NCBI GenBank assembly: GCA_027577595.1
Contig: JANBRJ010000005.1
Location: 186,001 to 250,000 of the forward strand
Direction of reading: 5' to 3'
DNA: 64,000 bases
Origin: Coemansia sp. RSA 487
Taxonomy: Eukaryota; Kickxellomycota; Kickxellomycetes; Kickxellales; Kickxellaceae
Every line of letters begins with the position of its first letter. The first letter of the stretch is position 1. This document shows positions 1 through 64,000 of this stretch, piece after piece. Made by a program: the position numbers and the translations under genes. The notes below the pieces were generated by a model that had not been told where the DNA came from, searched no databases, and saw only the letters and a program-made list of their open reading frames with translations.

Positions 1-662
1 ACATGTGAGCTTGTTTATGTATTATTAATTACTGCATTTGGAGGCATTTGCATCAGCTGGAGATTTTTTTTCGCTCTAGCCTTTATTTTTTAACCGTCCA
101 AGCTTTTTTTTAATGCTTCCGCCATTCATTTTACTATTGTCTCTGGCTGCCAAATTAATTTACTTTGTCGGGCTATTGTGGAATCAGGGCTGGATGTTTT
201 AATTCCATCTTTTGCGGATAGTAACATGGCATGGTTATGTCATTTCACATGTATGTGCTCTAGCACATATCTTGACATCACTTAATCGTTAATTCGGAAT
301 GTCAATGTTGCACTGCCTCGCCTTAAACGCCAGCCAAAAACGTGTAATTTATGCGCAAATTGCTTACATATTTCTGTTGTGCATTTGCGAGAGATGTGTT
401 TTTCTCCACTCTTCTTGTGGGCCATGAAATGGATAGTTTTTTTCGAGTTCTATTTAGAATCGTTCTCTGACAACTTTCCTACCTTTATTTCTCCCTCACT
501 CTACAATACAGGCGCGCGAATTGCAATTAAAGCAAACAGATAATTTAATATGCTATCCGTGTGCACAACTTACATTAATTTTTTTTTGCATTTTTCAATT
601 GTGGTGATCTAATTGTCATGTTCAACATTTTCCTATTGTGTTATGCTGGTGACTATTTGTAG
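1..662 (+). other. Non-coding, probably intron of the NAE1/ULA1 gene
   Basis: AT-rich sequence with no convincing coding frame. It ends in an acceptor-like TTTGTAG (656-662) directly before the first recognisable NAE1 codons. A GTGAGC donor-like hexamer lies at 5-10, so most of it may be a single intron of about 650 nt, long for this window where other introns are 128-323 nt. A small exon inside cannot be excluded. Confidence 0.5.
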
Positions 663-1415
663 TTCAACCGCAGATTCTGGCTACTGGCAAATGCCCTGCG
701 TAGGTACGTGGCATCGGACTACGCTGAAGGAAAGCTTCCTCTGTCGGGGACCATTCCAGACATGAAGGCCGATACCATGGGGTACATTGCGCTACAAAAG
801 GTTTTCAAGAGCAAGGCCGATCAAGACAAGCGCCAGCTTGCAAAGCATGTAGCCCGTGTTCTAGAGGAGGCGCATCTTCCATCCGACTACTTCTCGCAAG
901 AGGAGATTGACGTCTTTTGTAAAAACGCCAACAAACTCCGCTTGAAACGTATGTCTGCCGTGCATGACGAGCATGCAAACGGACCAGAAAACTTGAGTAT
1001 GCTAGAGATAAACGGCGCTCTGAACCATTATGTACTTTTCCGTGCATCGGCCGAATTCTTTGCCAAAAATTCTAGATATCCTGGCGCGCCAGCCCTAAAC
1101 TCTATGGACAAGGAATCCCTGGTTGCTAACGATCTAAACGCGCTTGTCGACTCAGATACGATCGAGCTTTCAGCCATTGCCAAGGACCTCCTGGCCAAGT
1201 GGAAAGGTAGCAATGACGGTGAGGGTTCTGTCCCTGCGGATATGGTTACCGAATTTGCGCGTTCTGGGTTTAGCGAGCTGCACAACATTGCCTCGGTAAG
1301 CGGCGGAGTCATTGCTCAGGAAGCAATCAAGCTTATAACCCACCAGTATGTGCCTGGAAACAACACCTTTATCTTTGATGGCATTCAGGGCCGTCTCCTT
1401 ACTGCCAAAGTTTAG
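663..1415 (+). CDS. ULA1: NEDD8-activating enzyme E1 regulatory subunit (NAE1/ULA1), C-terminal part
   Basis: Regulatory half of the heterodimeric E1 that activates NEDD8/Rub1 for cullin neddylation. The exon opens after an AG at 661-662 with FWLLANALRRYVASDY, the family's FWxLAxAL...FV block, followed by the conserved LPLSGTIPDM segment. It ends with SVSGGVIAQEAIKLIT and NNTFIFDG, which match the family's GGxxAQExIKxIT and NNTYIY C-terminus. Roughly the last 250 residues are present and the upstream exons lie outside the window. No ATG exists at this start because it is an internal exon. The stop (TAG, 1413-1415) is 91 bp from the stop of the convergent PLC-like gene. Confidence 0.9.
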   Translation, partial: FNRRFWLLANALRRYVASDYAEGKLPLSGTIPDMKADTMGYIALQKVFKSKADQDKRQLAKHVARVLEEAHLPSDYFSQEEIDVFCKNANKLRLKRMSAVHDEHANGPENLSMLEINGALNHYVLFRASAEFFAKNSRYPGAPALNSMDKESLVANDLNALVDSDTIELSAIAKDLLAKWKGSNDGEGSVPADMVTEFARSGFSELHNIASVSGGVIAQEAIKLITHQYVPGNNTFIFDGIQGRLLTAKV

Positions 1416-1506
1416 CAATTCTAACTCTGCCCTTTCTCTCTTTTCTCAGTCTGAGAACATCAAATGTATTTTGACCAAACGTAAACTAAAAAGTCGGAAC
1501 GCAACA

Positions 1507-2613
1507 TTAGGAAAGCCCATTGGCCATGTCCACAGCTTTGAATATACCGCCGTCGCCAATGTCGTAGTAGTCCAGGGTAATGTAGTTGAACACCCGACCA
1601 CCCCATGTCGATTTGCAAACGTCCAGATGGGCCGACAGCGACTTTAATGTGTTGTAGCCATGCTCCTCGACCTGGGTGGGATTTATTGGCGAGTCGATGT
1701 TCTTGCCAGCGACAGTGACACGATTGTACACGAAATGGTTGAGAACCAGCAGATCTCTTGGGATGCCATCATGGGGCCTGTCCTGGTTGCACGGGAACGA
1801 CTTTACAGGATTGATGTTAGAATAGGGGATCTCGACAACGTATTCCCACTCGGGCAGAATGTACGGCACAACCGATGTATCTGCATTGTCATCCATAAAG
1901 ACAACCAGCCTTTGGTTCTTTTCGATCAGCTCAGCAAGCGTCGGCCACGGGTATCCGTTGTGCAAGGTACGTGGGGTAAACGCGGGAGCGTATGCGTATT
2001 TGTCGAGCCCGGCTTGTTCGAAGCTGGGACTCAGCTGGTCAGGAGTAAATCCACTGACGTTTTCAATGATAAATGTGACGACCTCGCGTGGATTGGCGTC
2101 CATGAAGCTTTTAAACACCTTGAGCGAGTCCACTAGTCTGCCCTTGTCTATCAAGACACATGACTCGTGGCACAAGTGCACGCTGCCTATCGGGTCCTCT
2201 CGCTTGTGTTGCAGTTTGCGCGAGAATATGCTTGTGAATTGGTCGATAACGCTGCCGATGATTCCGCCTACGCCTTCGCTGTTAGAGCTGGTGCTGTTGT
2301 TGTCGCCGTGGTCCGAGTAGGAGCGCACAACGTCGAGCATGAATGCGCGGACCCCATCGTCCAGCTGCTCTTGGATTGTGCGTGCCTGGTTCAGCACCAG
2401 GTAGTCCTCGGGTGGCGGGTACGAGTATGCATTGTGCGTGCATGCAAAGCTCACGTTATTATATTTCCTAGAGCACAGCTCTGCGTGACCATTGCAGAGC
2501 TGGTTGTTCGAGCTGCCTGGTTGCTGCTGCGGTATTGCCGAGACCATGGTCTGCCCCAACCCAACAACCGTGCAGAACAAAATCCTGGAAACCGCAGTTC
2601 GATTAACAAGCAT
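1507..2613 (-). CDS. Secreted PLC-like phosphodiesterase (PI-PLC X-like TIM barrel)
   Basis: 368 aa from ATG at 2613; an upstream TTG in the same frame is not used. A hydrophobic N-terminus (residues about 8-26) reads as a signal peptide, so secretion or wall/surface location is likely. The segment NVSFACTHNAYSY and the later DDGVRAFMLDV correspond to the first barrel strands and the catalytic-His/metal region of fungal PLC-like phosphodiesterases. SVHLCHESC, REVVTFIIENVSG and RLVVFMDDNAD are further barrel strands typical of the family. The fungal members are mostly uncharacterised and the substrate (phosphoinositide, GPI or other phosphodiester) cannot be told. N-glycosylation sequons are present (for example NVS, NNST). 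The stop is TAA at 1507-1509. Confidence 0.8.
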   Translation of the reverse strand: MLVNRTAVSRILFCTVVGLGQTMVSAIPQQQPGSSNNQLCNGHAELCSRKYNNVSFACTHNAYSYPPPEDYLVLNQARTIQEQLDDGVRAFMLDVVRSYSDHGDNNSTSSNSEGVGGIIGSVIDQFTSIFSRKLQHKREDPIGSVHLCHESCVLIDKGRLVDSLKVFKSFMDANPREVVTFIIENVSGFTPDQLSPSFEQAGLDKYAYAPAFTPRTLHNGYPWPTLAELIEKNQRLVVFMDDNADTSVVPYILPEWEYVVEIPYSNINPVKSFPCNQDRPHDGIPRDLLVLNHFVYNRVTVAGKNIDSPINPTQVEEHGYNTLKSLSAHLDVCKSTWGGRVFNYITLDYYDIGDGGIFKAVDMANGLS

Positions 2614-3265
2614 TGTAAGTAGCAATTAGGTAAGAATGGACGATAAATTAATTTACAAGTAAAGAGAAGATACCTAGAAGTAGGCGGATGTTGAGAAAGC
2701 GCTGGTCTTTGACTGCTTCCTTTATATTTCTGCTTACTGCCTTTTTTCTGTCGGTTTTTCTTTAAGCAAGAGAAGCAAAGGGAAATTTCACCTTCCTTTT
2801 TCTTCTGTTTTTAGCGCACTTTGTGGCAAAGATAAGAAAGAAATTTCTTGGAAAAGCATTATCAGCCTATGTCTTGCGTTTAGTGGCATTCATTATGTAA
2901 AACAAAAAACAAGTGTAAAGTCCGTTTTATCACACGATGGCGCAGCATGTTGCTCAGAAGATACAATGCACATTAACTACGTGCGTGCCATTCAAACATA
3001 CAATAATTGGTCACATACCCAACATACAAGTGATGTGTAAATGTGAATATTCCATCAGCAACCAAAACCAATGGCAACGTGCCACTAGTAAGGGAGCTAC
3101 TGAATATTAAATTCAAGTAATTGTCACCTGCTGACATGTCAGCTAGCCGAAATAAAATATAGTAGCATTTTGTTTGCTTTTATTCTGAAAGTATGTAAAA
3201 AAAAAAGTATAGTATGCTGGCTTGGTGCATCCAATTTCATTTTTGGAAGAATTAAAGCAACAGCA
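2614..3265. other. Intergenic, promoter of the PLC-like gene and 3' flank of the carboxypeptidase
   Basis: AT-rich, no coding potential seen. T-rich tracts at 2740-2830 lie upstream of the minus-strand PLC-like start. Confidence 0.6.
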
Positions 3266-4819
3266 CTAGTAGAACGGCTTGTTATTAATCCAGCGGTTGA
3301 CCATGTCCAGCGAGGCTTCCGGCTGGTCATAGGGCACCATGTGGCCAGCGCCGAACACACGGACAAACGAAAAGTTCTTGTAGGTGCGTGCATCGCCTGC
3401 TGCCTTTCCATCGCCCACAACCCAGCTGTGATCTTTCGCATTGGCGAAGGATGGCTTTCCGCTCCACTCGAGCTCCTCAGCCCACGCCTTGTTGCCATAC
3501 CAGTTGCAGATAAAGTCGGCGTCACCAGCATAGATGAGTACGCGGATGCCAGCCTCTAGCAGGGGTGGGATCTCATGAACGTAGGGTTTCATCCAATCGC
3601 CTGACATTACGTAAGCAGAATAAACCTTCTGCGAGCAGCCCTCGAACTTTGTGACATCGGAGCCAAGCTCCTTTTGCACTTCGGGACGGTTTAGGAAGGT
3701 GCCAATGTCCCCCAGGATTGGGTAGCACAGGTTGTTGCCCTCGCAAGGGGCACGCACGTCGTATGGGTTGGCCCCAGACCGCTGATATTTGACAAGCATA
3801 CTGTTGCAGTATGTCGTGGCCGGCAAGCAAGCAAGCGTGTTCTGCCACTTGTAGCATGCCTCAATCAGGCGCGCACACGTCGGGTATGTGCTGTCCATAT
3901 CGTCGCACTCCTTCTGCTTAAGCACGGGCGGGTAGGTCGAGTTGCACGCCATCTTCGAGTAGTACTTGTACTGCACAAGAGGATCGGTAAGTCCGTTTCC
4001 GATACCAATGCTGGTGAGCGGGAGCACGCGCTTCTCCTTCTCGCTAAGAGTCAGCGTGTTGAGCGCCATCTTGTTGGCGAACTCGAGATTGGATTCGTGG
4101 ATAGCCTTCGCGGTGGCCGGCACGTAATGGCCAGCATACGACTCACCAAACACGTGGAGCTCGCTCTTTGAGTACTCTGGGAACGAGTGGTAGAAGAGCT
4201 GGAGGAAGTTGTTGACGTCCTTGCCCGAATCTATCGAGTTGGAAACGCTCTTGCCGTAAGAGTAGCCGACATTCAGAGGCTGGTCCAGGAAGATGACATG
4301 CGCCTGGTCATCCCACCCGTACTTGTGGTACGATACGGTCTTGCCGCCCTTGTCAACACGGCATGGCCCAAACTCCATCAGAACCCCAGTAAACGAGGAG
4401 CAACCGGGACCACCACTCATCCACAGAATGATGGGGGCATCCTCGCGCTTGACGTTGCGGGCCTCAAAGAACCAGAAGAAAAAATGTCTGTCTTTATCCG
4501 TGTCCAGGTATCCGCTATACTGGGTGGCATTTGTGTTGCAGATATTTGGCTGCTTGATGCGCAACTGGTAGTTTGGCAGAGCATCCATCGTCGCAATGCG
4601 GCTCCACTTTGAATCACTGATCATGTCGGCTGATGCAAAGCGGGGTGGAGGCAGGGACGAACTGTCTGGCGAAAACACGTTGGAGAGCAAGTTGTGGTGC
4701 GGAAGGAACGGATGCTGCTGGGTTGGCGATGCAGAGGCAGCAGTTGCAAGAATAAGACCTGCCACAGCAAGTGACGTGCCAAGCAGCTTGCTGCCAAAGC
4801 GGCTGTTGCAGAGCTTCAT
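3266..4819 (-). CDS. PRC1: Serine carboxypeptidase, CPY/S10 family
   Basis: 517 aa from ATG 4819 (an in-frame TTG nine bases upstream is rejected). A signal peptide spans about residues 8-31, followed by a Pro/His-rich propeptide to about residue 65, as in vacuolar carboxypeptidase Y. Catalytic triad is visible: Ser in GESYAG (about residue 227), Asp in YAGDADFICNW (about 435), His in GAGHMVPY (about 493). The oxyanion block is WMSGGPGCSS rather than the usual WLNGGPGCSS. The FICNW substrate-recognition segment is exactly CPY-like. Expected role: vacuolar or secreted C-terminal exopeptidase. PRC1 is used as family name; a secreted paralogue is possible. Confidence 0.93.
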   Translation of the reverse strand: MKLCNSRFGSKLLGTSLAVAGLILATAASASPTQQHPFLPHHNLLSNVFSPDSSSLPPPRFASADMISDSKWSRIATMDALPNYQLRIKQPNICNTNATQYSGYLDTDKDRHFFFWFFEARNVKREDAPIILWMSGGPGCSSFTGVLMEFGPCRVDKGGKTVSYHKYGWDDQAHVIFLDQPLNVGYSYGKSVSNSIDSGKDVNNFLQLFYHSFPEYSKSELHVFGESYAGHYVPATAKAIHESNLEFANKMALNTLTLSEKEKRVLPLTSIGIGNGLTDPLVQYKYYSKMACNSTYPPVLKQKECDDMDSTYPTCARLIEACYKWQNTLACLPATTYCNSMLVKYQRSGANPYDVRAPCEGNNLCYPILGDIGTFLNRPEVQKELGSDVTKFEGCSQKVYSAYVMSGDWMKPYVHEIPPLLEAGIRVLIYAGDADFICNWYGNKAWAEELEWSGKPSFANAKDHSWVVGDGKAAGDARTYKNFSFVRVFGAGHMVPYDQPEASLDMVNRWINNKPFY

Positions 4820-5231
4820 GGCAGGCAAGGTGCAGAAATAAGCAGAGTAAATAGGATAAGCGTGAAAAATATATAAATAGAATATAAAAAATGTGTTGTG
4901 ATGAAGAGAGACAAAGAGAGGGGCTTGAAAGAATGTGAAATGGAAAATGCCTTAATCACTCTTTGCTGTCACTGAATCTTGTTTGTGTGCCTTAACACTT
5001 GGCAGCATTGAAAGAGAGCAAGAAAGCTGCAAACGCCATGGGATTCTACATTTATGACAAGTGATGAATTTTTTCCCACACTCTGCAGACCGTTTGAACT
5101 GACCCTAATGGCACATATACAGTCTCTCATTTAGCGCGACAAACGTAATTTTTTATTTGGCTAACAAGGAAAATACACAAAATTCGCAACTCGATTGCAA
5201 AAGAAAAGAAAGCGGCTGCCCACCCTGAGTT
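4820..5231. other. Intergenic, carboxypeptidase promoter
   Basis: AT-rich. A TATA-like stretch (ATATATAAATAG, 4869-4880) lies about 50 bp upstream of the minus-strand carboxypeptidase start. No gene seen. Confidence 0.5.
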
Positions 5232-5696
5232 TTAAATTGGCACGAACTGGCTGTTGGGGATACCATTTGCACTCCGCGTGCCGGTGCCGCCAAGAATCGA
5301 CATGGTGACCTTGGACTGCTTCCTCACAGCCGCAATAAAATAGCACAGCGCAGCCAGAGTAACTGTAGCCGCTCCAATTGCTAGCACACCGCCGCCCTTG
5401 GCTAGCGACGACCACATAACAACTGCAAAGGCCAAGTACGCGACAAACCGCCACCAGTGGTTCTTGAGCCCACCAAACACCCTATCGACTGTCGGGCCAG
5501 TCGGGCATATTCTGAGTAGCAGCGGTATCTCGATGATAATGCAGATAGCTCCAAAGACTATTCCCAGAATAGAGTAGAGCACATGTGCGATAAACGTCAC
5601 GGCAGCAAGAACTATCAACAGCACACCAGACAAGAGTCCTAGAAGATGGCCATAAAGCGAAAAGTTCCCTGTTTTTACTTCCTCCACAAAGCCCAT
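5232..5696 (-). CDS. TVP18: Golgi membrane protein TVP18
   Basis: 154 aa, ATG at 5696. Four predicted membrane helices (about residues 18-38, 40-60, 85-103, 104-124). The opening MGFVEEVKTGNFSLYG, the IEIPLLLRICP segment and the PTGPTVDRVF loop match TVP18, the Tlg2-vesicle Golgi protein of fungi, related to the animal Flower/calcium-channel family. Length agrees with the family (150-170 aa). Expected in late Golgi/endosomal vesicles, function poorly defined. Transcribed in the same direction as the carboxypeptidase, about 410 bp apart. Confidence 0.9.
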   Translation of the reverse strand: MGFVEEVKTGNFSLYGHLLGLLSGVLLIVLAAVTFIAHVLYSILGIVFGAICIIIEIPLLLRICPTGPTVDRVFGGLKNHWWRFVAYLAFAVVMWSSLAKGGGVLAIGAATVTLAALCYFIAAVRKQSKVTMSILGGTGTRSANGIPNSQFVPI

Positions 5697-6524
5697 CTTG
5701 TTTTATTTTCGCGGTTTAATTTTCGTAATTGGAAGAGTATGAAAATAAATGAATTGAAAATGCAACTAGCAATGAAAGAATAAGAAAATAAATGCAAAAA
5801 GCGACAAAAATATCAAGGAAAGAAAGGGATAAAGCACTTTATATAAAACGACAAATCGGTTTATATCGCAGTTTTAGCAAGCGCCAAATGGACTTGCATC
5901 AGTCAAGCCTTTTTCGCCACAATTCCTTTATTTCTTCCTTTGCTGTTTTGCGTAAAGACAACTGCTTTTTTCTTTACCTTTGGACACGCCGAGAAAGAAG
6001 GAGTTGGCGTGAAAAGCAGTTGCCAAAGCGAGTAAAAAAAACCTAAAAAGTTGCATTCTCCTGAAGCCTTCAGTAATACAAGGCAGAAATTCAACGTGCT
6101 ACCAACTGTGTTGCTTTTGGACAGATGTGTTGGAGTAAACCAAGCTTGCCGAAGCTTGGCAACACCGCAATGTTGCACCTTAGTCTATTACACAAAGCCT
6201 ATCTGCGTGTGTACGCCTGGGACTGTGTCGTTTCCCATTTATAACAAAAGACAAACAGCCTTTTCTAGCAGAACAATTCATAAAACATGCATTTGTCGAA
6301 GGTTGCTAACGATAAAGTCACTAGTAATGCAATGTTGGGGAAGACTTCCCAGTAGATTACTTTTTCTGTTTGTCCTTTTTCACATAAACATATTTATGTT
6401 TGCTGTCTAGCTTATTTAAACTCTTGTCATCCAAATCCCTGCATTATTCACTTTATTTTCCAACATATCATACTTTTGCACCTATTGGCTTGCGCTGTCT
6501 ACTACAGCTGCTTTCACCCTGTGA
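5697..6524. other. AT-rich intergenic region
   Basis: No recognisable gene. Frames such as 6051-6410 (+) give low-complexity, Cys/Phe-rich translations without family features and are taken as chance. The composition turns more AT-rich toward 6,400. Confidence 0.5.
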
Positions 6525-7192
6525 CAAATAATATATTCACAAGTATGCTCTCTATTCATGATGTGTGCTCAAAAGGCAAAATTTGTATACCACGATACAA
6601 ATACAGTCATACATACAATTAATGAGATAAAGGATAGCGATACCTTCGAATCTGCTAGAGAAGCTATCAAAAAGAAAGTTTTGGAACTAAACCAATAACA
6701 ATGTCAAAAATAGAGATTTATAGGGTAGGCAAATTGAGCAGTAAGGTTACGGTGACAAAAAAGATATCAGACCATACAACTGCAGCAACTACGATATTTC
6801 ACGTTAACATTATAGAGGTATCGGTAAAGGGGCCTAATAGATATGCAAAAATATGTCTAATGCGAAATGATACCTTAGGCTGGGGATTGAAACGTGCAAA
6901 CTTTGATCCTAGTAAAAGAAAATGGTTCAAGGGTACAAAGCCTTTAAATGCAACTTCCACTGTAAAAAATAATCACATTAAGCATGGGAGTGAAATTACA
7001 TTTGTACCTTCTGGTAAATAACAAAGACATGCATCACACAAATATAAGATATATACACCATTTTTGTTTGAAGGAATTGTTGAAGAGTTGGATAAATATT
7101 TAATTGCTAAAGCTGGATCACAGTACCAATGTCAAGTGTCTATAATTGTAGAAAGATATGTGCAAAAAGAGAAAGAAAAATATCACGCTTAA
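6525..7192 (+). other. AT-rich cluster of three adjacent protein-like frames, origin unknown
   Basis: Three short, Lys/Ile/Asn-rich plus-strand frames follow each other in under 700 bp: 6558-6698 (46 aa, ATG start), 6701-7021 (106 aa, ATG start, 2 bp after the first stop) and 7025-7192 (55 codons, no ATG). All three have strongly A/T-ending codons and alternating charged/hydrophobic patterns typical of real protein, unlike the flanking host genes. The middle frame has a Trp/Gly segment (LGWGLKRANFDP, FKGTKPLN) and could be a beta-rich domain. I do not recognise the family. They may be small independent genes, spliced exons, or a decayed insertion of foreign AT-rich DNA. Confidence 0.35.
6701..7021 (+). 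CDS. Hypothetical 106-aa protein, AT-rich codon use
   Basis: ATG at 6701, stop TAA at 7019-7021. Basic, Lys/Thr/Asn-rich translation with no signal peptide and no membrane helix. Not recognised. Its base composition differs from the neighbouring housekeeping genes and matches the two small frames on either side, which suggests a common origin. Whether it is expressed cannot be told from sequence. Confidence 0.35.
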   Translation: MSKIEIYRVGKLSSKVTVTKKISDHTTAATTIFHVNIIEVSVKGPNRYAKICLMRNDTLGWGLKRANFDPSKRKWFKGTKPLNATSTVKNNHIKHGSEITFVPSGK

Positions 7193-7335
7193 ATCTTCAT
7201 TATAAAAAGGAGTTGCAAGGGCGGTAGGCTTTTAGACAAGAGAGAAGCTGCTGGCTTTTTGGCCATTCCAATTTTTCTTTTGTTTATTACATTTATTTTC
7301 TATATTTCTAAACTTTTTAAATTTTGACACACACT

Positions 7336-7968
7336 ATGGCACCACTTAATATTAGCGGAGAAAACAAGAAGGTGTTTTGGGAGTTTGCAAACAAGGTCCA
7401 AAGCAGAGCTATCAGACGCTTGTCCCCAACTCCTTTTGTTCTGTTTCTCTATAACTATGGACGTTGGTGGCATCGTGGTTTTGCCACAGTTGTTGGTATA
7501 TCAATTGCAGGTGTCAATCTTGGTTATATAACTAACCAGATTAACGCAGACGAGTGCCAATACAACAAGTCTATCATGGCCAGCGCACCATATGCATGCC
7601 GTATAATAAATATCCTGGCTGGTTTTGCTGCTGTAGCTATCGTTTGGAGATTCAGTAGACAGAAAAAGATCACTGGAAATGGCGATAGTAGCGAGGCTAA
7701 TAGCGGGGATAACAAGCAAGGATTACGTGCGCGGATACTAATGGACATCCCAATTATCTCTACATTTTTGATGGTCTGTGCTGCTACTTCAAATGATATC
7801 GTCACTTGGAAGATATTCTCAGATCCACAATCGTACACTCCAAGAGCTGGGCTGGGTGCTTGCTGTGTTTTCATTATAATATTCTGCATCGTGCATCTTA
7901 TTCTCTACACCAACCGAGAAAAGAGGCTTATATCAGAAGACATAAGGGAGTACGTAAACATTGAATGA
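7336..7968 (+). CDS. Orphan four-helix membrane protein
   Basis: 210 aa from ATG 7336, stop TGA 7966-7968. Hydrophobic stretches at about residues 45-62, 87-104, 137-153 and 172-190 suggest four transmembrane helices. Both ends are charged, and a polar Gly/Ser/Asn-rich loop lies between helices 2 and 3 (about residues 108-130). The N-terminal block RRLSPTPFVLFLYNYGRWWHRGF is probably juxtamembrane. The topology resembles MARVEL-like or other small four-TM proteins, but no family motif is recognised. Codon use is intermediate between the AT-rich cluster upstream and the host genes. A T-rich leader directly precedes the start. Confidence 0.6.
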   Translation: MAPLNISGENKKVFWEFANKVQSRAIRRLSPTPFVLFLYNYGRWWHRGFATVVGISIAGVNLGYITNQINADECQYNKSIMASAPYACRIINILAGFAAVAIVWRFSRQKKITGNGDSSEANSGDNKQGLRARILMDIPIISTFLMVCAATSNDIVTWKIFSDPQSYTPRAGLGACCVFIIIFCIVHLILYTNREKRLISEDIREYVNIE

Positions 7969-8280
7969 ATTGTCCTCTTTCTTTTTGTCTTTTGGTCTTT
8001 CTAGTTCTATCATATGCTCTAATTATAATATTTGTGCATTCTTTTATTTAATGAGGTGAAAGAGCCTGGTGGCGATGGTGCGACCGAGATTACATTTGGA
8101 TAGTGTTTTCTTGTTGGCATTTTCCGCAATTACCACTTTCTGCCCATAGTTTAGCTTATGCTTAGTTTAAAAAGGCAAGCAAACTTCGTGCAATGATCTT
8201 TCTCGTGGAAAAAGAGGCACACTCTCGACAATATCTCACTTTCATCTTCAGTGTACTTGGCTTCTATAGCAATAAATAAA
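7969..8280. other. Intergenic, ERG28 promoter
   Basis: T-rich; no coding potential seen. It holds the 3' flank of the four-TM gene and the ERG28 promoter. Confidence 0.5.
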
Positions 8281-8688
8281 ATGCTCGACGCACTGCTCAC
8301 GCTTCCGGAAGGCGGACTCCCAAAGTTTATCTGGCTCTCGGCAGTCTTTTCCGTGTTCAACACAGTGCAGTGCATGGTGTCGCCGCTGGGAATGACGCGC
8401 AAGATATACTCGCACCAGCCGCACCAAGTGACACCGCTTACATCGCATGTGTTTGCAGCATGGACGGCGCTTTCGGCTATTCTGCGCTACAAGTGCGCGT
8501 TCAACATGGCCGACCCACTGATCTATGACTTGACTTTCTGGTCATACGTGATCGCTGGCACTCACTTTACGTCGGAGATCATTGCATTCAAGACCGTCAG
8601 GTTCCCAGGCCCAGTCATCTCAACCTTCTGTGTCGCGCTTACTTCGATCATCTGGATGGTGAAGGACCGCGATCTCTACATTCACTAG
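8281..8688 (+). CDS. ERG28: Ergosterol biosynthesis scaffold protein Erg28
   Basis: 135 aa from ATG 8281 (an in-frame GTG at 8251 is not needed). ER membrane scaffold that tethers the sterol C-4 demethylation enzymes (Erg25/26/27). Diagnostic segments: FNTVQCMVSPLGMTRKIYS, VTPLTSHVFAAWTALSAILR, PLIYDLTFWSYVIAGTHF and a final WMVKDRDLYIH, each matching the Erg28 family. Four hydrophobic segments span about residues 15-32, 52-70, 80-100 and 110-126. Length is normal for the family (about 130-150 aa). It converges on the WKF-domain gene with a 70-bp gap. Confidence 0.95.
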   Translation: MLDALLTLPEGGLPKFIWLSAVFSVFNTVQCMVSPLGMTRKIYSHQPHQVTPLTSHVFAAWTALSAILRYKCAFNMADPLIYDLTFWSYVIAGTHFTSEIIAFKTVRFPGPVISTFCVALTSIIWMVKDRDLYIH

Positions 8689-8758
8689 TTTAAACATTTT
8701 AGCTTTTACATTCAAGGAATAAAAATAACAACAATATGCTAAATGCGACAAGATAAAG

Positions 8759-9697
8759 CTAGTGGTTCCTATCCGCTTTCTTTTCCCTTTTAGCCTTTGT
8801 TTTCTCCTCCCGTTTGGCCTTCCTTTCCTTCTTCCTCTCTTTCTTGGCCGCCTTTTCGGCCTTCTTTTTCGCCTTCTCCTCCTTCTTTAGCCTCCTCTCT
8901 TTGTCTTTCCTTTCTTTCTTTGATTTCTTTTTGGGCGTTTCTTCCTCCGACGAGCTTTCGTCACTGTCGTCACCGTCATCACTGTCATCGCTGTCGTCGT
9001 CCTTGCGCTTTCTCTTATCGTTTTCGCTCATGCTGTTTCTTGGTTCGTATTCCTGCTTAGGCTGCTCGCTAAGCGCCTTTATGATCCGTTTGGCGCGCTG
9101 ACATGTGGATTCAGAGACATCCACGGTGCCGGATTCCTGATCAGCAGCCTGGGCGGGGTCCTCGTCTTCCTTCGACTCCTTGCCATCGTCCGTCTTCGCA
9201 TTGGTGGAAGGATCGGCCAGCTTTGGCGTCTGAGCCTGAGCCCTGACTTTCTTGTTTGCCTTGGCCTCGCCCTTAGTCACATGCGACGGCAGCATACCCA
9301 GAGCGCGCGATCGCCGGGACTTTGCGGCATCGCTGCTATTGTTGGCAAGCATCGGGTCGATTATAAGTTTGGCGTCGTCTATCATACTGGTGCGCAGGGC
9401 ATCGCCTTTAGAGTGCGCCAAGTAGTCGACAGCAATATCGAAGATATCGGCGGGCACAAAAGAATCAATGTAAATGTGCTGCACGATCCACCGCTGCTTG
9501 GCGGAATTAAACTTCCAGTTGTCGCGGTCCTCGGCCCACTGCTTGAGGTAGCTGTGTGCGTTATTGCGGGTCTGGTCAAACCCGCTGCGTTCCTGTTTCT
9601 GCTTCTCGCGCTGTGCTTGGCGGATCTCGGCGGCGGTCTTGCGTTTGGTGGGCTTTGTCTCGGTTGCCGTTTTTGTGTCTTCTGCGTCCTTTGCCAT
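8759..9697 (-). CDS. WKF-domain protein (C7orf50-like)
   Basis: 312 aa, ATG at 9697. Residues about 45-110 hold the WKF domain, with Trp54 and the block NWKFNSAKQRWIVQHIYID, as in human C7orf50 and related fungal proteins that localise to the nucleolus. The C-terminal third is an acidic Asp/Ser run followed by a long Lys/Arg/Glu helix (about residues 240-312), typical of ribosome-biogenesis or RNA-binding factors. Exact function is unknown; a nucleolar role is inferred from the family and the basic tail. It diverges from TOM22 across about 450 bp. Confidence 0.85.
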   Translation of the reverse strand: MAKDAEDTKTATETKPTKRKTAAEIRQAQREKQKQERSGFDQTRNNAHSYLKQWAEDRDNWKFNSAKQRWIVQHIYIDSFVPADIFDIAVDYLAHSKGDALRTSMIDDAKLIIDPMLANNSSDAAKSRRSRALGMLPSHVTKGEAKANKKVRAQAQTPKLADPSTNAKTDDGKESKEDEDPAQAADQESGTVDVSESTCQRAKRIIKALSEQPKQEYEPRNSMSENDKRKRKDDDSDDSDDGDDSDESSSEEETPKKKSKKERKDKERRLKKEEKAKKKAEKAAKKERKKERKAKREEKTKAKREKKADRNH

Positions 9698-10148
9698 CCT
9701 CTTCTTCTTCTTCCTCCTCCTTTTGTTCCAAGTATCCAGCTGCTGTCAGGCTGTGTTTAAAAAGTTTATCAAAAGAAAAAAAAACAAGACAGAGAAGAGA
9801 AAGTGAAAAAAGAATGCTGAATTAAAAAAAAAAAATTGTGCTCTTCCCTTTTCAACAGTCAATTAACCTTGATCAAGCAAGATCAGAGCAGCAAAAGCAA
9901 AGCTCGATTTGTCTGACAAAAATTACAATCATCCTTGGAAAAGAAAAGAAAAAGTTTGGAAAAGATCATCCAAAAATGAGATAATACACCAATATATTCC
10001 TTTTTTTTTCTTTTGTTTAATTTGTTCATCTCGATTTATTATTTTCTTCCTTCAAACGAATAACTATTTTCTTGCAGGGACTTCCTTTTCTCTTTCCTTT
10101 GTCTTGTATACTATTCATCGCCTTTACTTGGAGCAGATATAAAAGAAA
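9698..10148. other. Divergent promoter region, WKF-domain gene and TOM22
   Basis: AT-rich with long T and A tracts (for example 10,001-10,020). No coding frame. It drives two divergently transcribed genes. Confidence 0.5.
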
Positions 10149-10625
10149 ATGGTCAAGGTTGTACAGATTGAGGACCAATCGGACTACGAATCGGATTCGC
10201 AGTACACCACGGATGACGAGAGCGTAGCAACAGTAGACGAAAAGGAAGATGAGTACAGCGACGATGATTTGGACTCTGAGTTTGATGACGAAGATGACTC
10301 GCTTGACGAGTCGTTGCTCGAGCGGCTTGCAGCACTCAAGGACATAGTGCCTGCATCACAACGCAACGCGGTGTCAAATGCAGCTGGCGCTGTTGCAAAG
10401 TGGGGCGGTCTTGGAGCCACTTTGGCAGGAAAGCTGGCGTGGGTGTTCACGACTAGTGCGCTGCTAGTGGTGTTCCCTTTGGCTTTTGAGTCGGATCGCG
10501 AGAAGATGATGATGGAGCAGTGGGGAAATGGGGATCCTGAGCAGGCTGGTATGGCGGCGGCACCGCCGCAGGGCCAGATGATGAGTCCTGGCGTTGCTCC
10601 TGGTCTTGCCCCTGGCCATGCGTAG
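10149..10625 (+). CDS. TOM22: Mitochondrial import receptor subunit Tom22
   Basis: 158 aa, ATG at 10149. Central receptor of the outer-membrane TOM complex. The N-terminus is strongly acidic (Asp/Glu/Ser run, residues about 8-55), as expected for the cytosolic presequence-binding domain. It is followed by the family signature ESLLERLAALKDIVPASQR and a single membrane helix (about residues 92-112, AWVFTTSALLVVFPLAF). The short C-terminal tail is Gly/Met/Pro-rich and faces the intermembrane space. Length and layout match fungal Tom22. Confidence 0.93.
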   Translation: MVKVVQIEDQSDYESDSQYTTDDESVATVDEKEDEYSDDDLDSEFDDEDDSLDESLLERLAALKDIVPASQRNAVSNAAGAVAKWGGLGATLAGKLAWVFTTSALLVVFPLAFESDREKMMMEQWGNGDPEQAGMAAAPPQGQMMSPGVAPGLAPGHA

Positions 10626-11419
10626 CTCCGCTCTTCTTCCTATCGCGAATTGCTTTTATCAAAAAATAGAAACACATTATCTGGGGAGCTACTATAGTGA
10701 TGATAATGTAAGAGAAAGCTACAGATCAAAATGTGCAACATTCAAGAATTGTTTTTTGTTGTCATCGAGTGCAAACAAAAAGAGTAACGAGGAATATGTA
10801 GTTAGAACCTGATTTGGTAAATGTGCATATTGCTTTTGACAGTTTATATCAATTGGTTTCATTTCAGCTGGGATTACCTGTTGTTTGCAACGGCGTATGC
10901 TGCGTTCTTGTAAAAATTCTGGTAGATGAGAGTACAACAGATGTAGGAGGAGGCTACAGAGAATGGCAAAAAAAAGAAGTGGAGAGCAAATAGCAGACAG
11001 TATGGCGGCCGATCGGTTATATAGGAAAGCGAGACCCGCCAAGAACCAAATGGTTTAGCAGCTCAGGACGCAAAAAGGGAGAAAAGTGCCAAGGCAGTTT
11101 ATATACACAACATCGCGATTGTCGTTTTTTGTTTGGAAATCAACCAATATAGAAAGCAGCTACCAAGAAATCAAGCACAGTTGGAGAAATTGGACACCAA
11201 CCTCCGCTAGCTTGGGTTGTGCTGCAATCCAAATGGGGTTATGCTATCGTTGTAAACATTGCAGGTGGGGGGAGAGCATATTTACGTGAACAGTATTGCG
11301 GCCAAGCGTTGCAGCGGGCACAGACTCACAACGAATTAGCCGTCAGCGACGATCGGCGATCGACGGGGTGGTGGTGGACTTGAAAGCATGCAGTGTTGCG
11401 TAATCAAAATCGTAACTTA
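10626..11419. other. Intergenic, 3' flanks of TOM22 and ZW10
   Basis: About 800 bp between two convergent genes, with no gene I can support. A minus-strand frame (10719-11042) lacks an ATG over its hydrophobic part. A splice-acceptor-like TTTCATTTCAG at 10858-10868 precedes a 14-codon hydrophobic frame, too little to call. Confidence 0.45.
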
Positions 11420-13726
11420 TTACTTGTCAGAAACGAAATGATCTGACATGGTTTGCAACCGGGTGATCTGAGATTGGAGCCGTTCCCACTGATTGGTGTA
11501 CTTTGCCACCGGAGCACGTATTCGACGGGCTGTCTGGTGGCTTGGAACGCCAAGCACCGCTGGATCGTCGTAAAGGAACCTATCTTGCAGCGCAACAGCT
11601 GGGGCCACAAGACGGACAATGGCACGGGCGTCCGAGTCCCCTGCAGCCTGGATCTCCTCGAGTCTCAGGGAAACGCACTCAAACACGACGTCGGACAGCA
11701 TCCCAAGCACCTTGAGATGCGTGGAGCGTGGCAAATTCGGGCCTGAAGCCTGCGCTGTCTGAGCAACAACTCCGGTGGCCAGCGCCAGCGTGCGCTCAGC
11801 GTCCTCATAGTCGATTTCAGCGCGGGCTTCCGGCGTGGCCAGCCACTTGGGCTGCATCCACGAGGAGGAGCTGAGGGACTGGCGGACTTGGTCGCGCAGA
11901 CGGTTGAGCAGTGGCGTAAGCACTGACTTGGCCAGCGCACGGTACGACGCAATGACATCGACCAGCGTGGCCGACGCTTTCATCAGGGGCGGCCAATGGC
12001 GTGCGCGCTGGCGGAAGCCAAGTCCCGCCAGGTGGTGGCATATGTAGTTGCAGTCGTTGTAGAGCACAAAGGCACGCTTTGGGCTGACCAGCAAATCGGC
12101 AGCTACTCGCGACTGGCCTGGGACCAGGCATCGGTACAGCGCAAAGGCGTCGCGCATAGCGTAAAAGTACAGCGCCGCGGCAGTGGCATCTTCGGTGTCG
12201 GTGAAGCCGATGGTTTCGCGTGCAAACTCGACCAGCGTCTGCGCACGCACGCTGACAGAGCATCGCGGAAATGACAGCGTTCCATTGTCGTCCTCGTTGT
12301 CGCCGTCCAGCGAGCCGCCGCTGCCAAACACTCCTGATGCTGCGCTCTTCTTGCCGCTCGATTTTTTGCCGTTCTTTCCTTTGCCTGCGTAGTCGCACAG
12401 GATGTCGGTTACGGGCCCGTCGCCGCCGACCACCACGGTGTTGGCGTCGTCGCTGGCCAGAACGCTGGCAACCACAGTCAGCAGATCGCGACGGCGCTTG
12501 GAGACGTAAATTTGCAGCAGCGACCGGATCGAGTCCTTAATGAACAGCGCATCGGCGGCGATCAGACCAAGCTCCAGCCACGCGTCCTCGAGCTCCAGCA
12601 GGGGAACCATGGCGCTGGTGTCCGAGATGCCGGCAATGTCTGCAGGGATCAGCGGCACCAGCAGCGCTTCCTTGAGCAGCGGACATAGCGCTGTCCACAG
12701 CTTGTTCCCCAAGTAGCTGTATAGCTCCGGGTGGTCCTCGACCAGGTTGACGTCACAGAACATGTCCTCGCACATGAACATGAGCACGCGCGTCCACTTC
12801 TCCTTAACTAGCACACACATTGCGCTAGTGCCGTCTCCACCCAGCTGCTGCGGCGAACCGCCAGTTCCTTCGGCAGGGCCCTTCCGCCCAGACGAGTATG
12901 CGCCGATGCCCATTGATGCGAACTGCTTGACGCGCGATGTGGTCAGCGCCTCATGTGGGTTGCGCAGCAACGGAACAAACCAGCGATCAATGAGTGGCTG
13001 CGCCAGCGAATCGATCTTGTCGCGCGCCAAGGCGACGTCCAGCTCCGTCAGTGCAAAGAAGACATCGCTCAAGGCGATTGGGTTTTCATAGGGCACGTTG
13101 TCGTAGTTGGAAGACACGCTGAACGACACTGTGAGCTCGCACACCGATCCGGTGTCGCTGACCTTGTACATTGCGGCCATCAGGTAGTCGAGCTCGGCCC
13201 GCAACGCTGCGCGCTTCTTCAGGTACTGCGTCTGCAGCACGTGGACATGCTCGGCACTGACGATACGCGGACAATCGGTTTCAAGCTCCCGCAGCAGGTC
13301 GTTTGCCTCGGCGACAGAGCTGGCAGCTACCGCGATCTCGCCGTGGAGGATCTGCTCATCAACGTCCTTTAGGTTTGCGTGGGTCTTGGCCAGCCTGACA
13401 ATGGCTCGCAGTGCGCGGCCAATGCTGTCCAGCCGTGCTATGGTGCTGTCAGAGGCAGAGTCTTCGCTGATGCGCGACCGCACCGTCTCGTACTTGTCGT
13501 TTAGCGTGGCAACCTCGTCAAGCGGGTCGTGGCCGTACATGCGCATGCCGACAAAGTCCCGGTGGTGGCTGTTGATGGCCTCATATGTTGACGCTCGCGC
13601 CTGCTCGATCCACACCTCTAGCAAGGCCAGCTGCTCCTCGCTGTCTTTGGCGTTGAAGTCGGCAAACCTGTCGGCGCCGCTGCCCCCGTCCCGCTGCTTG
13701 CCGTATCGCCTATGCCCTCGACTCAT
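11420..13726 (-). CDS. ZW10: ZW10/Dsl1-type tethering and kinetochore protein
   Basis: 768 aa from ATG 13726 (MSRGHRRYG); an in-frame TTG upstream is rejected. ZW10 is a subunit of the NRZ/Dsl1 complex that tethers Golgi-derived vesicles at the ER and, in animals, of the RZZ kinetochore complex. The N-terminal third is helical, with heptad-like stretches around residues 25-190. The strongest match is the C-terminal domain: RCLVPGQSRVAADLL, RAFVLYNDCNYICHHLAGLG and the final Trp/Gln helix (NQWERLQSQITRLQ) follow the ZW10 pattern of a conserved NDCxYxxHH block. A low-complexity Lys/Gly/Ser insert lies at about residues 455-485. Head-to-head with endonuclease V, 258 bp apart. Confidence 0.85.
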   Translation of the reverse strand: MSRGHRRYGKQRDGGSGADRFADFNAKDSEEQLALLEVWIEQARASTYEAINSHHRDFVGMRMYGHDPLDEVATLNDKYETVRSRISEDSASDSTIARLDSIGRALRAIVRLAKTHANLKDVDEQILHGEIAVAASSVAEANDLLRELETDCPRIVSAEHVHVLQTQYLKKRAALRAELDYLMAAMYKVSDTGSVCELTVSFSVSSNYDNVPYENPIALSDVFFALTELDVALARDKIDSLAQPLIDRWFVPLLRNPHEALTTSRVKQFASMGIGAYSSGRKGPAEGTGGSPQQLGGDGTSAMCVLVKEKWTRVLMFMCEDMFCDVNLVEDHPELYSYLGNKLWTALCPLLKEALLVPLIPADIAGISDTSAMVPLLELEDAWLELGLIAADALFIKDSIRSLLQIYVSKRRRDLLTVVASVLASDDANTVVVGGDGPVTDILCDYAGKGKNGKKSSGKKSAASGVFGSGGSLDGDNEDDNGTLSFPRCSVSVRAQTLVEFARETIGFTDTEDATAAALYFYAMRDAFALYRCLVPGQSRVAADLLVSPKRAFVLYNDCNYICHHLAGLGFRQRARHWPPLMKASATLVDVIASYRALAKSVLTPLLNRLRDQVRQSLSSSSWMQPKWLATPEARAEIDYEDAERTLALATGVVAQTAQASGPNLPRSTHLKVLGMLSDVVFECVSLRLEEIQAAGDSDARAIVRLVAPAVALQDRFLYDDPAVLGVPSHQTARRIRAPVAKYTNQWERLQSQITRLQTMSDHFVSDK

Positions 13727-13984
13727 TTTAAATGCGCTTTTAATAGCCAACAAGATTCGGAATGCAATGGGCAAACCGAATAATTAACAAATACAAATTT
13801 AAAGCAACCGCAAAGAGAGAACAAGGAGGGGGAGAAAATCAGCATTTGCTCTTTTTCTGGACTGGTGCATTTTTTTCTCTTCCATGTGCTTTTATTTGTA
13901 TTTATGTCCAATTCGGTAAAGTTGTTTATACTGTTTGACTCTGGACGCCAGTGGGTAAAATTGGAAAAGTGACAGCCGTGAGAA

Positions 13985-14788
13985 ATGACAAGCGCCAGGG
14001 AAAGAACAGCAGAGCTGGCGCAGCAATGGGAGCAGGAGCAGACGGCGCTGCGCAACCGGTGTGAGGAGACCAACCGGGTGGGCTTTAGCGTGGCAGCCGA
14101 CGGCGCAATGGCTGGGCTGGAGCGTGTAGGCGGCGTGGATATCAGCTACCCGAAGCACCTAGCGCACGGGGCGGGCGACTGCGCAATCGTGTCGCTTGTG
14201 GTCCTTTCGTATCCGTCGCTGGAGGTTGTGTACGAGGTAAGCGACTCGGTTCCAATCGACATTCCTTACGTGGCTGGCTACTTGGCCTTCCGCGAGATCG
14301 CCGCGTACCGCCACGCCTTTGCACGCCTTCGCCGCGAAGCCCCGCACATGATGCCGCAGGTGGTGCTGGTCGACGGCAACGGCACGCTGCATCCGCGCCG
14401 CTTCGGGTCTGCATGCCACCTGGGCGTCGATCTGGATGTACCAACCGTCGGCGTGGCCAAAAACTACCTACACATCGACGACCTCGTAGGAACCGATGCG
14501 CGCGAGCTGAAGCACCGCTTTGCCACGCATAGTGGATCCGATGGACAGTCGCGTGATGTTGAGCTGGTGGGCGCCTCAGGCGTGTGCTACGGCATGGCTG
14601 TGGCCCCGGCAGGACCCACTGCCGTCAACCCGATCTTTGTGTCTGTGGGCCACCGCGTGTCCCTTGCCACCGCTGCTGCCGTTGTCCGCGCATGCTCCAT
14701 CCACAGAATCCCCGAGCCCATCCGCGTTGCCGACCAGCATTCGCGCGCTCTGCTGCGCAGCATCGAAAGCAAGCCTACGCCATACTGA
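13985..14788 (+). CDS. ENDOV: Endonuclease V
   Basis: 267 aa, ATG at 13985. Cleaves nucleic acid one nucleotide 3' of inosine; eukaryotic enzymes act mainly on RNA. Catalytic residues are all visible: Asp52 in GGVDISY, Glu104 in VAGYLAFRE, Asp130 in VLVDGNGTLHPRRFG, with His136 in the same loop and Lys159 in VGVAKN. The PYVAGYLAFRE wedge motif of the family is intact. Length is normal for eukaryotic EndoV without extra domains. The gene is GC-rich and intronless. Confidence 0.96.
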   Translation: MTSARERTAELAQQWEQEQTALRNRCEETNRVGFSVAADGAMAGLERVGGVDISYPKHLAHGAGDCAIVSLVVLSYPSLEVVYEVSDSVPIDIPYVAGYLAFREIAAYRHAFARLRREAPHMMPQVVLVDGNGTLHPRRFGSACHLGVDLDVPTVGVAKNYLHIDDLVGTDARELKHRFATHSGSDGQSRDVELVGASGVCYGMAVAPAGPTAVNPIFVSVGHRVSLATAAAVVRACSIHRIPEPIRVADQHSRALLRSIESKPTPY

Positions 14789-16164
14789 CACCACTCTATT
14801 ATTGATAGCGTCTGTATATTTACTCGGCTTTTAATTTCCGTTCACATTAAATTCTGTACTACGCAACAACCTCACCACATACATGGCTTTGCCATCAATT
14901 GACATGAGAAGACGGCAAACTACAAGCCGTGCTTGCAAAGAGGTGGACCGCTTCGCCAATAACAGATGTCTAGCACTTTCAACAAAATGCTGGACCTGAA
15001 GATATAGACCGGCTGCTGTCGTCCATGGTTACGCAAGATCCTCAATTACTTTATTCACCGCCGTTACACAAAGGCAAAGTGTCATTGGATAGGTATCAAA
15101 ATGCAAAGTGCTCAAAAATAAAAAATAAAAAGATTTTTAGGTTACGCAAGACAGACCGCTAAGCCTTGAGTGCTCGGAGCCGCTTTCTTGCGAGAAAGAG
15201 AGAGAAAGAGAGAGGTAGATAGAGAGCATATTTGATCATTTTTCATTTGACAAACCGCTTTTTTATTTTAGATCCGCGCTCCGACATCCGCTCTTCCTCG
15301 GAGAATAACCTAAAACCCCCCAATGTCCTTTTATTTTTCAATCATGGCGCCTCAGCTTGTTCCTGGAATAACGCAGACTTCTGACCACTTACGCCAAGCT
15401 CCTCAGATATCTCCAGTCTATTCACTTCAATGTGTCGTGACCAACTGAAATCCAGCCACCCTTTTCCTTCCTTCTCAAGAGACTAATTTCTTTTGCGGGT
15501 CACACAATCTATTTTTTTCATCGCGGAGAAACGGAGCGAGAAATCATTGTCAGTTCCGTGGATGTTTGCCACACTGGATCTGCGTTAGTATGTTAAAAAG
15601 GTGGCTGGGATGTCCACTTTGTTCTTTGGCATTTACGTGCACCTTGGGAACTTTCCGTTGCTGCTATATTTATTTGGGGAGATGACAGCGGCAAGTTCCT
15701 TTACATTCATTATCGACTTGACCTATCAGACACACATCCGTCATTCCAACTTGCCAAGACAAGGAGGAAAGAAGGGGCCAGCCTCTTCAAGTGAACAAGC
15801 GTCATGGAACTGGAGAAATATTAGGCAAAGAAACAGGTTGGGTTGGGTCCAGACAAAACGGACGTATGGACAATATTAAGCATCTCCCCCCCTTTTGTCG
15901 CATGAATAAAGGAAAAAAAATGTTCTCAAGCTTTTAAACGTGGCGTCATGTTCCCTCCTCTCCCATTCACGTATATAATGCGAGGCACATCCGCCGGATC
16001 CTTCCCATCTTCTCGCCAAAAAAGAATCACTTCCTAATATTTTTCTGCTACTATTCAGCAGCATACATTATCCCTTCCAGCATCCTTGTTAGCCTTCTTA
16101 CATAAGCCATCTGACCGTATTTTGTATTTACCAAACATAAAGTAACATTGCTATTTGTTAAACC
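14789..16164. other. Gene-poor region, includes the acyl-CoA ligase promoter
   Basis: About 1.4 kb with no supportable gene. A GA-rich tract (GAGAAAGAGAGAGAAAGAGAG-like, 15,193-15,213) and pyrimidine tracts are present. The frame 15610-15879 (+) has no family features and is taken as chance. Confidence 0.5.
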
Positions 16165-18127
16165 ATGGTTGTCACATCCACGCTTCCACCAATCGACATC
16201 CCAAACACAAACATCGTCGATTACGTGTTTGGCGAGTGCAAGCGCTTACGCGGGGATGACCACCCTTTGTTTGTTGACTCGTCCACAGGCGACTCGCTCA
16301 CAATAGGCCAAGTCCAGTCAATGACACGCCGTTTTGCCACAGGCTTGCGCAACAAATGCAACATCAGAGCAGGGGACACAGTGGCCATAGTTGCTCGCAA
16401 CAGCGTAAGTATCACAACAAAGATGCGGAAATCATATATGATTGGGTTGCATTTTCCCCACATAAACAAAATAACACTGACATTTCCGATTTCCCCTCAT
16501 GTGCATGTAAATATTGACTAATCATATTACCTGTTTGTTTACAACCCCGTATGGAAGGTTTGGATATTCTTATTTGTCCGCTGCAATTCGGATTATTATT
16601 TTTTCCATTTCCCTGCGCATGTAGATGAATTTTCCGATTGCTGCTTACGGCGTGGTTACGACAGGAGCTATTTGCACACCGGCAAACCCCTCGTACACAC
16701 CCAGCGAGCTGGCGCACCAGCTGACCGACTCCCAGTGCAAGATCGTCATCGTCGGGGATGGCGCCAAGGACACGGTTACAGCGGCCCTGAAGCTGGTGCC
16801 GCAGAAAGTGGAGCATGTTTTGATGATGGACGAGACAAAGTCCCTGTGCAGCCAATCGATATTTGAGATCATGGGCTCAGAAGATGACGAAGAGGACACG
16901 GTAACTGCCGCCCTCTTTTCGGCATCCGGCCGGCCGTCGGACATTGCCAACGCCCCTGCATACCTGTGCTACTCTAGTGGCACAACCGGCAAACCCAAAG
17001 GGGTGCTGCTTACGCACAGAAACATGGTAGCCAATGCGATGCAGATCAACGGCCTGAAGCAGCTGGACGAGCCCCTGGCGGCCGACTCTGTTGCCAGCAA
17101 GCAAGGGTACGAGACGTTCCTGGGGCTTGCGCCCTTTTGCCACGCCTACGGCCTTTCGTATGTGCTCCACAGCTCCGTCTCCCTAGGTGGCAAGATTGTC
17201 ATAATGCCCAGCTACTCGTTTGACAAGTTCCTCGCCGCCGTCACGGACTACAGAATCACATTCGGCTACTTGGTGCCGCCGATCGTCTGCGCGCTGTCCA
17301 AGGACCCACGTGTCGATGAGTACAATCTGTCAAGCATGCATACTATCTTGTCGGGCGGCGCAGCGCTCAGCCCGTCCTTGATCGAGACAACCGAGGAGCG
17401 GCTCCGGGGCGTGCGTGTCATCCAGGGCTACGGAATGACTGAGATGTGTCCTGCAATTACGATGCTTGCAACGTGCCATAGGAACCCCTTCTCAATCGGC
17501 ATACTCATGCCCAACTGCGAAGCCAAGGTGGTCGACAGCGAGAACAACGAGATTGACCCAGCCGAGAGCGGCGAGCTGTGCTTCAAGGGACCCAACGTTA
17601 TGCCCGGGTACCTCAACAACCAGGCGGCCACCGACCATATCTTCGACTCCGACGGATTCCTCCATACCGGTGATATCGGGCACATTGATGCCGAAGGCTT
17701 CTTCTACATCACCGACCGCAAGAAGGAAATAATAAAGTACAAGGGCTTCCAAGTATCGCCCTCGGAGCTCGAGAGCATCTTGGCCGAGCACCCAGATATC
17801 GAGGACGCCGCAGTCATGTCCGTGTACGACGATAACCAAGCGACTGAGATCCCTAGGGCCTATTTCGTGCTTGCCAAGCACGCTTTTGAGGATTCGAACA
17901 GCTGCGATAGCGGGTACATGCCGGGCGTTGCCGAAGACATCGCCCGTGGTCAAGCTGTCGTCGATTGGCTTCACGAACGCGTTGCGCGGTACAAGCGCTT
18001 GCGTGGCGGCTTCATCCTTATCGACAATATTCCGAGAAGCCCTGCCGGCAAGATTATCCGCAACTCGCTGCGCAACATGGAGCATGTCACGTCGCGCGAG
18101 TCGAGCACTGCCTCCAGCACAATCTAA
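16165..18127 (+). CDS. Acyl-CoA/4-coumarate:CoA ligase-like AMP-forming enzyme
   Basis: Two exons, 16165-16404 and 16625-18127, with a 220-nt phase-0 intron (donor GTAAGT at 16405, acceptor TAG ending 16624), giving 580 aa. The junction reads VARNS/MNFPIAAYGV and restores the family's alignment. ANL-superfamily motifs: P-loop YSSGTTGKPKGVLLTHRN (A3), YGMTEM (A5), TGDIGHIDAEGF (A7), DRKKEIIKYKGFQVSPSELE (A8) and PRSPAGKIIRNSLR with the catalytic Lys (A10). Overall layout is 4CL/firefly-luciferase-like and the substrate is probably a medium or long-chain or aromatic acid. The C-terminus (SSTASSTI) is not a PTS1 peroxisomal signal, unlike many relatives, so a cytosolic location is possible. Confidence 0.92.
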
Positions 18128-18381
18128 ACCAACAACGAGTGGGCGCTGTTTTTGTTGGTGCATTTCGCATTTTACCTGTTACAACTAGTTCATTACCATC
18201 TGCCATTTTGATATCTTTTTTCTTTTTTTTTCTTTTTTCTTTTTTGCCAAATATTGTCGTTTCAACTACGAAAAGAAAGAAAGAGAGAGAGAGAGAGAGA
18301 AAAAAACGAAAACAACAGAAACACTAAATGTGGATATAATTGGGGGGATATTTGCTAATTTGATAGAAAAATGAGTTAGAA
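18128..18381. repeat. Pyrimidine tract and GA microsatellite between convergent genes
   Basis: A long T/C tract (about 18,212-18,245) is followed by a (GA)n run at about 18,284-18,300. It sits between the 3' ends of the acyl-CoA ligase and the PP4 catalytic gene. Simple-sequence DNA only. Confidence 0.7.
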
Positions 18382-19302
18382 TTACAAGAAATAGTCGGGA
18401 GCTGGCTTCTTTGCCGGCATGCCTCTGGCCTCCTGGGGCGCAGCCTCAAAGATCTTAAAGTTGGAGGCCAGATTCTCGTCAAACTCCAAGATGGCTGCGA
18501 CGTTTCCGCACCGATAACAGTAGTTTGGAGCCGACCATACGGTAACGCATGTTGAGTCAAACATATGCTTGTACCCTTCCATGACCAGCTGGTGCGCACG
18601 GGCGATCAGCTCCAGGTTATTGGTATGCAAGAAGGAGCGAACAACGTCGCCTCCAAAGAGATACCCGGCGCCACGGGGGCTCAGACTCCATCCGACGACG
18701 TCCTCGGGGTCGGACCACAGGAGGTCGCACATTGCGCCCTCGTGCGGAACCTCTTGCTTCCGGTCGATCATCCGGATCTGGTCCACTGTGTTGATGACCG
18801 GCGACAGTCCGCCGTGCACGCACAGGATCCTGTCGTCAATGATGGCCACAAGACTCATATAGTCGAAGACCTCACAGCAGTTGCGCCACACGTTGGCCGA
18901 CCCGTACTTGCGCATGCATTCATCGTAGAACCCATACACCTGCGTGATCTGTCTGCTCTCGTGGTTCCCACGCAGCAACGAGATCCGGTCCGGGTACCTT
19001 ACCTTGAGCGCCAGCAGAAGAAGGAACGTTTCGACGCTGTAGAACCCACGGTCCACAAAATCCCCCATGAACAGGTAGTTTGTATCGGGACATTCGCCAC
19101 CCACGGTGAAAAGCTCTTGCAGGTCGTAAAACTGTCCGTGAATATCGCCGCATATCGTCACCGGCGCATCTACGCGCTGCACATTGCTTTCCTCGATGAA
19201 TATCTCGCGCGCTTTGTTGCACAGCTCTTTGACCTCGCTTTCTGAGATTATCTCGCACCGCCGAAGCTGCTCGATTTGTCTGTCCAAATCGCTTTGAACC
19301 AT
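18382..19302 (-). CDS. PPH3: Protein phosphatase 4 catalytic subunit
   Basis: 306 aa, ATG at 19302. PPP-family Ser/Thr phosphatase. Metal and catalytic motifs: [28 protein letters not shown] and the HGGLSP loop. The opening [21 protein letters not shown], the [14 protein letters not shown] segment and the C-terminal [21 protein letters not shown] match PP4C better than PP2A or PP6. The DYFL terminus is the carboxyl-methylation signal. Expected to act in DNA-damage checkpoint recovery and centrosome/kinetochore control. A poly-T run directly upstream of the start (19,303-19,315) is the A-rich leader on the coding strand. Confidence 0.96.
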
Positions 19303-19786
19303 TTTTTTTTTTGCTATTCTGAAAAAAGTGTTTAGATGGATTTGGCAAGTTAAAGCTGTTCTCGATGAGTCTAGATAATTGAATAAAAAGGGGAAAGAAA
19401 AGTAAAGCCAAAAGAGTGTAAAAACGATTGATTGTATTCACAAAAGTGCTTAGATAGAAATTTGCAAGAAAAAAAAAGATATGCAAGAAGTCCAATAAAA
19501 AAAAGTTGCTTGACCAAAAAAAAACTGAGCAACATTGCAGATTACAAATTGTGCAAAAACAAAGGAGTGCACACTTATTCCCCAGGTTTTTCTCTTATAA
19601 AAGATGCTTCTTTTATTTAAAAAAAAAAATATATATATATGTATATATTAGCAAAAATGACAAGGATAGGAAGTTAATTACAAGTATGCAACACGAGCAA
19701 GGAGACAAAGAAAAAGAACGAAGGAAGCAAAAAAAGTATATCAAGAAACACATTTAGTTATCCTTTAACGTTTAATTTTTTTTTTT
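19303..19786. other. Intergenic, PP4 promoter and copper-fist gene 3' flank
   Basis: Very AT-rich with A and T homopolymers and an (AT)n stretch at about 19,629-19,650. No coding potential seen. Confidence 0.55.
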
Positions 19787-22322
19787 TTACAACGGTGCCT
19801 CTTTGAGCAACAATCCTTCACACAGATCGGTGACGCAGTCGCTGCACTCTTGGAAGGGCTTGTGGCACCCGCAGCTGCATGCTAGCGCTCCGTCTTCATC
19901 GACCAGCGGGTTCTCTTGGCTGACCGGCTTCCACCTGCGGTTCTTGTTGCAGCAGCTGCATTTATCGCCACAGCTTCCGCAGCCACTGTTGCTTTTGCTG
20001 GGCTTATCGACCGTAGCTGTCGTGGGCGTCGACAAAGATATCGCTGGCAGCGATTGCATGCTGGCTGTGCGTTTTGTTGGCACAGCGGTGGGGGGCTGCA
20101 ATGCCAAAGCGCTTGGCTTTGGCGGCTCCTGGCTGCGCAGGAGAGACGCTGTAGAGGTCAGCACAGGCTGGCCACTGCTCACCCGCCTCAGCACCGGTGC
20201 CGGTTGCAGAAACCGGCGAGGCTCAGGTACGGTGATCTTGGACTGAGCCGGAGGATCACAGCACGTTCTTACAGGAAGAACCTGCTGTGGCAGGATTGTT
20301 GTGGTTGGGCAGCACGACGATGTCGCAGACGCGCTTCCAGGCCCCTGCTGGTGACTGTTCGTTGCAGTGTTGCTGGCGCCGATTGGCTTGTCGGTTGAGG
20401 AGCAGCATCCGCCGCTGTTACGAGTGACGGTGTTGGGTGGCATAATTGGCGGGACGATGCCTGCAGCAAACTCGGCGCGGGCGTTCTGGCGCGCAGCGTC
20501 CTGGGAGCTCCTGCGCTGCTGCATCAGCGGTGACATAACGTCAAACGATGTCCTTCTGCTGCTGGTGTTGCTGATGCTGATGCTGCTGCCGCTGGTGCTG
20601 AAGGATCTGTTCCTGGCCGAGTGCGGCTCCGAGTACGTGCCAGAGATCTTGCGGGCAAGCGGCCTAGCCATAGCGTCCATTTCGCCTCTGTCATCATTAG
20701 TGACAGTGCTAATCGGCGCTGGCCGAGGAGCAGGCGCCGGGTGTGTCGATGTCATTGGCCGAGCGGTGCTTGCAGAAACTCCGTTACCAGCAAATCTCGA
20801 TGGCAGCGACGGGAACGACGGCAGGGATGGCGGGTGCATGGCTGATACCACCGGCGACAGGATGCGCTCAACCCACTCGGAGGCGCTCTCGCCATTGATG
20901 TGCGCAGACGCAATGCCACTGGTTTTGACAGGCAACCCGAGCCTCTCTTCGATCTTTTGCACAAGAAGCGCGACCTTTTCATCGCAGTCGCAGCCGCAGC
21001 CGCACTTTGGCCGGTCCATGATGCTGTGTCCGCTGTTTTGGCTGTGGTGGCTGCGGTGGGGGCTGCCGTGCTTGAGCGTGGAATTTCCACCGATTGCGGG
21101 TATTGTTGTGGCTGGCTCTTTGTAGTTGCGTATGGACGGGAGTCTGCTGTAGCCATTAGCAGCTGGTTGGTGCGTCAGTCTCAACCCGTGGATGTTTCGA
21201 GCCGGCAGCGTGACGGGTCTATTTGCGGTGGCTGGATTATGTGTGGTAGCTGAATGGATCTGGTGAGGCTGTGGGCGGCTCTGCTGCATTGCCATAGCTG
21301 CTGCCTTTAGTATCGGGAGAGTTGGGCGAGCTGACACAGGCGTCTTTTTCCCATCGTCGGGTTTGCAGCATGCGGCATTTGGTCCCGATGGGCACCTGAT
21401 GGCTGAGCCATTTGTACGAGCACTGTTTGTAAAAACCTCGTTTATAACAGTCGACTCGCTGGACGAGCTGTGGGTCTGTATACCATTTTGCTGCTGATTC
21501 GTCTGGTTCAGTTGGTCGCGAACAGCATTGGCAGCCTCCTCGACAACCTCGCGCGGATATGATTTGTGAAGAAAGTCTGTAAGGGCTGGCTGGCAGCATT
21601 TGCATGCGTTGAGTCCTGAGCACTGGCATGGGTTGAGTAAGTTGTCGACTATAAAAAAAGCAAAGTCACAAGCATCAAAGAAGAGGGAAAGCAGAAAATT
21701 AGCAAGCGAGACTTTAACACCAATGTCGGGGAAAAGAAGAAAAGAACGGGTGTGAGAGAAATTGCTCGCACTGGAAAAACCAGACGGGCACACGTCTGTC
21801 TTTTGGGAAGCTGAGCAAAACAGTGCCAGGATGCACAAAAAACAAAGCATAATTCGAAATGTATGGATAATATTTGAACTTACTGCTGCTGACCTTTCTT
21901 GTGGCTCCTTCGTCGTCATCGTCGAGCCTGCGGTCTACAATCCCCAGAAAAAAGTTTGATGCAGAAAAACAAAAAAACTAATTAGCATCAATGATAGCAC
22001 ACATGCAAGATGTGCAATTAGTCAGCAAGCACGCAAAAGATAAGCAAAACATCAGGAGAAACTTACACTTTGGAGCAGGCGATTCAACCATGGCGCTCTG
22101 GGGAGAAATGATGGACAGTGAGTTGTCCTTAAGCTCCTTGCACAGGCACTTGACATGCGCCTTTCTTGTCTTGCGGAGCTCGCGGCATTTCACGCACTGA
22201 GTGACAGGCCTGCCCTTGCGTCTGATCTCTCTCAGCTCTCGCTCGACATGGCTACACGACGACGCACGATGGCCGCGTATGCATGAGAAGCAAGCAAACT
22301 TTTTGCCTTCCTTGATGATCAT
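19787..22322 (-). CDS. Copper-fist transcription factor (Mac1/Cuf1/Grisea type)
   Basis: Three exons on the minus strand: 22322-22067, 21934-21884 and 21648-19787, with introns of 132 and 235 nt (donors GTAAGT and GTAAGT, acceptors TAG and TAG), 722 aa. Exon 1 encodes a complete copper-fist DNA-binding domain: MIIKEGKKFACFSCIRGHRA, Cys11/Cys14/Cys23/His25 zinc ligands, and the minor-groove KGRP motif at residues 37-40. The 51-nt exon 2 encodes a basic/acidic linker (RRLDDDDEGATRK). Exon 3 carries several Cys clusters (CQCSGLNACKCC near its start, a CGCGCDCD block, CGSCGDKCSCC and ACSCGCHKPFQECSDC near the end) separated by Ser/Pro-rich linkers. Such Cys clusters bind Cu(I) in Mac1/Cuf1-type sensors, so a role in copper or iron gene control is likely. 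Confidence 0.88.
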
Positions 22323-23593
22323 AATAAAACTATGCTTGTGAGAGACGTTGTCCTTTTGTGGCTACGTAGTAATGTCTGAAGGCGGCGTGCGTTATAAGGG
22401 TGCTGCTAACAAGATAAGGGCAAAGAAAGAAAGGGATGGTGCTGTGCTTGTTAAATAGACGAGCTAGATATACAAAAGAGTAAAAAGAAATAGCGAAAAG
22501 GGAGTTTAGCCTCGGGGTGGGTTCGTCAAGAAACTTTCCCCAAGGCTTGGGGCTGTCGGCTATCGTTAGCTATTTATGGCGTTGCTACGCTTCTCCTCTC
22601 CTTTAGCTTCTCGGAGAGCAATAAGAAAGATAATAAAAATAAAAGGGGGGCCAAGACTGCGTTGAATTAGCGGCTGGGAACGTTGACTGCAAACTAAATG
22701 CAGGAGTGACAACCACTTCCACCAGCATTTGAAAATATAAAGTACAAACGGAAATGTATGAATTCAACGCTAGAGAGAAAAAAAAAAGGGAGAAGCAAAA
22801 GCTAAAAAAGCACTTTCCCCAGACGTGTTTGCTGCAAAGGAAAAAATCGATAGGGAAAAAGCACCCAACCCAATATTTTTGTGCGTGGGTTTGTGCGCGT
22901 GAATGAAATATGCATTTCCTGATGATTGCAGCCAGCGCAAGTCTTGCTGCGATAAGAAAAGGAAAAAAGCAAAATTAGTGCGCCAAAGCGGGCACAGTGA
23001 CAAGAAAGCTTGAATACCCGCCAAAGTCTCTCTTTAATTGCCCTACCCCACCCGCTGTTTCCTTTGCTTGCGCAAAAAGCAGCTTAAAGAGTAAAGATCT
23101 AGCTTTGGCGTCAATGCTCAGCAAATGCGTTTCTACAAAGCGTTGTGGCTGCGAATCGACATCGCAGAAGCGCCAGTCGGTCAAGCTAACCCCGGATACT
23201 TTTGTCCGAATAAGGCATTCCCAACATCTCTCCACTTCTTTCAGCCAAACAAGGTCAACAGCTATCGTCTGCTGGAGCCTTCTTTTGCCACAACTTTTGA
23301 CAAGTCTCACACTACCAATTCCACAGTTTAATACCTTAGCAGGCAAGATGCTCGGCGAGGCTTTGCTAACGGAGATGTAGAAGCAATATGACTATTTGTC
23401 TATTACTTGCAAGTCGTCCTCTTCTAAATCTGGCTGCATGTAACTTTATGAGGATTATATTTTTCTACGCTCAAATTCCTCCAATCTTTTACATTCTCTG
23501 GCTCCTGCTTGTTTTCCTGAGTGCGTATCAAATATACATTAGTTCAAGTCCCTCCTACAGCACCAAATGATATTGCTGTTACTTGACTGCGCG
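22323..23593. other. Intergenic, long upstream region of the copper-fist gene
   Basis: About 1.3 kb without a supportable gene. Opposed frames at 22975-23346 (-) and 22997-23380 (+) overlap in a less AT-rich patch, but neither shows a family motif. It may hold a long regulatory region for the copper-fist gene. Confidence 0.4.
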
Positions 23594-23866
23594 TTAAATA
23601 GCCCGTGCGCCCTCACAAATATACAAACACTCCGCTCCCGCATTCCGCTCTAAAGTCTCCTTTATCTTTGCTTTGAACATACCTGATATGCAGTCACCTG
23701 ACCTCTCCCCACCGTTGTCTTTACCTTTCAACCAAGAGTCCTTCCTCTCTTCAGATTCCGCAGGTACCAGCATCCACTCATTGCCTGAGTAGTTTGACTT
23801 TAATACCGTGCCGGACCTTTTTATCCAATCCAAATCGGTATCATGATCGTTTGAGAGAAAAGCCAT
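23594..23866 (-). CDS. Hypothetical 90-aa protein or exon, low support
   Basis: ATG at 23866, 59 bp downstream of the KAT14 stop on the same strand. The translation is polar and charged (MAFLSNDHDTDLDWIKRS at the start) and looks protein-like. A GTATGT donor-like hexamer lies inside it (about 23,683), so it could be the first exon of a small spliced gene. No homologue is recognised and it may equally be a chance frame in the KAT14 3' flank. Confidence 0.25.
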   Translation of the reverse strand: MAFLSNDHDTDLDWIKRSGTVLKSNYSGNEWMLVPAESEERKDSWLKGKDNGGERSGDCISGMFKAKIKETLERNAGAECLYICEGARAI

Positions 23867-23924
23867 CGCAGTAACGACACTTCTTCGTAGAATAGTAAAA
23901 AAAGGGGGAGGCAAAAGGAGTACC

Positions 23925-26900
23925 TTAGTATCTACGCAGCCGCATAAAAAATGCGTTGGCAGACAGTCTGCTCGATTCTGGAAGATATGATTTGTAGAAA
24001 TTCACCACATACTTTTCGGGCTTGAACCCAAACTGCTGATATAGCACCATCGCCGCGTTGTTTGCAGATACATGTAGCGTGACGTCCTTGGTAGGAACCG
24101 TTTGCGTCAAATGGTAGAGCATGAACTTTGCAATTCCTGCGCCCGCCCACCCTGAAGACACCGCAATGTACGTCAGGTATGCGTCAGGAGTCAGAAACGC
24201 ACACCCTATGACCAGCCGCTTGTACAGAGCCACAACCGTGAACTCGGGGTACATCAGCGCCTCTCTTACGTCAACGCCGCTCCAGAACGTCCGCGAAAGC
24301 AGTGCATTTACCTGATCCACGTGTTCCTCCTGGAAATACACGTAGTCGATCGACTCACCTCCATTTAATGCCTCACATATATTGTCTTCACGCACAAATT
24401 CAAGCTTGCCGAACACTTTGTGCTGCCGCGATCGGATGCTACGGTGCATCCAGAGCATCGCTGGCTCCAGTACATCGGACGCCCGCTCACTGTTATCCGT
24501 TTTGATCCAGTCTCGCCAAATAAACGGCCGAAGCAGCCGCCCGTGGTAAGGGCTCACTCGCGCCACAGGCGATGTCAGGCTGTCGCGCAGCACTGCTCTG
24601 CCCAAAAGTCTTGAGGCAAACGAATGTACATACGGGGTGACCGACACCAACTCACCACTTTCCTTCATATTTTTTGCTGCATCGTCAGACGATTGTGCAC
24701 CACCTAGCGCACCCGAAACGCTCTGTCCCTGCATTCCCAAAGAGCCGGCACGTGATGACTCACCGCTGACGTCGTGTATACTAGAAATGTCCTGCTGATA
24801 CCCATCCTCGTGTCCTTCTATGCTGGCCGTAGTACCCGCAAGCATCATCTCCCGATTATCGCTGCTAGGCATCGTCATATCTCCAGCAACATTGCGGCTA
24901 TCTTCATCACGGGTACTCCAGACACGCTGTCTTCTGCGCATGCATTCCTTGACAGTGCTATCGATGTCAAACGACTGCAACCCAAGCATCCTCTTGAAGC
25001 GCCGCAGCTGCAACCTGCGGTAGAGACGCCGGGCTTGGGGGTCCGACATGGCCACTTTGCTCGAATTAATACATGCACTCACATCCCACTGCGCTCGCTC
25101 GCTCAGCATCGCTGGTTGAGCGTCTGCAGCTGCGGATGACTGCTGTTTGCTTGACACAGTATATTCCAGTGCATCATCGCTGTCCATCTTCCCATTCTCT
25201 TCGTCATCCAAAAGCCGTGTCCACCCGAACCCCCCTGCCTCTCTTCCGATGCACGGTGACTTTAGTGCTACATCATCCACTTCCATCGCCTCGGAACTAT
25301 CCACAGCATCCCTAACTTTGTCCACATCATTGGCGTCGCTTCCTGGCATGCCATCGGGGCCATCTACACCCATCGATCGTTAGAAAGAGAAGCACAGTAA
25401 TGAATTAATAAAGTCTCGTTTTTATTAATTGCCCTTTTCGTTTATTTTCCACCAATCTTCTTTCGTCATTTTGGGGCAAGACAGCAATAATAATTGAACA
25501 ATCGACAAAACACACCATCCATGTTTAGTTGTTTACCTTTTGGCAGATGTTCCATTCTCTTCTCTGCATCGTTAGTTTGGCTGTGCTTTCCAGACACCGT
25601 CGTGGATAGGAGCTTCAGTGGCTCTCTACTGGTGTCTAGCGTCTCCTCGAGCCCTGCATCCGTCGACCACGAGCTCAACGAGCTAATTGATTCTGTGTCT
25701 TCCCCCAAGTAGCAACCATCTACATTTGCATAAACATATGTTAAAATAGAATTAATCAAATGGCAACATGTTAGTGCGTTGTCCCCTCTATTGTTTTCTA
25801 CTCCTTGAACTGATATTGCTTATAGAGTCGAGATGAAAAAAGAAAAAAGATTCTGTTTTTTTGTGGTTTTGTGCCAATTCCCAAGAGCCTCGCCACTATA
25901 AGCAAACCAGAACGGCCAAGCAAAAAGAAAAAGAAAAGCTTGGAGAAAAACGAACACTCAAGTTTGAGGAGCTGGTGGGTTTTGTTTCTCCAATTTACTC
26001 TTTTACAGAAGGGAAATGTTTACTCCAGATGGTCCTGCTTACCCAATAATTCCACAACGTCAGTGCTCTTGGTCTCGGATTCGCTTGGTCTCTCATCATC
26101 TTCATCGTCCTCTTTTGACCCAGTAGCTGGCACAACAGCGTCTTTTGATTCAACATTACTTGTTGAAGCACCAGCTGGTGCCGTTGTCATTGCTGTTGAC
26201 GGTTCATCCTGTTGGTCCAGCCGCTGCTTTTCCATTTTCGAATAGATCGCAAAGCTCTGAATCAGATCGTCGTCCACTTCTACGGTTTTGGCTTCAGTCC
26301 GGCGCTTTTTTGTACGCGCGCGCTTACTCACAGTTCCCTGTGCAATAGTATCTTCGTCCTCATCTTCGTCGTCGCTAAAGGACACATGATGCCGCACAGC
26401 GCCCCGACGTTGCTTTCCAGCCGCCTTTGACTCATTTAAAACCTCGAGTATTTCCTTCTCCGCGTCTGTCACCCTTTTCGCTGATGCACTTGCGCCATCC
26501 TTCTTCCGAGCCCGCTCGCGCTTTGCTGCAGGTTTGTCCGAGTCACGTGCCTTTGTCGGTCCTCTAAACCGTGCCTTTGCAGGCTCCGCAGCCTGGTGCA
26601 GCGTCCAATTTCCCGTCTGCTGTGTTTCCTCGAATCCAGACTTGAACAGCAAGCTGTGGGTCGATAAGCTCCCGGCTACCGTATTATGCCAGGTCGCCGT
26701 CTTTGCCTTTCCCGGGAACAACCCATCCCAGTGTTCACCGATCGTTGCGCAAATGTTCTCACGCCACCGAAAGTATTTTTTGTCCGGGTCTGATTTGATC
26801 AAATGGTACAATACCAAGTATATTACCTGCACCCAGCTAACCACATCCCGTTCGTATTGTTCGTCCTCGCCGCCGTTGCATATTTTGCACGTGAACTTGT

Positions 26901-27239
26901 AGAAGCAATCTCCTCTTAGCGGTTTGATTTTCAAGCAGCTGACGCAGTCCCAGTGGAACAGTTGTTTGCATTCCCCGCACCGCAGCATTGGGTCTCCTTC
27001 GCTATAATCCATTCCGCAATAGCAATATGTCCCTTCTTTGTTACGGTTGTGTTCATCATCCCACTCGAGAGACTCGAGCTACCATTATGCACATTGAGAA
27101 TAAAACAAGGCTAGTATGTTAATCTGCGTCTGATCCTTATTTCTCTTGCAAAAGCCGACTTTGGTGTTTTTTCTCTTGTATCGGGTGTGGTATTCTACAG
27201 CAATATAAAACTTACATCGTATTTAAGTTTACTTGCCAT
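23925..27239 (-). CDS. KAT14: KAT14/CSRP2BP-like protein: PHD-type finger plus GNAT domain (ATAC complex)
   Basis: Four exons on the minus strand: 27239-27216, 27078-26043, 25719-25537 and 25363-23925 (introns 137, 323 and 173 nt; donors GTAAGT, GTAAGC, GTAAAC; acceptors all TAG), 893 aa. Exon 1 codes only eight residues (MASKLKYD). Exon 2 holds a PHD-like finger (TYCYCGMDYSEG, MLRCGECKQLFHWDCV, YKFTCKICNGG) and the following ERDVVSWVQVIYLVLYHL...WHNTVAGSLSTHSLLFKSG block, the animal KAT14 N-terminal signature. Middle is acidic and Lys-rich. Exon 4 ends with the GNAT fold (about residues 755-893): DVREALMYPEFTVVALYKR, WAGAGIAKFMLYHL, VSANNAAMVLYQQFGFKPEK. In animals KAT14 is the scaffold of the ATAC histone acetyltransferase complex. 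All exon phases agree, which supports one gene rather than two. Confidence 0.9.
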
Positions 27240-27845
27240 AGCTAGACCGGTCCACAAGTAAGAAGCGTCTCTTTAAATGCAATAATATATAACAATAGAA
27301 AAGGATATTAAATTTAAATACGAAAAAGTAAAAGAAACAAAAAAAACTCCAACTTTACGCGTTTTAATACGCTTTCAAAAGTACCAGTGGCTTTGAGTTT
27401 TTTTTTCTTAAAATAATACGAGCCTATAAGATCAGTGCTATTGAGGGATCAGATTAAGCGATCCAAGACCACCAGACTCACCCCACCCAGGGAAGCACAT
27501 TAAGCAGTCAGCAGCTGTGCCAGATGAGATACTGTGCTGTGCAAACCTAGTTGCGTCGAATAAGAGGGATGTATATGCATCGAATGGTGAAAAGTTTGTG
27601 GTGGCAATAGCGCCATTTTACGATCCAAGAAAATTCGTTTGCGTCAGTTTGCGTTATATTTGCACTTGGAAGCAAGAGACGCAAACGGAGCTTTGTGGAG
27701 AAAACTGTTCGCTGCTACACGCCTATCATTTCACATTAAAATGGATTGGCTTCTCAGTTTCTGTCTGTGCTTTCAGTGTGATTAGCTAGCATTAATCCTA
27801 ATAAACCCTGATAATTTGGAGAAATACAACTAAGCCATACACTCT
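27240..27845. other. Intergenic, KAT14 promoter and edge of the mobile-element island
   Basis: AT-rich with T and A tracts. A frame at 27517-27789 (+) shows no family motif, though it may be diverged 5' sequence of the transposase remnant downstream. Confidence 0.4.
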
Positions 27846-28390
27846 TTGTCTGATGTAGACGTGTTGGAGGAAGACTGCCACTTGAATAAGGAGCCAGAGA
27901 ACATGTTTGCATGCATGCGCATATTGACGGATGTTTCATTGAGAAAGTCTCAAGCCGTTTCCGCTGCTAAAAAAGCAAAGCCAATGGCAACGAGATCAGG
28001 ATTAGTGGGCGTGTTGGCACACGGACAGAGTATTTTGTGGTGATCTGGAGCGATACTTCCGTGATTCCTGATCTAAAGGAACCCGATACACGATGACATA
28101 CAAATCGTGCCTGCCAAGCAACCAAACCGGTTATCTCTTAGTTTTATTCTTTTTATCAAATCAATACATCACAATTTTCTGGCCTACATCTCAAATATAA
28201 TCGATGTGCTGGATGCAAAGAACATGAATGGCCACTATCTTGTGATGGACAATGCTCCAATCCACACGCCATTAGCCATTCGAAACCTAATAGAAAACAG
28301 ACGATACAAGCGCCTATATCTGCCTACATACTCACCCTTTCTAAGTCTCATTGAGGAGCTTTGATCCAAAGTAAAGTGGGAGTATTTCAG
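27846..28390 (+). mobile_element. Decayed IS630/Tc1-mariner-like DDE transposase fragment
   Basis: The clear part is 28107-28361: HYLVMDNAPIHTPLAIRNLI and YKRLYLPTYSPFLSLIEEL are the second catalytic Asp block and the YSPxLNPIEE Glu block of fungal DDE_3/IS630-type transposases. The frame then has TGA at 28362-28364 where relatives have Trp, and continues SKVKWEY to about 28,385, where it abuts the retroelement fossil. Upstream, 27846-28043 contains a weaker match (SLRKSQAVSAAKKAKPMATRS) to the region after the first catalytic Asp. The frames are not continuous and the N-terminal DNA-binding domain is not recognisable. No terminal inverted repeats were found by eye. Confidence 0.7.
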
Positions 28391-30914
28391 CACGAATCGC
28401 TCGTTTCGGATCAAAATAGTTGATAATCGGTGCAGACGACATCCGTTCCTTCAGCTCATTAAATGCTGGTCCTGCTTCGTCATTCCAAACAGATCCCTTC
28501 GTCGCCATCAAATTCGTCAGTGGCATAGTAATCCGCGAGCAGTTTTTGACAAAACAGCGATAACAACCACTAAGATCGAGGAAGGCCCGAACATCAGTAA
28601 ACGATTCAGGCAGACGTCAATCTTTAGCTGCTGCCACTTTGCCTGGATCTATTCGCAAGCCCGTCCTTCGTGAGCACATAACCCAAGGACTCGACCGAAT
28701 CCTTGAAAAACTCGCATTTCTCCGGCTTCGTACGTGGATTGTTATTCTGCAAACGCTGGAGTACTGTATCCAAATGTTTCGTCTCTTCTTCAGCATTCCT
28801 TAAATAAATCAGAATATCATCCGAGTACACGATGCAATACTTGCCAATCAAACCGCGTAGTGCATGGTTCATCACTCGCTAGAACACTGCCGGTGCATTG
28901 GCCAGCCCAGACAGTACAGCCATGTACTCGTACGATCTCGATTTTGTTTGGAAACCTGTCTTCGGAATATCCTCAACACGAATACGCACCTGGTGATATG
29001 TCTGAACAAGATCGATCTTCGAAAAAATATGCGTGCTATGTGTCTTATCAAGCAAGTCATCAATATGTGGCATTGGAGACGCATCCTTAACTGTACACTT
29101 GTTCAAGCCGCAATAAGTAACGCACATGCGCATCGTGCCATCCTTCTTGCGCATAAGTAACACCGGAGCAGCCTGAGGCAACGTAGATATGCGAATGTAG
29201 CCTTTCTTCAACAATTCGCCTATCTGCTTCTCCGTCTCAGCCATCTCTGCATGTGACAAACGATGTGGCACTCTGGTGACCGGTCCAGACTCCTATGCCA
29301 GATGGATCTCCATTTCAGGACCGCCAGGCGCAAGTCGACTGATTAGCAGCTGCTCAAGTACCTACTTATACCTTGAGCACAACGTCGTCAGCTGAACTTC
29401 CTGACTCGTCGCCAGTCCCGCAACAGACAATTGAGACTTCAAACCGTCCTCGGAGGATCTCACGCAAACCCAGCCCATCGAGTCGATATCGCCAGCTTTT
29501 ATTAACTTTGTCACTGCGTTGGCTGTAATCAGTTTGATCGCGTTCTCTGCAACAGACGCAGCTCAAACCACTGTCCCCGAGCCTTTCCAATGTTTGTCTT
29601 TTTCAGTAATAAACACACCCTCCTTGCAATGGATAACTCTCTTGTGCTCTTTCAGCCAGTTGTTACCAGGTAGAATATCAGCCGTCGCTGGCATCACCAA
29701 ACAATAAGTATTAATGCGCAAATTGCTACTGAAATGAATAGGCAACCTGCAGTACTTTGTACAGTCATGATGGTGTGTACCATCTGCCAAAACAGTCGGT
29801 ATCGACGCGCCCAAACCATACAACTTGCTTTTCTACTTCTTACAAAACTCCTTATCGGCAATAGTTATCCGCGACCCTCCATCCACCAAAATGTGAACTA
29901 AGATCTTGTTAGCTATGCCGTCAGTACACAACTGCTTCGCAGATATGATTTGTGCAGGTGTTCCATTCAACGGACTCGCTTCGATAAACACTATACTACG
30001 CAGCACAACCAAGAGCTTATCAGTTCTCACAACCTTCGGTCAGTTGTTCAGATCATAGCGAAGCGTAGCTGTGATAATTGCATCAATTTTAGCTGGCTCC
30101 CGCTGCATTAGCTTTTTGGCTGTGAAAAAGCTCCTAGCCTTTGGTACAACCGCATCGAACTTATACACTGTATTAGCTGCTGCTTCAGTAATGAACCGAT
30201 TACAAAGCTTGCTCGGAAGCTTTACAATAGAAATATATGTTGCAAGCCCCTGTCCGACATCGTATACGCCGTGTTTGCATAGTATTTTATGTTCCTCAAG
30301 GAGGGCTTCAAACTCAGCCGAACTCGTCGTCGGCGGCTTCATCTGATAAATTCAAATACCAGCGTCTAACCGATGGATCGCGTCGCAATATAGCGTGATC
30401 AGAAACTCTCCCAATGAACTCCACGCCAGAATCTCATGGCTATTCAAGGTGCACCAATTATCGTACTTTTCTGATCGCTTGTCTATCGAAACGTTCATCA
30501 ACGCGAACAATACCCATAGATCCTTCTCGGCCCGGAACAATTTAAAAACATAGTCGGTATCTGTGCCTGACAACGAACTTGTAGTTTCAATAATCGCCAT
30601 CATCATACACGTTGCGGCAACCAATACAACACAACAATAGCCACTAAACAATCCAACATTAGAGGAAGCGATTTGAATTAAACTATAATAGTATAAAAGT
30701 CGGTGGTGCTACCAAGTTTCATAATGCTTGTTAGTATTTTCCAAACGGAACTAAAGTTGCTCCGTGCTTTTATTCCAACAAAATATTGGCTTTTATAGCC
30801 GTCAAAACATTCTGACAATGATGATGGCTCGCAATTTGCACGCCTAATCGTTATCACATGAGCCGCCATCGCAATATGATTGTCTCTTGGAACGGTCATA
30901 TTGTCGGGAAGCAT
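28391..30914 (-). mobile_element. Fossil Ty3/gypsy LTR retroelement, broken
   Basis: Minus-strand remnant in gag-to-pol order from high to low coordinates: gag-like sequence (about 30,650-30,040), retropepsin-like protease (about 30,030-29,570), reverse transcriptase (about 29,271-28,624) and the start of the RT/RNase H connection (about 28,526-28,391). Recognisable marks are the protease VDGGSRITI block, the RT active-site YSDDIL block and FSKIDLVQTYHQ. Integrase is missing and no LTR was recognised at either side; the gag-side limit is uncertain (30,660-30,914). It is broken, with several disruptions across its length. Moderate decay suggests an old but not ancient copy. It ends abruptly against the IS630-type transposase fragment. 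Confidence 0.8.
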
Positions 30915-31299
30915 ATATCATATGTTTCCCAATTATCTAGTTCAGTTGTTATAGTGTTTGTACGGCTATAAAAGCCAGGTTGTTTATGAAAAATAAAGGA
31001 GGAACTTTAGCTCCATCTGCTCTTTTGATATTCTTGTGAAAAGTGATATATCCGTATCACAAGTGTTCCCAGGCAAGCTAAAGAACGAAAAGAGAATGTG
31101 TGCCTGATTAGGAAAGGCAACATGACATTGATGACTCAATGTTGGCCAATGCTATGTAACGACCAAAGAGCGTTTGTTTTTCTTTTTCACTTTTGTTTTT
31201 CCTTGGCTTTCCTTTGACATCTTATTTCTACTAGTAACACCGACTACACCTTTCAACGCATATATTAGCTATCTGCTCTTGCTTGCTCACTCATCTGCA
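30915..31299. other. Region upstream of the Fanzor gene with a nested hairpin
   Basis: Non-coding. It contains a TATAAAAG box-like motif (about 30,968-30,975) and a strong hairpin at 31033-31063: outer arms CTTGTGA/TCACAAG and an overlapping GTGATA/TATCAC pair. A pyrimidine-rich leader precedes the Fanzor ATG. It could hold the left end or promoter of the Fanzor element. Confidence 0.45.
31033..31063. repeat. Hairpin with two overlapping inverted repeats
   Basis: CTTGTGA (31033-31039) pairs perfectly with TCACAAG (31057-31063). GTGATA (31043-31048) pairs with TATCAC (31055-31060). It lies about 240 bp upstream of the Fanzor start. Confidence 0.6.
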
Positions 31300-33478
31300 A
31301 TGGACGATGAGGATATATTGGACACAGGGACACGCGTTATAAAGTGTCCCCTAAAATCTCTGGTGAATGACAGAAATGACATCACCAAGGTAAACGACTA
31401 TGTTGTAGTGGCCAACACAGCCTCTGCACACATGTATGAGCTAGCTCGTTGGATATTTGTCCATGAGCTGGCTGCTCACAAGCAGTTCGATCCCTCTGTG
31501 TACCTGGAAAAGAGGTTTTTTGGTGAGGTATTCCTGCACCTCACCAAGCGGAAAGCCAGGCCGAATGTCAAGGCTGAAATCCAGGAGTACAGAAGGGTCA
31601 TACGCAAGCACCTGGATGCGTACAAGGAGGCTGCTGGCATCACAGAGTTTGATATAGCCAACCCAAACCAGACAGCACAGTTCGAGGCAGCAAGAATTTA
31701 CACTGCGTATGTAAATAATATACAGACCAAGTTTGGTCAGTATCTTCGGCGTGCAGTAAATGTTCTGCTGAAAACTCGGGAGCGCAAGAGGGATCTTGAG
31801 GAGGCAATGAAGGGCAGAACAACGGATGAGATAAAGGAAGCGTATGAAGACCAGATTTGGAAGCCTGGACTGGAGTTGAAAGAGGCGATAAAGCACCGCA
31901 ACACTGTTCTTCCAGCTATCACTGTGGGCAACAAGAACATCGGGGACATTCTTGAACCTGTGTTAACAGCATACGACAACGACTACAAGTTTGAGGAGGA
32001 GGGCATTTATTATGATATCAAGGCTCATCCAAAAAAGCACTTCAAAGCATTCTATTGCTTGGCAGTGCTTCTTGAGACCAGCAACTGCAGATCTTTCCAG
32101 TGTTTCCCATTGCGGAAGTCGCTTGTGCCAATGCACATCGAAATTGACACCACTTTATTATGTAAAAGCATAATGGGCTGGAGCTATAACGCAAAGTCCC
32201 CCATTAAAATATATTGGTATAGGCTGTTCAACGAACAGTCGAGGGTGCTACGGACAAGAAACGGCTTCAGATTCTATGGCACGATACAGACTGACGGCAT
32301 GTCAGTGATCAAAAAGACTGCAGCGGCCAAAGAAAAAAGCAGCTGGAAAGCAAAGAAAAGGGATACTGAAGAAAATACTGCCATTGAGACCAGCAGAAGT
32401 GGGCCAGCTGCCCCAGTCGAGAGCACAGCTACTGACTCACCGCCAAAGGACTATCCCAAGAAGCCCAGCAAGCCCAAGAAGCGAAAAAAGCCAGGGGGAA
32501 AGAAGCTGGACGAGTCCACGTATATCCACGAGCTTTTGCCAGAGCAGTTGGCCAACATGAAAAACCCAATTTTCATGGATCCGGGTCGCCAGGACATTGT
32601 CTTTGGCATGACAGATGAGAGCACCTCTGAGGAGAAAGCTCTTTTCCGATACACACGGAGCCAGAAGGCTAAAGAGACCCGGGCAACCCGTTACCACAAG
32701 TTGAGGGAAAAGGTCAAGAACGAGCATCCAGATAGCAACGAAATCAAGGCAGCCGAGGCTAGATTGGCTGCTTTTTCGTGCACATCAGTATTGCCAGGTA
32801 AATATGAGCAATATGTCAGGACACGTGCTGCTGTTTGGCCAGTGCTGAGTAAATTCTACACAAACACCATGACTGCCAGCAAGAATCGGAGCAGCCCTCA
32901 GCCAATTCATCGCAAGCTTCGGCAATCTGCCCACATCAAGCAGCAACAAGCCGATGAGCAGCTAGCAAAGAGCATTCGGGCGACATGTGACGATGAAAAC
33001 CCCACTGTGATCTTAGGCAACTGGAGTGCGCCAATGGCTCGCTACCATGAGCCTATACGGGGGGTCGGGTTTCGGCGAATGCTGAGGAAGAAAGGGTGCC
33101 AAGTCTATCTTATTGACGAATTCAGAACGTCGAAGGCTTGCCCAAGCTGCATCACTGGCACTCTCAAGAAGTTCCTGAAAGTGCCCAACCCCCGCCCCTA
33201 CCAACGAGAGAAAATGAAAGGTCCTCTGTCACGGTCTCCTTAAGTGCACCAACGAACTATGTATGGGGACTGTGGAAGTGGATGGTGTGTTGACCCCTCG
33301 TTCGCGCATGTACAACCGAGATCTCGCAGCCGTTCTCAACTTCAGGCATATTTTCCATGGCCTTCGCGACCACGGCGAGACTCCAGAGCGCTTCTGTCGC
33401 AGTCAGCCTGCAGCCGTTGCTACCACCGATGAACAGCAGCCCAGGAAGAAAAGGAAGACGGCAAGGACAGACAAATAA
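31300..33478 (+). CDS. Fanzor (eukaryotic TnpB-related RNA-guided nuclease), interrupted frame
   Basis: Starts at ATG 31300; an upstream in-frame TTG gives only an implausible Phe-rich leader. The first frame runs 647 codons to 33243. Homology then continues in the +1 frame to TAA 33476-33478, so there is a single one-base shift near 33,220. Motifs in order: RuvC-I IFMDPGRQDIVFGM with Asp427; a RuvC-II-like VILGNWS (from residue 570); VYLIDEFRTSKACPSC with Glu607 and the first zinc Cys pair (614, 617). In the shifted frame follow HGLLKCTNELC with the second Cys pair and MYNRDLAAVLNF, the RuvC-III Asp (codon 33319-33321). The DEFxTSKxCPxC and NRD blocks are hallmarks of Fanzor proteins. Known family members cut DNA guided by an RNA encoded next to or overlapping the gene's 3' end. 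A Lys/Pro-rich linker lies at about residues 380-410. The gene looks recent: one interruption in about 725 codons. Confidence 0.88.
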
Positions 33479-33518
33479 CGACCACCATGAAACTCAGCCA
33501 AGGTTATAGCCGCGGCAG

Positions 33519-33534
33519 ATCCTAGTTCTAGGAT
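33519..33534. repeat. Perfect 7-bp inverted repeat with 2-nt loop
   Basis: ATCCTAG (33519-33525), TT, then CTAGGAT (33528-33534). It lies 41 bp after the Fanzor stop codon and would form a tight hairpin in RNA. Confidence 0.7.
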
Positions 33535-33602
33535 TAGATGCTGTCCCTTTTGCAGGTAGGTGCTCGAATGAGAGCCAAGGAGACAAACATCTGTGACTGC
33601 TT

Positions 33603-33630
33603 TTTGACGATGGTACTTTGACAATGGTAC
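33603..33630. repeat. 14-bp tandem direct repeat
   Basis: TTTGACGATGGTAC followed at once by TTTGACAATGGTAC, one mismatch. It lies about 125 bp after the Fanzor stop and may mark the right end of the element. Confidence 0.7.
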
Positions 33631-33847
33631 TAATTATTTGTATTTTCTCTTGTGTGTTTTCCTGTTTTGCACTGACGCATATGCTACGCCAACTGATGCA
33701 AACGACTTGCTACGCCTGCGCAAACGCCTTTTTTCTGGAACTCAAACCACATTATTGTCGCTGTAAACCTTTTTAGTCTGTAGTGATTAGAATTAAAAGA
33801 AGGAGAAAAGAAAGAAAGCTTGTCAATGTTGTATGTTCAAGTGAGAC

Positions 33848-36800
33848 TCAGACAAGACAGGCGTTGTAATACGCGCGACTGCCATTGTCCTTCGTCTTGA
33901 GCTGCCACTCGGCGGATTCCATTAGGCCCTGGAACTGGCTCTCGTTCGCCACGCCGTTGCCGTGCAGCCCGTTGCGCGAGCAAAAGTTATTGTATGCATC
34001 GAATGCTGCAGCCAGCTCAAGCCATGCGTAGGGCTTGACATCAAGGCACCGGTCCACAAACAGATTGAAGAACTTTTTCAGCTCCTTCGGCATTTTTCTC
34101 GATCTTGCACCGATGTCCTCGCTGCCGCTGCTTTCGCTATCAGTGGCATCGTCCTCATCCTCGTCGCTGTCGTTCTCGAACCGAGTGGCGTATTTTGCGC
34201 CTCTGGCACGCGACGCTCCGGGCCGAGCAAAGGAAGAGGTCTTCTCAGACGTACGGTTTGCCGACCGACCAGGCAGCTCGTAAACAGACGTGATGTTTGC
34301 TCGTGCTGTGCTGCTGCTGCCGTTGGTGGTGCCACGAGGGCGGGGCATGGTGCTTGCCCTCATGTCGCTGCTGTTGGAGTGCGCATTTGTCTGGATGCGA
34401 AGGTTGGACGACTCCTTGACCCAGCGGCTAGCCGGCACACGGTTCTGCATTGCTAGAGGAGATGATCCGCCCGACGATCCGCCCGATCCCGATGCCGACG
34501 ATGTCAGCGAATGCCGCGAGTTCACTGCATTAAACGGCCCGGACGCAGTGCTAATTGTGTTGTACGTGTGGCTGCGAGGCATGGACGGCACAGCACCAGC
34601 ACCGACGCTGGCAATAGACATGCGGCGTTGTTGCTCGGCGGCAGGAATGACGGGATGCTGCATCATCGAGAGCTGCTGCATATGCTGCTGCATCATTTGC
34701 TGCTGCTGTGCATTGGAGTTCATCGTTGCAAGATGCGGCGATGAAAGGGACATTCTGGACTGCATCGTTGCGCGCAACGGATGAATGTCGCCAGCCCCTG
34801 CTATTGACATGCGGCCGTTGTTGCCAGCGTAGGTCGATAGCGCAACGTTATCGTCAGCATCAGCTCCGTTCGCACCCATCATACCCATCCCGTTCATGCC
34901 CACTCCGTTCATACCCATACCCATATGGTTCATTCCCATGTTGTTCACGCCTACCATTCCAGCGCCGCCCATCTGCATACCGCCTCCATACATGGTGCTG
35001 CGCATGTTGGGTGCACCAAGCTGCTCTGCCGAAAGCGATGGAGCCATCTGCGCATATGGTGCACGTCCGGAGGCGCCACTCATCATCGACATATTATCAT
35101 CAGCCCAGCCCTGTGGCGCGCCGTACATGCTAGGGAATGCGCCACCGCCGAACCGCCCGCCACCAACACCAGGCTGCCCGAACATGCTGTTCGGCATAGC
35201 CATTGCTTGGTTACGACGCATCTGCCGCTCCCGCATCAAGCTGCTCGAGTCGCGGTACTTTTGCTCGCTCTTCATCTGCTCGCGCGTCGCAATCGCTCCA
35301 ACCAGGCCAGTCGGACGCTCAATTGGATCGGCCTTTTTCTCGACGGTCAATAGCGGGCCTCCGACAGAATCCATGCCCATGCCCATGTTCATGCCCATCA
35401 TGCTCTGCTGCTGCTGGTTCCACATGTTCATGCCGCCTGCCCCATCCATGTACGTTGTAGGTCTGCCGAGCACAGATCCCGGTCCCTGCATTTGCATCTG
35501 CATATTGGCCCCGGCTCCCATCATCATCATCTGGTTCGGGTCCTGCTGGCCATACATGAACTGTTGTTGTGGCTGCATACCGGGGTACATCTGTCCCATC
35601 TGGTTAATGGCCATGCCTAGGTTGCCACCGTAGAACGACTGTGTGTTTGGCATGATCTGCTGCTGTTGCTGCTGCTGCTGCATAGGAAGCTGGCCACCCT
35701 GCAGTTGACCCTGCCCGCCAAAGCCAGGGCCCACCATGGAACCACGCTGCAGCATCTGCTGCTGCAGTTGCAGTTGCTGCTGCTGCTGAGATTGCATGCC
35801 GTTACTGTTGTTGTAGGCCATGCTCATCCTCTGGGCCGCTAGCGCTGCAATGTTACCAAGCGGCGCGTCGCTGTCTGACTCTGTATCCGACTCTGCAAGC
35901 TGACGCACTTGCTGGCCGTTTTCACCGTTGCCGTTCAGCTGCTCGTTTATAGATGGGAATTGCGCAGTGTTGTTGCTTTGCGGCGGAGAGTCAGCAATCT
36001 TGAGGTTGACGATGGCCTGTGATGCGTCGTCAGCAAAAGTGCCACGCGTAGCCGAACCTTGCACAGGCGTCGGCAGCGAAGGCGCCGTTGACGACGAGCG
36101 AGCAACGCTTTCGTTGTTGCTATTAGTGCTTGCTCTTACACTGTCCTTTGCCGAGTTGGCAGTACCGGTCGAGCTCTGCTTACTGTGACGCTTGGTAAGC
36201 TTGCTCAGTGCTGTGCTGCCTTCTTTGGCAGAGGCAGACGATTCGCGTCTGTTGTTCTCCTTGCTCTTGCCACTCTTGTGCAAGAAGCGGAAGTGTCGCT
36301 TTTGTGGCTGACTATCGGTCGTATCTTCATGGTCAGATTCGGGCTCTGGCGCCTTTGAAAGCCTCGCAGCCTTTTTAACAATCTTGTTGCCATTTTTGTG
36401 GCTAGCACGTGCAGTAGGGGCAGCGTTGGCGGGTGTATCCACCTCGTCACTGCTCGCATCACTATCCCATGGCATCTTTGATTGAGTTGCCTGTGCCAAG
36501 GCAGCGTTGTTGGTCGCCGAGTCCGTGTTCGCAGTCGATCCAGAGGTGGAATACCCAGCACTTCCGTCGACAATTGCAGAGCTGTCCAGCTTTAGGCACT
36601 TTTCCGAGGTCAGATTCTCAAGCATGCGCCGAGCAGTGACAGGCTCCATGATCTCAATTGACTTGTCTGAAATGCTGCTGGGCTGGAGGTAAAGGTCGTC
36701 ATGGCTCGGCAGAACGTCTGGAGTAAACGATGTGGGCATGTTGTACAGCTTTGCCTGGCACGACACTTCGACCAGGGCGGATGCCATGTCGGGCGGGCTC

Positions 36801-37696
36801 TGGAAGATAACAAGACCATACGAGCCATGTGCTCGAGAGGCTGCGACCATCGACGCGCTGGCATCGCCATCGGCTTCCTCTAGTTTGGGCTGCAGCGAGC
36901 TGTCAATGTCGCAGTCGCCTTCAAGCTTGGCAATAAGCGCCGTGTCAACCATGTCGATGCTGTCTGGGTAGACAGAGTAGGCGTTGCGCACATTCGTCAA
37001 CATGGCAGCCTGCTTCTGTGTGTCCTCTGTGCGGAACACGATCTGCAACGGGCTGGACATTAGGATCATTGTGCATGGGACCCAGTCAACGGTGCCAGAG
37101 AAGCGCACTTGGACGCTGTACTCCTTCGGGCGTTGTTGGGCGGCAATTGTCGCTGAATAACGTTCGTTGATCAACGCAGTGGTGTAGAACTCGTAGAGCT
37201 TTGCAGCCTCAAAGCAGGCCAGGCGCAGTGCGCGCACCCAATCGTTCATGGCTCTGTCGTCGACAGCCTGCATATAGAAACGATTGGCACCCGAGGAGTG
37301 AAGAGTCCAGACGCTGTCGCGCTTCTTGAGCTTTCCAACAATAGAGCACGCAGCATCGGTGATGTTGATAAAGTTGGGTTTGAGGACAATGTTTTTGATG
37401 TGTGCGACAGTACGCTCAAACTCGGGAGAGGCTGGCTGGACTCGTCCATCAACAATTGCAGTGACGTCCTCGAGGTAAGCGGAGAGCTGGGGATCGAGTA
37501 GATTCCAAAAGATCAGGACAGGACCGCGCAGCTCCACGTACCAGCGCGTCCACTTGCGCATGTTGTATAGCTTGCCATCGGCTGAGCGATCATTCTTCTT
37601 TCCAAGGACGCCTCTGATGTATAGCTTCTGTCTAAAAGACTCAAAGTATGAGGTTGTAGCGGCAACAGATGCCATGCCAACAGCGGCAGACGACAT
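33848..37696 (-). CDS. PH-domain protein of the Skg3/Caf120 family
   Basis: 1,282 aa, ATG at 37696. The N-terminal PH domain covers about residues 20-170: KLYIRGVLGKKN, KWTRWYVELRGPVLIFWNL, then WTLHSSGANRFYMQAVDD and DWVRALRLACFEAAKLYEF, as in fungal Skg3/Caf120 proteins. A Ser/Lys-rich segment (about 400-520) is followed by a long Gln/Met/Gly/Asn-rich region (about 610-1,050) that looks prion-like or phase-separating. The C-terminal 80 residues form a conserved-looking helical domain (KELKKFFNLFVDRCLDV, YAWLELAAAFDAYNNFCSRNG). Caf120 associates with the CCR4-NOT complex and Skg3 with cell polarity and the wall in yeast; which role applies here cannot be told. Confidence 0.8.
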   Translation of the reverse strand: MSSAAVGMASVAATTSYFESFRQKLYIRGVLGKKNDRSADGKLYNMRKWTRWYVELRGPVLIFWNLLDPQLSAYLEDVTAIVDGRVQPASPEFERTVAHIKNIVLKPNFINITDAACSIVGKLKKRDSVWTLHSSGANRFYMQAVDDRAMNDWVRALRLACFEAAKLYEFYTTALINERYSATIAAQQRPKEYSVQVRFSGTVDWVPCTMILMSSPLQIVFRTEDTQKQAAMLTNVRNAYSVYPDSIDMVDTALIAKLEGDCDIDSSLQPKLEEADGDASASMVAASRAHGSYGLVIFQSPPDMASALVEVSCQAKLYNMPTSFTPDVLPSHDDLYLQPSSISDKSIEIMEPVTARRMLENLTSEKCLKLDSSAIVDGSAGYSTSGSTANTDSATNNAALAQATQSKMPWDSDASSDEVDTPANAAPTARASHKNGNKIVKKAARLSKAPEPESDHEDTTDSQPQKRHFRFLHKSGKSKENNRRESSASAKEGSTALSKLTKRHSKQSSTGTANSAKDSVRASTNSNNESVARSSSTAPSLPTPVQGSATRGTFADDASQAIVNLKIADSPPQSNNTAQFPSINEQLNGNGENGQQVRQLAESDTESDSDAPLGNIAALAAQRMSMAYNNSNGMQSQQQQQLQLQQQMLQRGSMVGPGFGGQGQLQGGQLPMQQQQQQQQIMPNTQSFYGGNLGMAINQMGQMYPGMQPQQQFMYGQQDPNQMMMMGAGANMQMQMQGPGSVLGRPTTYMDGAGGMNMWNQQQQSMMGMNMGMGMDSVGGPLLTVEKKADPIERPTGLVGAIATREQMKSEQKYRDSSSLMRERQMRRNQAMAMPNSMFGQPGVGGGRFGGGAFPSMYGAPQGWADDNMSMMSGASGRAPYAQMAPSLSAEQLGAPNMRSTMYGGGMQMGGAGMVGVNNMGMNHMGMGMNGVGMNGMGMMGANGADADDNVALSTYAGNNGRMSIAGAGDIHPLRATMQSRMSLSSPHLATMNSNAQQQQMMQQHMQQLSMMQHPVIPAAEQQRRMSIASVGAGAVPSMPRSHTYNTISTASGPFNAVNSRHSLTSSASGSGGSSGGSSPLAMQNRVPASRWVKESSNLRIQTNAHSNSSDMRASTMPRPRGTTNGSSSTARANITSVYELPGRSANRTSEKTSSFARPGASRARGAKYATRFENDSDEDEDDATDSESSGSEDIGARSRKMPKELKKFFNLFVDRCLDVKPYAWLELAAAFDAYNNFCSRNGLHGNGVANESQFQGLMESAEWQLKTKDNGSRAYYNACLV

Positions 37697-40600
37697 TGGC
37701 GAAAATTATCTGGAAAAGCTAATAAAAAGTGCACTTTAACAAATAGAATACAGAATGTAGAGGTGTGAAATTGTGTGCAGATTAGTTAAGCGTGCAAATA
37801 AAACTAGAATACAACTGCAGTTATAAACGAAAAAAGAGATAGAAAAGAAAAAGCAGCAGGCTCTCTTCTCCACGCTTGTTTTGCTGTTATTTTGTTGTTG
37901 TTGGGCGTTTGGCTTGTAAACGAGAAATCGCAAACAGAAACGATGGAACGAGGGAAAAAAGGGGATACCAAAAAGGATAAAGGCTTTATGGAGCAAAACT
38001 ATGGCCGATATATGCAGTGCTTGTATCCCGCACAGCTTTCTGCAATGCGAAAAAAAAAACATAGGATGAAATGTAAATGTGCTCAAGGAAATGAGGCTGA
38101 GCCAAGGAGAAATGAGTTGCAAAGAGGTTTGATAAAGAAGACAGATTTTGGGCACTAGTGCTCTTTTGTGTAAAGGATAAAGGCGCAAAAAAAAAACGTA
38201 ACAAAGCCCACAACGCACCAGACGGAATGCAGATAGAAAAGGACATTGTATAGAAAGTAAAAACATTGGTGGCAGTACCAGCAAGTAAAAATAGTCGATA
38301 TAATAAATGCACACACTAGCGCGTAAAGCAGGGGCGGATGGCTGAAAATGGGCCGTACAAGGGACAATGCCAGCGAAAGCAACAATAGGCTCCAGCTCCA
38401 ATAATGCGTGCCTCCTTTGTCTGTCAGAATGGATATTATTGCTATATCAATGTTGAGCGAGCGGATTTGTAAAAAGAGCCAGACCCAAAGATAAATATGT
38501 GCGGAATGGAATGAGCGACACTGAGTGTGCTCTTTGCATGTGCGATATGTTTTCTTTGGCTACAGAGAAGAGAGGATGGGAGCTTCCGCGGATCGGGCGC
38601 TCTCCAGTGACGTATTTGGCCGCATGTTGATGAGCTTTGGTAGAGAAGGGGGAGCTCGGCTTGACATGTGTGCTGCTGCCAAAGACTGGAAGAAGCTTTT
38701 TTTATATAGAAAGCCAAGAACAGAACATCAAAAAATAGAACACACCAAAAGCGGACAAGGTGAAACTTTCTCTTGTGCGTAGAAAAGTGAGGGGCAGATC
38801 TTTCCCTTCCCAGACTGTGCCACAAGCACCGAGCCACTCTTTATCTGCCACCCGATTTTCTATTTGATTTTTGCTTGCGATATCTGGGTTGCTGGAAAGG
38901 AGGAGGAAGGAAACCTGGAGCTAGACATGGGGGACCAGCACCGTTCAGGACGATGCACGCATTGACGCATGAGTATGATGGTGCTGCAAAGAAGACAGAA
39001 GCACAGCAGAGGCAAAAGAGGGCCCAGGCACGCATTGTATGTGTGTCTCCAGAGAAAAAGAATGGGTGTGCAGCTTTGTTGTGCCTCTGTTGACAGCAAA
39101 GCAAAAAGGAACAAGCTTGTCGTGGGCATAGCCTTTATCAAAAACAAACATTACACAGCGAGCGTATCGAAGCAAGCGAAAATTTGAAAGAAGAGTTGGC
39201 TTGGCATACGTACCGGTGGTCTAGAATCCGAAATCTCGCGTTGGTAAGGAGAAGGTGTGAATGCAAAGGCGCGCGGGTGTTGTATGCGGAGAGAACTGAA
39301 GTGCGCGCAAGAGCACTGAGAACAACAAGTCGGATAAAGGGTGTTGTAGCTGGAAGTGCGTTGTGGTGTTTTTCTTGTATCAGAAAGAAGGGTCGTCTGT
39401 TTTTGACACTTGTCAGTGGAGCGGGTAAATGTGCAAACGAGCGATTAGAAAGGTTGTATGAAGAAAGAAAAGAAAGAAAATACTAAAAGAGTGCTGGAAT
39501 TAGCCAAGCATACAAGCGACTTTGGAAGAGAAGAATAAAGGAAAGGGGATGCTGGGATGAAGAAACAAAAAGATCCCAAAGACTTTTTTATTTTGGGCCG
39601 ATGCCTATAAATAAAACAGCGAGCGATGGCCGACTACCGCGATTTGATGTGATACACAAGCTCTTGTGGTTTTCGACCGATGGAAGTCAACGACACGGAC
39701 AAGCAGTAGCAAGGGTGGTAAAGGCAGCAAGGTGTGTTTTCTGTTGAAACAAAACAAAAAGCTAAAAAAACCCCAGACAAGTAGCAAAAAAAAGTGAGCA
39801 TAGGAAGAACAGCAAACAGAAGAGGGAAGTTGCAAAAAGGGTGCAAAGCTTTGCTCCATCACTCGCGGTGGGGCCCTTTTGCCTGCAGTGCGTGTTTCTG
39901 CTTGTTTGTTTCTGTGTGTGGAGAAACAGCAAACAATAAACAGGCTTGGAAAATATCTTTTGCTCGCACATTGCCATGAAATCAATGTGTCCGTGAAGGG
40001 GGCGTTGGGACCGTGCAGCAGTCACTCAGGCCGATGCGCTGCTTCCCTGAGTGTTCTGCCATCTATCAAAGCAAGCGGCAGGCGGCAAGTAGTGAGGCAT
40101 TTGCATCAAGAAGCGTGTGCTTTGCAGCCACATCAAAGCAAAAACAGGGCAGGAAAAGATGGCGCTATCCGCATTTTCTTTGGCTTTTGATTTTGCTTGT
40201 GGCCTGAGCTGAATCCTGCGAAGAGCTCTTTCTGCAGTGTTCTGAATTGAAGACATCAATGTCCTTGTCTATGTTCTTGAAAGTCGTGGGAAGTCGATGC
40301 ACCGACATGTGCGCGCCAACGACAGCCATGTATCCAATGCAGGTGTTGAATCCCTGGGAACGCCAGACATCCCTGCCTCGTGTTTCTTGGGGTATACCTG
40401 GTACCCACGCTGTGTTGAACAAACACTTGATGGCTGTCTGGCTGCAGGAGCCATGCTGCGCTTCGTCCTTTCTCTGCACAGCCGATATTTCGGTTCGTAC
40501 TGCCTCCGAGCGGGGCCTTATATGCTGCGCATTGGGTGCGAGATTTGGGGCAGAGCAGGTCGCTGGCAGATCATGGATGCGCAATATAAGAAAGAAAAGG

Positions 40601-41303
40601 GATTGTTGAAAATGCTACTAAATTTGCGCCTCTATTTATTTACGGACAAGTCCCATTTCTGGTCAAATTCTGTCATAAAAGGAAACCGTTCATTGCTGCA
40701 AATTTGGACCAAATGGGTCTCGTCCGATAATGGACTGTTGGGCCTATACTGTCCCCCCCCCCAAAAAAACAACGCCTTCATTTCGTCTCCCGAAATAACT
40801 CCAGCCTTTGCAACACAGCTACCAATCTCAAGTTCCATTGTCCAATATTTTGAGCTCCGAGCCAGCCACCCATTTTAATATTTCCAATACAAAAACTAAA
40901 TATAACTACATTTCTGCGACTTTTATGGGGGATAGAATTGATAAAGCACTGCGTTATTTATATAACCAAGTGCAAATCCCGGTTCCGCAGCAACACCACT
41001 CAACCCAAATACAGAAAGACCTTGCCATTTCACGCAATGGAGAAAAGTAATCCTGTTATTGATGTTTGCGAATGTCCCGCAATTTTAGTCGGAATTGCAA
41101 AACGCCGATCCATCAAAAAACATCTGGCTCAGTACGTGATTCTGGCTCAGGGCTCCCCATACATACAAATGTAAATTAATCAAGCATTTGTGCTCACTAG
41201 CCAGTGCCCGCCATTTGATGCGATCTACATGTAACTTTGTTCATTTGTTATTTCTTTGCCCTGTCGAACAAATTAAGTGTATCCTATCTGTCGTTGAAAC
41301 CCC
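37697..41303. other. 3.6-kb gene-poor region
   Basis: No supportable coding gene on either strand. Many short frames are present; translations are low-complexity or lack an ATG. From about 37,740 to 39,600 the sequence is purine-rich on the plus strand with AAAG/GAAA runs. A C9 homopolymer lies at about 40,751-40,760. Part is the promoter of the Skg3-like gene. The rest could hold a non-coding RNA, but no RNA family was recognised. Confidence 0.4.
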
Positions 41304-41828
41304 ATGAACCAGAAAGCCACACCGACCAAGCGCAGCCGTCTGGACACGCTGTTTTTGGCCTATTTTATCTCGCACATCCCAATAACGCTGTGTGTAGACC
41401 TCCAGCCATTGATTCCTACCGGCAGTGTTCCACGTCCATTATTGGTGCTCAATGACGTGCTCACGCGACAGCTGCGCGACCCATTCATGGTTCTCGGCAA
41501 CAGCAGCAGCAGCGATCTGACATGGTTCCGCTCCCTGCTTGCCTGCGAACTCGTGCTGCAGCTCCCATTCTTCTTTTACGCCGTATGGGCGCTGTGGGTC
41601 TCTAGCCCCCGCAGACATTTGCCGCTGCTAGTGTACGGCGCCCATGTAAGCACCACAATGGCGCCGATTCTTGGCATGCTTCTCTTTGGCAACATCGACA
41701 GGTCCTGCCACGAGCGTATGCTGCTTGCCAGCATGTATGTGCCATATCTTCTGATCCCACTCGCCATGGTCTGCGTCTCCTATTCCAGATGCGCCAGCAT
41801 GATCTCTGCCAAGCTCAAGTCGCAATAG
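41304..41828 (+). CDS. EXPERA-domain protein, TMEM97/sigma-2 receptor-like
   Basis: 174 aa, ATG at 41304. Four transmembrane helices (about residues 14-34, 76-98, 104-128, 138-160). The layout of an acidic/aromatic first helix (LFLAYFISHIPITLCVDLQ), a long lumenal loop ending in PFMVLGN, and the following WFRSLLACELVLQLPFFFY helix is that of TMEM97/EXPERA sterol-isomerase-like proteins. Animal TMEM97 is an ER protein involved in cholesterol/NPC1 handling. It fits functionally with a sterol-related role but has no direct link to ERG28 33 kb away. It converges on EMC4 with a 98-bp gap. Confidence 0.85.
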   Translation: MNQKATPTKRSRLDTLFLAYFISHIPITLCVDLQPLIPTGSVPRPLLVLNDVLTRQLRDPFMVLGNSSSSDLTWFRSLLACELVLQLPFFFYAVWALWVSSPRRHLPLLVYGAHVSTTMAPILGMLLFGNIDRSCHERMLLASMYVPYLLIPLAMVCVSYSRCASMISAKLKSQ

Positions 41829-41926
41829 CTTCAACCTGGAGACGTGATGATGGTTTCTTTCTTATCTCTCATACTTTTAGCTCAACAGACTTGATGATAC
41901 GACAAAAAAAGCAAATAAATGATGGT

Positions 41927-42475
41927 CTATCCCGAAAACTCAATATACTGCTTGGCGGGGATGAATGCCAGCCAGTCTGACGACGTTGTTGGCAGCAAGC
42001 CCATTATCGACAGCCGGTAGATACCGAACATAATGCCAGCAATGTTGATAGCAACATAGACGGCCTTCTGCATCGTGAGATCAAGCTTTGCGCCGCCACT
42101 GCCGCCCTTCCCAGCCCGCTCCAGTGGTGCAAACGTCTGCTGCACGCTCATGATGGTCTTTGCAGGAGTCATAAGGATCATGCCTGTTATAAGTATACTG
42201 AAAATCGACACGCTGGTTCCCGACATCCACGCCATAAATGCTTGCATTGGCAGTGTTTTCCCTGGACCCATTGCTACCTCCCACGCTTTCTTTGCACGCA
42301 AGGCAAGGTCGGCTTCGTCATTTCTGCCCTGCGTGGTCGATAGCGAGGCCACGTTTCCTGAGGCAATTGCCGCATCAAAGCCCTTCGGATCCCGCACCGA
42401 TTTGCTTTGCTTGACCTTGCCTGTCAGCGACGTGAAGTCGGCGTATGTTTTGCTTTCAGTCTTGGTCAATGGCAT
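41927..42475 (-). CDS. EMC4: ER membrane protein complex subunit 4
   Basis: 182 aa, ATG at 42475. EMC inserts tail-anchored and multipass proteins into the ER membrane. The core KKAWEVAMGPGKTLPMQAFMAWMSGTS, followed by SIFSILITGMILMTPAKTI, is the strongly conserved EMC4 signature of two helices. A further helix lies at about 135-158. The N-terminal 60 residues are polar and cytosolic. Length is normal. It diverges from the GYP1-like gene with a 263-bp shared promoter. Confidence 0.95.
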   Translation of the reverse strand: MPLTKTESKTYADFTSLTGKVKQSKSVRDPKGFDAAIASGNVASLSTTQGRNDEADLALRAKKAWEVAMGPGKTLPMQAFMAWMSGTSVSIFSILITGMILMTPAKTIMSVQQTFAPLERAGKGGSGGAKLDLTMQKAVYVAINIAGIMFGIYRLSIMGLLPTTSSDWLAFIPAKQYIEFSG

Positions 42476-42738
42476 CTTTAGCGTTGGTGAAAAAAAAGTA
42501 ATTTCAAAACTGATTAAAGATACACGATGAGCAAAAAGAGTAAAATAGGTGTTTTGATATATATAAAAAATAGAAACGAAGGTGTATGTAAAACTTTCAT
42601 AATCGATTCAGCAGCCCTTCATTCAAATCCTCTCCCCCTTTTCTCCTCATTTTCTACTTGTACTCTTTTTTATTCTTCACCAATTTGTTATTGCATTATC
42701 TTTCAAGACCAGCATCGTCAGAGTTCTGTGTTCCTGCC

Positions 42739-44100
42739 ATGAGCTCAAACACACGCAATGCGGCAGCCTTTCGCTCGCAATCGAGTTTTTGGAAGCGCTC
42801 ACCTGCATTTACACCGACGGAAGTTGATTATGCGTTTAGCAGTGACATGCTGGACGCCTTTGACGAACCAGTAGCCTCATTGCCACTCAAGAACCAAACA
42901 GACATTCGGAACACAAGCCATACAACAGAACAGCAACAGCCAAAGTCGCCGACAACCATAGACACCACAGAATCCTCCGCGCAAACAGAACACAAAACAA
43001 GAAGCCTAGAAAACAACAGCAACGAAACCGATGCTACCACCACCAGTAAAACCCCTTCCACTAACGACGATCCGCTAATGCGAAAGTTCCACGCCGTCTT
43101 ATCAACTTCCAACATCGACCTCGAGCAGCTGCAGAAGCTCAGCTGGAAGGGAATCCCTGCAGAATACCGGGGTACTGCGTGGCGACTGCTCATGGGATAT
43201 TTGCCGTTGAATGCAAGCCGCAGGGAGCTGACTGTTCAGCGCAAACGCAAGGAGTATGACGACTGGGTTGGCCAGACGTTTTCTCGTGGCGAGGACGCTC
43301 TGGATCGCACGCTGTGGCACCAGATACGCATTGACGTGCCTCGCACTTCCCCCGGTTCTCCTATTTTCCAAAACCAGCGTATCCAGCGCAGCCTTGAGCG
43401 CGCTCTCTACTGCTGGGCAGCAAGACACCCGGCAAGCGGCTATGTCCAAGGAATTAACGACCTTCTAACACCGTTCTACTACGTTTTTATAGAGCAGCAT
43501 CTGCCGCAGATCAGCCAACACACCAGTGCCACAAGCTCTGGTTCTACCGCAAATACGTTGGACGCGCTGCTGGGCTCTCTAGATGAAAAGACCGTCAGCG
43601 CGATCGAGGCAGACAGCTTTTGGTGTCTGACAAAGCTGCTGGATGGAATACAGGACAACTACACGCATGCGCAGCCAGGGATCCAGCGGCAGATCGTCAA
43701 GCTAAAGGAGCTGGTTGCGCGGATCGATGGGCCACTTGCAGCACATTTGGACAGCGAGTGTGTGGAATTTATACAGTTTGCGTTCCGCTGGTGCAACTGC
43801 CTGCTGATGCGCGAAATGAACCTCGCAAGCACCATTCGCATGTGGGACACGTATCTGGCAGAGCCCGACGGATTCTCCGACTTTCATACGTACGTGTGTG
43901 CAGCATTCTTGCTCAAATGGACCAAGGACCTGCAAAAGCTGGATTTCCAGAAGATCATGATGTTTTTGCAAAGCCCGCCGACCGAGTCATGGGGCGTCAA
44001 GGACGTCGAACTTCTTCTCTCAGAAGCATACATGTACAAGTGCCTATACCACAACTCGCCAAGCCATTACTCAACTGCTGCTGCCAGTGGTAGGCGCTAG
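42739..44100 (+). CDS. GYP1: TBC-domain Rab GTPase-activating protein, Gyp1/TBC1D22 type
   Basis: 453 aa from ATG 42739; the open frame upstream has no ATG. The first 120 residues are Ser/Thr/Asn-rich and disordered. The TBC domain covers about residues 135-430. WKGIPAEYRGTAWRLLMGYLP opens it, the arginine finger sits in IRIDVPRT (IxxDxxR, about residue 204) and the glutamine finger in SGYVQGINDLLTPF (YxQG, about residue 235). WCLTKLLDGIQDNYTHAQPGIQRQ and the later FRWCNCLLMREM block are Gyp1/TBC1D22-type. Expected to stimulate GTP hydrolysis on Ypt1/Rab33-like Rabs at the Golgi. It converges on CAB5, 141 bp apart. Confidence 0.94.
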   Translation: MSSNTRNAAAFRSQSSFWKRSPAFTPTEVDYAFSSDMLDAFDEPVASLPLKNQTDIRNTSHTTEQQQPKSPTTIDTTESSAQTEHKTRSLENNSNETDATTTSKTPSTNDDPLMRKFHAVLSTSNIDLEQLQKLSWKGIPAEYRGTAWRLLMGYLPLNASRRELTVQRKRKEYDDWVGQTFSRGEDALDRTLWHQIRIDVPRTSPGSPIFQNQRIQRSLERALYCWAARHPASGYVQGINDLLTPFYYVFIEQHLPQISQHTSATSSGSTANTLDALLGSLDEKTVSAIEADSFWCLTKLLDGIQDNYTHAQPGIQRQIVKLKELVARIDGPLAAHLDSECVEFIQFAFRWCNCLLMREMNLASTIRMWDTYLAEPDGFSDFHTYVCAAFLLKWTKDLQKLDFQKIMMFLQSPPTESWGVKDVELLLSEAYMYKCLYHNSPSHYSTAAASGRR

Positions 44101-44241
44101 CTCTAGACTATCAATGCTATCTCTATCTTCACAACCAGTTTTAAAATAAATCCGATAAATCACTTGATATACAGTCCAAAATAGGGAGCAATATATAGGA
44201 AGCTATGCTGCCATTTGGTCAACGATCAATCTGGAGCTTGA

Positions 44242-44973
44242 TCACCCAAAGATGCTTCCAACAATCCAAGCAGCACACGCACACAGTGTCCCCATCCCAA
44301 GCATCGACGTCCTGGCAAACGGAAGACTAACAACCAACCCCACAGGAGCCACTAGCGCACCAACCGTTCTGATTACCGAGGGTTTCCAATCGGCAACGAG
44401 TCTCCGGATCTGGTCCTCCATCTCCTCGATACTCCCATCGTTGCCGACAACCCTGGTTGCTCGCTTCTCCTTTTCCCCCATCGGCATCTGCGACTTTATA
44501 CGCGTCTCCGCCTCCTCGCGCGAGAATCCGTTCCGGCTCACCAGACGCGCCAGCTGCCGTTCCGATGTACACGAAATAACCGCCACCTTTCCGCACATCT
44601 TGTCCAGTCCGGACTCGAACAGCAGCGGGATGTCCAGCACACACATTGCGTAGCCTTGTATATAGTACTTGAACACCGCATACGCAATGCGGCGCCGCAC
44701 GTACGGATGTGTACATTTGTTAAGCAGCTGCCGTTTGTCGGGATTGTTGAATATAATGCCTCCCAGCTTTGCCCTGTCGATCGCTTTTGTGTCCTCTTGC
44801 AGTATGTCCACACCAAAGTGCTTTACCACTAGTTTGTACGATACCTCGCCGGGCTCCATTATTTGATGCGCTATAACGTCTGCATCTATCACAGGCACTC
44901 CTTGCGCCTGAAACGCTCGGCTGGCTGTGCTTTTGCCAGTTGCTATACCGCCTGTTAATCCAACAATGAGCAT
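44242..44973 (-). CDS. CAB5: Dephospho-CoA kinase with C-terminal membrane segment
   Basis: 243 aa, ATG at 44973. Last step of CoA synthesis: phosphorylates the 3'-OH of the ribose of dephospho-CoA. P-loop GLTGGIATGKST (residues about 6-16), VIDADVIAHQ with the catalytic Asp, HPYVRRRI, and VLDIPLLFESG substrate loop are all present. The kinase fold ends near residue 200. After it the protein has a hydrophobic Val/Gly/Ala-rich tail (about 203-243) with two helix-like stretches, suggesting membrane anchoring as described for eukaryotic DCAKD-type enzymes. Confidence 0.95.
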   Translation of the reverse strand: MLIVGLTGGIATGKSTASRAFQAQGVPVIDADVIAHQIMEPGEVSYKLVVKHFGVDILQEDTKAIDRAKLGGIIFNNPDKRQLLNKCTHPYVRRRIAYAVFKYYIQGYAMCVLDIPLLFESGLDKMCGKVAVISCTSERQLARLVSRNGFSREEAETRIKSQMPMGEKEKRATRVVGNDGSIEEMEDQIRRLVADWKPSVIRTVGALVAPVGLVVSLPFARTSMLGMGTLCACAAWIVGSIFG

Positions 44974-45262
44974 GTGTGTGTAAAGTAGGCGATGAAGAAA
45001 GGGAACTTGCCTAATCCTCTCGATTACGTGAGCTTAATTCAACAAAAAAAAACAAATGAAATTGTGATAAATGCAATAAAAGGATAAAATATAGTCGGTT
45101 GAGAAAAGAAAGAGTTGGTTTTTTTATCAGTGCAACGAAGCCGTTATTTTGCAGGCAATATCCTCTTTTTCCGCAAAAGTGATCATTCTGTTGCTGGTTA
45201 AGCTTGGCCAGCTGACGAAAAACAGCAAAAAGAAAAATTATTGATGCGCCGCGTGTTGGTTG

Positions 45263-48200
45263 CTAGTTGTGGCTGGCCTTCTTGACCTTTTTACGCTTGT
45301 TTGCTGCGCGCCGGCGGCTACGAGCACTTTGGTTGCCACTTCCAGAAGCCCCGCCGCTATTCCATGTCGATGCAGACGCACAGAATTCTGCAAGATCCGC
45401 TGGAGCGTATGTGTATGGAATCTGGCAAGCAAGCCCACGCCAGACAACAGGTACGTAGTCGCCTTCAATGTCAAGTTGCGTCAGATCAGTTACGGATGGC
45501 GTCTCGAGCTCTTCCTCTAGGTTCATTATCGCCGAGTTGGCTCTTGGGGTTGTTGCTGGGGACACATCATCGGGCTGCTTCTCCAGCGCTCTGTATATTG
45601 TGGCATCCCACGTGCGACGCTTGTGGACCAGCATATAGTCGCCAACTGTCTGCTGCTGCAGATCTTGCAGCAAAGCCAGCAAGCCTCGTGTCGAGGGTTG
45701 AGGTCCGCCGATGCTTGCACCAGAACCTGTGGCAGTGCCGTTTCCAGTGCCTGGCTCGACATGGACTGTCCCTGGATACAGTTCGGCGCATGTGTGCTTT
45801 GTTACGCATGCAACTGCTGATCTTTGCACATTAACATGCGATACCCACACCTCCGACGAGCTGCCACGCAAGTAGCTGGACATCCACCATGAGAGGCGCT
45901 CGCTCTCGGTAATATCCTCATATGCCCCGCCAGAGCGCTCGGTTCCACCACAAGAAGCAACAGCCACTTCCGCTGAACTGTTCTCCAGATGGTACTCCAA
46001 TTTCGTCTTGAGTGTCACTGTTGTTGTTGGTGTCTTTTCCCACTCAGCTCCTTCATGCTCCTTGTTCTTGGCGTTCTCAAGTGCATGGAAGCCATGAACG
46101 CCATACCTGACTATAATACGCAGACCGCCAAATTCCCACAGTGTGTAGTTGGCGTTGTCTGAAGAGAGCTGGTCTGCGCTATCCGAGTCATCGATATTCT
46201 TGGCTGTTGTTCCGCCGCCAAGCTCCAGCTGCTGACTCCTGTCTGTAAGACTGTTGCCTGCGCATGTCTCATAAAACATCTGGTTAAGTTTGCGTGGAGT
46301 CGACGCATGCGCAGACATCAGGGGCTTGTCCACGATCAAGATCGACCGCTCTGGCTTACCAGGGTCTGTCGGCAAATTCATAACCTTGAAGGGGATAGCG
46401 ACGTCGCGCATGTACGATTGCGGCAAAGTAAGCAGCGCAATAAGCGAGCTTGCCGAAACAACAACATCTGCCTGCGCCAGCCGCGCTAGCTTCAATGCCA
46501 CCGGGTCGCTGGTAACCGGGATGCCTACATTCCGCACAAGCTTGCCATCAGACTGCATGCAATTCCATGGATCGACTGTTGTAGACACGTTCCCTTCCGT
46601 CGACGAACCCTCCAGATTTGGAATCTGCACGCGATAGCACTTTCCACGCTGCAGCAGCGTCTCTTTGTACACAAGTGGCATATATCCCGAGACACTCGAT
46701 CGGATCGCAGCCACACGCACAGACGTATAACGATGTGCATAGTGCTTAAGAGCACTGTCGCTGAGCTCGGAAAGCCGCTTGCGTGTGGTTTGACTGGCGG
46801 ACTCGGAAATGTACTTGAGCAACGGAAGCGACTTTTCACGTGCTTGGGTGCGGAACTTTTGCTGCTCGGTATCAATTTTGGCTTTGAAGCGCTGGTACTC
46901 TGTGCTCTCCTTGGTCCCCAATTGACCTGCTCTGACTTTTTGAACAAGTCCAAGAAAGTGCGCGTGCTCGGCCGTTGACATTTGAGAAAATGGCCCTTTG
47001 TATCCGCTGGGCAGCTTTGCTGCAAATTCTTTTGCTGAAATTTGCTGGTTAGGCGCTCGTGGGATGGGTGTCTTTGGCGTCTCTAAAGCACTTGGTCCTT
47101 CAATTGCCATCATTGCCGCAAGCATGTCGTTGGGTATTTTCTGCTGCAAAGACGTTGTAGTTTTAGTTTGTTGCGCTTGATCCTGCTGTGGCTGTATCGA
47201 ACTGGCAATCTTGGGCGATTTCATAACTCCAAGCAGCGTCCCCACAACATCATCATCGGCATTCGTATGTACTCTCTTTGCCTTTTGAGCGACAGCCAAA
47301 GGCGACCGTGGTCTAGAAACGGGCTGCCTTTCCAATGGACTCTGTGGCTGTGCCGTTGAGCTTACGTTAGCGCTGATAGCATCCATGTAATTGATGTTAT
47401 CTGCGATGTCGTGGTTCTTTGGTCCTGGTTTCTCCGAATCGGATGTGACAGCGCTTTGGATGGCGCTACTTTGTTTCTCTGTGGGATTCTGAGTCGCAGT
47501 GGCCGCTGTTGAGACGTTGTTACCGATGTTTCTTCTCAAGGACGATGGCTTTTGCGTTGTTGGTGTCGGTCTGTTTGCAGTGTCAGTACTGCCAGACCCA
47601 TTTGATGTACCACCGTTCAGCAGCTTATCCGATACAGCAACAACAGTGTACCTTTTATATACATCCAGGCTGAAAAAGACCCCGTCAGCAAGCTTGGGAA
47701 CAACCCGCTCTCTGAATTTCTCCTGCAGAATCCTCAGCTTATCAAGGTTTGAATTGCCTGCATTTGTAGAATTCATCTCAGTTCCTACGCCATTATATTT
47801 TGTCGATCTAGGTGTTTGGACAGTTGGCTCCTCTCCTTCCATGGTCACTGCTGCATCTGTTTCCGAAACAGAGGGTTCTACCGTCTCCGTGGTCATCAGC
47901 GCATCAGCAGTGTCAAGCTCTGTCGTGGCGCGTGTAGCTCTCTCGGGAATTGATTCAAAGCTACCATCACTCTCGTCGCCGCTATCGTTTACCTCTACAT
48001 CTATAGGCTCTGCGTCCCGTTGCACCGCACCAGATCCTGTTTTCTGTGGCAGAAACAACGGTGCCGGAGACTGTCTGGCAGATGGTAAAGGTGTGTGGTT
48101 GAGCGAAATAAAACGTTCGACATCTTCATCCTCATCGATCTCCTCAAAATCCCCCAGAAACCCACCAGATACACTTCCAAGATCCTCATCGGCCATGTGC

Positions 48201-48466
48201 TCATCGTCATCGTCACTGTTGTTGTTATCCTTGTTTGCATCGCTGTTGACAAGTAATGGCTCGGTTATTACTTTGTTTTCGGCTTCTGAGTTTACAATAT
48301 CGGTATCGTCACGCGTCTTTAGCGATTCTTCTGCTTCATTGGGAATGCTGGTTGAATTTTCGACTGGAATAGACTGTTCGCTGTCATTGGTTTGTTCATT
48401 TGGTTGGTATGTCGGACTCGAAATTACTGTGTCCTCCTCGGACACTTTGCGGTTACGTAGCTCCAT
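45263..48466 (-). CDS. ICE2: ICE2/NARG2-like subunit of the little elongation complex
   Basis: 1,067 aa from ATG 48466 (MELRNRKVS); the open frame upstream to 48538 starts at TTG and is rejected. The N-terminal half is acidic, Ser/Thr/Gln-rich and disordered. The C-terminal domain, about residues 770-960, matches NARG2/ICE2: YTLWEFGGLRIIVRYGVHGF, KTKLEYHLENSSAEV, RLSWWMSSYLRGSSSEVWVSHVN and the final LLALLQDLQQQTVGDYMLVHKRRTWDATIYRAL. It ends in a basic tail (SRRRAANKRKKVKK) that may be a nuclear signal. In animals ICE2 works with ELL and ICE1 at RNA polymerase II snRNA genes; S. pombe Ebp1 is a related ELL-EAF partner. Confidence 0.75.
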   Translation of the reverse strand: MELRNRKVSEEDTVISSPTYQPNEQTNDSEQSIPVENSTSIPNEAEESLKTRDDTDIVNSEAENKVITEPLLVNSDANKDNNNSDDDDEHMADEDLGSVSGGFLGDFEEIDEDEDVERFISLNHTPLPSARQSPAPLFLPQKTGSGAVQRDAEPIDVEVNDSGDESDGSFESIPERATRATTELDTADALMTTETVEPSVSETDAAVTMEGEEPTVQTPRSTKYNGVGTEMNSTNAGNSNLDKLRILQEKFRERVVPKLADGVFFSLDVYKRYTVVAVSDKLLNGGTSNGSGSTDTANRPTPTTQKPSSLRRNIGNNVSTAATATQNPTEKQSSAIQSAVTSDSEKPGPKNHDIADNINYMDAISANVSSTAQPQSPLERQPVSRPRSPLAVAQKAKRVHTNADDDVVGTLLGVMKSPKIASSIQPQQDQAQQTKTTTSLQQKIPNDMLAAMMAIEGPSALETPKTPIPRAPNQQISAKEFAAKLPSGYKGPFSQMSTAEHAHFLGLVQKVRAGQLGTKESTEYQRFKAKIDTEQQKFRTQAREKSLPLLKYISESASQTTRKRLSELSDSALKHYAHRYTSVRVAAIRSSVSGYMPLVYKETLLQRGKCYRVQIPNLEGSSTEGNVSTTVDPWNCMQSDGKLVRNVGIPVTSDPVALKLARLAQADVVVSASSLIALLTLPQSYMRDVAIPFKVMNLPTDPGKPERSILIVDKPLMSAHASTPRKLNQMFYETCAGNSLTDRSQQLELGGGTTAKNIDDSDSADQLSSDNANYTLWEFGGLRIIVRYGVHGFHALENAKNKEHEGAEWEKTPTTTVTLKTKLEYHLENSSAEVAVASCGGTERSGGAYEDITESERLSWWMSSYLRGSSSEVWVSHVNVQRSAVACVTKHTCAELYPGTVHVEPGTGNGTATGSGASIGGPQPSTRGLLALLQDLQQQTVGDYMLVHKRRTWDATIYRALEKQPDDVSPATTPRANSAIMNLEEELETPSVTDLTQLDIEGDYVPVVWRGLACQIPYTYAPADLAEFCASASTWNSGGASGSGNQSARSRRRAANKRKKVKKASHN

Positions 48467-48940
48467 AAAGCTAAGACAAACAAAATGAAATATATAGTTA
48501 AATAGGAAAGGAAAAGAAACAGGTAAGAAAAAATCCAATGGTCTTGTAACTTTTTCTGGTTTAAAAAAAAAAAAGTTTGCACTTTTGATCAGTACACATA
48601 CAACCTGAGAATTTTTCTACGGCTTGCAAAAAAAATAAACTGTTTATATTATGGCATCTCCACGCTGGCTGTTTAGCTGCTTCAGCAGGCACGTTCTGTG
48701 CCTATCTACTGCTGCGAGCAGACGGACTATTTACCGATAGTAGGAATATTTAGCAATGAGGCCATTGCACCAGACAACAACCATATAGATCGAGTACTTT
48801 AGCCTAATAAATATTTATTTATTCCTGGCAAGCAAATAACAGCAAAAAATAAAAATGGAAAACAAAAAACAAAAAACGAAATGAGTATTCGGCTTGATAC
48901 GACGCCTGACTAAACTCTGTCAGCTCCACACCAGTGAGAT
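48467..48940. other. Intergenic, ICE2 promoter
   Basis: AT-rich with A/T homopolymers; no gene seen. Confidence 0.5.
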
Positions 48941-49075
48941 TTATCTGTATTCACGATGCTCTTCTTTGGTGCAATGCTCTACAATCTCGTAATGTGTGCC
49001 ACAGGCATATTCACACTCGAGACAAGTAAACATAAAGTCACAGACTGGGTGTTGAGTAAAGTCGATACCAAACAT
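48941..49075 (-). CDS. Possible 44-aa zinc-finger mini-protein or last exon
   Basis: ATG at 49075, TAA at 48941-48943. The translation MFTCLECEYACGTHYEIVEH has two Cys in C-x2-C spacing followed by His and Cys residues (EHCTKEEHREYR), as in C2H2-like fingers. The frame continues without shift from the 97-codon frame 49076-49369, whose TAA is immediately followed by this ATG. An acceptor-like ACACCCAG lies at about 49,042-49,049, so it could be the 3' exon of a small spliced gene. Family not recognised. Confidence 0.3.
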   Translation of the reverse strand: MFGIDFTQHPVCDFMFTCLECEYACGTHYEIVEHCTKEEHREYR

Positions 49076-49369
49076 TTAGTCACTTGTAAAGCGATAGCTG
49101 TTTAAAAGCAAAGAACCAAGGTAATGAGAATAATAAGGATTCAGATATAAACAGGAAAAATAGAAAATGAGACAAGTGTTGATTAGTTCTTGGAGCATTG
49201 ACGGTTGAAATATCTCGTCCATCTTGCTTTGCTTAAATACCCAACAAACAAGGTACCGCATGTCCCGAAGCACACTTCCAATGGTGACTTTAAACACCAT
49301 CGTCTGGCAGAGATACGTGAACAAAGGCGCAATAGTGTTGCAGTTAGGAATAAAACTGCATAGCTGCAT
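49076..49369 (-). CDS. Hypothetical 97-aa hydrophobic frame, low support
   Basis: ATG at 49369. Rich in Leu/Ile/Phe/Cys with a likely membrane stretch near the C-terminus (LINTCLIFYFSCLYLNPYY). No family recognised. Its only notable property is that it lies directly upstream of, and in frame with, the zinc-finger-like frame 48941-49075. Confidence 0.22.
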   Translation of the reverse strand: MQLCSFIPNCNTIAPLFTYLCQTMVFKVTIGSVLRDMRYLVCWVFKQSKMDEIFQPSMLQELINTCLIFYFSCLYLNPYYSHYLGSLLLNSYRFTSD

Positions 49370-49590
49370 TATTTGCTTGCAGTATGCGCGATGATCATTG
49401 CGTTGGCCCAGAATTACAAAGATGACAACGGATACACGTGATGGTTCACTTGCGCATCTCCGCTTATTTCATCTTTCACACTTTACACAGCCCAGCTGCT
49501 GCAAGGCGTAAAAGACAAACAAGCTTCAATTCAATTTGGATGCAAGATTGATGCAAAAGGAAGCAGGAGCGCAATTAGCAGACCAGGAAT

Positions 49591-49968
49591 TTACAGATCC
49601 TCGTCCATAACAGTGTCCGACTCGCTTGCATTGCCATCCTCGGGATCTGCTACAACGCCTTGCCCATCAGCCTCGTCATCTCGTGCATCATGTTCGTTGT
49701 ACTCTTCCTCACACTCGCTATGCTGAGTTCCCGCATCGTTCTCTTCAGCGGGAGGATTGATGATCATCCCAAACTCGCTCCAAAGGCTGGAGATACGTCC
49801 AAAGTTTGCGCTTAGAGAGATTGCTGACTCGAGGTTTTGGTTGAGCTGGATGAGGTTCCTGTTGACAGTATCCATTCCTTGGTTAATCTCAACAATTAAC
49901 CTTTCTTTCTCTCGCTCAAACTGCGAGCGGTTCCCGTAGTTAGCGGTTAGAGATTCTGTTCTGTCCAT
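49591..49968 (-). CDS. DAD1: DASH/DAM1 complex subunit Dad1
   Basis: 125 aa, ATG at 49968. Subunit of the fungal DASH ring that couples kinetochores to microtubules. Residues 15-72 hold the Dad1 domain: FEREKERLIVEINQGMDTVN, then NLIQLNQNLESAISLSANFG and SSLWSEFGMII, with the conserved coiled-coil spacing and terminal LW block. The remaining 50 residues are an acidic tail (Glu/Asp/His-rich), longer than in yeast Dad1 (94 aa). Strong evidence that the organism is a fungus. Confidence 0.9.
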   Translation of the reverse strand: MDRTESLTANYGNRSQFEREKERLIVEINQGMDTVNRNLIQLNQNLESAISLSANFGRISSLWSEFGMIINPPAEENDAGTQHSECEEEYNEHDARDDEADGQGVVADPEDGNASESDTVMDEDL

Positions 49969-50389
49969 GGATTGTGCTTCAAACTGCTAGGTTATGCGTA
50001 GTAGAAGATTGTCTCCAATTTGATTTTTAACAGCGTATTAGGTAAAGTTGGTTATTTGTAGGTAGATATGACGAATAAGTACGAGAGTAAAGGAAAGGAA
50101 TGATCCCAAAGCTGCGAAAAAAAAATCCAACACTTATCCACAAATATAAATTAAGGTAAACATTAGGAAATATCACGTGATATACTCATATTTCCGCAGC
50201 TAAACATTCAAAACAAAAAACGTTCCAAGCTCCATTGCACCATGTTGTTGGCCCTGATGCCAACCTGACAACACATGATGAACTGTTTTCATATAAAGGC
50301 TCTCTTTTGGTAGTTGTATTAGCAATATCAAAGAATAATACAAAAGCAAACAAAACAGTTCAGCTAATCTAAGCATACTGTTTTGCCTC
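49969..50389. other. Intergenic, DAD1 promoter and SIR2 3' flank
   Basis: AT-rich, no coding potential seen. Confidence 0.5.
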
Positions 50390-51189
50390 TTAGACGCTAG
50401 CTTTGCTAATGTCACGCACAAGCTCCTCGCTACTTTCCTTGCTAAAACCTGGGTCTCCAGGCTTTGAATCGTCCAAACCATCCTCTTCCTTTTCAATGTT
50501 ATTCTTGCTGCCACCATCGCTATCAGACTCTTCAAGGCTGCTGTCGCTAGCATCGCTTCTGTCCTCATCATCAGTATCGTCATCTTCGTCACTCGATGTA
50601 ACAGCCAAGCGCACTTTGTAATCCCCGTTAGCAGTAAACAAATCCTTTCCAGTGATCACTGCGCTGGGGAATGGGTGCCAATGTTTCGGCACGTTGTACG
50701 TCTTTTCGACAACCTTTATACCCGGAGTAGCAGCTGCTGCGCTTGGACCACTCGAGCCACTATCATTAACATCAGTTTCGTCCACTGGCACGCGGATTGG
50801 AATCGCAATTGATGGCGGAGAATCGATGGGCGCAAGCCCAAGCTGTGCAAACTCCTTGCTTGATGTATATTCTCCTGGGATGCGCTTATGGTGCAGCTCC
50901 CATCCACACTGTTTAGTCAGGTACGCTACAATGTCGTCCGCATTGCCTAACAGCTGCACGTCGAAATTGAAGTGCAGAATCGGCGTTTTGTTGATGACGA
51001 TCTGAGGTACCGTATGCGGCAGATTGCCCATGATATCCGAGACCGGCGCTACTTTGAGACTGCTGCCCATCACCAAGAGTAGATCGACCTTTTCGCGATC
51101 TACCGTCAACGCTTCGTCAAACTGGTCCGGGAGCTTCTCGCCAAAGAAGGTTATGTCTGGCTTCATTATCCCACGAATCGCTCCGTAAT

Positions 51190-51229
<40 letters not shown>

Positions 51230-52555
51230 ACTATTCCCATTGTAAGTATAATCGTTACTGCTGGATATCGGTCTGAATGGGTCGCCAAGCAATGCTGCCG
51301 TACCTAAACCTAAAGACCCGGCCATTTCAGATGCAGCGCCTTCCTTCTTTGATTTGTTTTCCGTGCACTTTGGGCAATACGCAATCTGGCCTGCCATTAT
51401 ATCCTTCTCCAGGTCCTTGCCGTCGCACTTGTATCCGCATTCTATGCAGGTAGCAGTCGCAAACGAGCCATGGCAGTTGAGCACGTTCTTGATTCCTTGC
51501 ACATGCTCAAGAGTGTCGATGTTTTGCGTGTAATTCCTTAACAGCTGCCCGTTATCCTCCAGAAGCTTGACAAAGGCATGTGTTGGCGCAGGCTGGAAGT
51601 TTCCTGGATACAGGTCCTTGGCGAATGAGTAGAAAAGCTCGGGCATCTCGCGAAAGTACTGAATATCAAACATCTGCTGCGGATCATCCAAGCCAAACTC
51701 CTCGTTCAGGCGCGTGTAGATGCCTGTTGGCGACCGGAAGTCCGGGATACCGCATGATACGCTAACGCCGGCGCCTGTAAGAACCATGATGCGCTTTGAT
51801 TTCTTCAAAAGCTCAACCACATCGTCGATTGTGTTTACATCTGGCAGCTTTGGTCGGTTGCGGAAGAAACGAACAAGCTGGTGACTTAGCAATGGAAGAA
51901 GTTGGAAATCGGGCACATGCATCTCCAGCAGCGACGAGTCTATGAATACCTCAAGCAGTGCCCGGACAGACACTTTCCTTTCCACTATATAATGATGCAT
52001 GAATGCGCCAAGTCCTAGCGTGCGCGCTTCGTCGCGGATTATCTCCATCTCCTCTGGTGTAAAGCATGTATATGATGCCGGATGCGAGTCCATATCGGTT
52101 GTGTCGAGTGGCGATGGCGCGTAGCTTCCATCTATATTCAGCTCCTCGTCGTCATCGCTTTCTTCTCTCTTGCTCTCATCTTTGCGCACGTCTGCGTTGT
52201 CGGAAACATGATCCTCAACTACCCTTTCTTCAGTAACCACTTCTTTCACTTGTGTGTCCACAGTGTTCAGATGTACAATCTCGACAGAATCAGTCTCAAC
52301 ACGGTGCCGTTTCGAAGTATTACCGTCCACGTCCACGCCCACGCTTACGCTGCATTCGTCTTGATAAATCATCGACTCCTTCCTCCGCTTACTCAGACTC
52401 GTGGTACTATCGCTGTTTTTGCCCCTCGTCTCAAGGCTGGCGAATTCTGGTCCAACAGCATTGGCGTGCTCCGAGCTTATTAGCCTTTCCTCTGCGGTAA
52501 GTCTAGCAAGAAGGACGCCATTATCCTTTTGCTTGTTGAATTCCTCATCGGCCAT
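50390..52555 (-). CDS. SIR2: NAD-dependent protein deacetylase, Sir2/SIRT1 class
   Basis: 721 aa from ATG 52555 (MADEEFNKQ); the longer open frame upstream starts at a non-ATG codon. The Sir2 catalytic core covers about residues 230-540: MVLTGAGVSVSCGIPDFRSPTGIY (NAD-binding GAGxSxxxGIPDFR), YTQNIDTLEHVQGI, the catalytic His in NCHGSF (about residue 360), zinc Cys pairs in CIECGY and CPKC, then KPDITFFGE and LLLVMGSSLKVAPVS. Ahead of the core, the helical SIRT1-type block (LGLGAFMHHYIVERKVSVRALLEVF) places it in class I with Sir2/Hst1/SIRT1. An acidic insert with a run of 14 Asp (about residues 443-456) interrupts the core after the zinc module. Both termini are acidic and disordered. Confidence 0.93.
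51190..51228. repeat. (GTCGTCATC)n microsatellite coding for poly-Asp
   Basis: Four-plus copies of a 9-bp unit within the SIR2 gene, translating on the minus strand to GAT/GAC Asp codons. In-frame and likely length-variable between strains. Confidence 0.8.
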
Positions 52556-52871
52556 TTTATACAAATGTTGCTTGTCTACGTCGCGTGAAAATGAAAAGAA
52601 AACAGCAAAAGCGCAATGTACAAAAAAAAAGAATGCTTCTCGGCCTTCTGTAGTCGAAATTGAAAAAAGTGGTAGAATTTTGTACTTAAAGTATAGCTTG
52701 GAGCAAGTAGAGTATAAAGACAAGAAGAAAAAAACAGAAAACACAAGTGGCTCTTTATTCAACAAAAAAAAGCATGGATAAAGAGTGGATAGAAAACCGA
52801 CAAACCATCATTGTTCCGATTTTTGTGTCACCGTTTAGAGCTATTGAAAAGAGCTGGCAGCTACATCAATT
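52556..52871. other. Intergenic, SIR2 promoter and SWR1 3' flank
   Basis: AT-rich, with A-runs; no gene seen. Confidence 0.5.
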
Positions 52872-55800
52872 TCAATTAAATACAGCCTCCATGAGAAAGC
52901 GGAACATGTAGTCGTCAATATGACCAACAGCTTCCTCGTCGTCATCATCACCCGCTGCACCAGCACCAGTGCTTTCATTGGCAGGATCTATGTTTCTCGA
53001 TGTGATCTGGGTACCAGACATGGATGCAGCTGCAGATGCATGGTCAGATGCTGACGCGCCCTCACTACCCAGATCAAGTGCATCTGCCTGGGCAACTTCG
53101 GTAATAGCCATCTTCAATGCGGCAGCATCGACCACATCCTCTGCCGCGCCAAGCATCTTTGTTGCCTCTCGCTCAGATAACAATCGATTGCGCTGCTTGC
53201 TGGCATGCTCCGCTGGGCCATTGCAGCCTGAATCACCAGTCTGCGCAAGCACAGTTGATGCAAGGTCATACCAGTCACCTACATTGAAACCAGCGCCGCT
53301 ATCCTGCGCCTGCGCCAACGGCTTGTCTGAGCTGACTTTTGACTGCGCTGTCTTGTCGGCATTCGGATCGAAACGGCCTTCCTGGATGACAACCTGGTTC
53401 AGCCATCTTTTCTCGCATTGCTTGCGCCAAATGGCCTCCTCGATTGTACTTTCGCTGATCAAGCGGTAAATGTGGACCTCGCGCTGCTGGCCAATTCTGT
53501 GGCACCTGTCCTGGCACTGGGCATCCATAGCATGGTTCCAGTCGCTATCATAGAAAATCACAGTGTCTGCGCCGGTAAGATTGATGCCGAGTCCGCCGGC
53601 CCTAGTGGACGAGATAAACACCTTCCACTTTGGATCGTGGTTGAAGCGCTCTGTCAGTCGCCATCGCTGCTCGACCTTTGTCGCGCCGTCTAGCCGCAAG
53701 TACCGATATCCGTGAAGATTGAGCCATTTCTCCAGAATATCAAGCACCTTTGTCATTTGCGTGAACAGCAGCGCCCTGTGGCCCTCGCGCACAAGCCGCC
53801 CAAGCAGCCGCTCAAGCGCTTGCAGCTTGCCACAGTCATACTGTAGCAAAAACGGCTCTGGAAACGCAATCTGCTGTCGTACTTCGATAGACCGCATTGG
53901 TCCTGTATGGCGAGAAACGCGTCGATGCATATGGATGATATTTGGCCGCTGTTCTTTGCTCACCCAGCATTGACCAGCATTGGCAAGCCCTAATTCTGGC
54001 CGCAGGTGCGGATTCACTGCCTCAAGATCCGATCCTTCGGTCGCCACAACAACAGGCGGCGTAATACATACAAAGTTGGCGATCATGTCTTCGTATCTTT
54101 CGAGTCGCTGCCTACCAGTCAGTGCTAGATTGTCCGCCAAGTCACCTAGCCGATCGTGTACACTTGGCACGACCTGGCATGCCTGCAGAGTGCTTGCGCC
54201 GTAAATTGGACAAAACGCCAATCCATGGACGCGTGCTCTGTTGTTCTCAGCAAGGCGCATCCACGCACCCTGGCTTCTAGTCGCCTCCATCCATTTCTGA
54301 TTACGCGCATTATCGTCGACACGTGTGTATCGTGAAGACACCGGTCGCATCTGAAGCTCGTCCCAGCTCTTCTTCTCGGTGGCAACAATCTCAAGCCCCT
54401 CCTCAGCTTGCATAAGCCCCCGGTACAGGATTCCGGGTGTTGCATCAAGCGCTCTGGCTCTGCTCCACGCTAAGCGATCGTGCTGCTGCTCATTTCCAGT
54501 GCGTACAAGCCCGCGAAGCCCCCAAGACGACATGCACCCACGGTTGTCTTCTTGCCATGGCCGTTTGGCAAAACAGTTGGTACTGCCTTGGCTTCCAGTG
54601 CTTCCACGGAGCAATCTGCGAACAAGATCCTCTTTTCTGCGGTAGGATGCTACATAAGAGCCAGACATGACCCAGCTAGTAACGATTGGGCGAGTCTCAA
54701 ACAGATCAGGATGGTTGCACACCTTGCGCAGCTGCATCAGGCAGCCCATTACATTCAGATATGTCCCTGAATGTAGCGTCTCGCGAGTCAGCGAGCGAGA
54801 CATAAAGTCATCATACAAGAACCGCTGGCGCTTGGACAGGTTGCAGTAGACAACATGCTCAACCTTGTTTGGAAGCTGCGTCTCGACGTCCTGCTTGAGT
54901 CGGCGCAGAATATGCGGCCGCAGCACGGTATGGAGCTTTTGAACCGCCTGTTGGGCATCCGTTTGTGTGCTATATAGCGACGACGAGGCTTCCTCTTGAC
55001 CCGTGACCACGCCCGATCCTTGCAAGAACAGCGATGTATTAAACTCGACGTTACCTGTGGCACCAGAGCCAACAGGAGCTGCGATTTCTGGCCGTGCAGC
55101 TAGAAGCTTTTCAAGCGGCTGGGAAAACCACTCACGAAAATGGTCCAGCTCGGCAAACCCAGACCCATCGCCGCTATCGCCTTCGCTAAGGCCAAGCTTC
55201 TCGGGCATAAGAAAATACATGAGCGACCAGAGCTCTATCAGACTATTTTGCAACGGTGTGCCTGTAAGCAATAAACGCGCTGAGGACTTGAAGCCAAGCA
55301 GCGTCTGCCATCTCTGGCTGCGAAAGTTCTTGATTGCCTGCGCCTCGTCCAATATCATATAATACCAAGGCTTGCGCTTGAAGACCGACGCATCCTGGAT
55401 GGCAAGCTGATACGACGTGATGCAGACATGGAACGCATTGCGTTTGCTCCATCCTTTCCTCTTGAGCTTCCGCTCAGCTCGTCCGCCATAGTAACTCAGC
55501 ACCTTGAAACCGGGCAGCCACTTGTGGAACTCTTGCTCCCAGTTAAGCAGAACCGACGTGGGAACAATCACTAGATGTGGGCCCCAAATTCCCTTGTCGC
55601 ATGCCAGGTGCGCCAACAGTGCAATGGTCTGGATCGTCTTGCCAAGCCCCATCTCATCAGCCAAGATCCCGTTGATATCGTGCTGATGTAGCGACGCCAG
55701 CCAGTCCAGCCCTTGCCGCTGATACTCGCGCAGGCTACCGCGCAAAAGAAACGGCTGCTCAATGTCATGAGCAGGCTTTCTGGGAGTAGCGAGATGCTCG

Positions 55801-57734
55801 ATTCCAAGCATATCCTCTTCTCCGTCTTTGTCGGCCTCTAATCTGGACGACACTTGCTCCCTCTCGCAGTACTGATCGAGTAGGGAACTCATGGGGACGT
55901 CCTGGTCGCGCTGCAGCTCGGCCATCTCATCGTTGCTATCGGCGCCATCGGATGACTCGCTGGAAAACTCAGTGTCGCTTTGCTCAGAGGAAATTACGGC
56001 ATCCTCGTCGCTGGTGAGCACTTGGCTCTCGGTTTCTGCGTCTTGCTCTCCACCTCTGCTGTCGCCGGAAGCTGCATTCTGCTTATCAGAGTACCTGCGC
56101 CGTAGCTCTTCGACATCCACATGCTTATCAGCAATAAGCTCGCTTAGTGTCGAAGAGCGGCCCACTCCTTCGTCCGAACTGGTGCCACTTTCTGAATTGC
56201 TGGATTCCTGGACCCCGGAGGTGATAGCCGAGCCCTCACCTCCTTCATTGTCGGAGGCGCCTGACTCGGTCGACGATGAGTAGGCGGAGCTGGCGGAGGA
56301 GGATGATGCAGAGAGATCAGCCGTGCGCTGTTCCTCGAGAAGCTGCGTCGAGCGGTGCAACATGTCGAACAAAAGGCGCTTATCCTGCTTTGACTTTTCC
56401 TCCTCCTCCTCTACCTGTCGCTGGTCGCTGATGATAGATTCCATGTACGACCACTTTTTCATAACTTGCTGCACGGTCCATTTGGCCAAGCGCTTATGCT
56501 GCTCCCGCAGAGCACGCTCTGCCTGCTCGGGGCTTTTGAAAATGCCCAGCTTTGCCTTGCGCTCGTCGTCCTCCCTTTCGATCTGCTTACTGCGCTTGCG
56601 TAAAACAACCTTCCGGCGCCTGCTCAACATGGTAACCTCCTTGTGGCGATCAATGGCATCAACGAGCAGCTGGTCCCACCATGTTTTCGTCCGCGGCGGC
56701 TCTCTTGCGCGCGGCGCAGGCTCAGGCAACGGTGGTGGCAAAACAGGAGCCAGATCAAGCCCAGCGTTGCCTAGTTGCTTCTCGCTATAAAGATCGCCGT
56801 CTTCTGGCTTGGCGATAGTGCTTGTCTGTTTTCTAGCCTGTTGCTTTTGATGTGTTGTTGGTTCGTCTGTGGTTTGCAAGCTAACAGCCAAGGAATCGCG
56901 GAGCATGCCATTCCGACGGCGTGCCGAGATGCGATTCATCGTCTCAGCCATAGACTGCACCCATTCCGAAAGCTCACTCTGCATCTTCTTCTCCAGATCG
57001 CTCTTGGACGGCTGGGCCTCTTGGTTGTTTCTTGCCTTTTGCCTTCCAACAAGAGCCAGATCGGGAAGCGTCATGGCATTCCGGTCGCGGTTTGCAGCAG
57101 CCGGCTTGCGCTTGGGCAGCGTGGTGAGCACAGTGTCGTCGGGTAGTGTTATCGATGAGCAAAGATAGTCGGTCAGCTTTTGGGTATCGGCACTGCTTGC
57201 AGTATGGCCCTCGGAAACAGCGCGTTGCACAAACACCATCGGATCCACCACAGCAGAAGCGGCTGCGCCTGCAAAGGCCTGTGAGCCGTTGGGCGCAGGG
57301 GATGCAGCAGGAGAACTGTCTTTGACAGACGACTTTCTTTTGCGATCCGCATTGGAGCTACGTGCTCCTGTAGCTCGTATGTTCTCTTGATCCGCTGTAG
57401 CATTCCTGGACCTGGACCTTGTCCTCGTCCTCGTCCGGCCGGGCGGGCGGCCACGTTTTCTGCCGCCACCGCGTGCCAAAGCAGTCTTTGGCGAAGGCGC
57501 AGTATGTTCGCTGTCGCTTGTTTCAGCATCGGAAGAGGACTCTGCGTGTTCGTTCTCATCAGCTATGTCCATGCGCTCGAGCGTAGCGGCTGATTTGCTC
57601 GGGCGCTCGGGCTGCTGCGCCATGGTTCGCTTGAGCGAGCCGCGCGTGGGCTGTGTAGTGGATCGCAAGGACCGGACACCTGGTGGGCGTCCACGCCGTC
57701 TGCCGCGCACACTGTGGCCGCCAGTGCTCATCAT
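52872..57734 (-). CDS. SWR1: SWR1/SRCAP-type Snf2 ATPase (H2A.Z exchange)
   Basis: 1,620 aa, ATG at 57734. Catalytic subunit of the SWR1 complex that exchanges H2A for H2A.Z. The N-terminus has AT-hook-like RGRRRGRPPG and GRKRGRPPG motifs. HSA domain at about 338-425 (WWDQLLVDAIDRHKEV, RLAKWTVQQVMKKWSYMESI), acidic Ser/Glu region at about 470-600, first ATPase lobe from about 675 (LREYQRQGLDWLASLH, ILADEMGLGKT, DEAQ box in MILDEAQAIKNFRSQRWQ, LLLTGTPLQNSL). A long insert separates it from the second lobe (ALLFTQMTKVLDILEKWL, STRAGGLGINLTGADTVIF, RCHRIGQQREV near 1,410). The split ATPase with LDEAQ-IKNF is SWR1/SRCAP/p400-type rather than Ino80 or Snf2. Length fits (yeast Swr1 is 1,514 aa). 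Confidence 0.93.
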   Translation of the reverse strand: MMSTGGHSVRGRRRGRPPGVRSLRSTTQPTRGSLKRTMAQQPERPSKSAATLERMDIADENEHAESSSDAETSDSEHTAPSPKTALARGGGRKRGRPPGRTRTRTRSRSRNATADQENIRATGARSSNADRKRKSSVKDSSPAASPAPNGSQAFAGAAASAVVDPMVFVQRAVSEGHTASSADTQKLTDYLCSSITLPDDTVLTTLPKRKPAAANRDRNAMTLPDLALVGRQKARNNQEAQPSKSDLEKKMQSELSEWVQSMAETMNRISARRRNGMLRDSLAVSLQTTDEPTTHQKQQARKQTSTIAKPEDGDLYSEKQLGNAGLDLAPVLPPPLPEPAPRAREPPRTKTWWDQLLVDAIDRHKEVTMLSRRRKVVLRKRSKQIEREDDERKAKLGIFKSPEQAERALREQHKRLAKWTVQQVMKKWSYMESIISDQRQVEEEEEKSKQDKRLLFDMLHRSTQLLEEQRTADLSASSSSASSAYSSSTESGASDNEGGEGSAITSGVQESSNSESGTSSDEGVGRSSTLSELIADKHVDVEELRRRYSDKQNAASGDSRGGEQDAETESQVLTSDEDAVISSEQSDTEFSSESSDGADSNDEMAELQRDQDVPMSSLLDQYCEREQVSSRLEADKDGEEDMLGIEHLATPRKPAHDIEQPFLLRGSLREYQRQGLDWLASLHQHDINGILADEMGLGKTIQTIALLAHLACDKGIWGPHLVIVPTSVLLNWEQEFHKWLPGFKVLSYYGGRAERKLKRKGWSKRNAFHVCITSYQLAIQDASVFKRKPWYYMILDEAQAIKNFRSQRWQTLLGFKSSARLLLTGTPLQNSLIELWSLMYFLMPEKLGLSEGDSGDGSGFAELDHFREWFSQPLEKLLAARPEIAAPVGSGATGNVEFNTSLFLQGSGVVTGQEEASSSLYSTQTDAQQAVQKLHTVLRPHILRRLKQDVETQLPNKVEHVVYCNLSKRQRFLYDDFMSRSLTRETLHSGTYLNVMGCLMQLRKVCNHPDLFETRPIVTSWVMSGSYVASYRRKEDLVRRLLRGSTGSQGSTNCFAKRPWQEDNRGCMSSWGLRGLVRTGNEQQHDRLAWSRARALDATPGILYRGLMQAEEGLEIVATEKKSWDELQMRPVSSRYTRVDDNARNQKWMEATRSQGAWMRLAENNRARVHGLAFCPIYGASTLQACQVVPSVHDRLGDLADNLALTGRQRLERYEDMIANFVCITPPVVVATEGSDLEAVNPHLRPELGLANAGQCWVSKEQRPNIIHMHRRVSRHTGPMRSIEVRQQIAFPEPFLLQYDCGKLQALERLLGRLVREGHRALLFTQMTKVLDILEKWLNLHGYRYLRLDGATKVEQRWRLTERFNHDPKWKVFISSTRAGGLGINLTGADTVIFYDSDWNHAMDAQCQDRCHRIGQQREVHIYRLISESTIEEAIWRKQCEKRWLNQVVIQEGRFDPNADKTAQSKVSSDKPLAQAQDSGAGFNVGDWYDLASTVLAQTGDSGCNGPAEHASKQRNRLLSEREATKMLGAAEDVVDAAALKMAITEVAQADALDLGSEGASASDHASAAASMSGTQITSRNIDPANESTGAGAAGDDDDEEAVGHIDDYMFRFLMEAVFN

Positions 57735-58068
57735 CTTTTTACTTGTACGGTAGGCTGCTGCTGCTGCTGCTGCTTGTCTTTGGCCATGAACGTCGGGGAA
57801 GCTGAACGATGGAAAGGCCTGGCTGCTGCTGTTGTGTTACGGTTCCAAAACTGACACCCAAACAGGTAAGAAGCGGTTTCTTTCGATAATAAGGAAAACG
57901 TAAATTACACGAGGAGAATGAACTTCAAAGGTAAAAAAAGCAAATAAAGCCAAAAGTTATGTGTGAAGAAAGAAAAAAAAAACATCAAGCCATGCATTCA
58001 CCAGCACTTCAAGTATTTTCAGGGCTTTAAAAATTGAACAAATTGAAAACGGGAAAAGGGGGAGAGAG
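57735..58068. other. Intergenic, SWR1 leader with CTG repeat
   Basis: A (CTG)n run at about 57,753-57,773 lies 20-40 bp upstream of the SWR1 ATG and would be in its 5' leader as a CAG repeat. The remainder is AT-rich with no gene. Confidence 0.6.
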
Positions 58069-60054
58069 TTAGAATCTCGACAGATCCCTGCCAAAGAGGA
58101 GCTCCTTGGTCCAGTCCATCATCAGCAGGATGCGGGTGCGCAGAGACACCTGCTGGCTCCAGTAGACGCTGCGCCACAGGTACTTTGCAGCGAGGTTGCT
58201 GCCCTTGTACGCCTTGCCCTCGCCAAAGTCGGCGGCGGCGGCGCGGCCCAGATACGCCAGCGTGCCGCGGTTGTGGAAAGTAAAGGGGGAAACGGCGTCC
58301 CTTTCCATGCGGCGCACCTCCTGCGGCGCGATCTTCACCAGCTCAGGCGAGCCTCTGTCAGGCAGCTCGTTTTTGGCGTACAGGGCAGCCAGCTTGTTCA
58401 GTGCGCAGCCCAGGTAGATGCCCTCCTGGTTTGCGACCTGCGCAAGCGCCGGCAGAGCAGTCAGCTTGCCGTCGACGTATTCCAGCATGTGCTCGAACTC
58501 GTCCAGGCATATGGTGCCGTTGTGGTCGGTGTCAAAGTGGTCGAAGTTGTCGACCAGCGACTGCAGGTGGCTGGCGGCGCTAGGGTACCGTGCGGCGGTT
58601 TGGCGCACAAAGGCGCTGAACTCTGCACGCGTGATCTCGCTGTTCTTGGCCTGGTGCGCCGAGTCGAACAGCTCGCTGATGTGTGACAGAAGGTGTGGGT
58701 ACTCGATGCTTGCGCAGTCGCCCAGAGCGTACACAGAGCCGTCTGCCACGCCCTTGACGCGCAGGTACGGATCGGTGGTGATTGCGTGCATGTTCTTCTG
58801 CGACTCGGGCATCTTCTGGCACAGCAGCTTCGTGAACGGCGTCAGGCTGATGCCTGTCGACCACAGCACAAAGCCCTGCGGCACGGTGTGCTCCGTCACA
58901 GATCCATCTGGGTTCTTGGTTGTGAACAAAATCGAGTCCTCGGTGACCTGCTGCACACGCGAGTTGGTGATGACGTTGATGTTGCGGCGGTCGAACTCTG
59001 CCTCAGCAAATTCGCTGATCACAGAGTCCATCATGTTGAGGATGTGGTCGCGCGACTGGACAATCACCACATTGACCATTTCCTGGATGCTGCGCGGGAA
59101 GTAGTGCTTCAGGTCCTCCGCCAAGAAGTCGTACAGCTCAGCCGCGAACTCGCATCCGGTGGGGCCACCGCCGCAGATGACAAACGTCAGCAGCCGCCGC
59201 TTCTCGGCCTCAGGCGTTGTCGGCAGCACAGCCTTCTCAAAGTTGGCCATGATGTGCTGGCGGATGGCGCGCGCATCGGTGATGGTCTTCAGCTTATGGC
59301 AGTGCTCCAGGCCCTTTGTGCCGTGCGTGATGCTCTGCGCGCCGACGCCCACCACAAGCCGGTCGTACGGCAGCCACGCCTTTCCCTCTCCCGCATGCTC
59401 CACCAGCACATACTTGTCGTCAAAGTCGACGTCCACCGCTGTCGCTTCAATGTACGATCCGCGGATGCGCTTCGTCACACGCCGGATCGCCTCCAGCACG
59501 CTGCGGAACTCCACCGTCCCCACCGTCACGCTCGGCAGCAGCGGCGTGAAGATAAAGTAGTTGTCTGGCGACACCACCACCACGTCGTATGCGCCGGGCG
59601 TCAGCGTCTTGAGAGTCGACACCGCGCCCCACCCAGACCCCAGCACCACCAGCTGCTGCCGCCCGTCCGCCGACCGCGCACAGTCGATCACAGGGTACCC
59701 TTTGTGCGTCCTGCCCTCAATCATGCGCAGCTCTGCCGGTGGCTCCTCAAAGTCCAGCGCCTCGATTTCGTCCTTCGCCAAGTAGTACCCCGCCGTCGCA
59801 AACGTCCCTGTGCCAGTCGCCCACAGTCCCAGCGTGCGCAGGAACCGCCTGCTACTGCCACGGCCACTGCGGCTTCTGCTGCCATCTCCACCGGTTGTCT
59901 TTATCGCTTGCTTGGTGTCTTGCGACATGTGCCGCCTACCGCCGCTCATCGCTGCTGTGCGCATAGCACCAGCAACTTTTGGGCCCCTTATTGCCTGGCG
60001 GGCAAACGCTGGCGCAAACAGTGCTGAATAGAGCTTTGTGCGCGGTGTAAACAT
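58069..60054 (-). CDS. NDE1: External alternative NADH dehydrogenase (NDH-2) with EF-hand
   Basis: 661 aa from ATG 60054 (MFTPRTKLY); an in-frame TTG upstream is rejected. Type II NADH:ubiquinone oxidoreductase on the outer face of the inner mitochondrial membrane. It has a basic N-terminal presequence with a hydrophobic stretch (about 75-92) and the FAD-binding LVVLGSGWGAVSTLKTL. The YFIFTPLLPSVTVGTVE quinone-side block, the NADH-binding VICGGGPTGCEFAAEL, and VYALGDCA complete the core. An EF-hand is inserted between them and the C-terminus: FDTDHNGTICLDEF, with ligands at positions 1, 3, 5 and 12, as in Ca-dependent NDE1 and plant NDB enzymes. The C-terminal YLWRSVYWSQQVSLRTRILLMMDW membrane-anchor segment is conserved in NDH-2. 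GC-rich gene. Confidence 0.95.
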   Translation of the reverse strand: MFTPRTKLYSALFAPAFARQAIRGPKVAGAMRTAAMSGGRRHMSQDTKQAIKTTGGDGSRSRSGRGSSRRFLRTLGLWATGTGTFATAGYYLAKDEIEALDFEEPPAELRMIEGRTHKGYPVIDCARSADGRQQLVVLGSGWGAVSTLKTLTPGAYDVVVVSPDNYFIFTPLLPSVTVGTVEFRSVLEAIRRVTKRIRGSYIEATAVDVDFDDKYVLVEHAGEGKAWLPYDRLVVGVGAQSITHGTKGLEHCHKLKTITDARAIRQHIMANFEKAVLPTTPEAEKRRLLTFVICGGGPTGCEFAAELYDFLAEDLKHYFPRSIQEMVNVVIVQSRDHILNMMDSVISEFAEAEFDRRNINVITNSRVQQVTEDSILFTTKNPDGSVTEHTVPQGFVLWSTGISLTPFTKLLCQKMPESQKNMHAITTDPYLRVKGVADGSVYALGDCASIEYPHLLSHISELFDSAHQAKNSEITRAEFSAFVRQTAARYPSAASHLQSLVDNFDHFDTDHNGTICLDEFEHMLEYVDGKLTALPALAQVANQEGIYLGCALNKLAALYAKNELPDRGSPELVKIAPQEVRRMERDAVSPFTFHNRGTLAYLGRAAAADFGEGKAYKGSNLAAKYLWRSVYWSQQVSLRTRILLMMDWTKELLFGRDLSRF

Positions 60055-60743
60055 ACTAAAGTCTTGTTGTTTTCTCAAAGTATTGAGCTAAACGAAAAAA
60101 ATGATAACGAGCTGTGTAGAAAAAGATAGAGAGAAAGAGAGAAAAGAAAAACGTCGACACCAAAGGAACGAATTCAATACGTGTGCAACAACACGAGTGC
60201 TTTCTGCTTTTATATATATACTCAAGTAAAAAGCTAGCTAGCTGTGCTTTCCCTTTCTCTGTGCATAGATGGACAGATAAACAAGTGCCACCCCCTTTTC
60301 CGCAAACTCCATGCTTTTGATCGATAAATCCGCTCATCGTCATTGTCCCATTTTAGGGTTTCCGTGCACAGAACAGGAACCGCCCTTCCATCACAAAACA
60401 AGCAGATCATGTCTGATGCTCGATTACATCACACACCAATCGTCAAACAGCCGCAAATCCACACAGGTGTTTGTTTTTCACAGTTTCCGCAATTCCGACT
60501 ACTTTACTTTTCTGGAAAAGCACTGTCCGTGTTTCCTCCAGCTGTTGGAAGCAAAACAGGAAACTCTTCTTCATCATGAGGCACTATTTATTCGGTAGAA
60601 AATTGATTGAATAAGGGAAAAGCAAATGACTCTTTGTTACTTAAAGAAACGTTGAAAAGCAGGAAGTAGGAATAGGGGGAATAAAAACCCGCCGAATATC
60701 GAAGCAAGCAAGGAGGTGGTGGTTGGGCACAACAGATCGAGAT
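60055..60743. other. Intergenic between NDE1 and RAB5
   Basis: NDE1 promoter side plus RAB5 3' flank. A plus-strand 56-codon frame starting at ATG 60409 (MSDARLHHTP) is present but unrecognised and is not called. An (AT)n run lies at about 60,212-60,222. Confidence 0.45.
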
Positions 60744-61689
60744 CTAACACGCACAGTCGTTTGTCGTGGCAGAACCAGAACCACCGCTGGCAGACAGAAT
60801 GTTAACCGACGAGGAGCCCTGGCGCCCAGCTGCCGACGGGGCTTCAACAGGCCGTGGGATCTTCCTTGCCAGCTGGGTAAACAAATCCTGGATGCACTCA
60901 CCGGTCTGCGCCGACGTCTCAAAGAACAGCGCATTGACCTGGGCCGCATACTTGCTGCCCTCGTCCTTGGACACCGTACGCTTTGACTGCGCAAGGTCCG
61001 CCTTGTTGCCCACAAGCGCTAGGACGGTTTTCGAATCGTTCTGCCGCTGCAGCTCGTTGATCCAGGACTGTGCCTTTCGGAAAGAGTCCTCCTGCGTGAT
61101 GTCATACACCACCACCGCTCCCTCTGCGTTGCGGTAGTACATTGGCGCCAGGCTCTTGTACCGCTCCTGTCCTGCCGTGTCCCAGATGTGCAGCGTCGCC
61201 GTGTTGGCCTCATCCAACGTCACGTCCTTGGTCACGAATGCTGCGCCGATTGTGCTTTCGTTGTACTGGTTGAACTCGTTGCGTGCAAACCTCGTCACGA
61301 TGCTACTCCAGAATTGCATATAGTTTAATACAAAAGCAAAGCATTAGTAATTTTGTGTTTCTACTCGGTGGGTCATTTCTGGGCTGATGCAATTATTTGA
61401 AAGCCTAGCTCCAAATGGTGCTGTACATGCCTTGACTTGCCGACCGCAGATTCGCCTACATTGAGAGAAAAATATACAGATAGATGCAAACGCCATTGAA
61501 CAAATGCTGGTTAGAAAACTGAACTTGGTGAGCATTTGTGTGTACAAAATGTCTTCAACACAGCGTCAAAAAAACATATCATGACCGCTTACCAAGCAAA
61601 ACAAGCTTATAGCTGTGCCGTTTCTTGGGTCCTGTTGCAGCCGCAGGGGCTTGTCTCTGTGGCGATTGACCTTGGTTCTGTTCGGCCAT
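60744..61689 (-). CDS. RAB5: Rab5-type small GTPase (Ypt5/Vps21)
   Basis: Three exons on the minus strand: 61689-61593 (97 nt), 61455-61431 (25 nt) and 61302-60744 (559 nt), 226 aa. Exon 1 ends HSYKLVLLG; the microexon codes GESAVGKS plus part of the next Ser; exon 3 continues SIVTRFARNEF, so the P-loop GESAVGKSS spans all three exons. Intron 1 (137 nt) is GT-AG (GTAAGC...TAG). Intron 2 (128 nt) appears to be GC-AG (AAG/GCATGT...TAG). Other motifs: switch I ESTIGAAF, WDTAGQERYKSLAP, GNKADL, ETSAQTG. The C-terminus CAC is a CxC prenylation motif. ESTIGAAF and the WDTAGQERYKSLAPMYYRNA block place it in the Rab5 clade, which works in early endosome fusion. Confidence 0.93.
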
Positions 61690-62357
61690 TATGTACGAAT
61701 TAAGTGAATGCAAACAACAAATAGGGCTCTATGCGTAGTGGGGTACAGAAAAAGAACAGGAAAACAAATAGTACAATATAAAAAAGCTGGGCTGGTTGGC
61801 TAGAATGCAATAAAAAAGTCTGAAAAGATGAAAAAGGCACAAGAGCTGGAGTATAAATGCGCATAAAAGTAAAAAATATATATCTAAAAGCAGCAGAAAG
61901 AAAGAAAAGAGACCTTCCAGAAAAACATCCTTTGCCTTTCAATGCTTTGTAAAAGGCTTCTTCGCCAGTGCAATTGATATTTGCTTTTTTTGGCTGTCAC
62001 CTGCCTTTGTAATCCAATGCTAACTACACTTTGTGCGCACGTGATAAGACACACTGTTGCAGCTATTGTACTGGTAGAGCCAGATACCTCCTACGTTCTG
62101 AATGGCTCAGCTCATGGCAGAGTCCAAAACCAAGCAGAACGGGTCTCTCCTGTTGCGAAACCCACAAACAGTCATTTCGTCACAATCCCCTCTCCCCGCT
62201 GCTTCTCTCCATTGAAAACTTTTATGCGCAGCACTCCAGCACCAAAGCCTGCGCTTCGCTTTCTCTTTCTGTTTTCTCTGTTTATTATAATTTATTACAA
62301 ACCTGCCTCCCTTTTTTGTTACCTACACGCCAAGAGCTGTAGAAACACACAAATAGC
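61690..62357. other. Divergent promoter region, RAB5 and UBE2T-like gene
   Basis: AT-rich; two overlapping plus-strand frames (61981-62385, 62031-62342) show no family features. Pyrimidine-rich stretch at about 62,250-62,310 precedes the E2 start. Confidence 0.5.
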
Positions 62358-64000
62358 ATGGGGTCACAAAATGCACGGCTCATGAAGGAGTTCCGAATGC
62401 TCCAGAAGGAGCTTCCACAAGGCATCATATGCACGCCCAGACACGAGCGGCTAGACAGCTACGAAGCGTCCATTGAAGGGCCGCCCAGCACGCCGTATGA
62501 AAACGGCAGGTTCCTAATCGACGTCTCGCTCTCGTCGCGCTATCCGATAGAACCGCCGTCGCTAAAGTTCAAATCAAAGATATACCACCCAAACATTGAC
62601 GACCACGGCAACATTTGCTTAGATGTACTAAAGTCTGGCAAGAAGGGCAGTTGGAATCCATCCTGGACACTTGGAAGAGTTCTTGTGGCGATGACTGTGC
62701 TGCTAAGCACGCCGAATCCTTACGACCCGCTTATGCCCGAAATAGCTGACCAGCTGCTCAATGACCACGCAGGATTCGAGAGGACTGCAAGGGAGTGGAC
62801 ATCCAAATACGCAATGGGCTTTAGCGACGATCCAGCAGAGTACATGGTCACGTCGCAGGAGCTTGCCCCGCAAACCCCAGAGAGACCAGCTCAGTCAGCT
62901 GAATCCAACGAGCATACGTCGCAAGATGTGAATGCCAAATCAAATAGTCCAGCATCTCAGGCGGCAGTGGCGGTCAAGTGCGTCGCGCCAGCAGATCCAG
63001 CATCGCCGACAGCACCAACAAGGAAGAAGCTCGGTCTTTCGCGCAAATCATCGTCTTCCAGCCCCGATCCCGTAAACTCGCTTCCACCTTTGCCCGGAAA
63101 GCTCCCGGCAGCAGGCATCAGAAGACTGGGGCTTAGTCGCAACCGCAACGCACAAAGGCAGCAGAAGCAGCAGCAGTCCTCTCTGCCAAGACAATCAGTA
63201 GATGGCTCTTCCCAGGCAGAGTCGATAGAGTTGACAAGCGACGATTCAGGCAGCAGTGTCCTACCAAAATCTCGGCAGCTAGATCTATCACTGAGCCCGA
63301 AAGCCCGAAAGACCAGAGACGATTCTGACTCGCAGAGCAGAAAGCGCCAGAAGAAAGGCACCAACAGCTTATCAAGGATATTGGCAAGCAATCATAAGAA
63401 ACCAAAGCCAAAAGCAGCACAATTAAGCTCACAAGACAATGGCAAAAAATTGGAGAGCTCCCAAGAAAGCGTTGCTTCTCCATCACTGGCACAAAAAGTA
63501 GTAACACGCATAGCCAAATCAACGTTGCCAAAGACGGGCGTGCAAAGGGACGTGCTCTATAGCAAATACACACCTGGATCGGCCGCAAGCGAAGAGTCAG
63601 AAGAGATCTTGTTTATACACGACCCTGCTTGCTCCAGCGCAGATGAGATCAACAGCAGCATGGACTACGAGTGCTTGCTCAGTCCTGGAAAGAACGCTGG
63701 TAGCAGAAATACAGCTGGAAGTTACGATGATTCTGAGGGCCTCCCTACTGTCAAGGAGTCGCCGTTGCCTTCCAGCAGTCCTTTACTCCACGACGCTGAT
63801 AGAAATGGCACCGAGGGTGATGCTGCTGTTGTTGCATCTGATCAAGCTTGCTCAAGCCACGATGCAAAAGATAAAGCTACAGATATTGCAGGCAAAGTCG
63901 TTCCCAAAGCGACTACTGCTCCAAGCGCCCGGAGAAAGGAGAAGGGAAAAGCAGTCGATTTCTCTCGGCAAGCCACGTCCAATTGCAACGATGGAGATGG
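62358..64000 (+). CDS. UBE2T: UBE2T-like ubiquitin-conjugating enzyme with long C-terminal tail, 3' end outside the window
   Basis: ATG at 62358, frame open to the window edge (547 codons seen, no stop). The UBC fold covers residues 1-155: RLMKEFRMLQKELPQGIICT, PPSTPYENGRFLIDVSLSSR, YPIEPPSLKFKSKIYHPNI, the catalytic Cys87 in GNICLDVLK, then GSWNPSWTLGRVLVAMTVLL and NPYDPLMPEIADQLL. The TPYENG, ICLDVLK and PNPYDPLM blocks resemble animal UBE2T, the Fanconi anaemia E2. Human UBE2T has its catalytic Cys at 86, one off. After residue 160 there is a Ser/Lys/Pro-rich disordered tail of at least 390 residues. It repeats a short KKLGLSRK/RRLGLSRN motif (about 218-225 and 255-262) and has acidic Ser-Asp patches, absent from human UBE2T (197 aa). 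Confidence 0.85.
   Translation, partial: MGSQNARLMKEFRMLQKELPQGIICTPRHERLDSYEASIEGPPSTPYENGRFLIDVSLSSRYPIEPPSLKFKSKIYHPNIDDHGNICLDVLKSGKKGSWNPSWTLGRVLVAMTVLLSTPNPYDPLMPEIADQLLNDHAGFERTAREWTSKYAMGFSDDPAEYMVTSQELAPQTPERPAQSAESNEHTSQDVNAKSNSPASQAAVAVKCVAPADPASPTAPTRKKLGLSRKSSSSSPDPVNSLPPLPGKLPAAGIRRLGLSRNRNAQRQQKQQQSSLPRQSVDGSSQAESIELTSDDSGSSVLPKSRQLDLSLSPKARKTRDDSDSQSRKRQKKGTNSLSRILASNHKKPKPKAAQLSSQDNGKKLESSQESVASPSLAQKVVTRIAKSTLPKTGVQRDVLYSKYTPGSAASEESEEILFIHDPACSSADEINSSMDYECLLSPGKNAGSRNTAGSYDDSEGLPTVKESPLPSSSPLLHDADRNGTEGDAAVVASDQACSSHDAKDKATDIAGKVVPKATTAPSARRKEKGKAVDFSRQATSNCNDGD

Follow-up and report, generated by a model that had tools for sequence, protein, structure and literature searches.

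Does this stretch of Coemansia sp. RSA 487 DNA (64,000 nucleotides, hereafter the window) carry a gene for a Fanzor, a eukaryotic RNA-guided nuclease, and, if so, is the gene still whole? A preliminary description, made from the sequence alone, had read a nearly complete Fanzor gene into positions 31300-33478. The reading occupies two plus-strand frames, referred to here as piece 1 and piece 2 (Table 1), whose domain names were assigned via alignment to solved proteins. Piece 1 begins with an ATG at 31300 and ends with a TAA at 33241-33243, the mechanically called ORF starting upstream at a TTG (31174), and its final seven residues are out of frame with the homology. All of the motifs quoted in that description were recovered in the two frames, at the residues given for them. 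The frame from 31300 holds D427-P-G (codon 32578-32580), VILGNWS, and VYLIDEFRTSKACPSC with E607 (codon 33118-33120), and the frame from 33218 carries HGLLKCTNELC and NRDLAAVLNF.

Table 1. Positions of the Fanzor1 gene and of features in and around it (window coordinates; a dot marks features to which no strand applies).
Feature	Position	Strand	Remarks
Host-like ORF	26020-27012	-	weak PHD match, under cut-off
Borderline inverted repeat bracketing transposon cluster	27632-27663 / 33677-33708	.	25/32 positions match
Tc1/mariner-like DDE_3 transposase relic	28077-28440	+	DDE_3 E=5e-12 for 28107-28364
Decayed Ty3/gypsy retrotransposon	about 28344-30350	-	reverse transcriptase 6.1e-9; RNase H and protease sub-threshold; several frames
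Imperfect palindrome, 278 bp	30742-31019		arms 72-77% complementary; blastn E=7e-5
Weak inverted repeat bracketing gene	31187-31217 / 33564-33596	.	possible element ends; not significant
Fanzor1 piece 1	31300-33243	+	647 aa; WED, REC, RuvC-I (D427), RuvC-II glutamate (E607), first half of zinc ribbon
Lysine-rich linker, WED to RuvC (residues 336-408)	32305-32523	+	from alignment; holds NLS-like PKKRKK
Fanzor1 piece 2, +1 frame	33218-33478	+	86 aa, then stop; CTNELC as second half of zinc ribbon, Asp of NRD as RuvC-III residue (33320-33322), basic cluster PRKKRKT at the C-terminus
Candidate guide-RNA scaffold	33518-33576	+	stem 33518-33535 (7 bp) and stem 33559-33576; not significant
Host-like ORF	33848-37696	-	fungal PH-like domain (Pfam)

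To identify the family, phmmer searches were performed against all PDB chains. Piece 1 matched the Fanzor1 of Parasitella parasitica (PpFz1; 9cf0_P) at 1.1e-83, in stretches within query residues 32-640, that of Spizellomyces punctatus (SpuFz1; 8gkh_P) at 1.7e-31 and that of Guillardia theta (9cer_P) at 0.005; these three distinct sequences, all Fanzor1, were the only ones at E<=1, with no further chain among the matches. Piece 2 matched 9cf0_P at 8.9e-10 (piece 2 residues 1-62) and 8gkh_P at 0.0028, while the remaining 10 of its 12 rows, at 0.25 to 0.87, were unrelated proteins. A stop-free piece 1 was found in none of 2000 random sequences sampled from its own dinucleotide transitions, and since this result stands together with the first two PDB matches of piece 1, a chance origin of the two-piece reading is excluded. 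Openness alone is weak evidence for piece 2, as 115 of 2000 such samples were also stop-free; these controls were drawn from dinucleotide transitions and are not exact shuffles. In a host-codon score, frame 1 was the top of the three frames at all scoring-window starts from 31180 to 33160, and the piece 2 frame was top at 33250, though not at 33340. GC3 values of 0.569 (piece 1) and 0.600 (piece 2) both fall inside the range spanned by 15 host ORFs (0.509-0.800).

Family collections returned little. Cas12f1-like_TNB was the sole Pfam match to piece 1 and lay below threshold (17.5 bits against a cut-off of 26.3), Pfam gave no match to piece 2, and neither the NCBIfam nor the PHROGs families matched the gene. 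A relative of Fanzor2, TnpB or Cas12 would have the DPG and the RuvC layout in common with this gene, and the sub-threshold Cas12f1-like_TNB match is consistent with one. However, the piece 1 matches at E<=1 were all Fanzor1 chains, a profile search of the PDB (with a profile partly built from those same chains) retrieved Fanzor1 chains only, bar one match at 0.95, and NCBIfam and PHROGs yielded no family, so that such an identity is extremely improbable. Compared by proxy, through these chains and collections rather than a separate Fanzor2 profile, neither Fanzor2 nor TnpB gave a better match than Fanzor1. The gene almost certainly belongs to Fanzor1, and it is clearly a new member of that known family and not a new kind of system. 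The Fanzor identity first proposed thus stands, as Fanzor1, on PDB matches to both pieces; so does near-completeness, as Fanzor1 homology runs along both of them. The profile comparison that had been suggested was made by proxy (PDB chains, Pfam, NCBIfam and PHROGs) and, at E<=1, left piece 1 with Fanzor1 chains only.

Searches for further relatives were negative within their scope. Pattern searches gave 17, 137 and 25 matches in viral contigs and 114 in prokaryote genome contigs, none of which tblastn confirmed as relatives. By tblastn there was also no second Fanzor copy within the 64-kb window, other hits having E-values of 1.6 and above. Among the literature matches listed for Fanzor, no report was tied to this locus, which says little.

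The catalytic residues were located by alignment to 8gkh_P, where D427 falls on chain residue 777, E607 on 935 and the Asp of NRD on 1000. With a chain tag offset of 394 (arithmetic of this analysis), this triad corresponds to SpuFz1 D383, E541 and D606, which are reported at two magnesium ions in excerpts of PMC11423790 and PMC10432273. On the strength of alignment to solved Fanzor1 proteins, the acidic residues would be expected to cluster at one site; AlphaFold2, run on piece 1 alone without an alignment, was uninformative (mean pLDDT 36.2, pTM 0.19). The RuvC-I DPG, given as a Fanzor1 feature in the excerpted text of PMC10711439, is present at D427. Glu607 had been put forward as a RuvC-II residue in the alternative position, and this proves right because the same excerpts describe a glutamate six residues ahead of the zinc finger as the repositioned Fanzor form and E607 has exactly that spacing (E607-FRTSKA-CPSC), in addition to its alignment to SpuFz1 E541. 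The interval between D427 and E607 (179 residues between them) is above the 120-160 of the TnpB search pattern in PMC10711439. The Fanzor1 pattern D-X(125,275)-[TS][TS]XX-C4 zinc finger-X(5,50)-RD, as it appears in excerpts of PMC3627910, is matched by the DNA when both frames are combined and by neither alone, with 182 residues separating D427 from T610. The zinc pair CPSC lies in frame 1, and CTNELC lies in piece 2 with the RD 18 residues further, so that no one open frame holds the three catalytic acids and both zinc pairs.

Comparison with the solved proteins places the gene nearest to PpFz1 (PDB 9cf0-9cf3; PMC11423790), with 36% identity (196 of 547 aligned positions), followed by SpuFz1 (PDB 8gkh; PMC10432273) with 28% (126 of 453); these counts cover the aligned rows of piece 1 only, unaligned parts being absent from them. 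The two solved fungal proteins are identical to each other at 129 of 448 positions. The DPG, GNWSAP and LIDEFRTS blocks are common to PpFz1 and the window gene, as are CHGLL and NRD in piece 2. In PpFz1, the FRI domain is an insert of about 100 aa in RuvC that binds cyclophilin, according to excerpts of PMC11423790. The window gene is without this domain, since chain residues 991-1095 are passed over in the alignment: query residue 529 falls on PpFz1 chain residue 990, and query residue 537 on 1096. It also seems to be shorter than PpFz1 at the N-terminus by roughly a hundred residues (query 32 on chain 536, with the tag length assumed), and it differs from PpFz1 in a longer basic linker between WED and RuvC as well as in the frame change. 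This linker comprises some 70 residues and is lysine-rich in the window gene, where PpFz1 and SpuFz1 have about 30. PKKRKK in the linker and PRKKRKT near the C-terminus of piece 2 may serve as nuclear localisation signals. SpuFz1 resembles the window gene in N-terminal length (query 81 on chain 481, or about SpuFz1 87 at the same tag offset) and in the aligned catalytic triad. The G. theta Fanzor1 (PDB 9cer) is a weak and distant match (24% identity) with DPG and E-x-x-TS-x-x-CPSC in common; its third catalytic position is Asn in the excerpted PMC11423790, whereas that of the window gene is Asp.

Whether the gene is whole depends on the change of frame at about 33217-33221. The alignment of piece 1 to 9cf0_P ends at residue 1197 and that of piece 2 begins at 1198, and since the homology resumes at the next chain residue, no stretch is missing; the single frame shift placed near 33,220 by the preliminary description was therefore correctly read. 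A short intron restoring the frame in the mRNA would be conceivable in a eukaryotic host. However, the homology runs on unbroken from one side to the other, the slack being a single residue relative to PpFz1 and SpuFz1 being two residues longer, so that an intron would not fit; the one GT-AG pair inspected by eye (33221 to 33244) would delete the conserved HGLLK without altering the frame. We therefore rejected an intron at this point, its likelihood being negligible.

Programmed +1 ribosomal frameshifting, which would make full-length protein at low frequency, is made conceivable by the overlap of the two frames at the change point and by a piece 2 that is both open and conserved. Known +1 frameshift sites include those of Ty1, Ty3 and antizyme; no site of these types was seen by eye, and both solved fungal relatives match as single chains, so that frameshifting, too, is very unlikely.

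An error of assembly or consensus, which the preliminary description had offered beside a recent copy, is the more serious alternative, in which case the organism itself would carry an intact and possibly working Fanzor1. There is just one frame change in a gene that is otherwise open and motif-complete, and short A runs occur in that stretch. Against an error, 15 host ORFs in the same window, amounting to 9,778 codons (stops counted) or about 29 kb, run without an internal stop, although they were picked for being open and are thus only a partial control on assembly quality. When 20 window ORFs (two of them gypsy pieces) were compared with Pfam, 17 matched a family at E<=0.001, and several carry Pfam domains nearly end to end in a single frame; two conserved host ORFs are without the domain start, matching AMP-binding from 59 of 384 and Ras from 13 of 162, which may reflect an upstream exon or a break and further limits the control. 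Because the 15 host ORFs are open, within the limits of that partial control, the evidence leans towards a real lesion and not an assembly error, and we consider an intact gene possible but doubtful. Taken together, the locus is probably a fungal Fanzor1 gene of mobile-element descent, full-length in homology, that has undergone a single genuine frame change towards the 3' end; it most likely represents the gene of a Fanzor1 element at an early stage of pseudogenisation.

From what is known of the family, an intact relative would bind a guide RNA from its 3' flank, use a short DNA motif and roughly 15 nt of guide for recognition, and cut via the RuvC site. The copy as read would instead give a 647-aa protein that would keep WED, REC, its guide- and motif-binding domains and two of the three catalytic acids; with only half a zinc ribbon and no third catalytic Asp, it should not cut DNA. 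Nuclease-dead TnpB repressors exist, and a nuclease-dead Fanzor1 would be their eukaryotic parallel. It is conceivable, but very improbable, that the 647-aa product is expressed and has been retained as a nuclease-dead, guide-RNA-directed DNA-binding protein, with the linker and its NLS-like cluster serving nuclear retention. An early pseudogene remains our preferred reading.

We also examined the flanks for a guide RNA. SpuFz1 is flanked by 30-nt inverted repeats and has an expressed guide RNA (PMC10432273, in excerpt), whereas the window gene has candidates only. The candidate scaffold begins 39 nt past the stop codon. In a fold scan of 19 windows for a guide RNA none was significant; the three 90-nt windows with the whole first stem gave z-scores of -1.59 (the lowest of the scan), -0.63 and -1.00, and the last alone holds both stems. 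Rfam gave no match and no tRNA was found. The two stems past the stop codon recall the solved layout, in which the first stem has seven base pairs according to excerpts of PMC11423790, a likeness that is not significant.

Possible element ends were weak or borderline. For the inverted repeat that brackets the gene, 24 of 200 random samples scored just as well (best pair within 300 bp of the gene start), and no target-site duplication was seen by eye. Its geometry, without significance, is like that described in excerpts of PMC10432273 for SpuFz1, whose guide RNA extends across the right-hand repeat of the element. The borderline repeat around the transposon cluster has arms 6.0 kb apart, and the random samples that reached its score numbered 0 of 200 when the left side spanned 1.2 kb, 2 of 500 when it spanned 4.4 kb and 14 of 500 when it spanned 9.3 kb. 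Its score of 18 was equalled by a direct match at another place in the window, and no further occurrence of the 19-nt core consensus of the repeat turned up in the window at a tolerance of 3 mismatches. Its left arm sits inside a 114-aa open frame with sub-threshold Pfam matches only. Two combinations of terminal inverted repeats and duplications near the gene, with 2 of 12 positions mismatched and a duplication of 2 bases in either case, were taken as chance, a judgement made without a shuffle control. Overall, neither significant transposon ends nor a convincing target-site duplication was found around the gene. In the right flank (33680-33735), CGTTTGC and GGCGTAGCA each occur twice on the minus strand, as seen by eye; these motifs are possibly subterminal repeats or part of the 3' end of the neighbouring gene.

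The gene lies within the stretch 27013-33847, between two minus-strand host-like ORFs. The DDE_3 relic in this stretch abuts the gypsy relic and has a stop within its IEEL-SKVK block, which we take to be conserved. Just upstream of the Fanzor gene, the palindrome carries TATAAAAG in both arms in opposite directions and resembles a foldback element or a pair of LTR fragments in inverted orientation. Because the neighbouring gypsy and DDE_3 copies are broken into many short pieces, the Fanzor1 copy looks far less decayed than they are. Fanzor1 is known inside Mariner, MuDr and other elements (excerpts of PMC3627910).

For the field, this gene is one further copy in a large family, from which 162,187 homologous sequences had been collected according to excerpts of PMC10432273. 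As a fungal Fanzor1 near the solved branch that is without the cyclophilin-binding insert, it bears on the question of whether the insert was added on. Should the frame change prove genuine, the locus would be a Fanzor gene caught soon after breaking.
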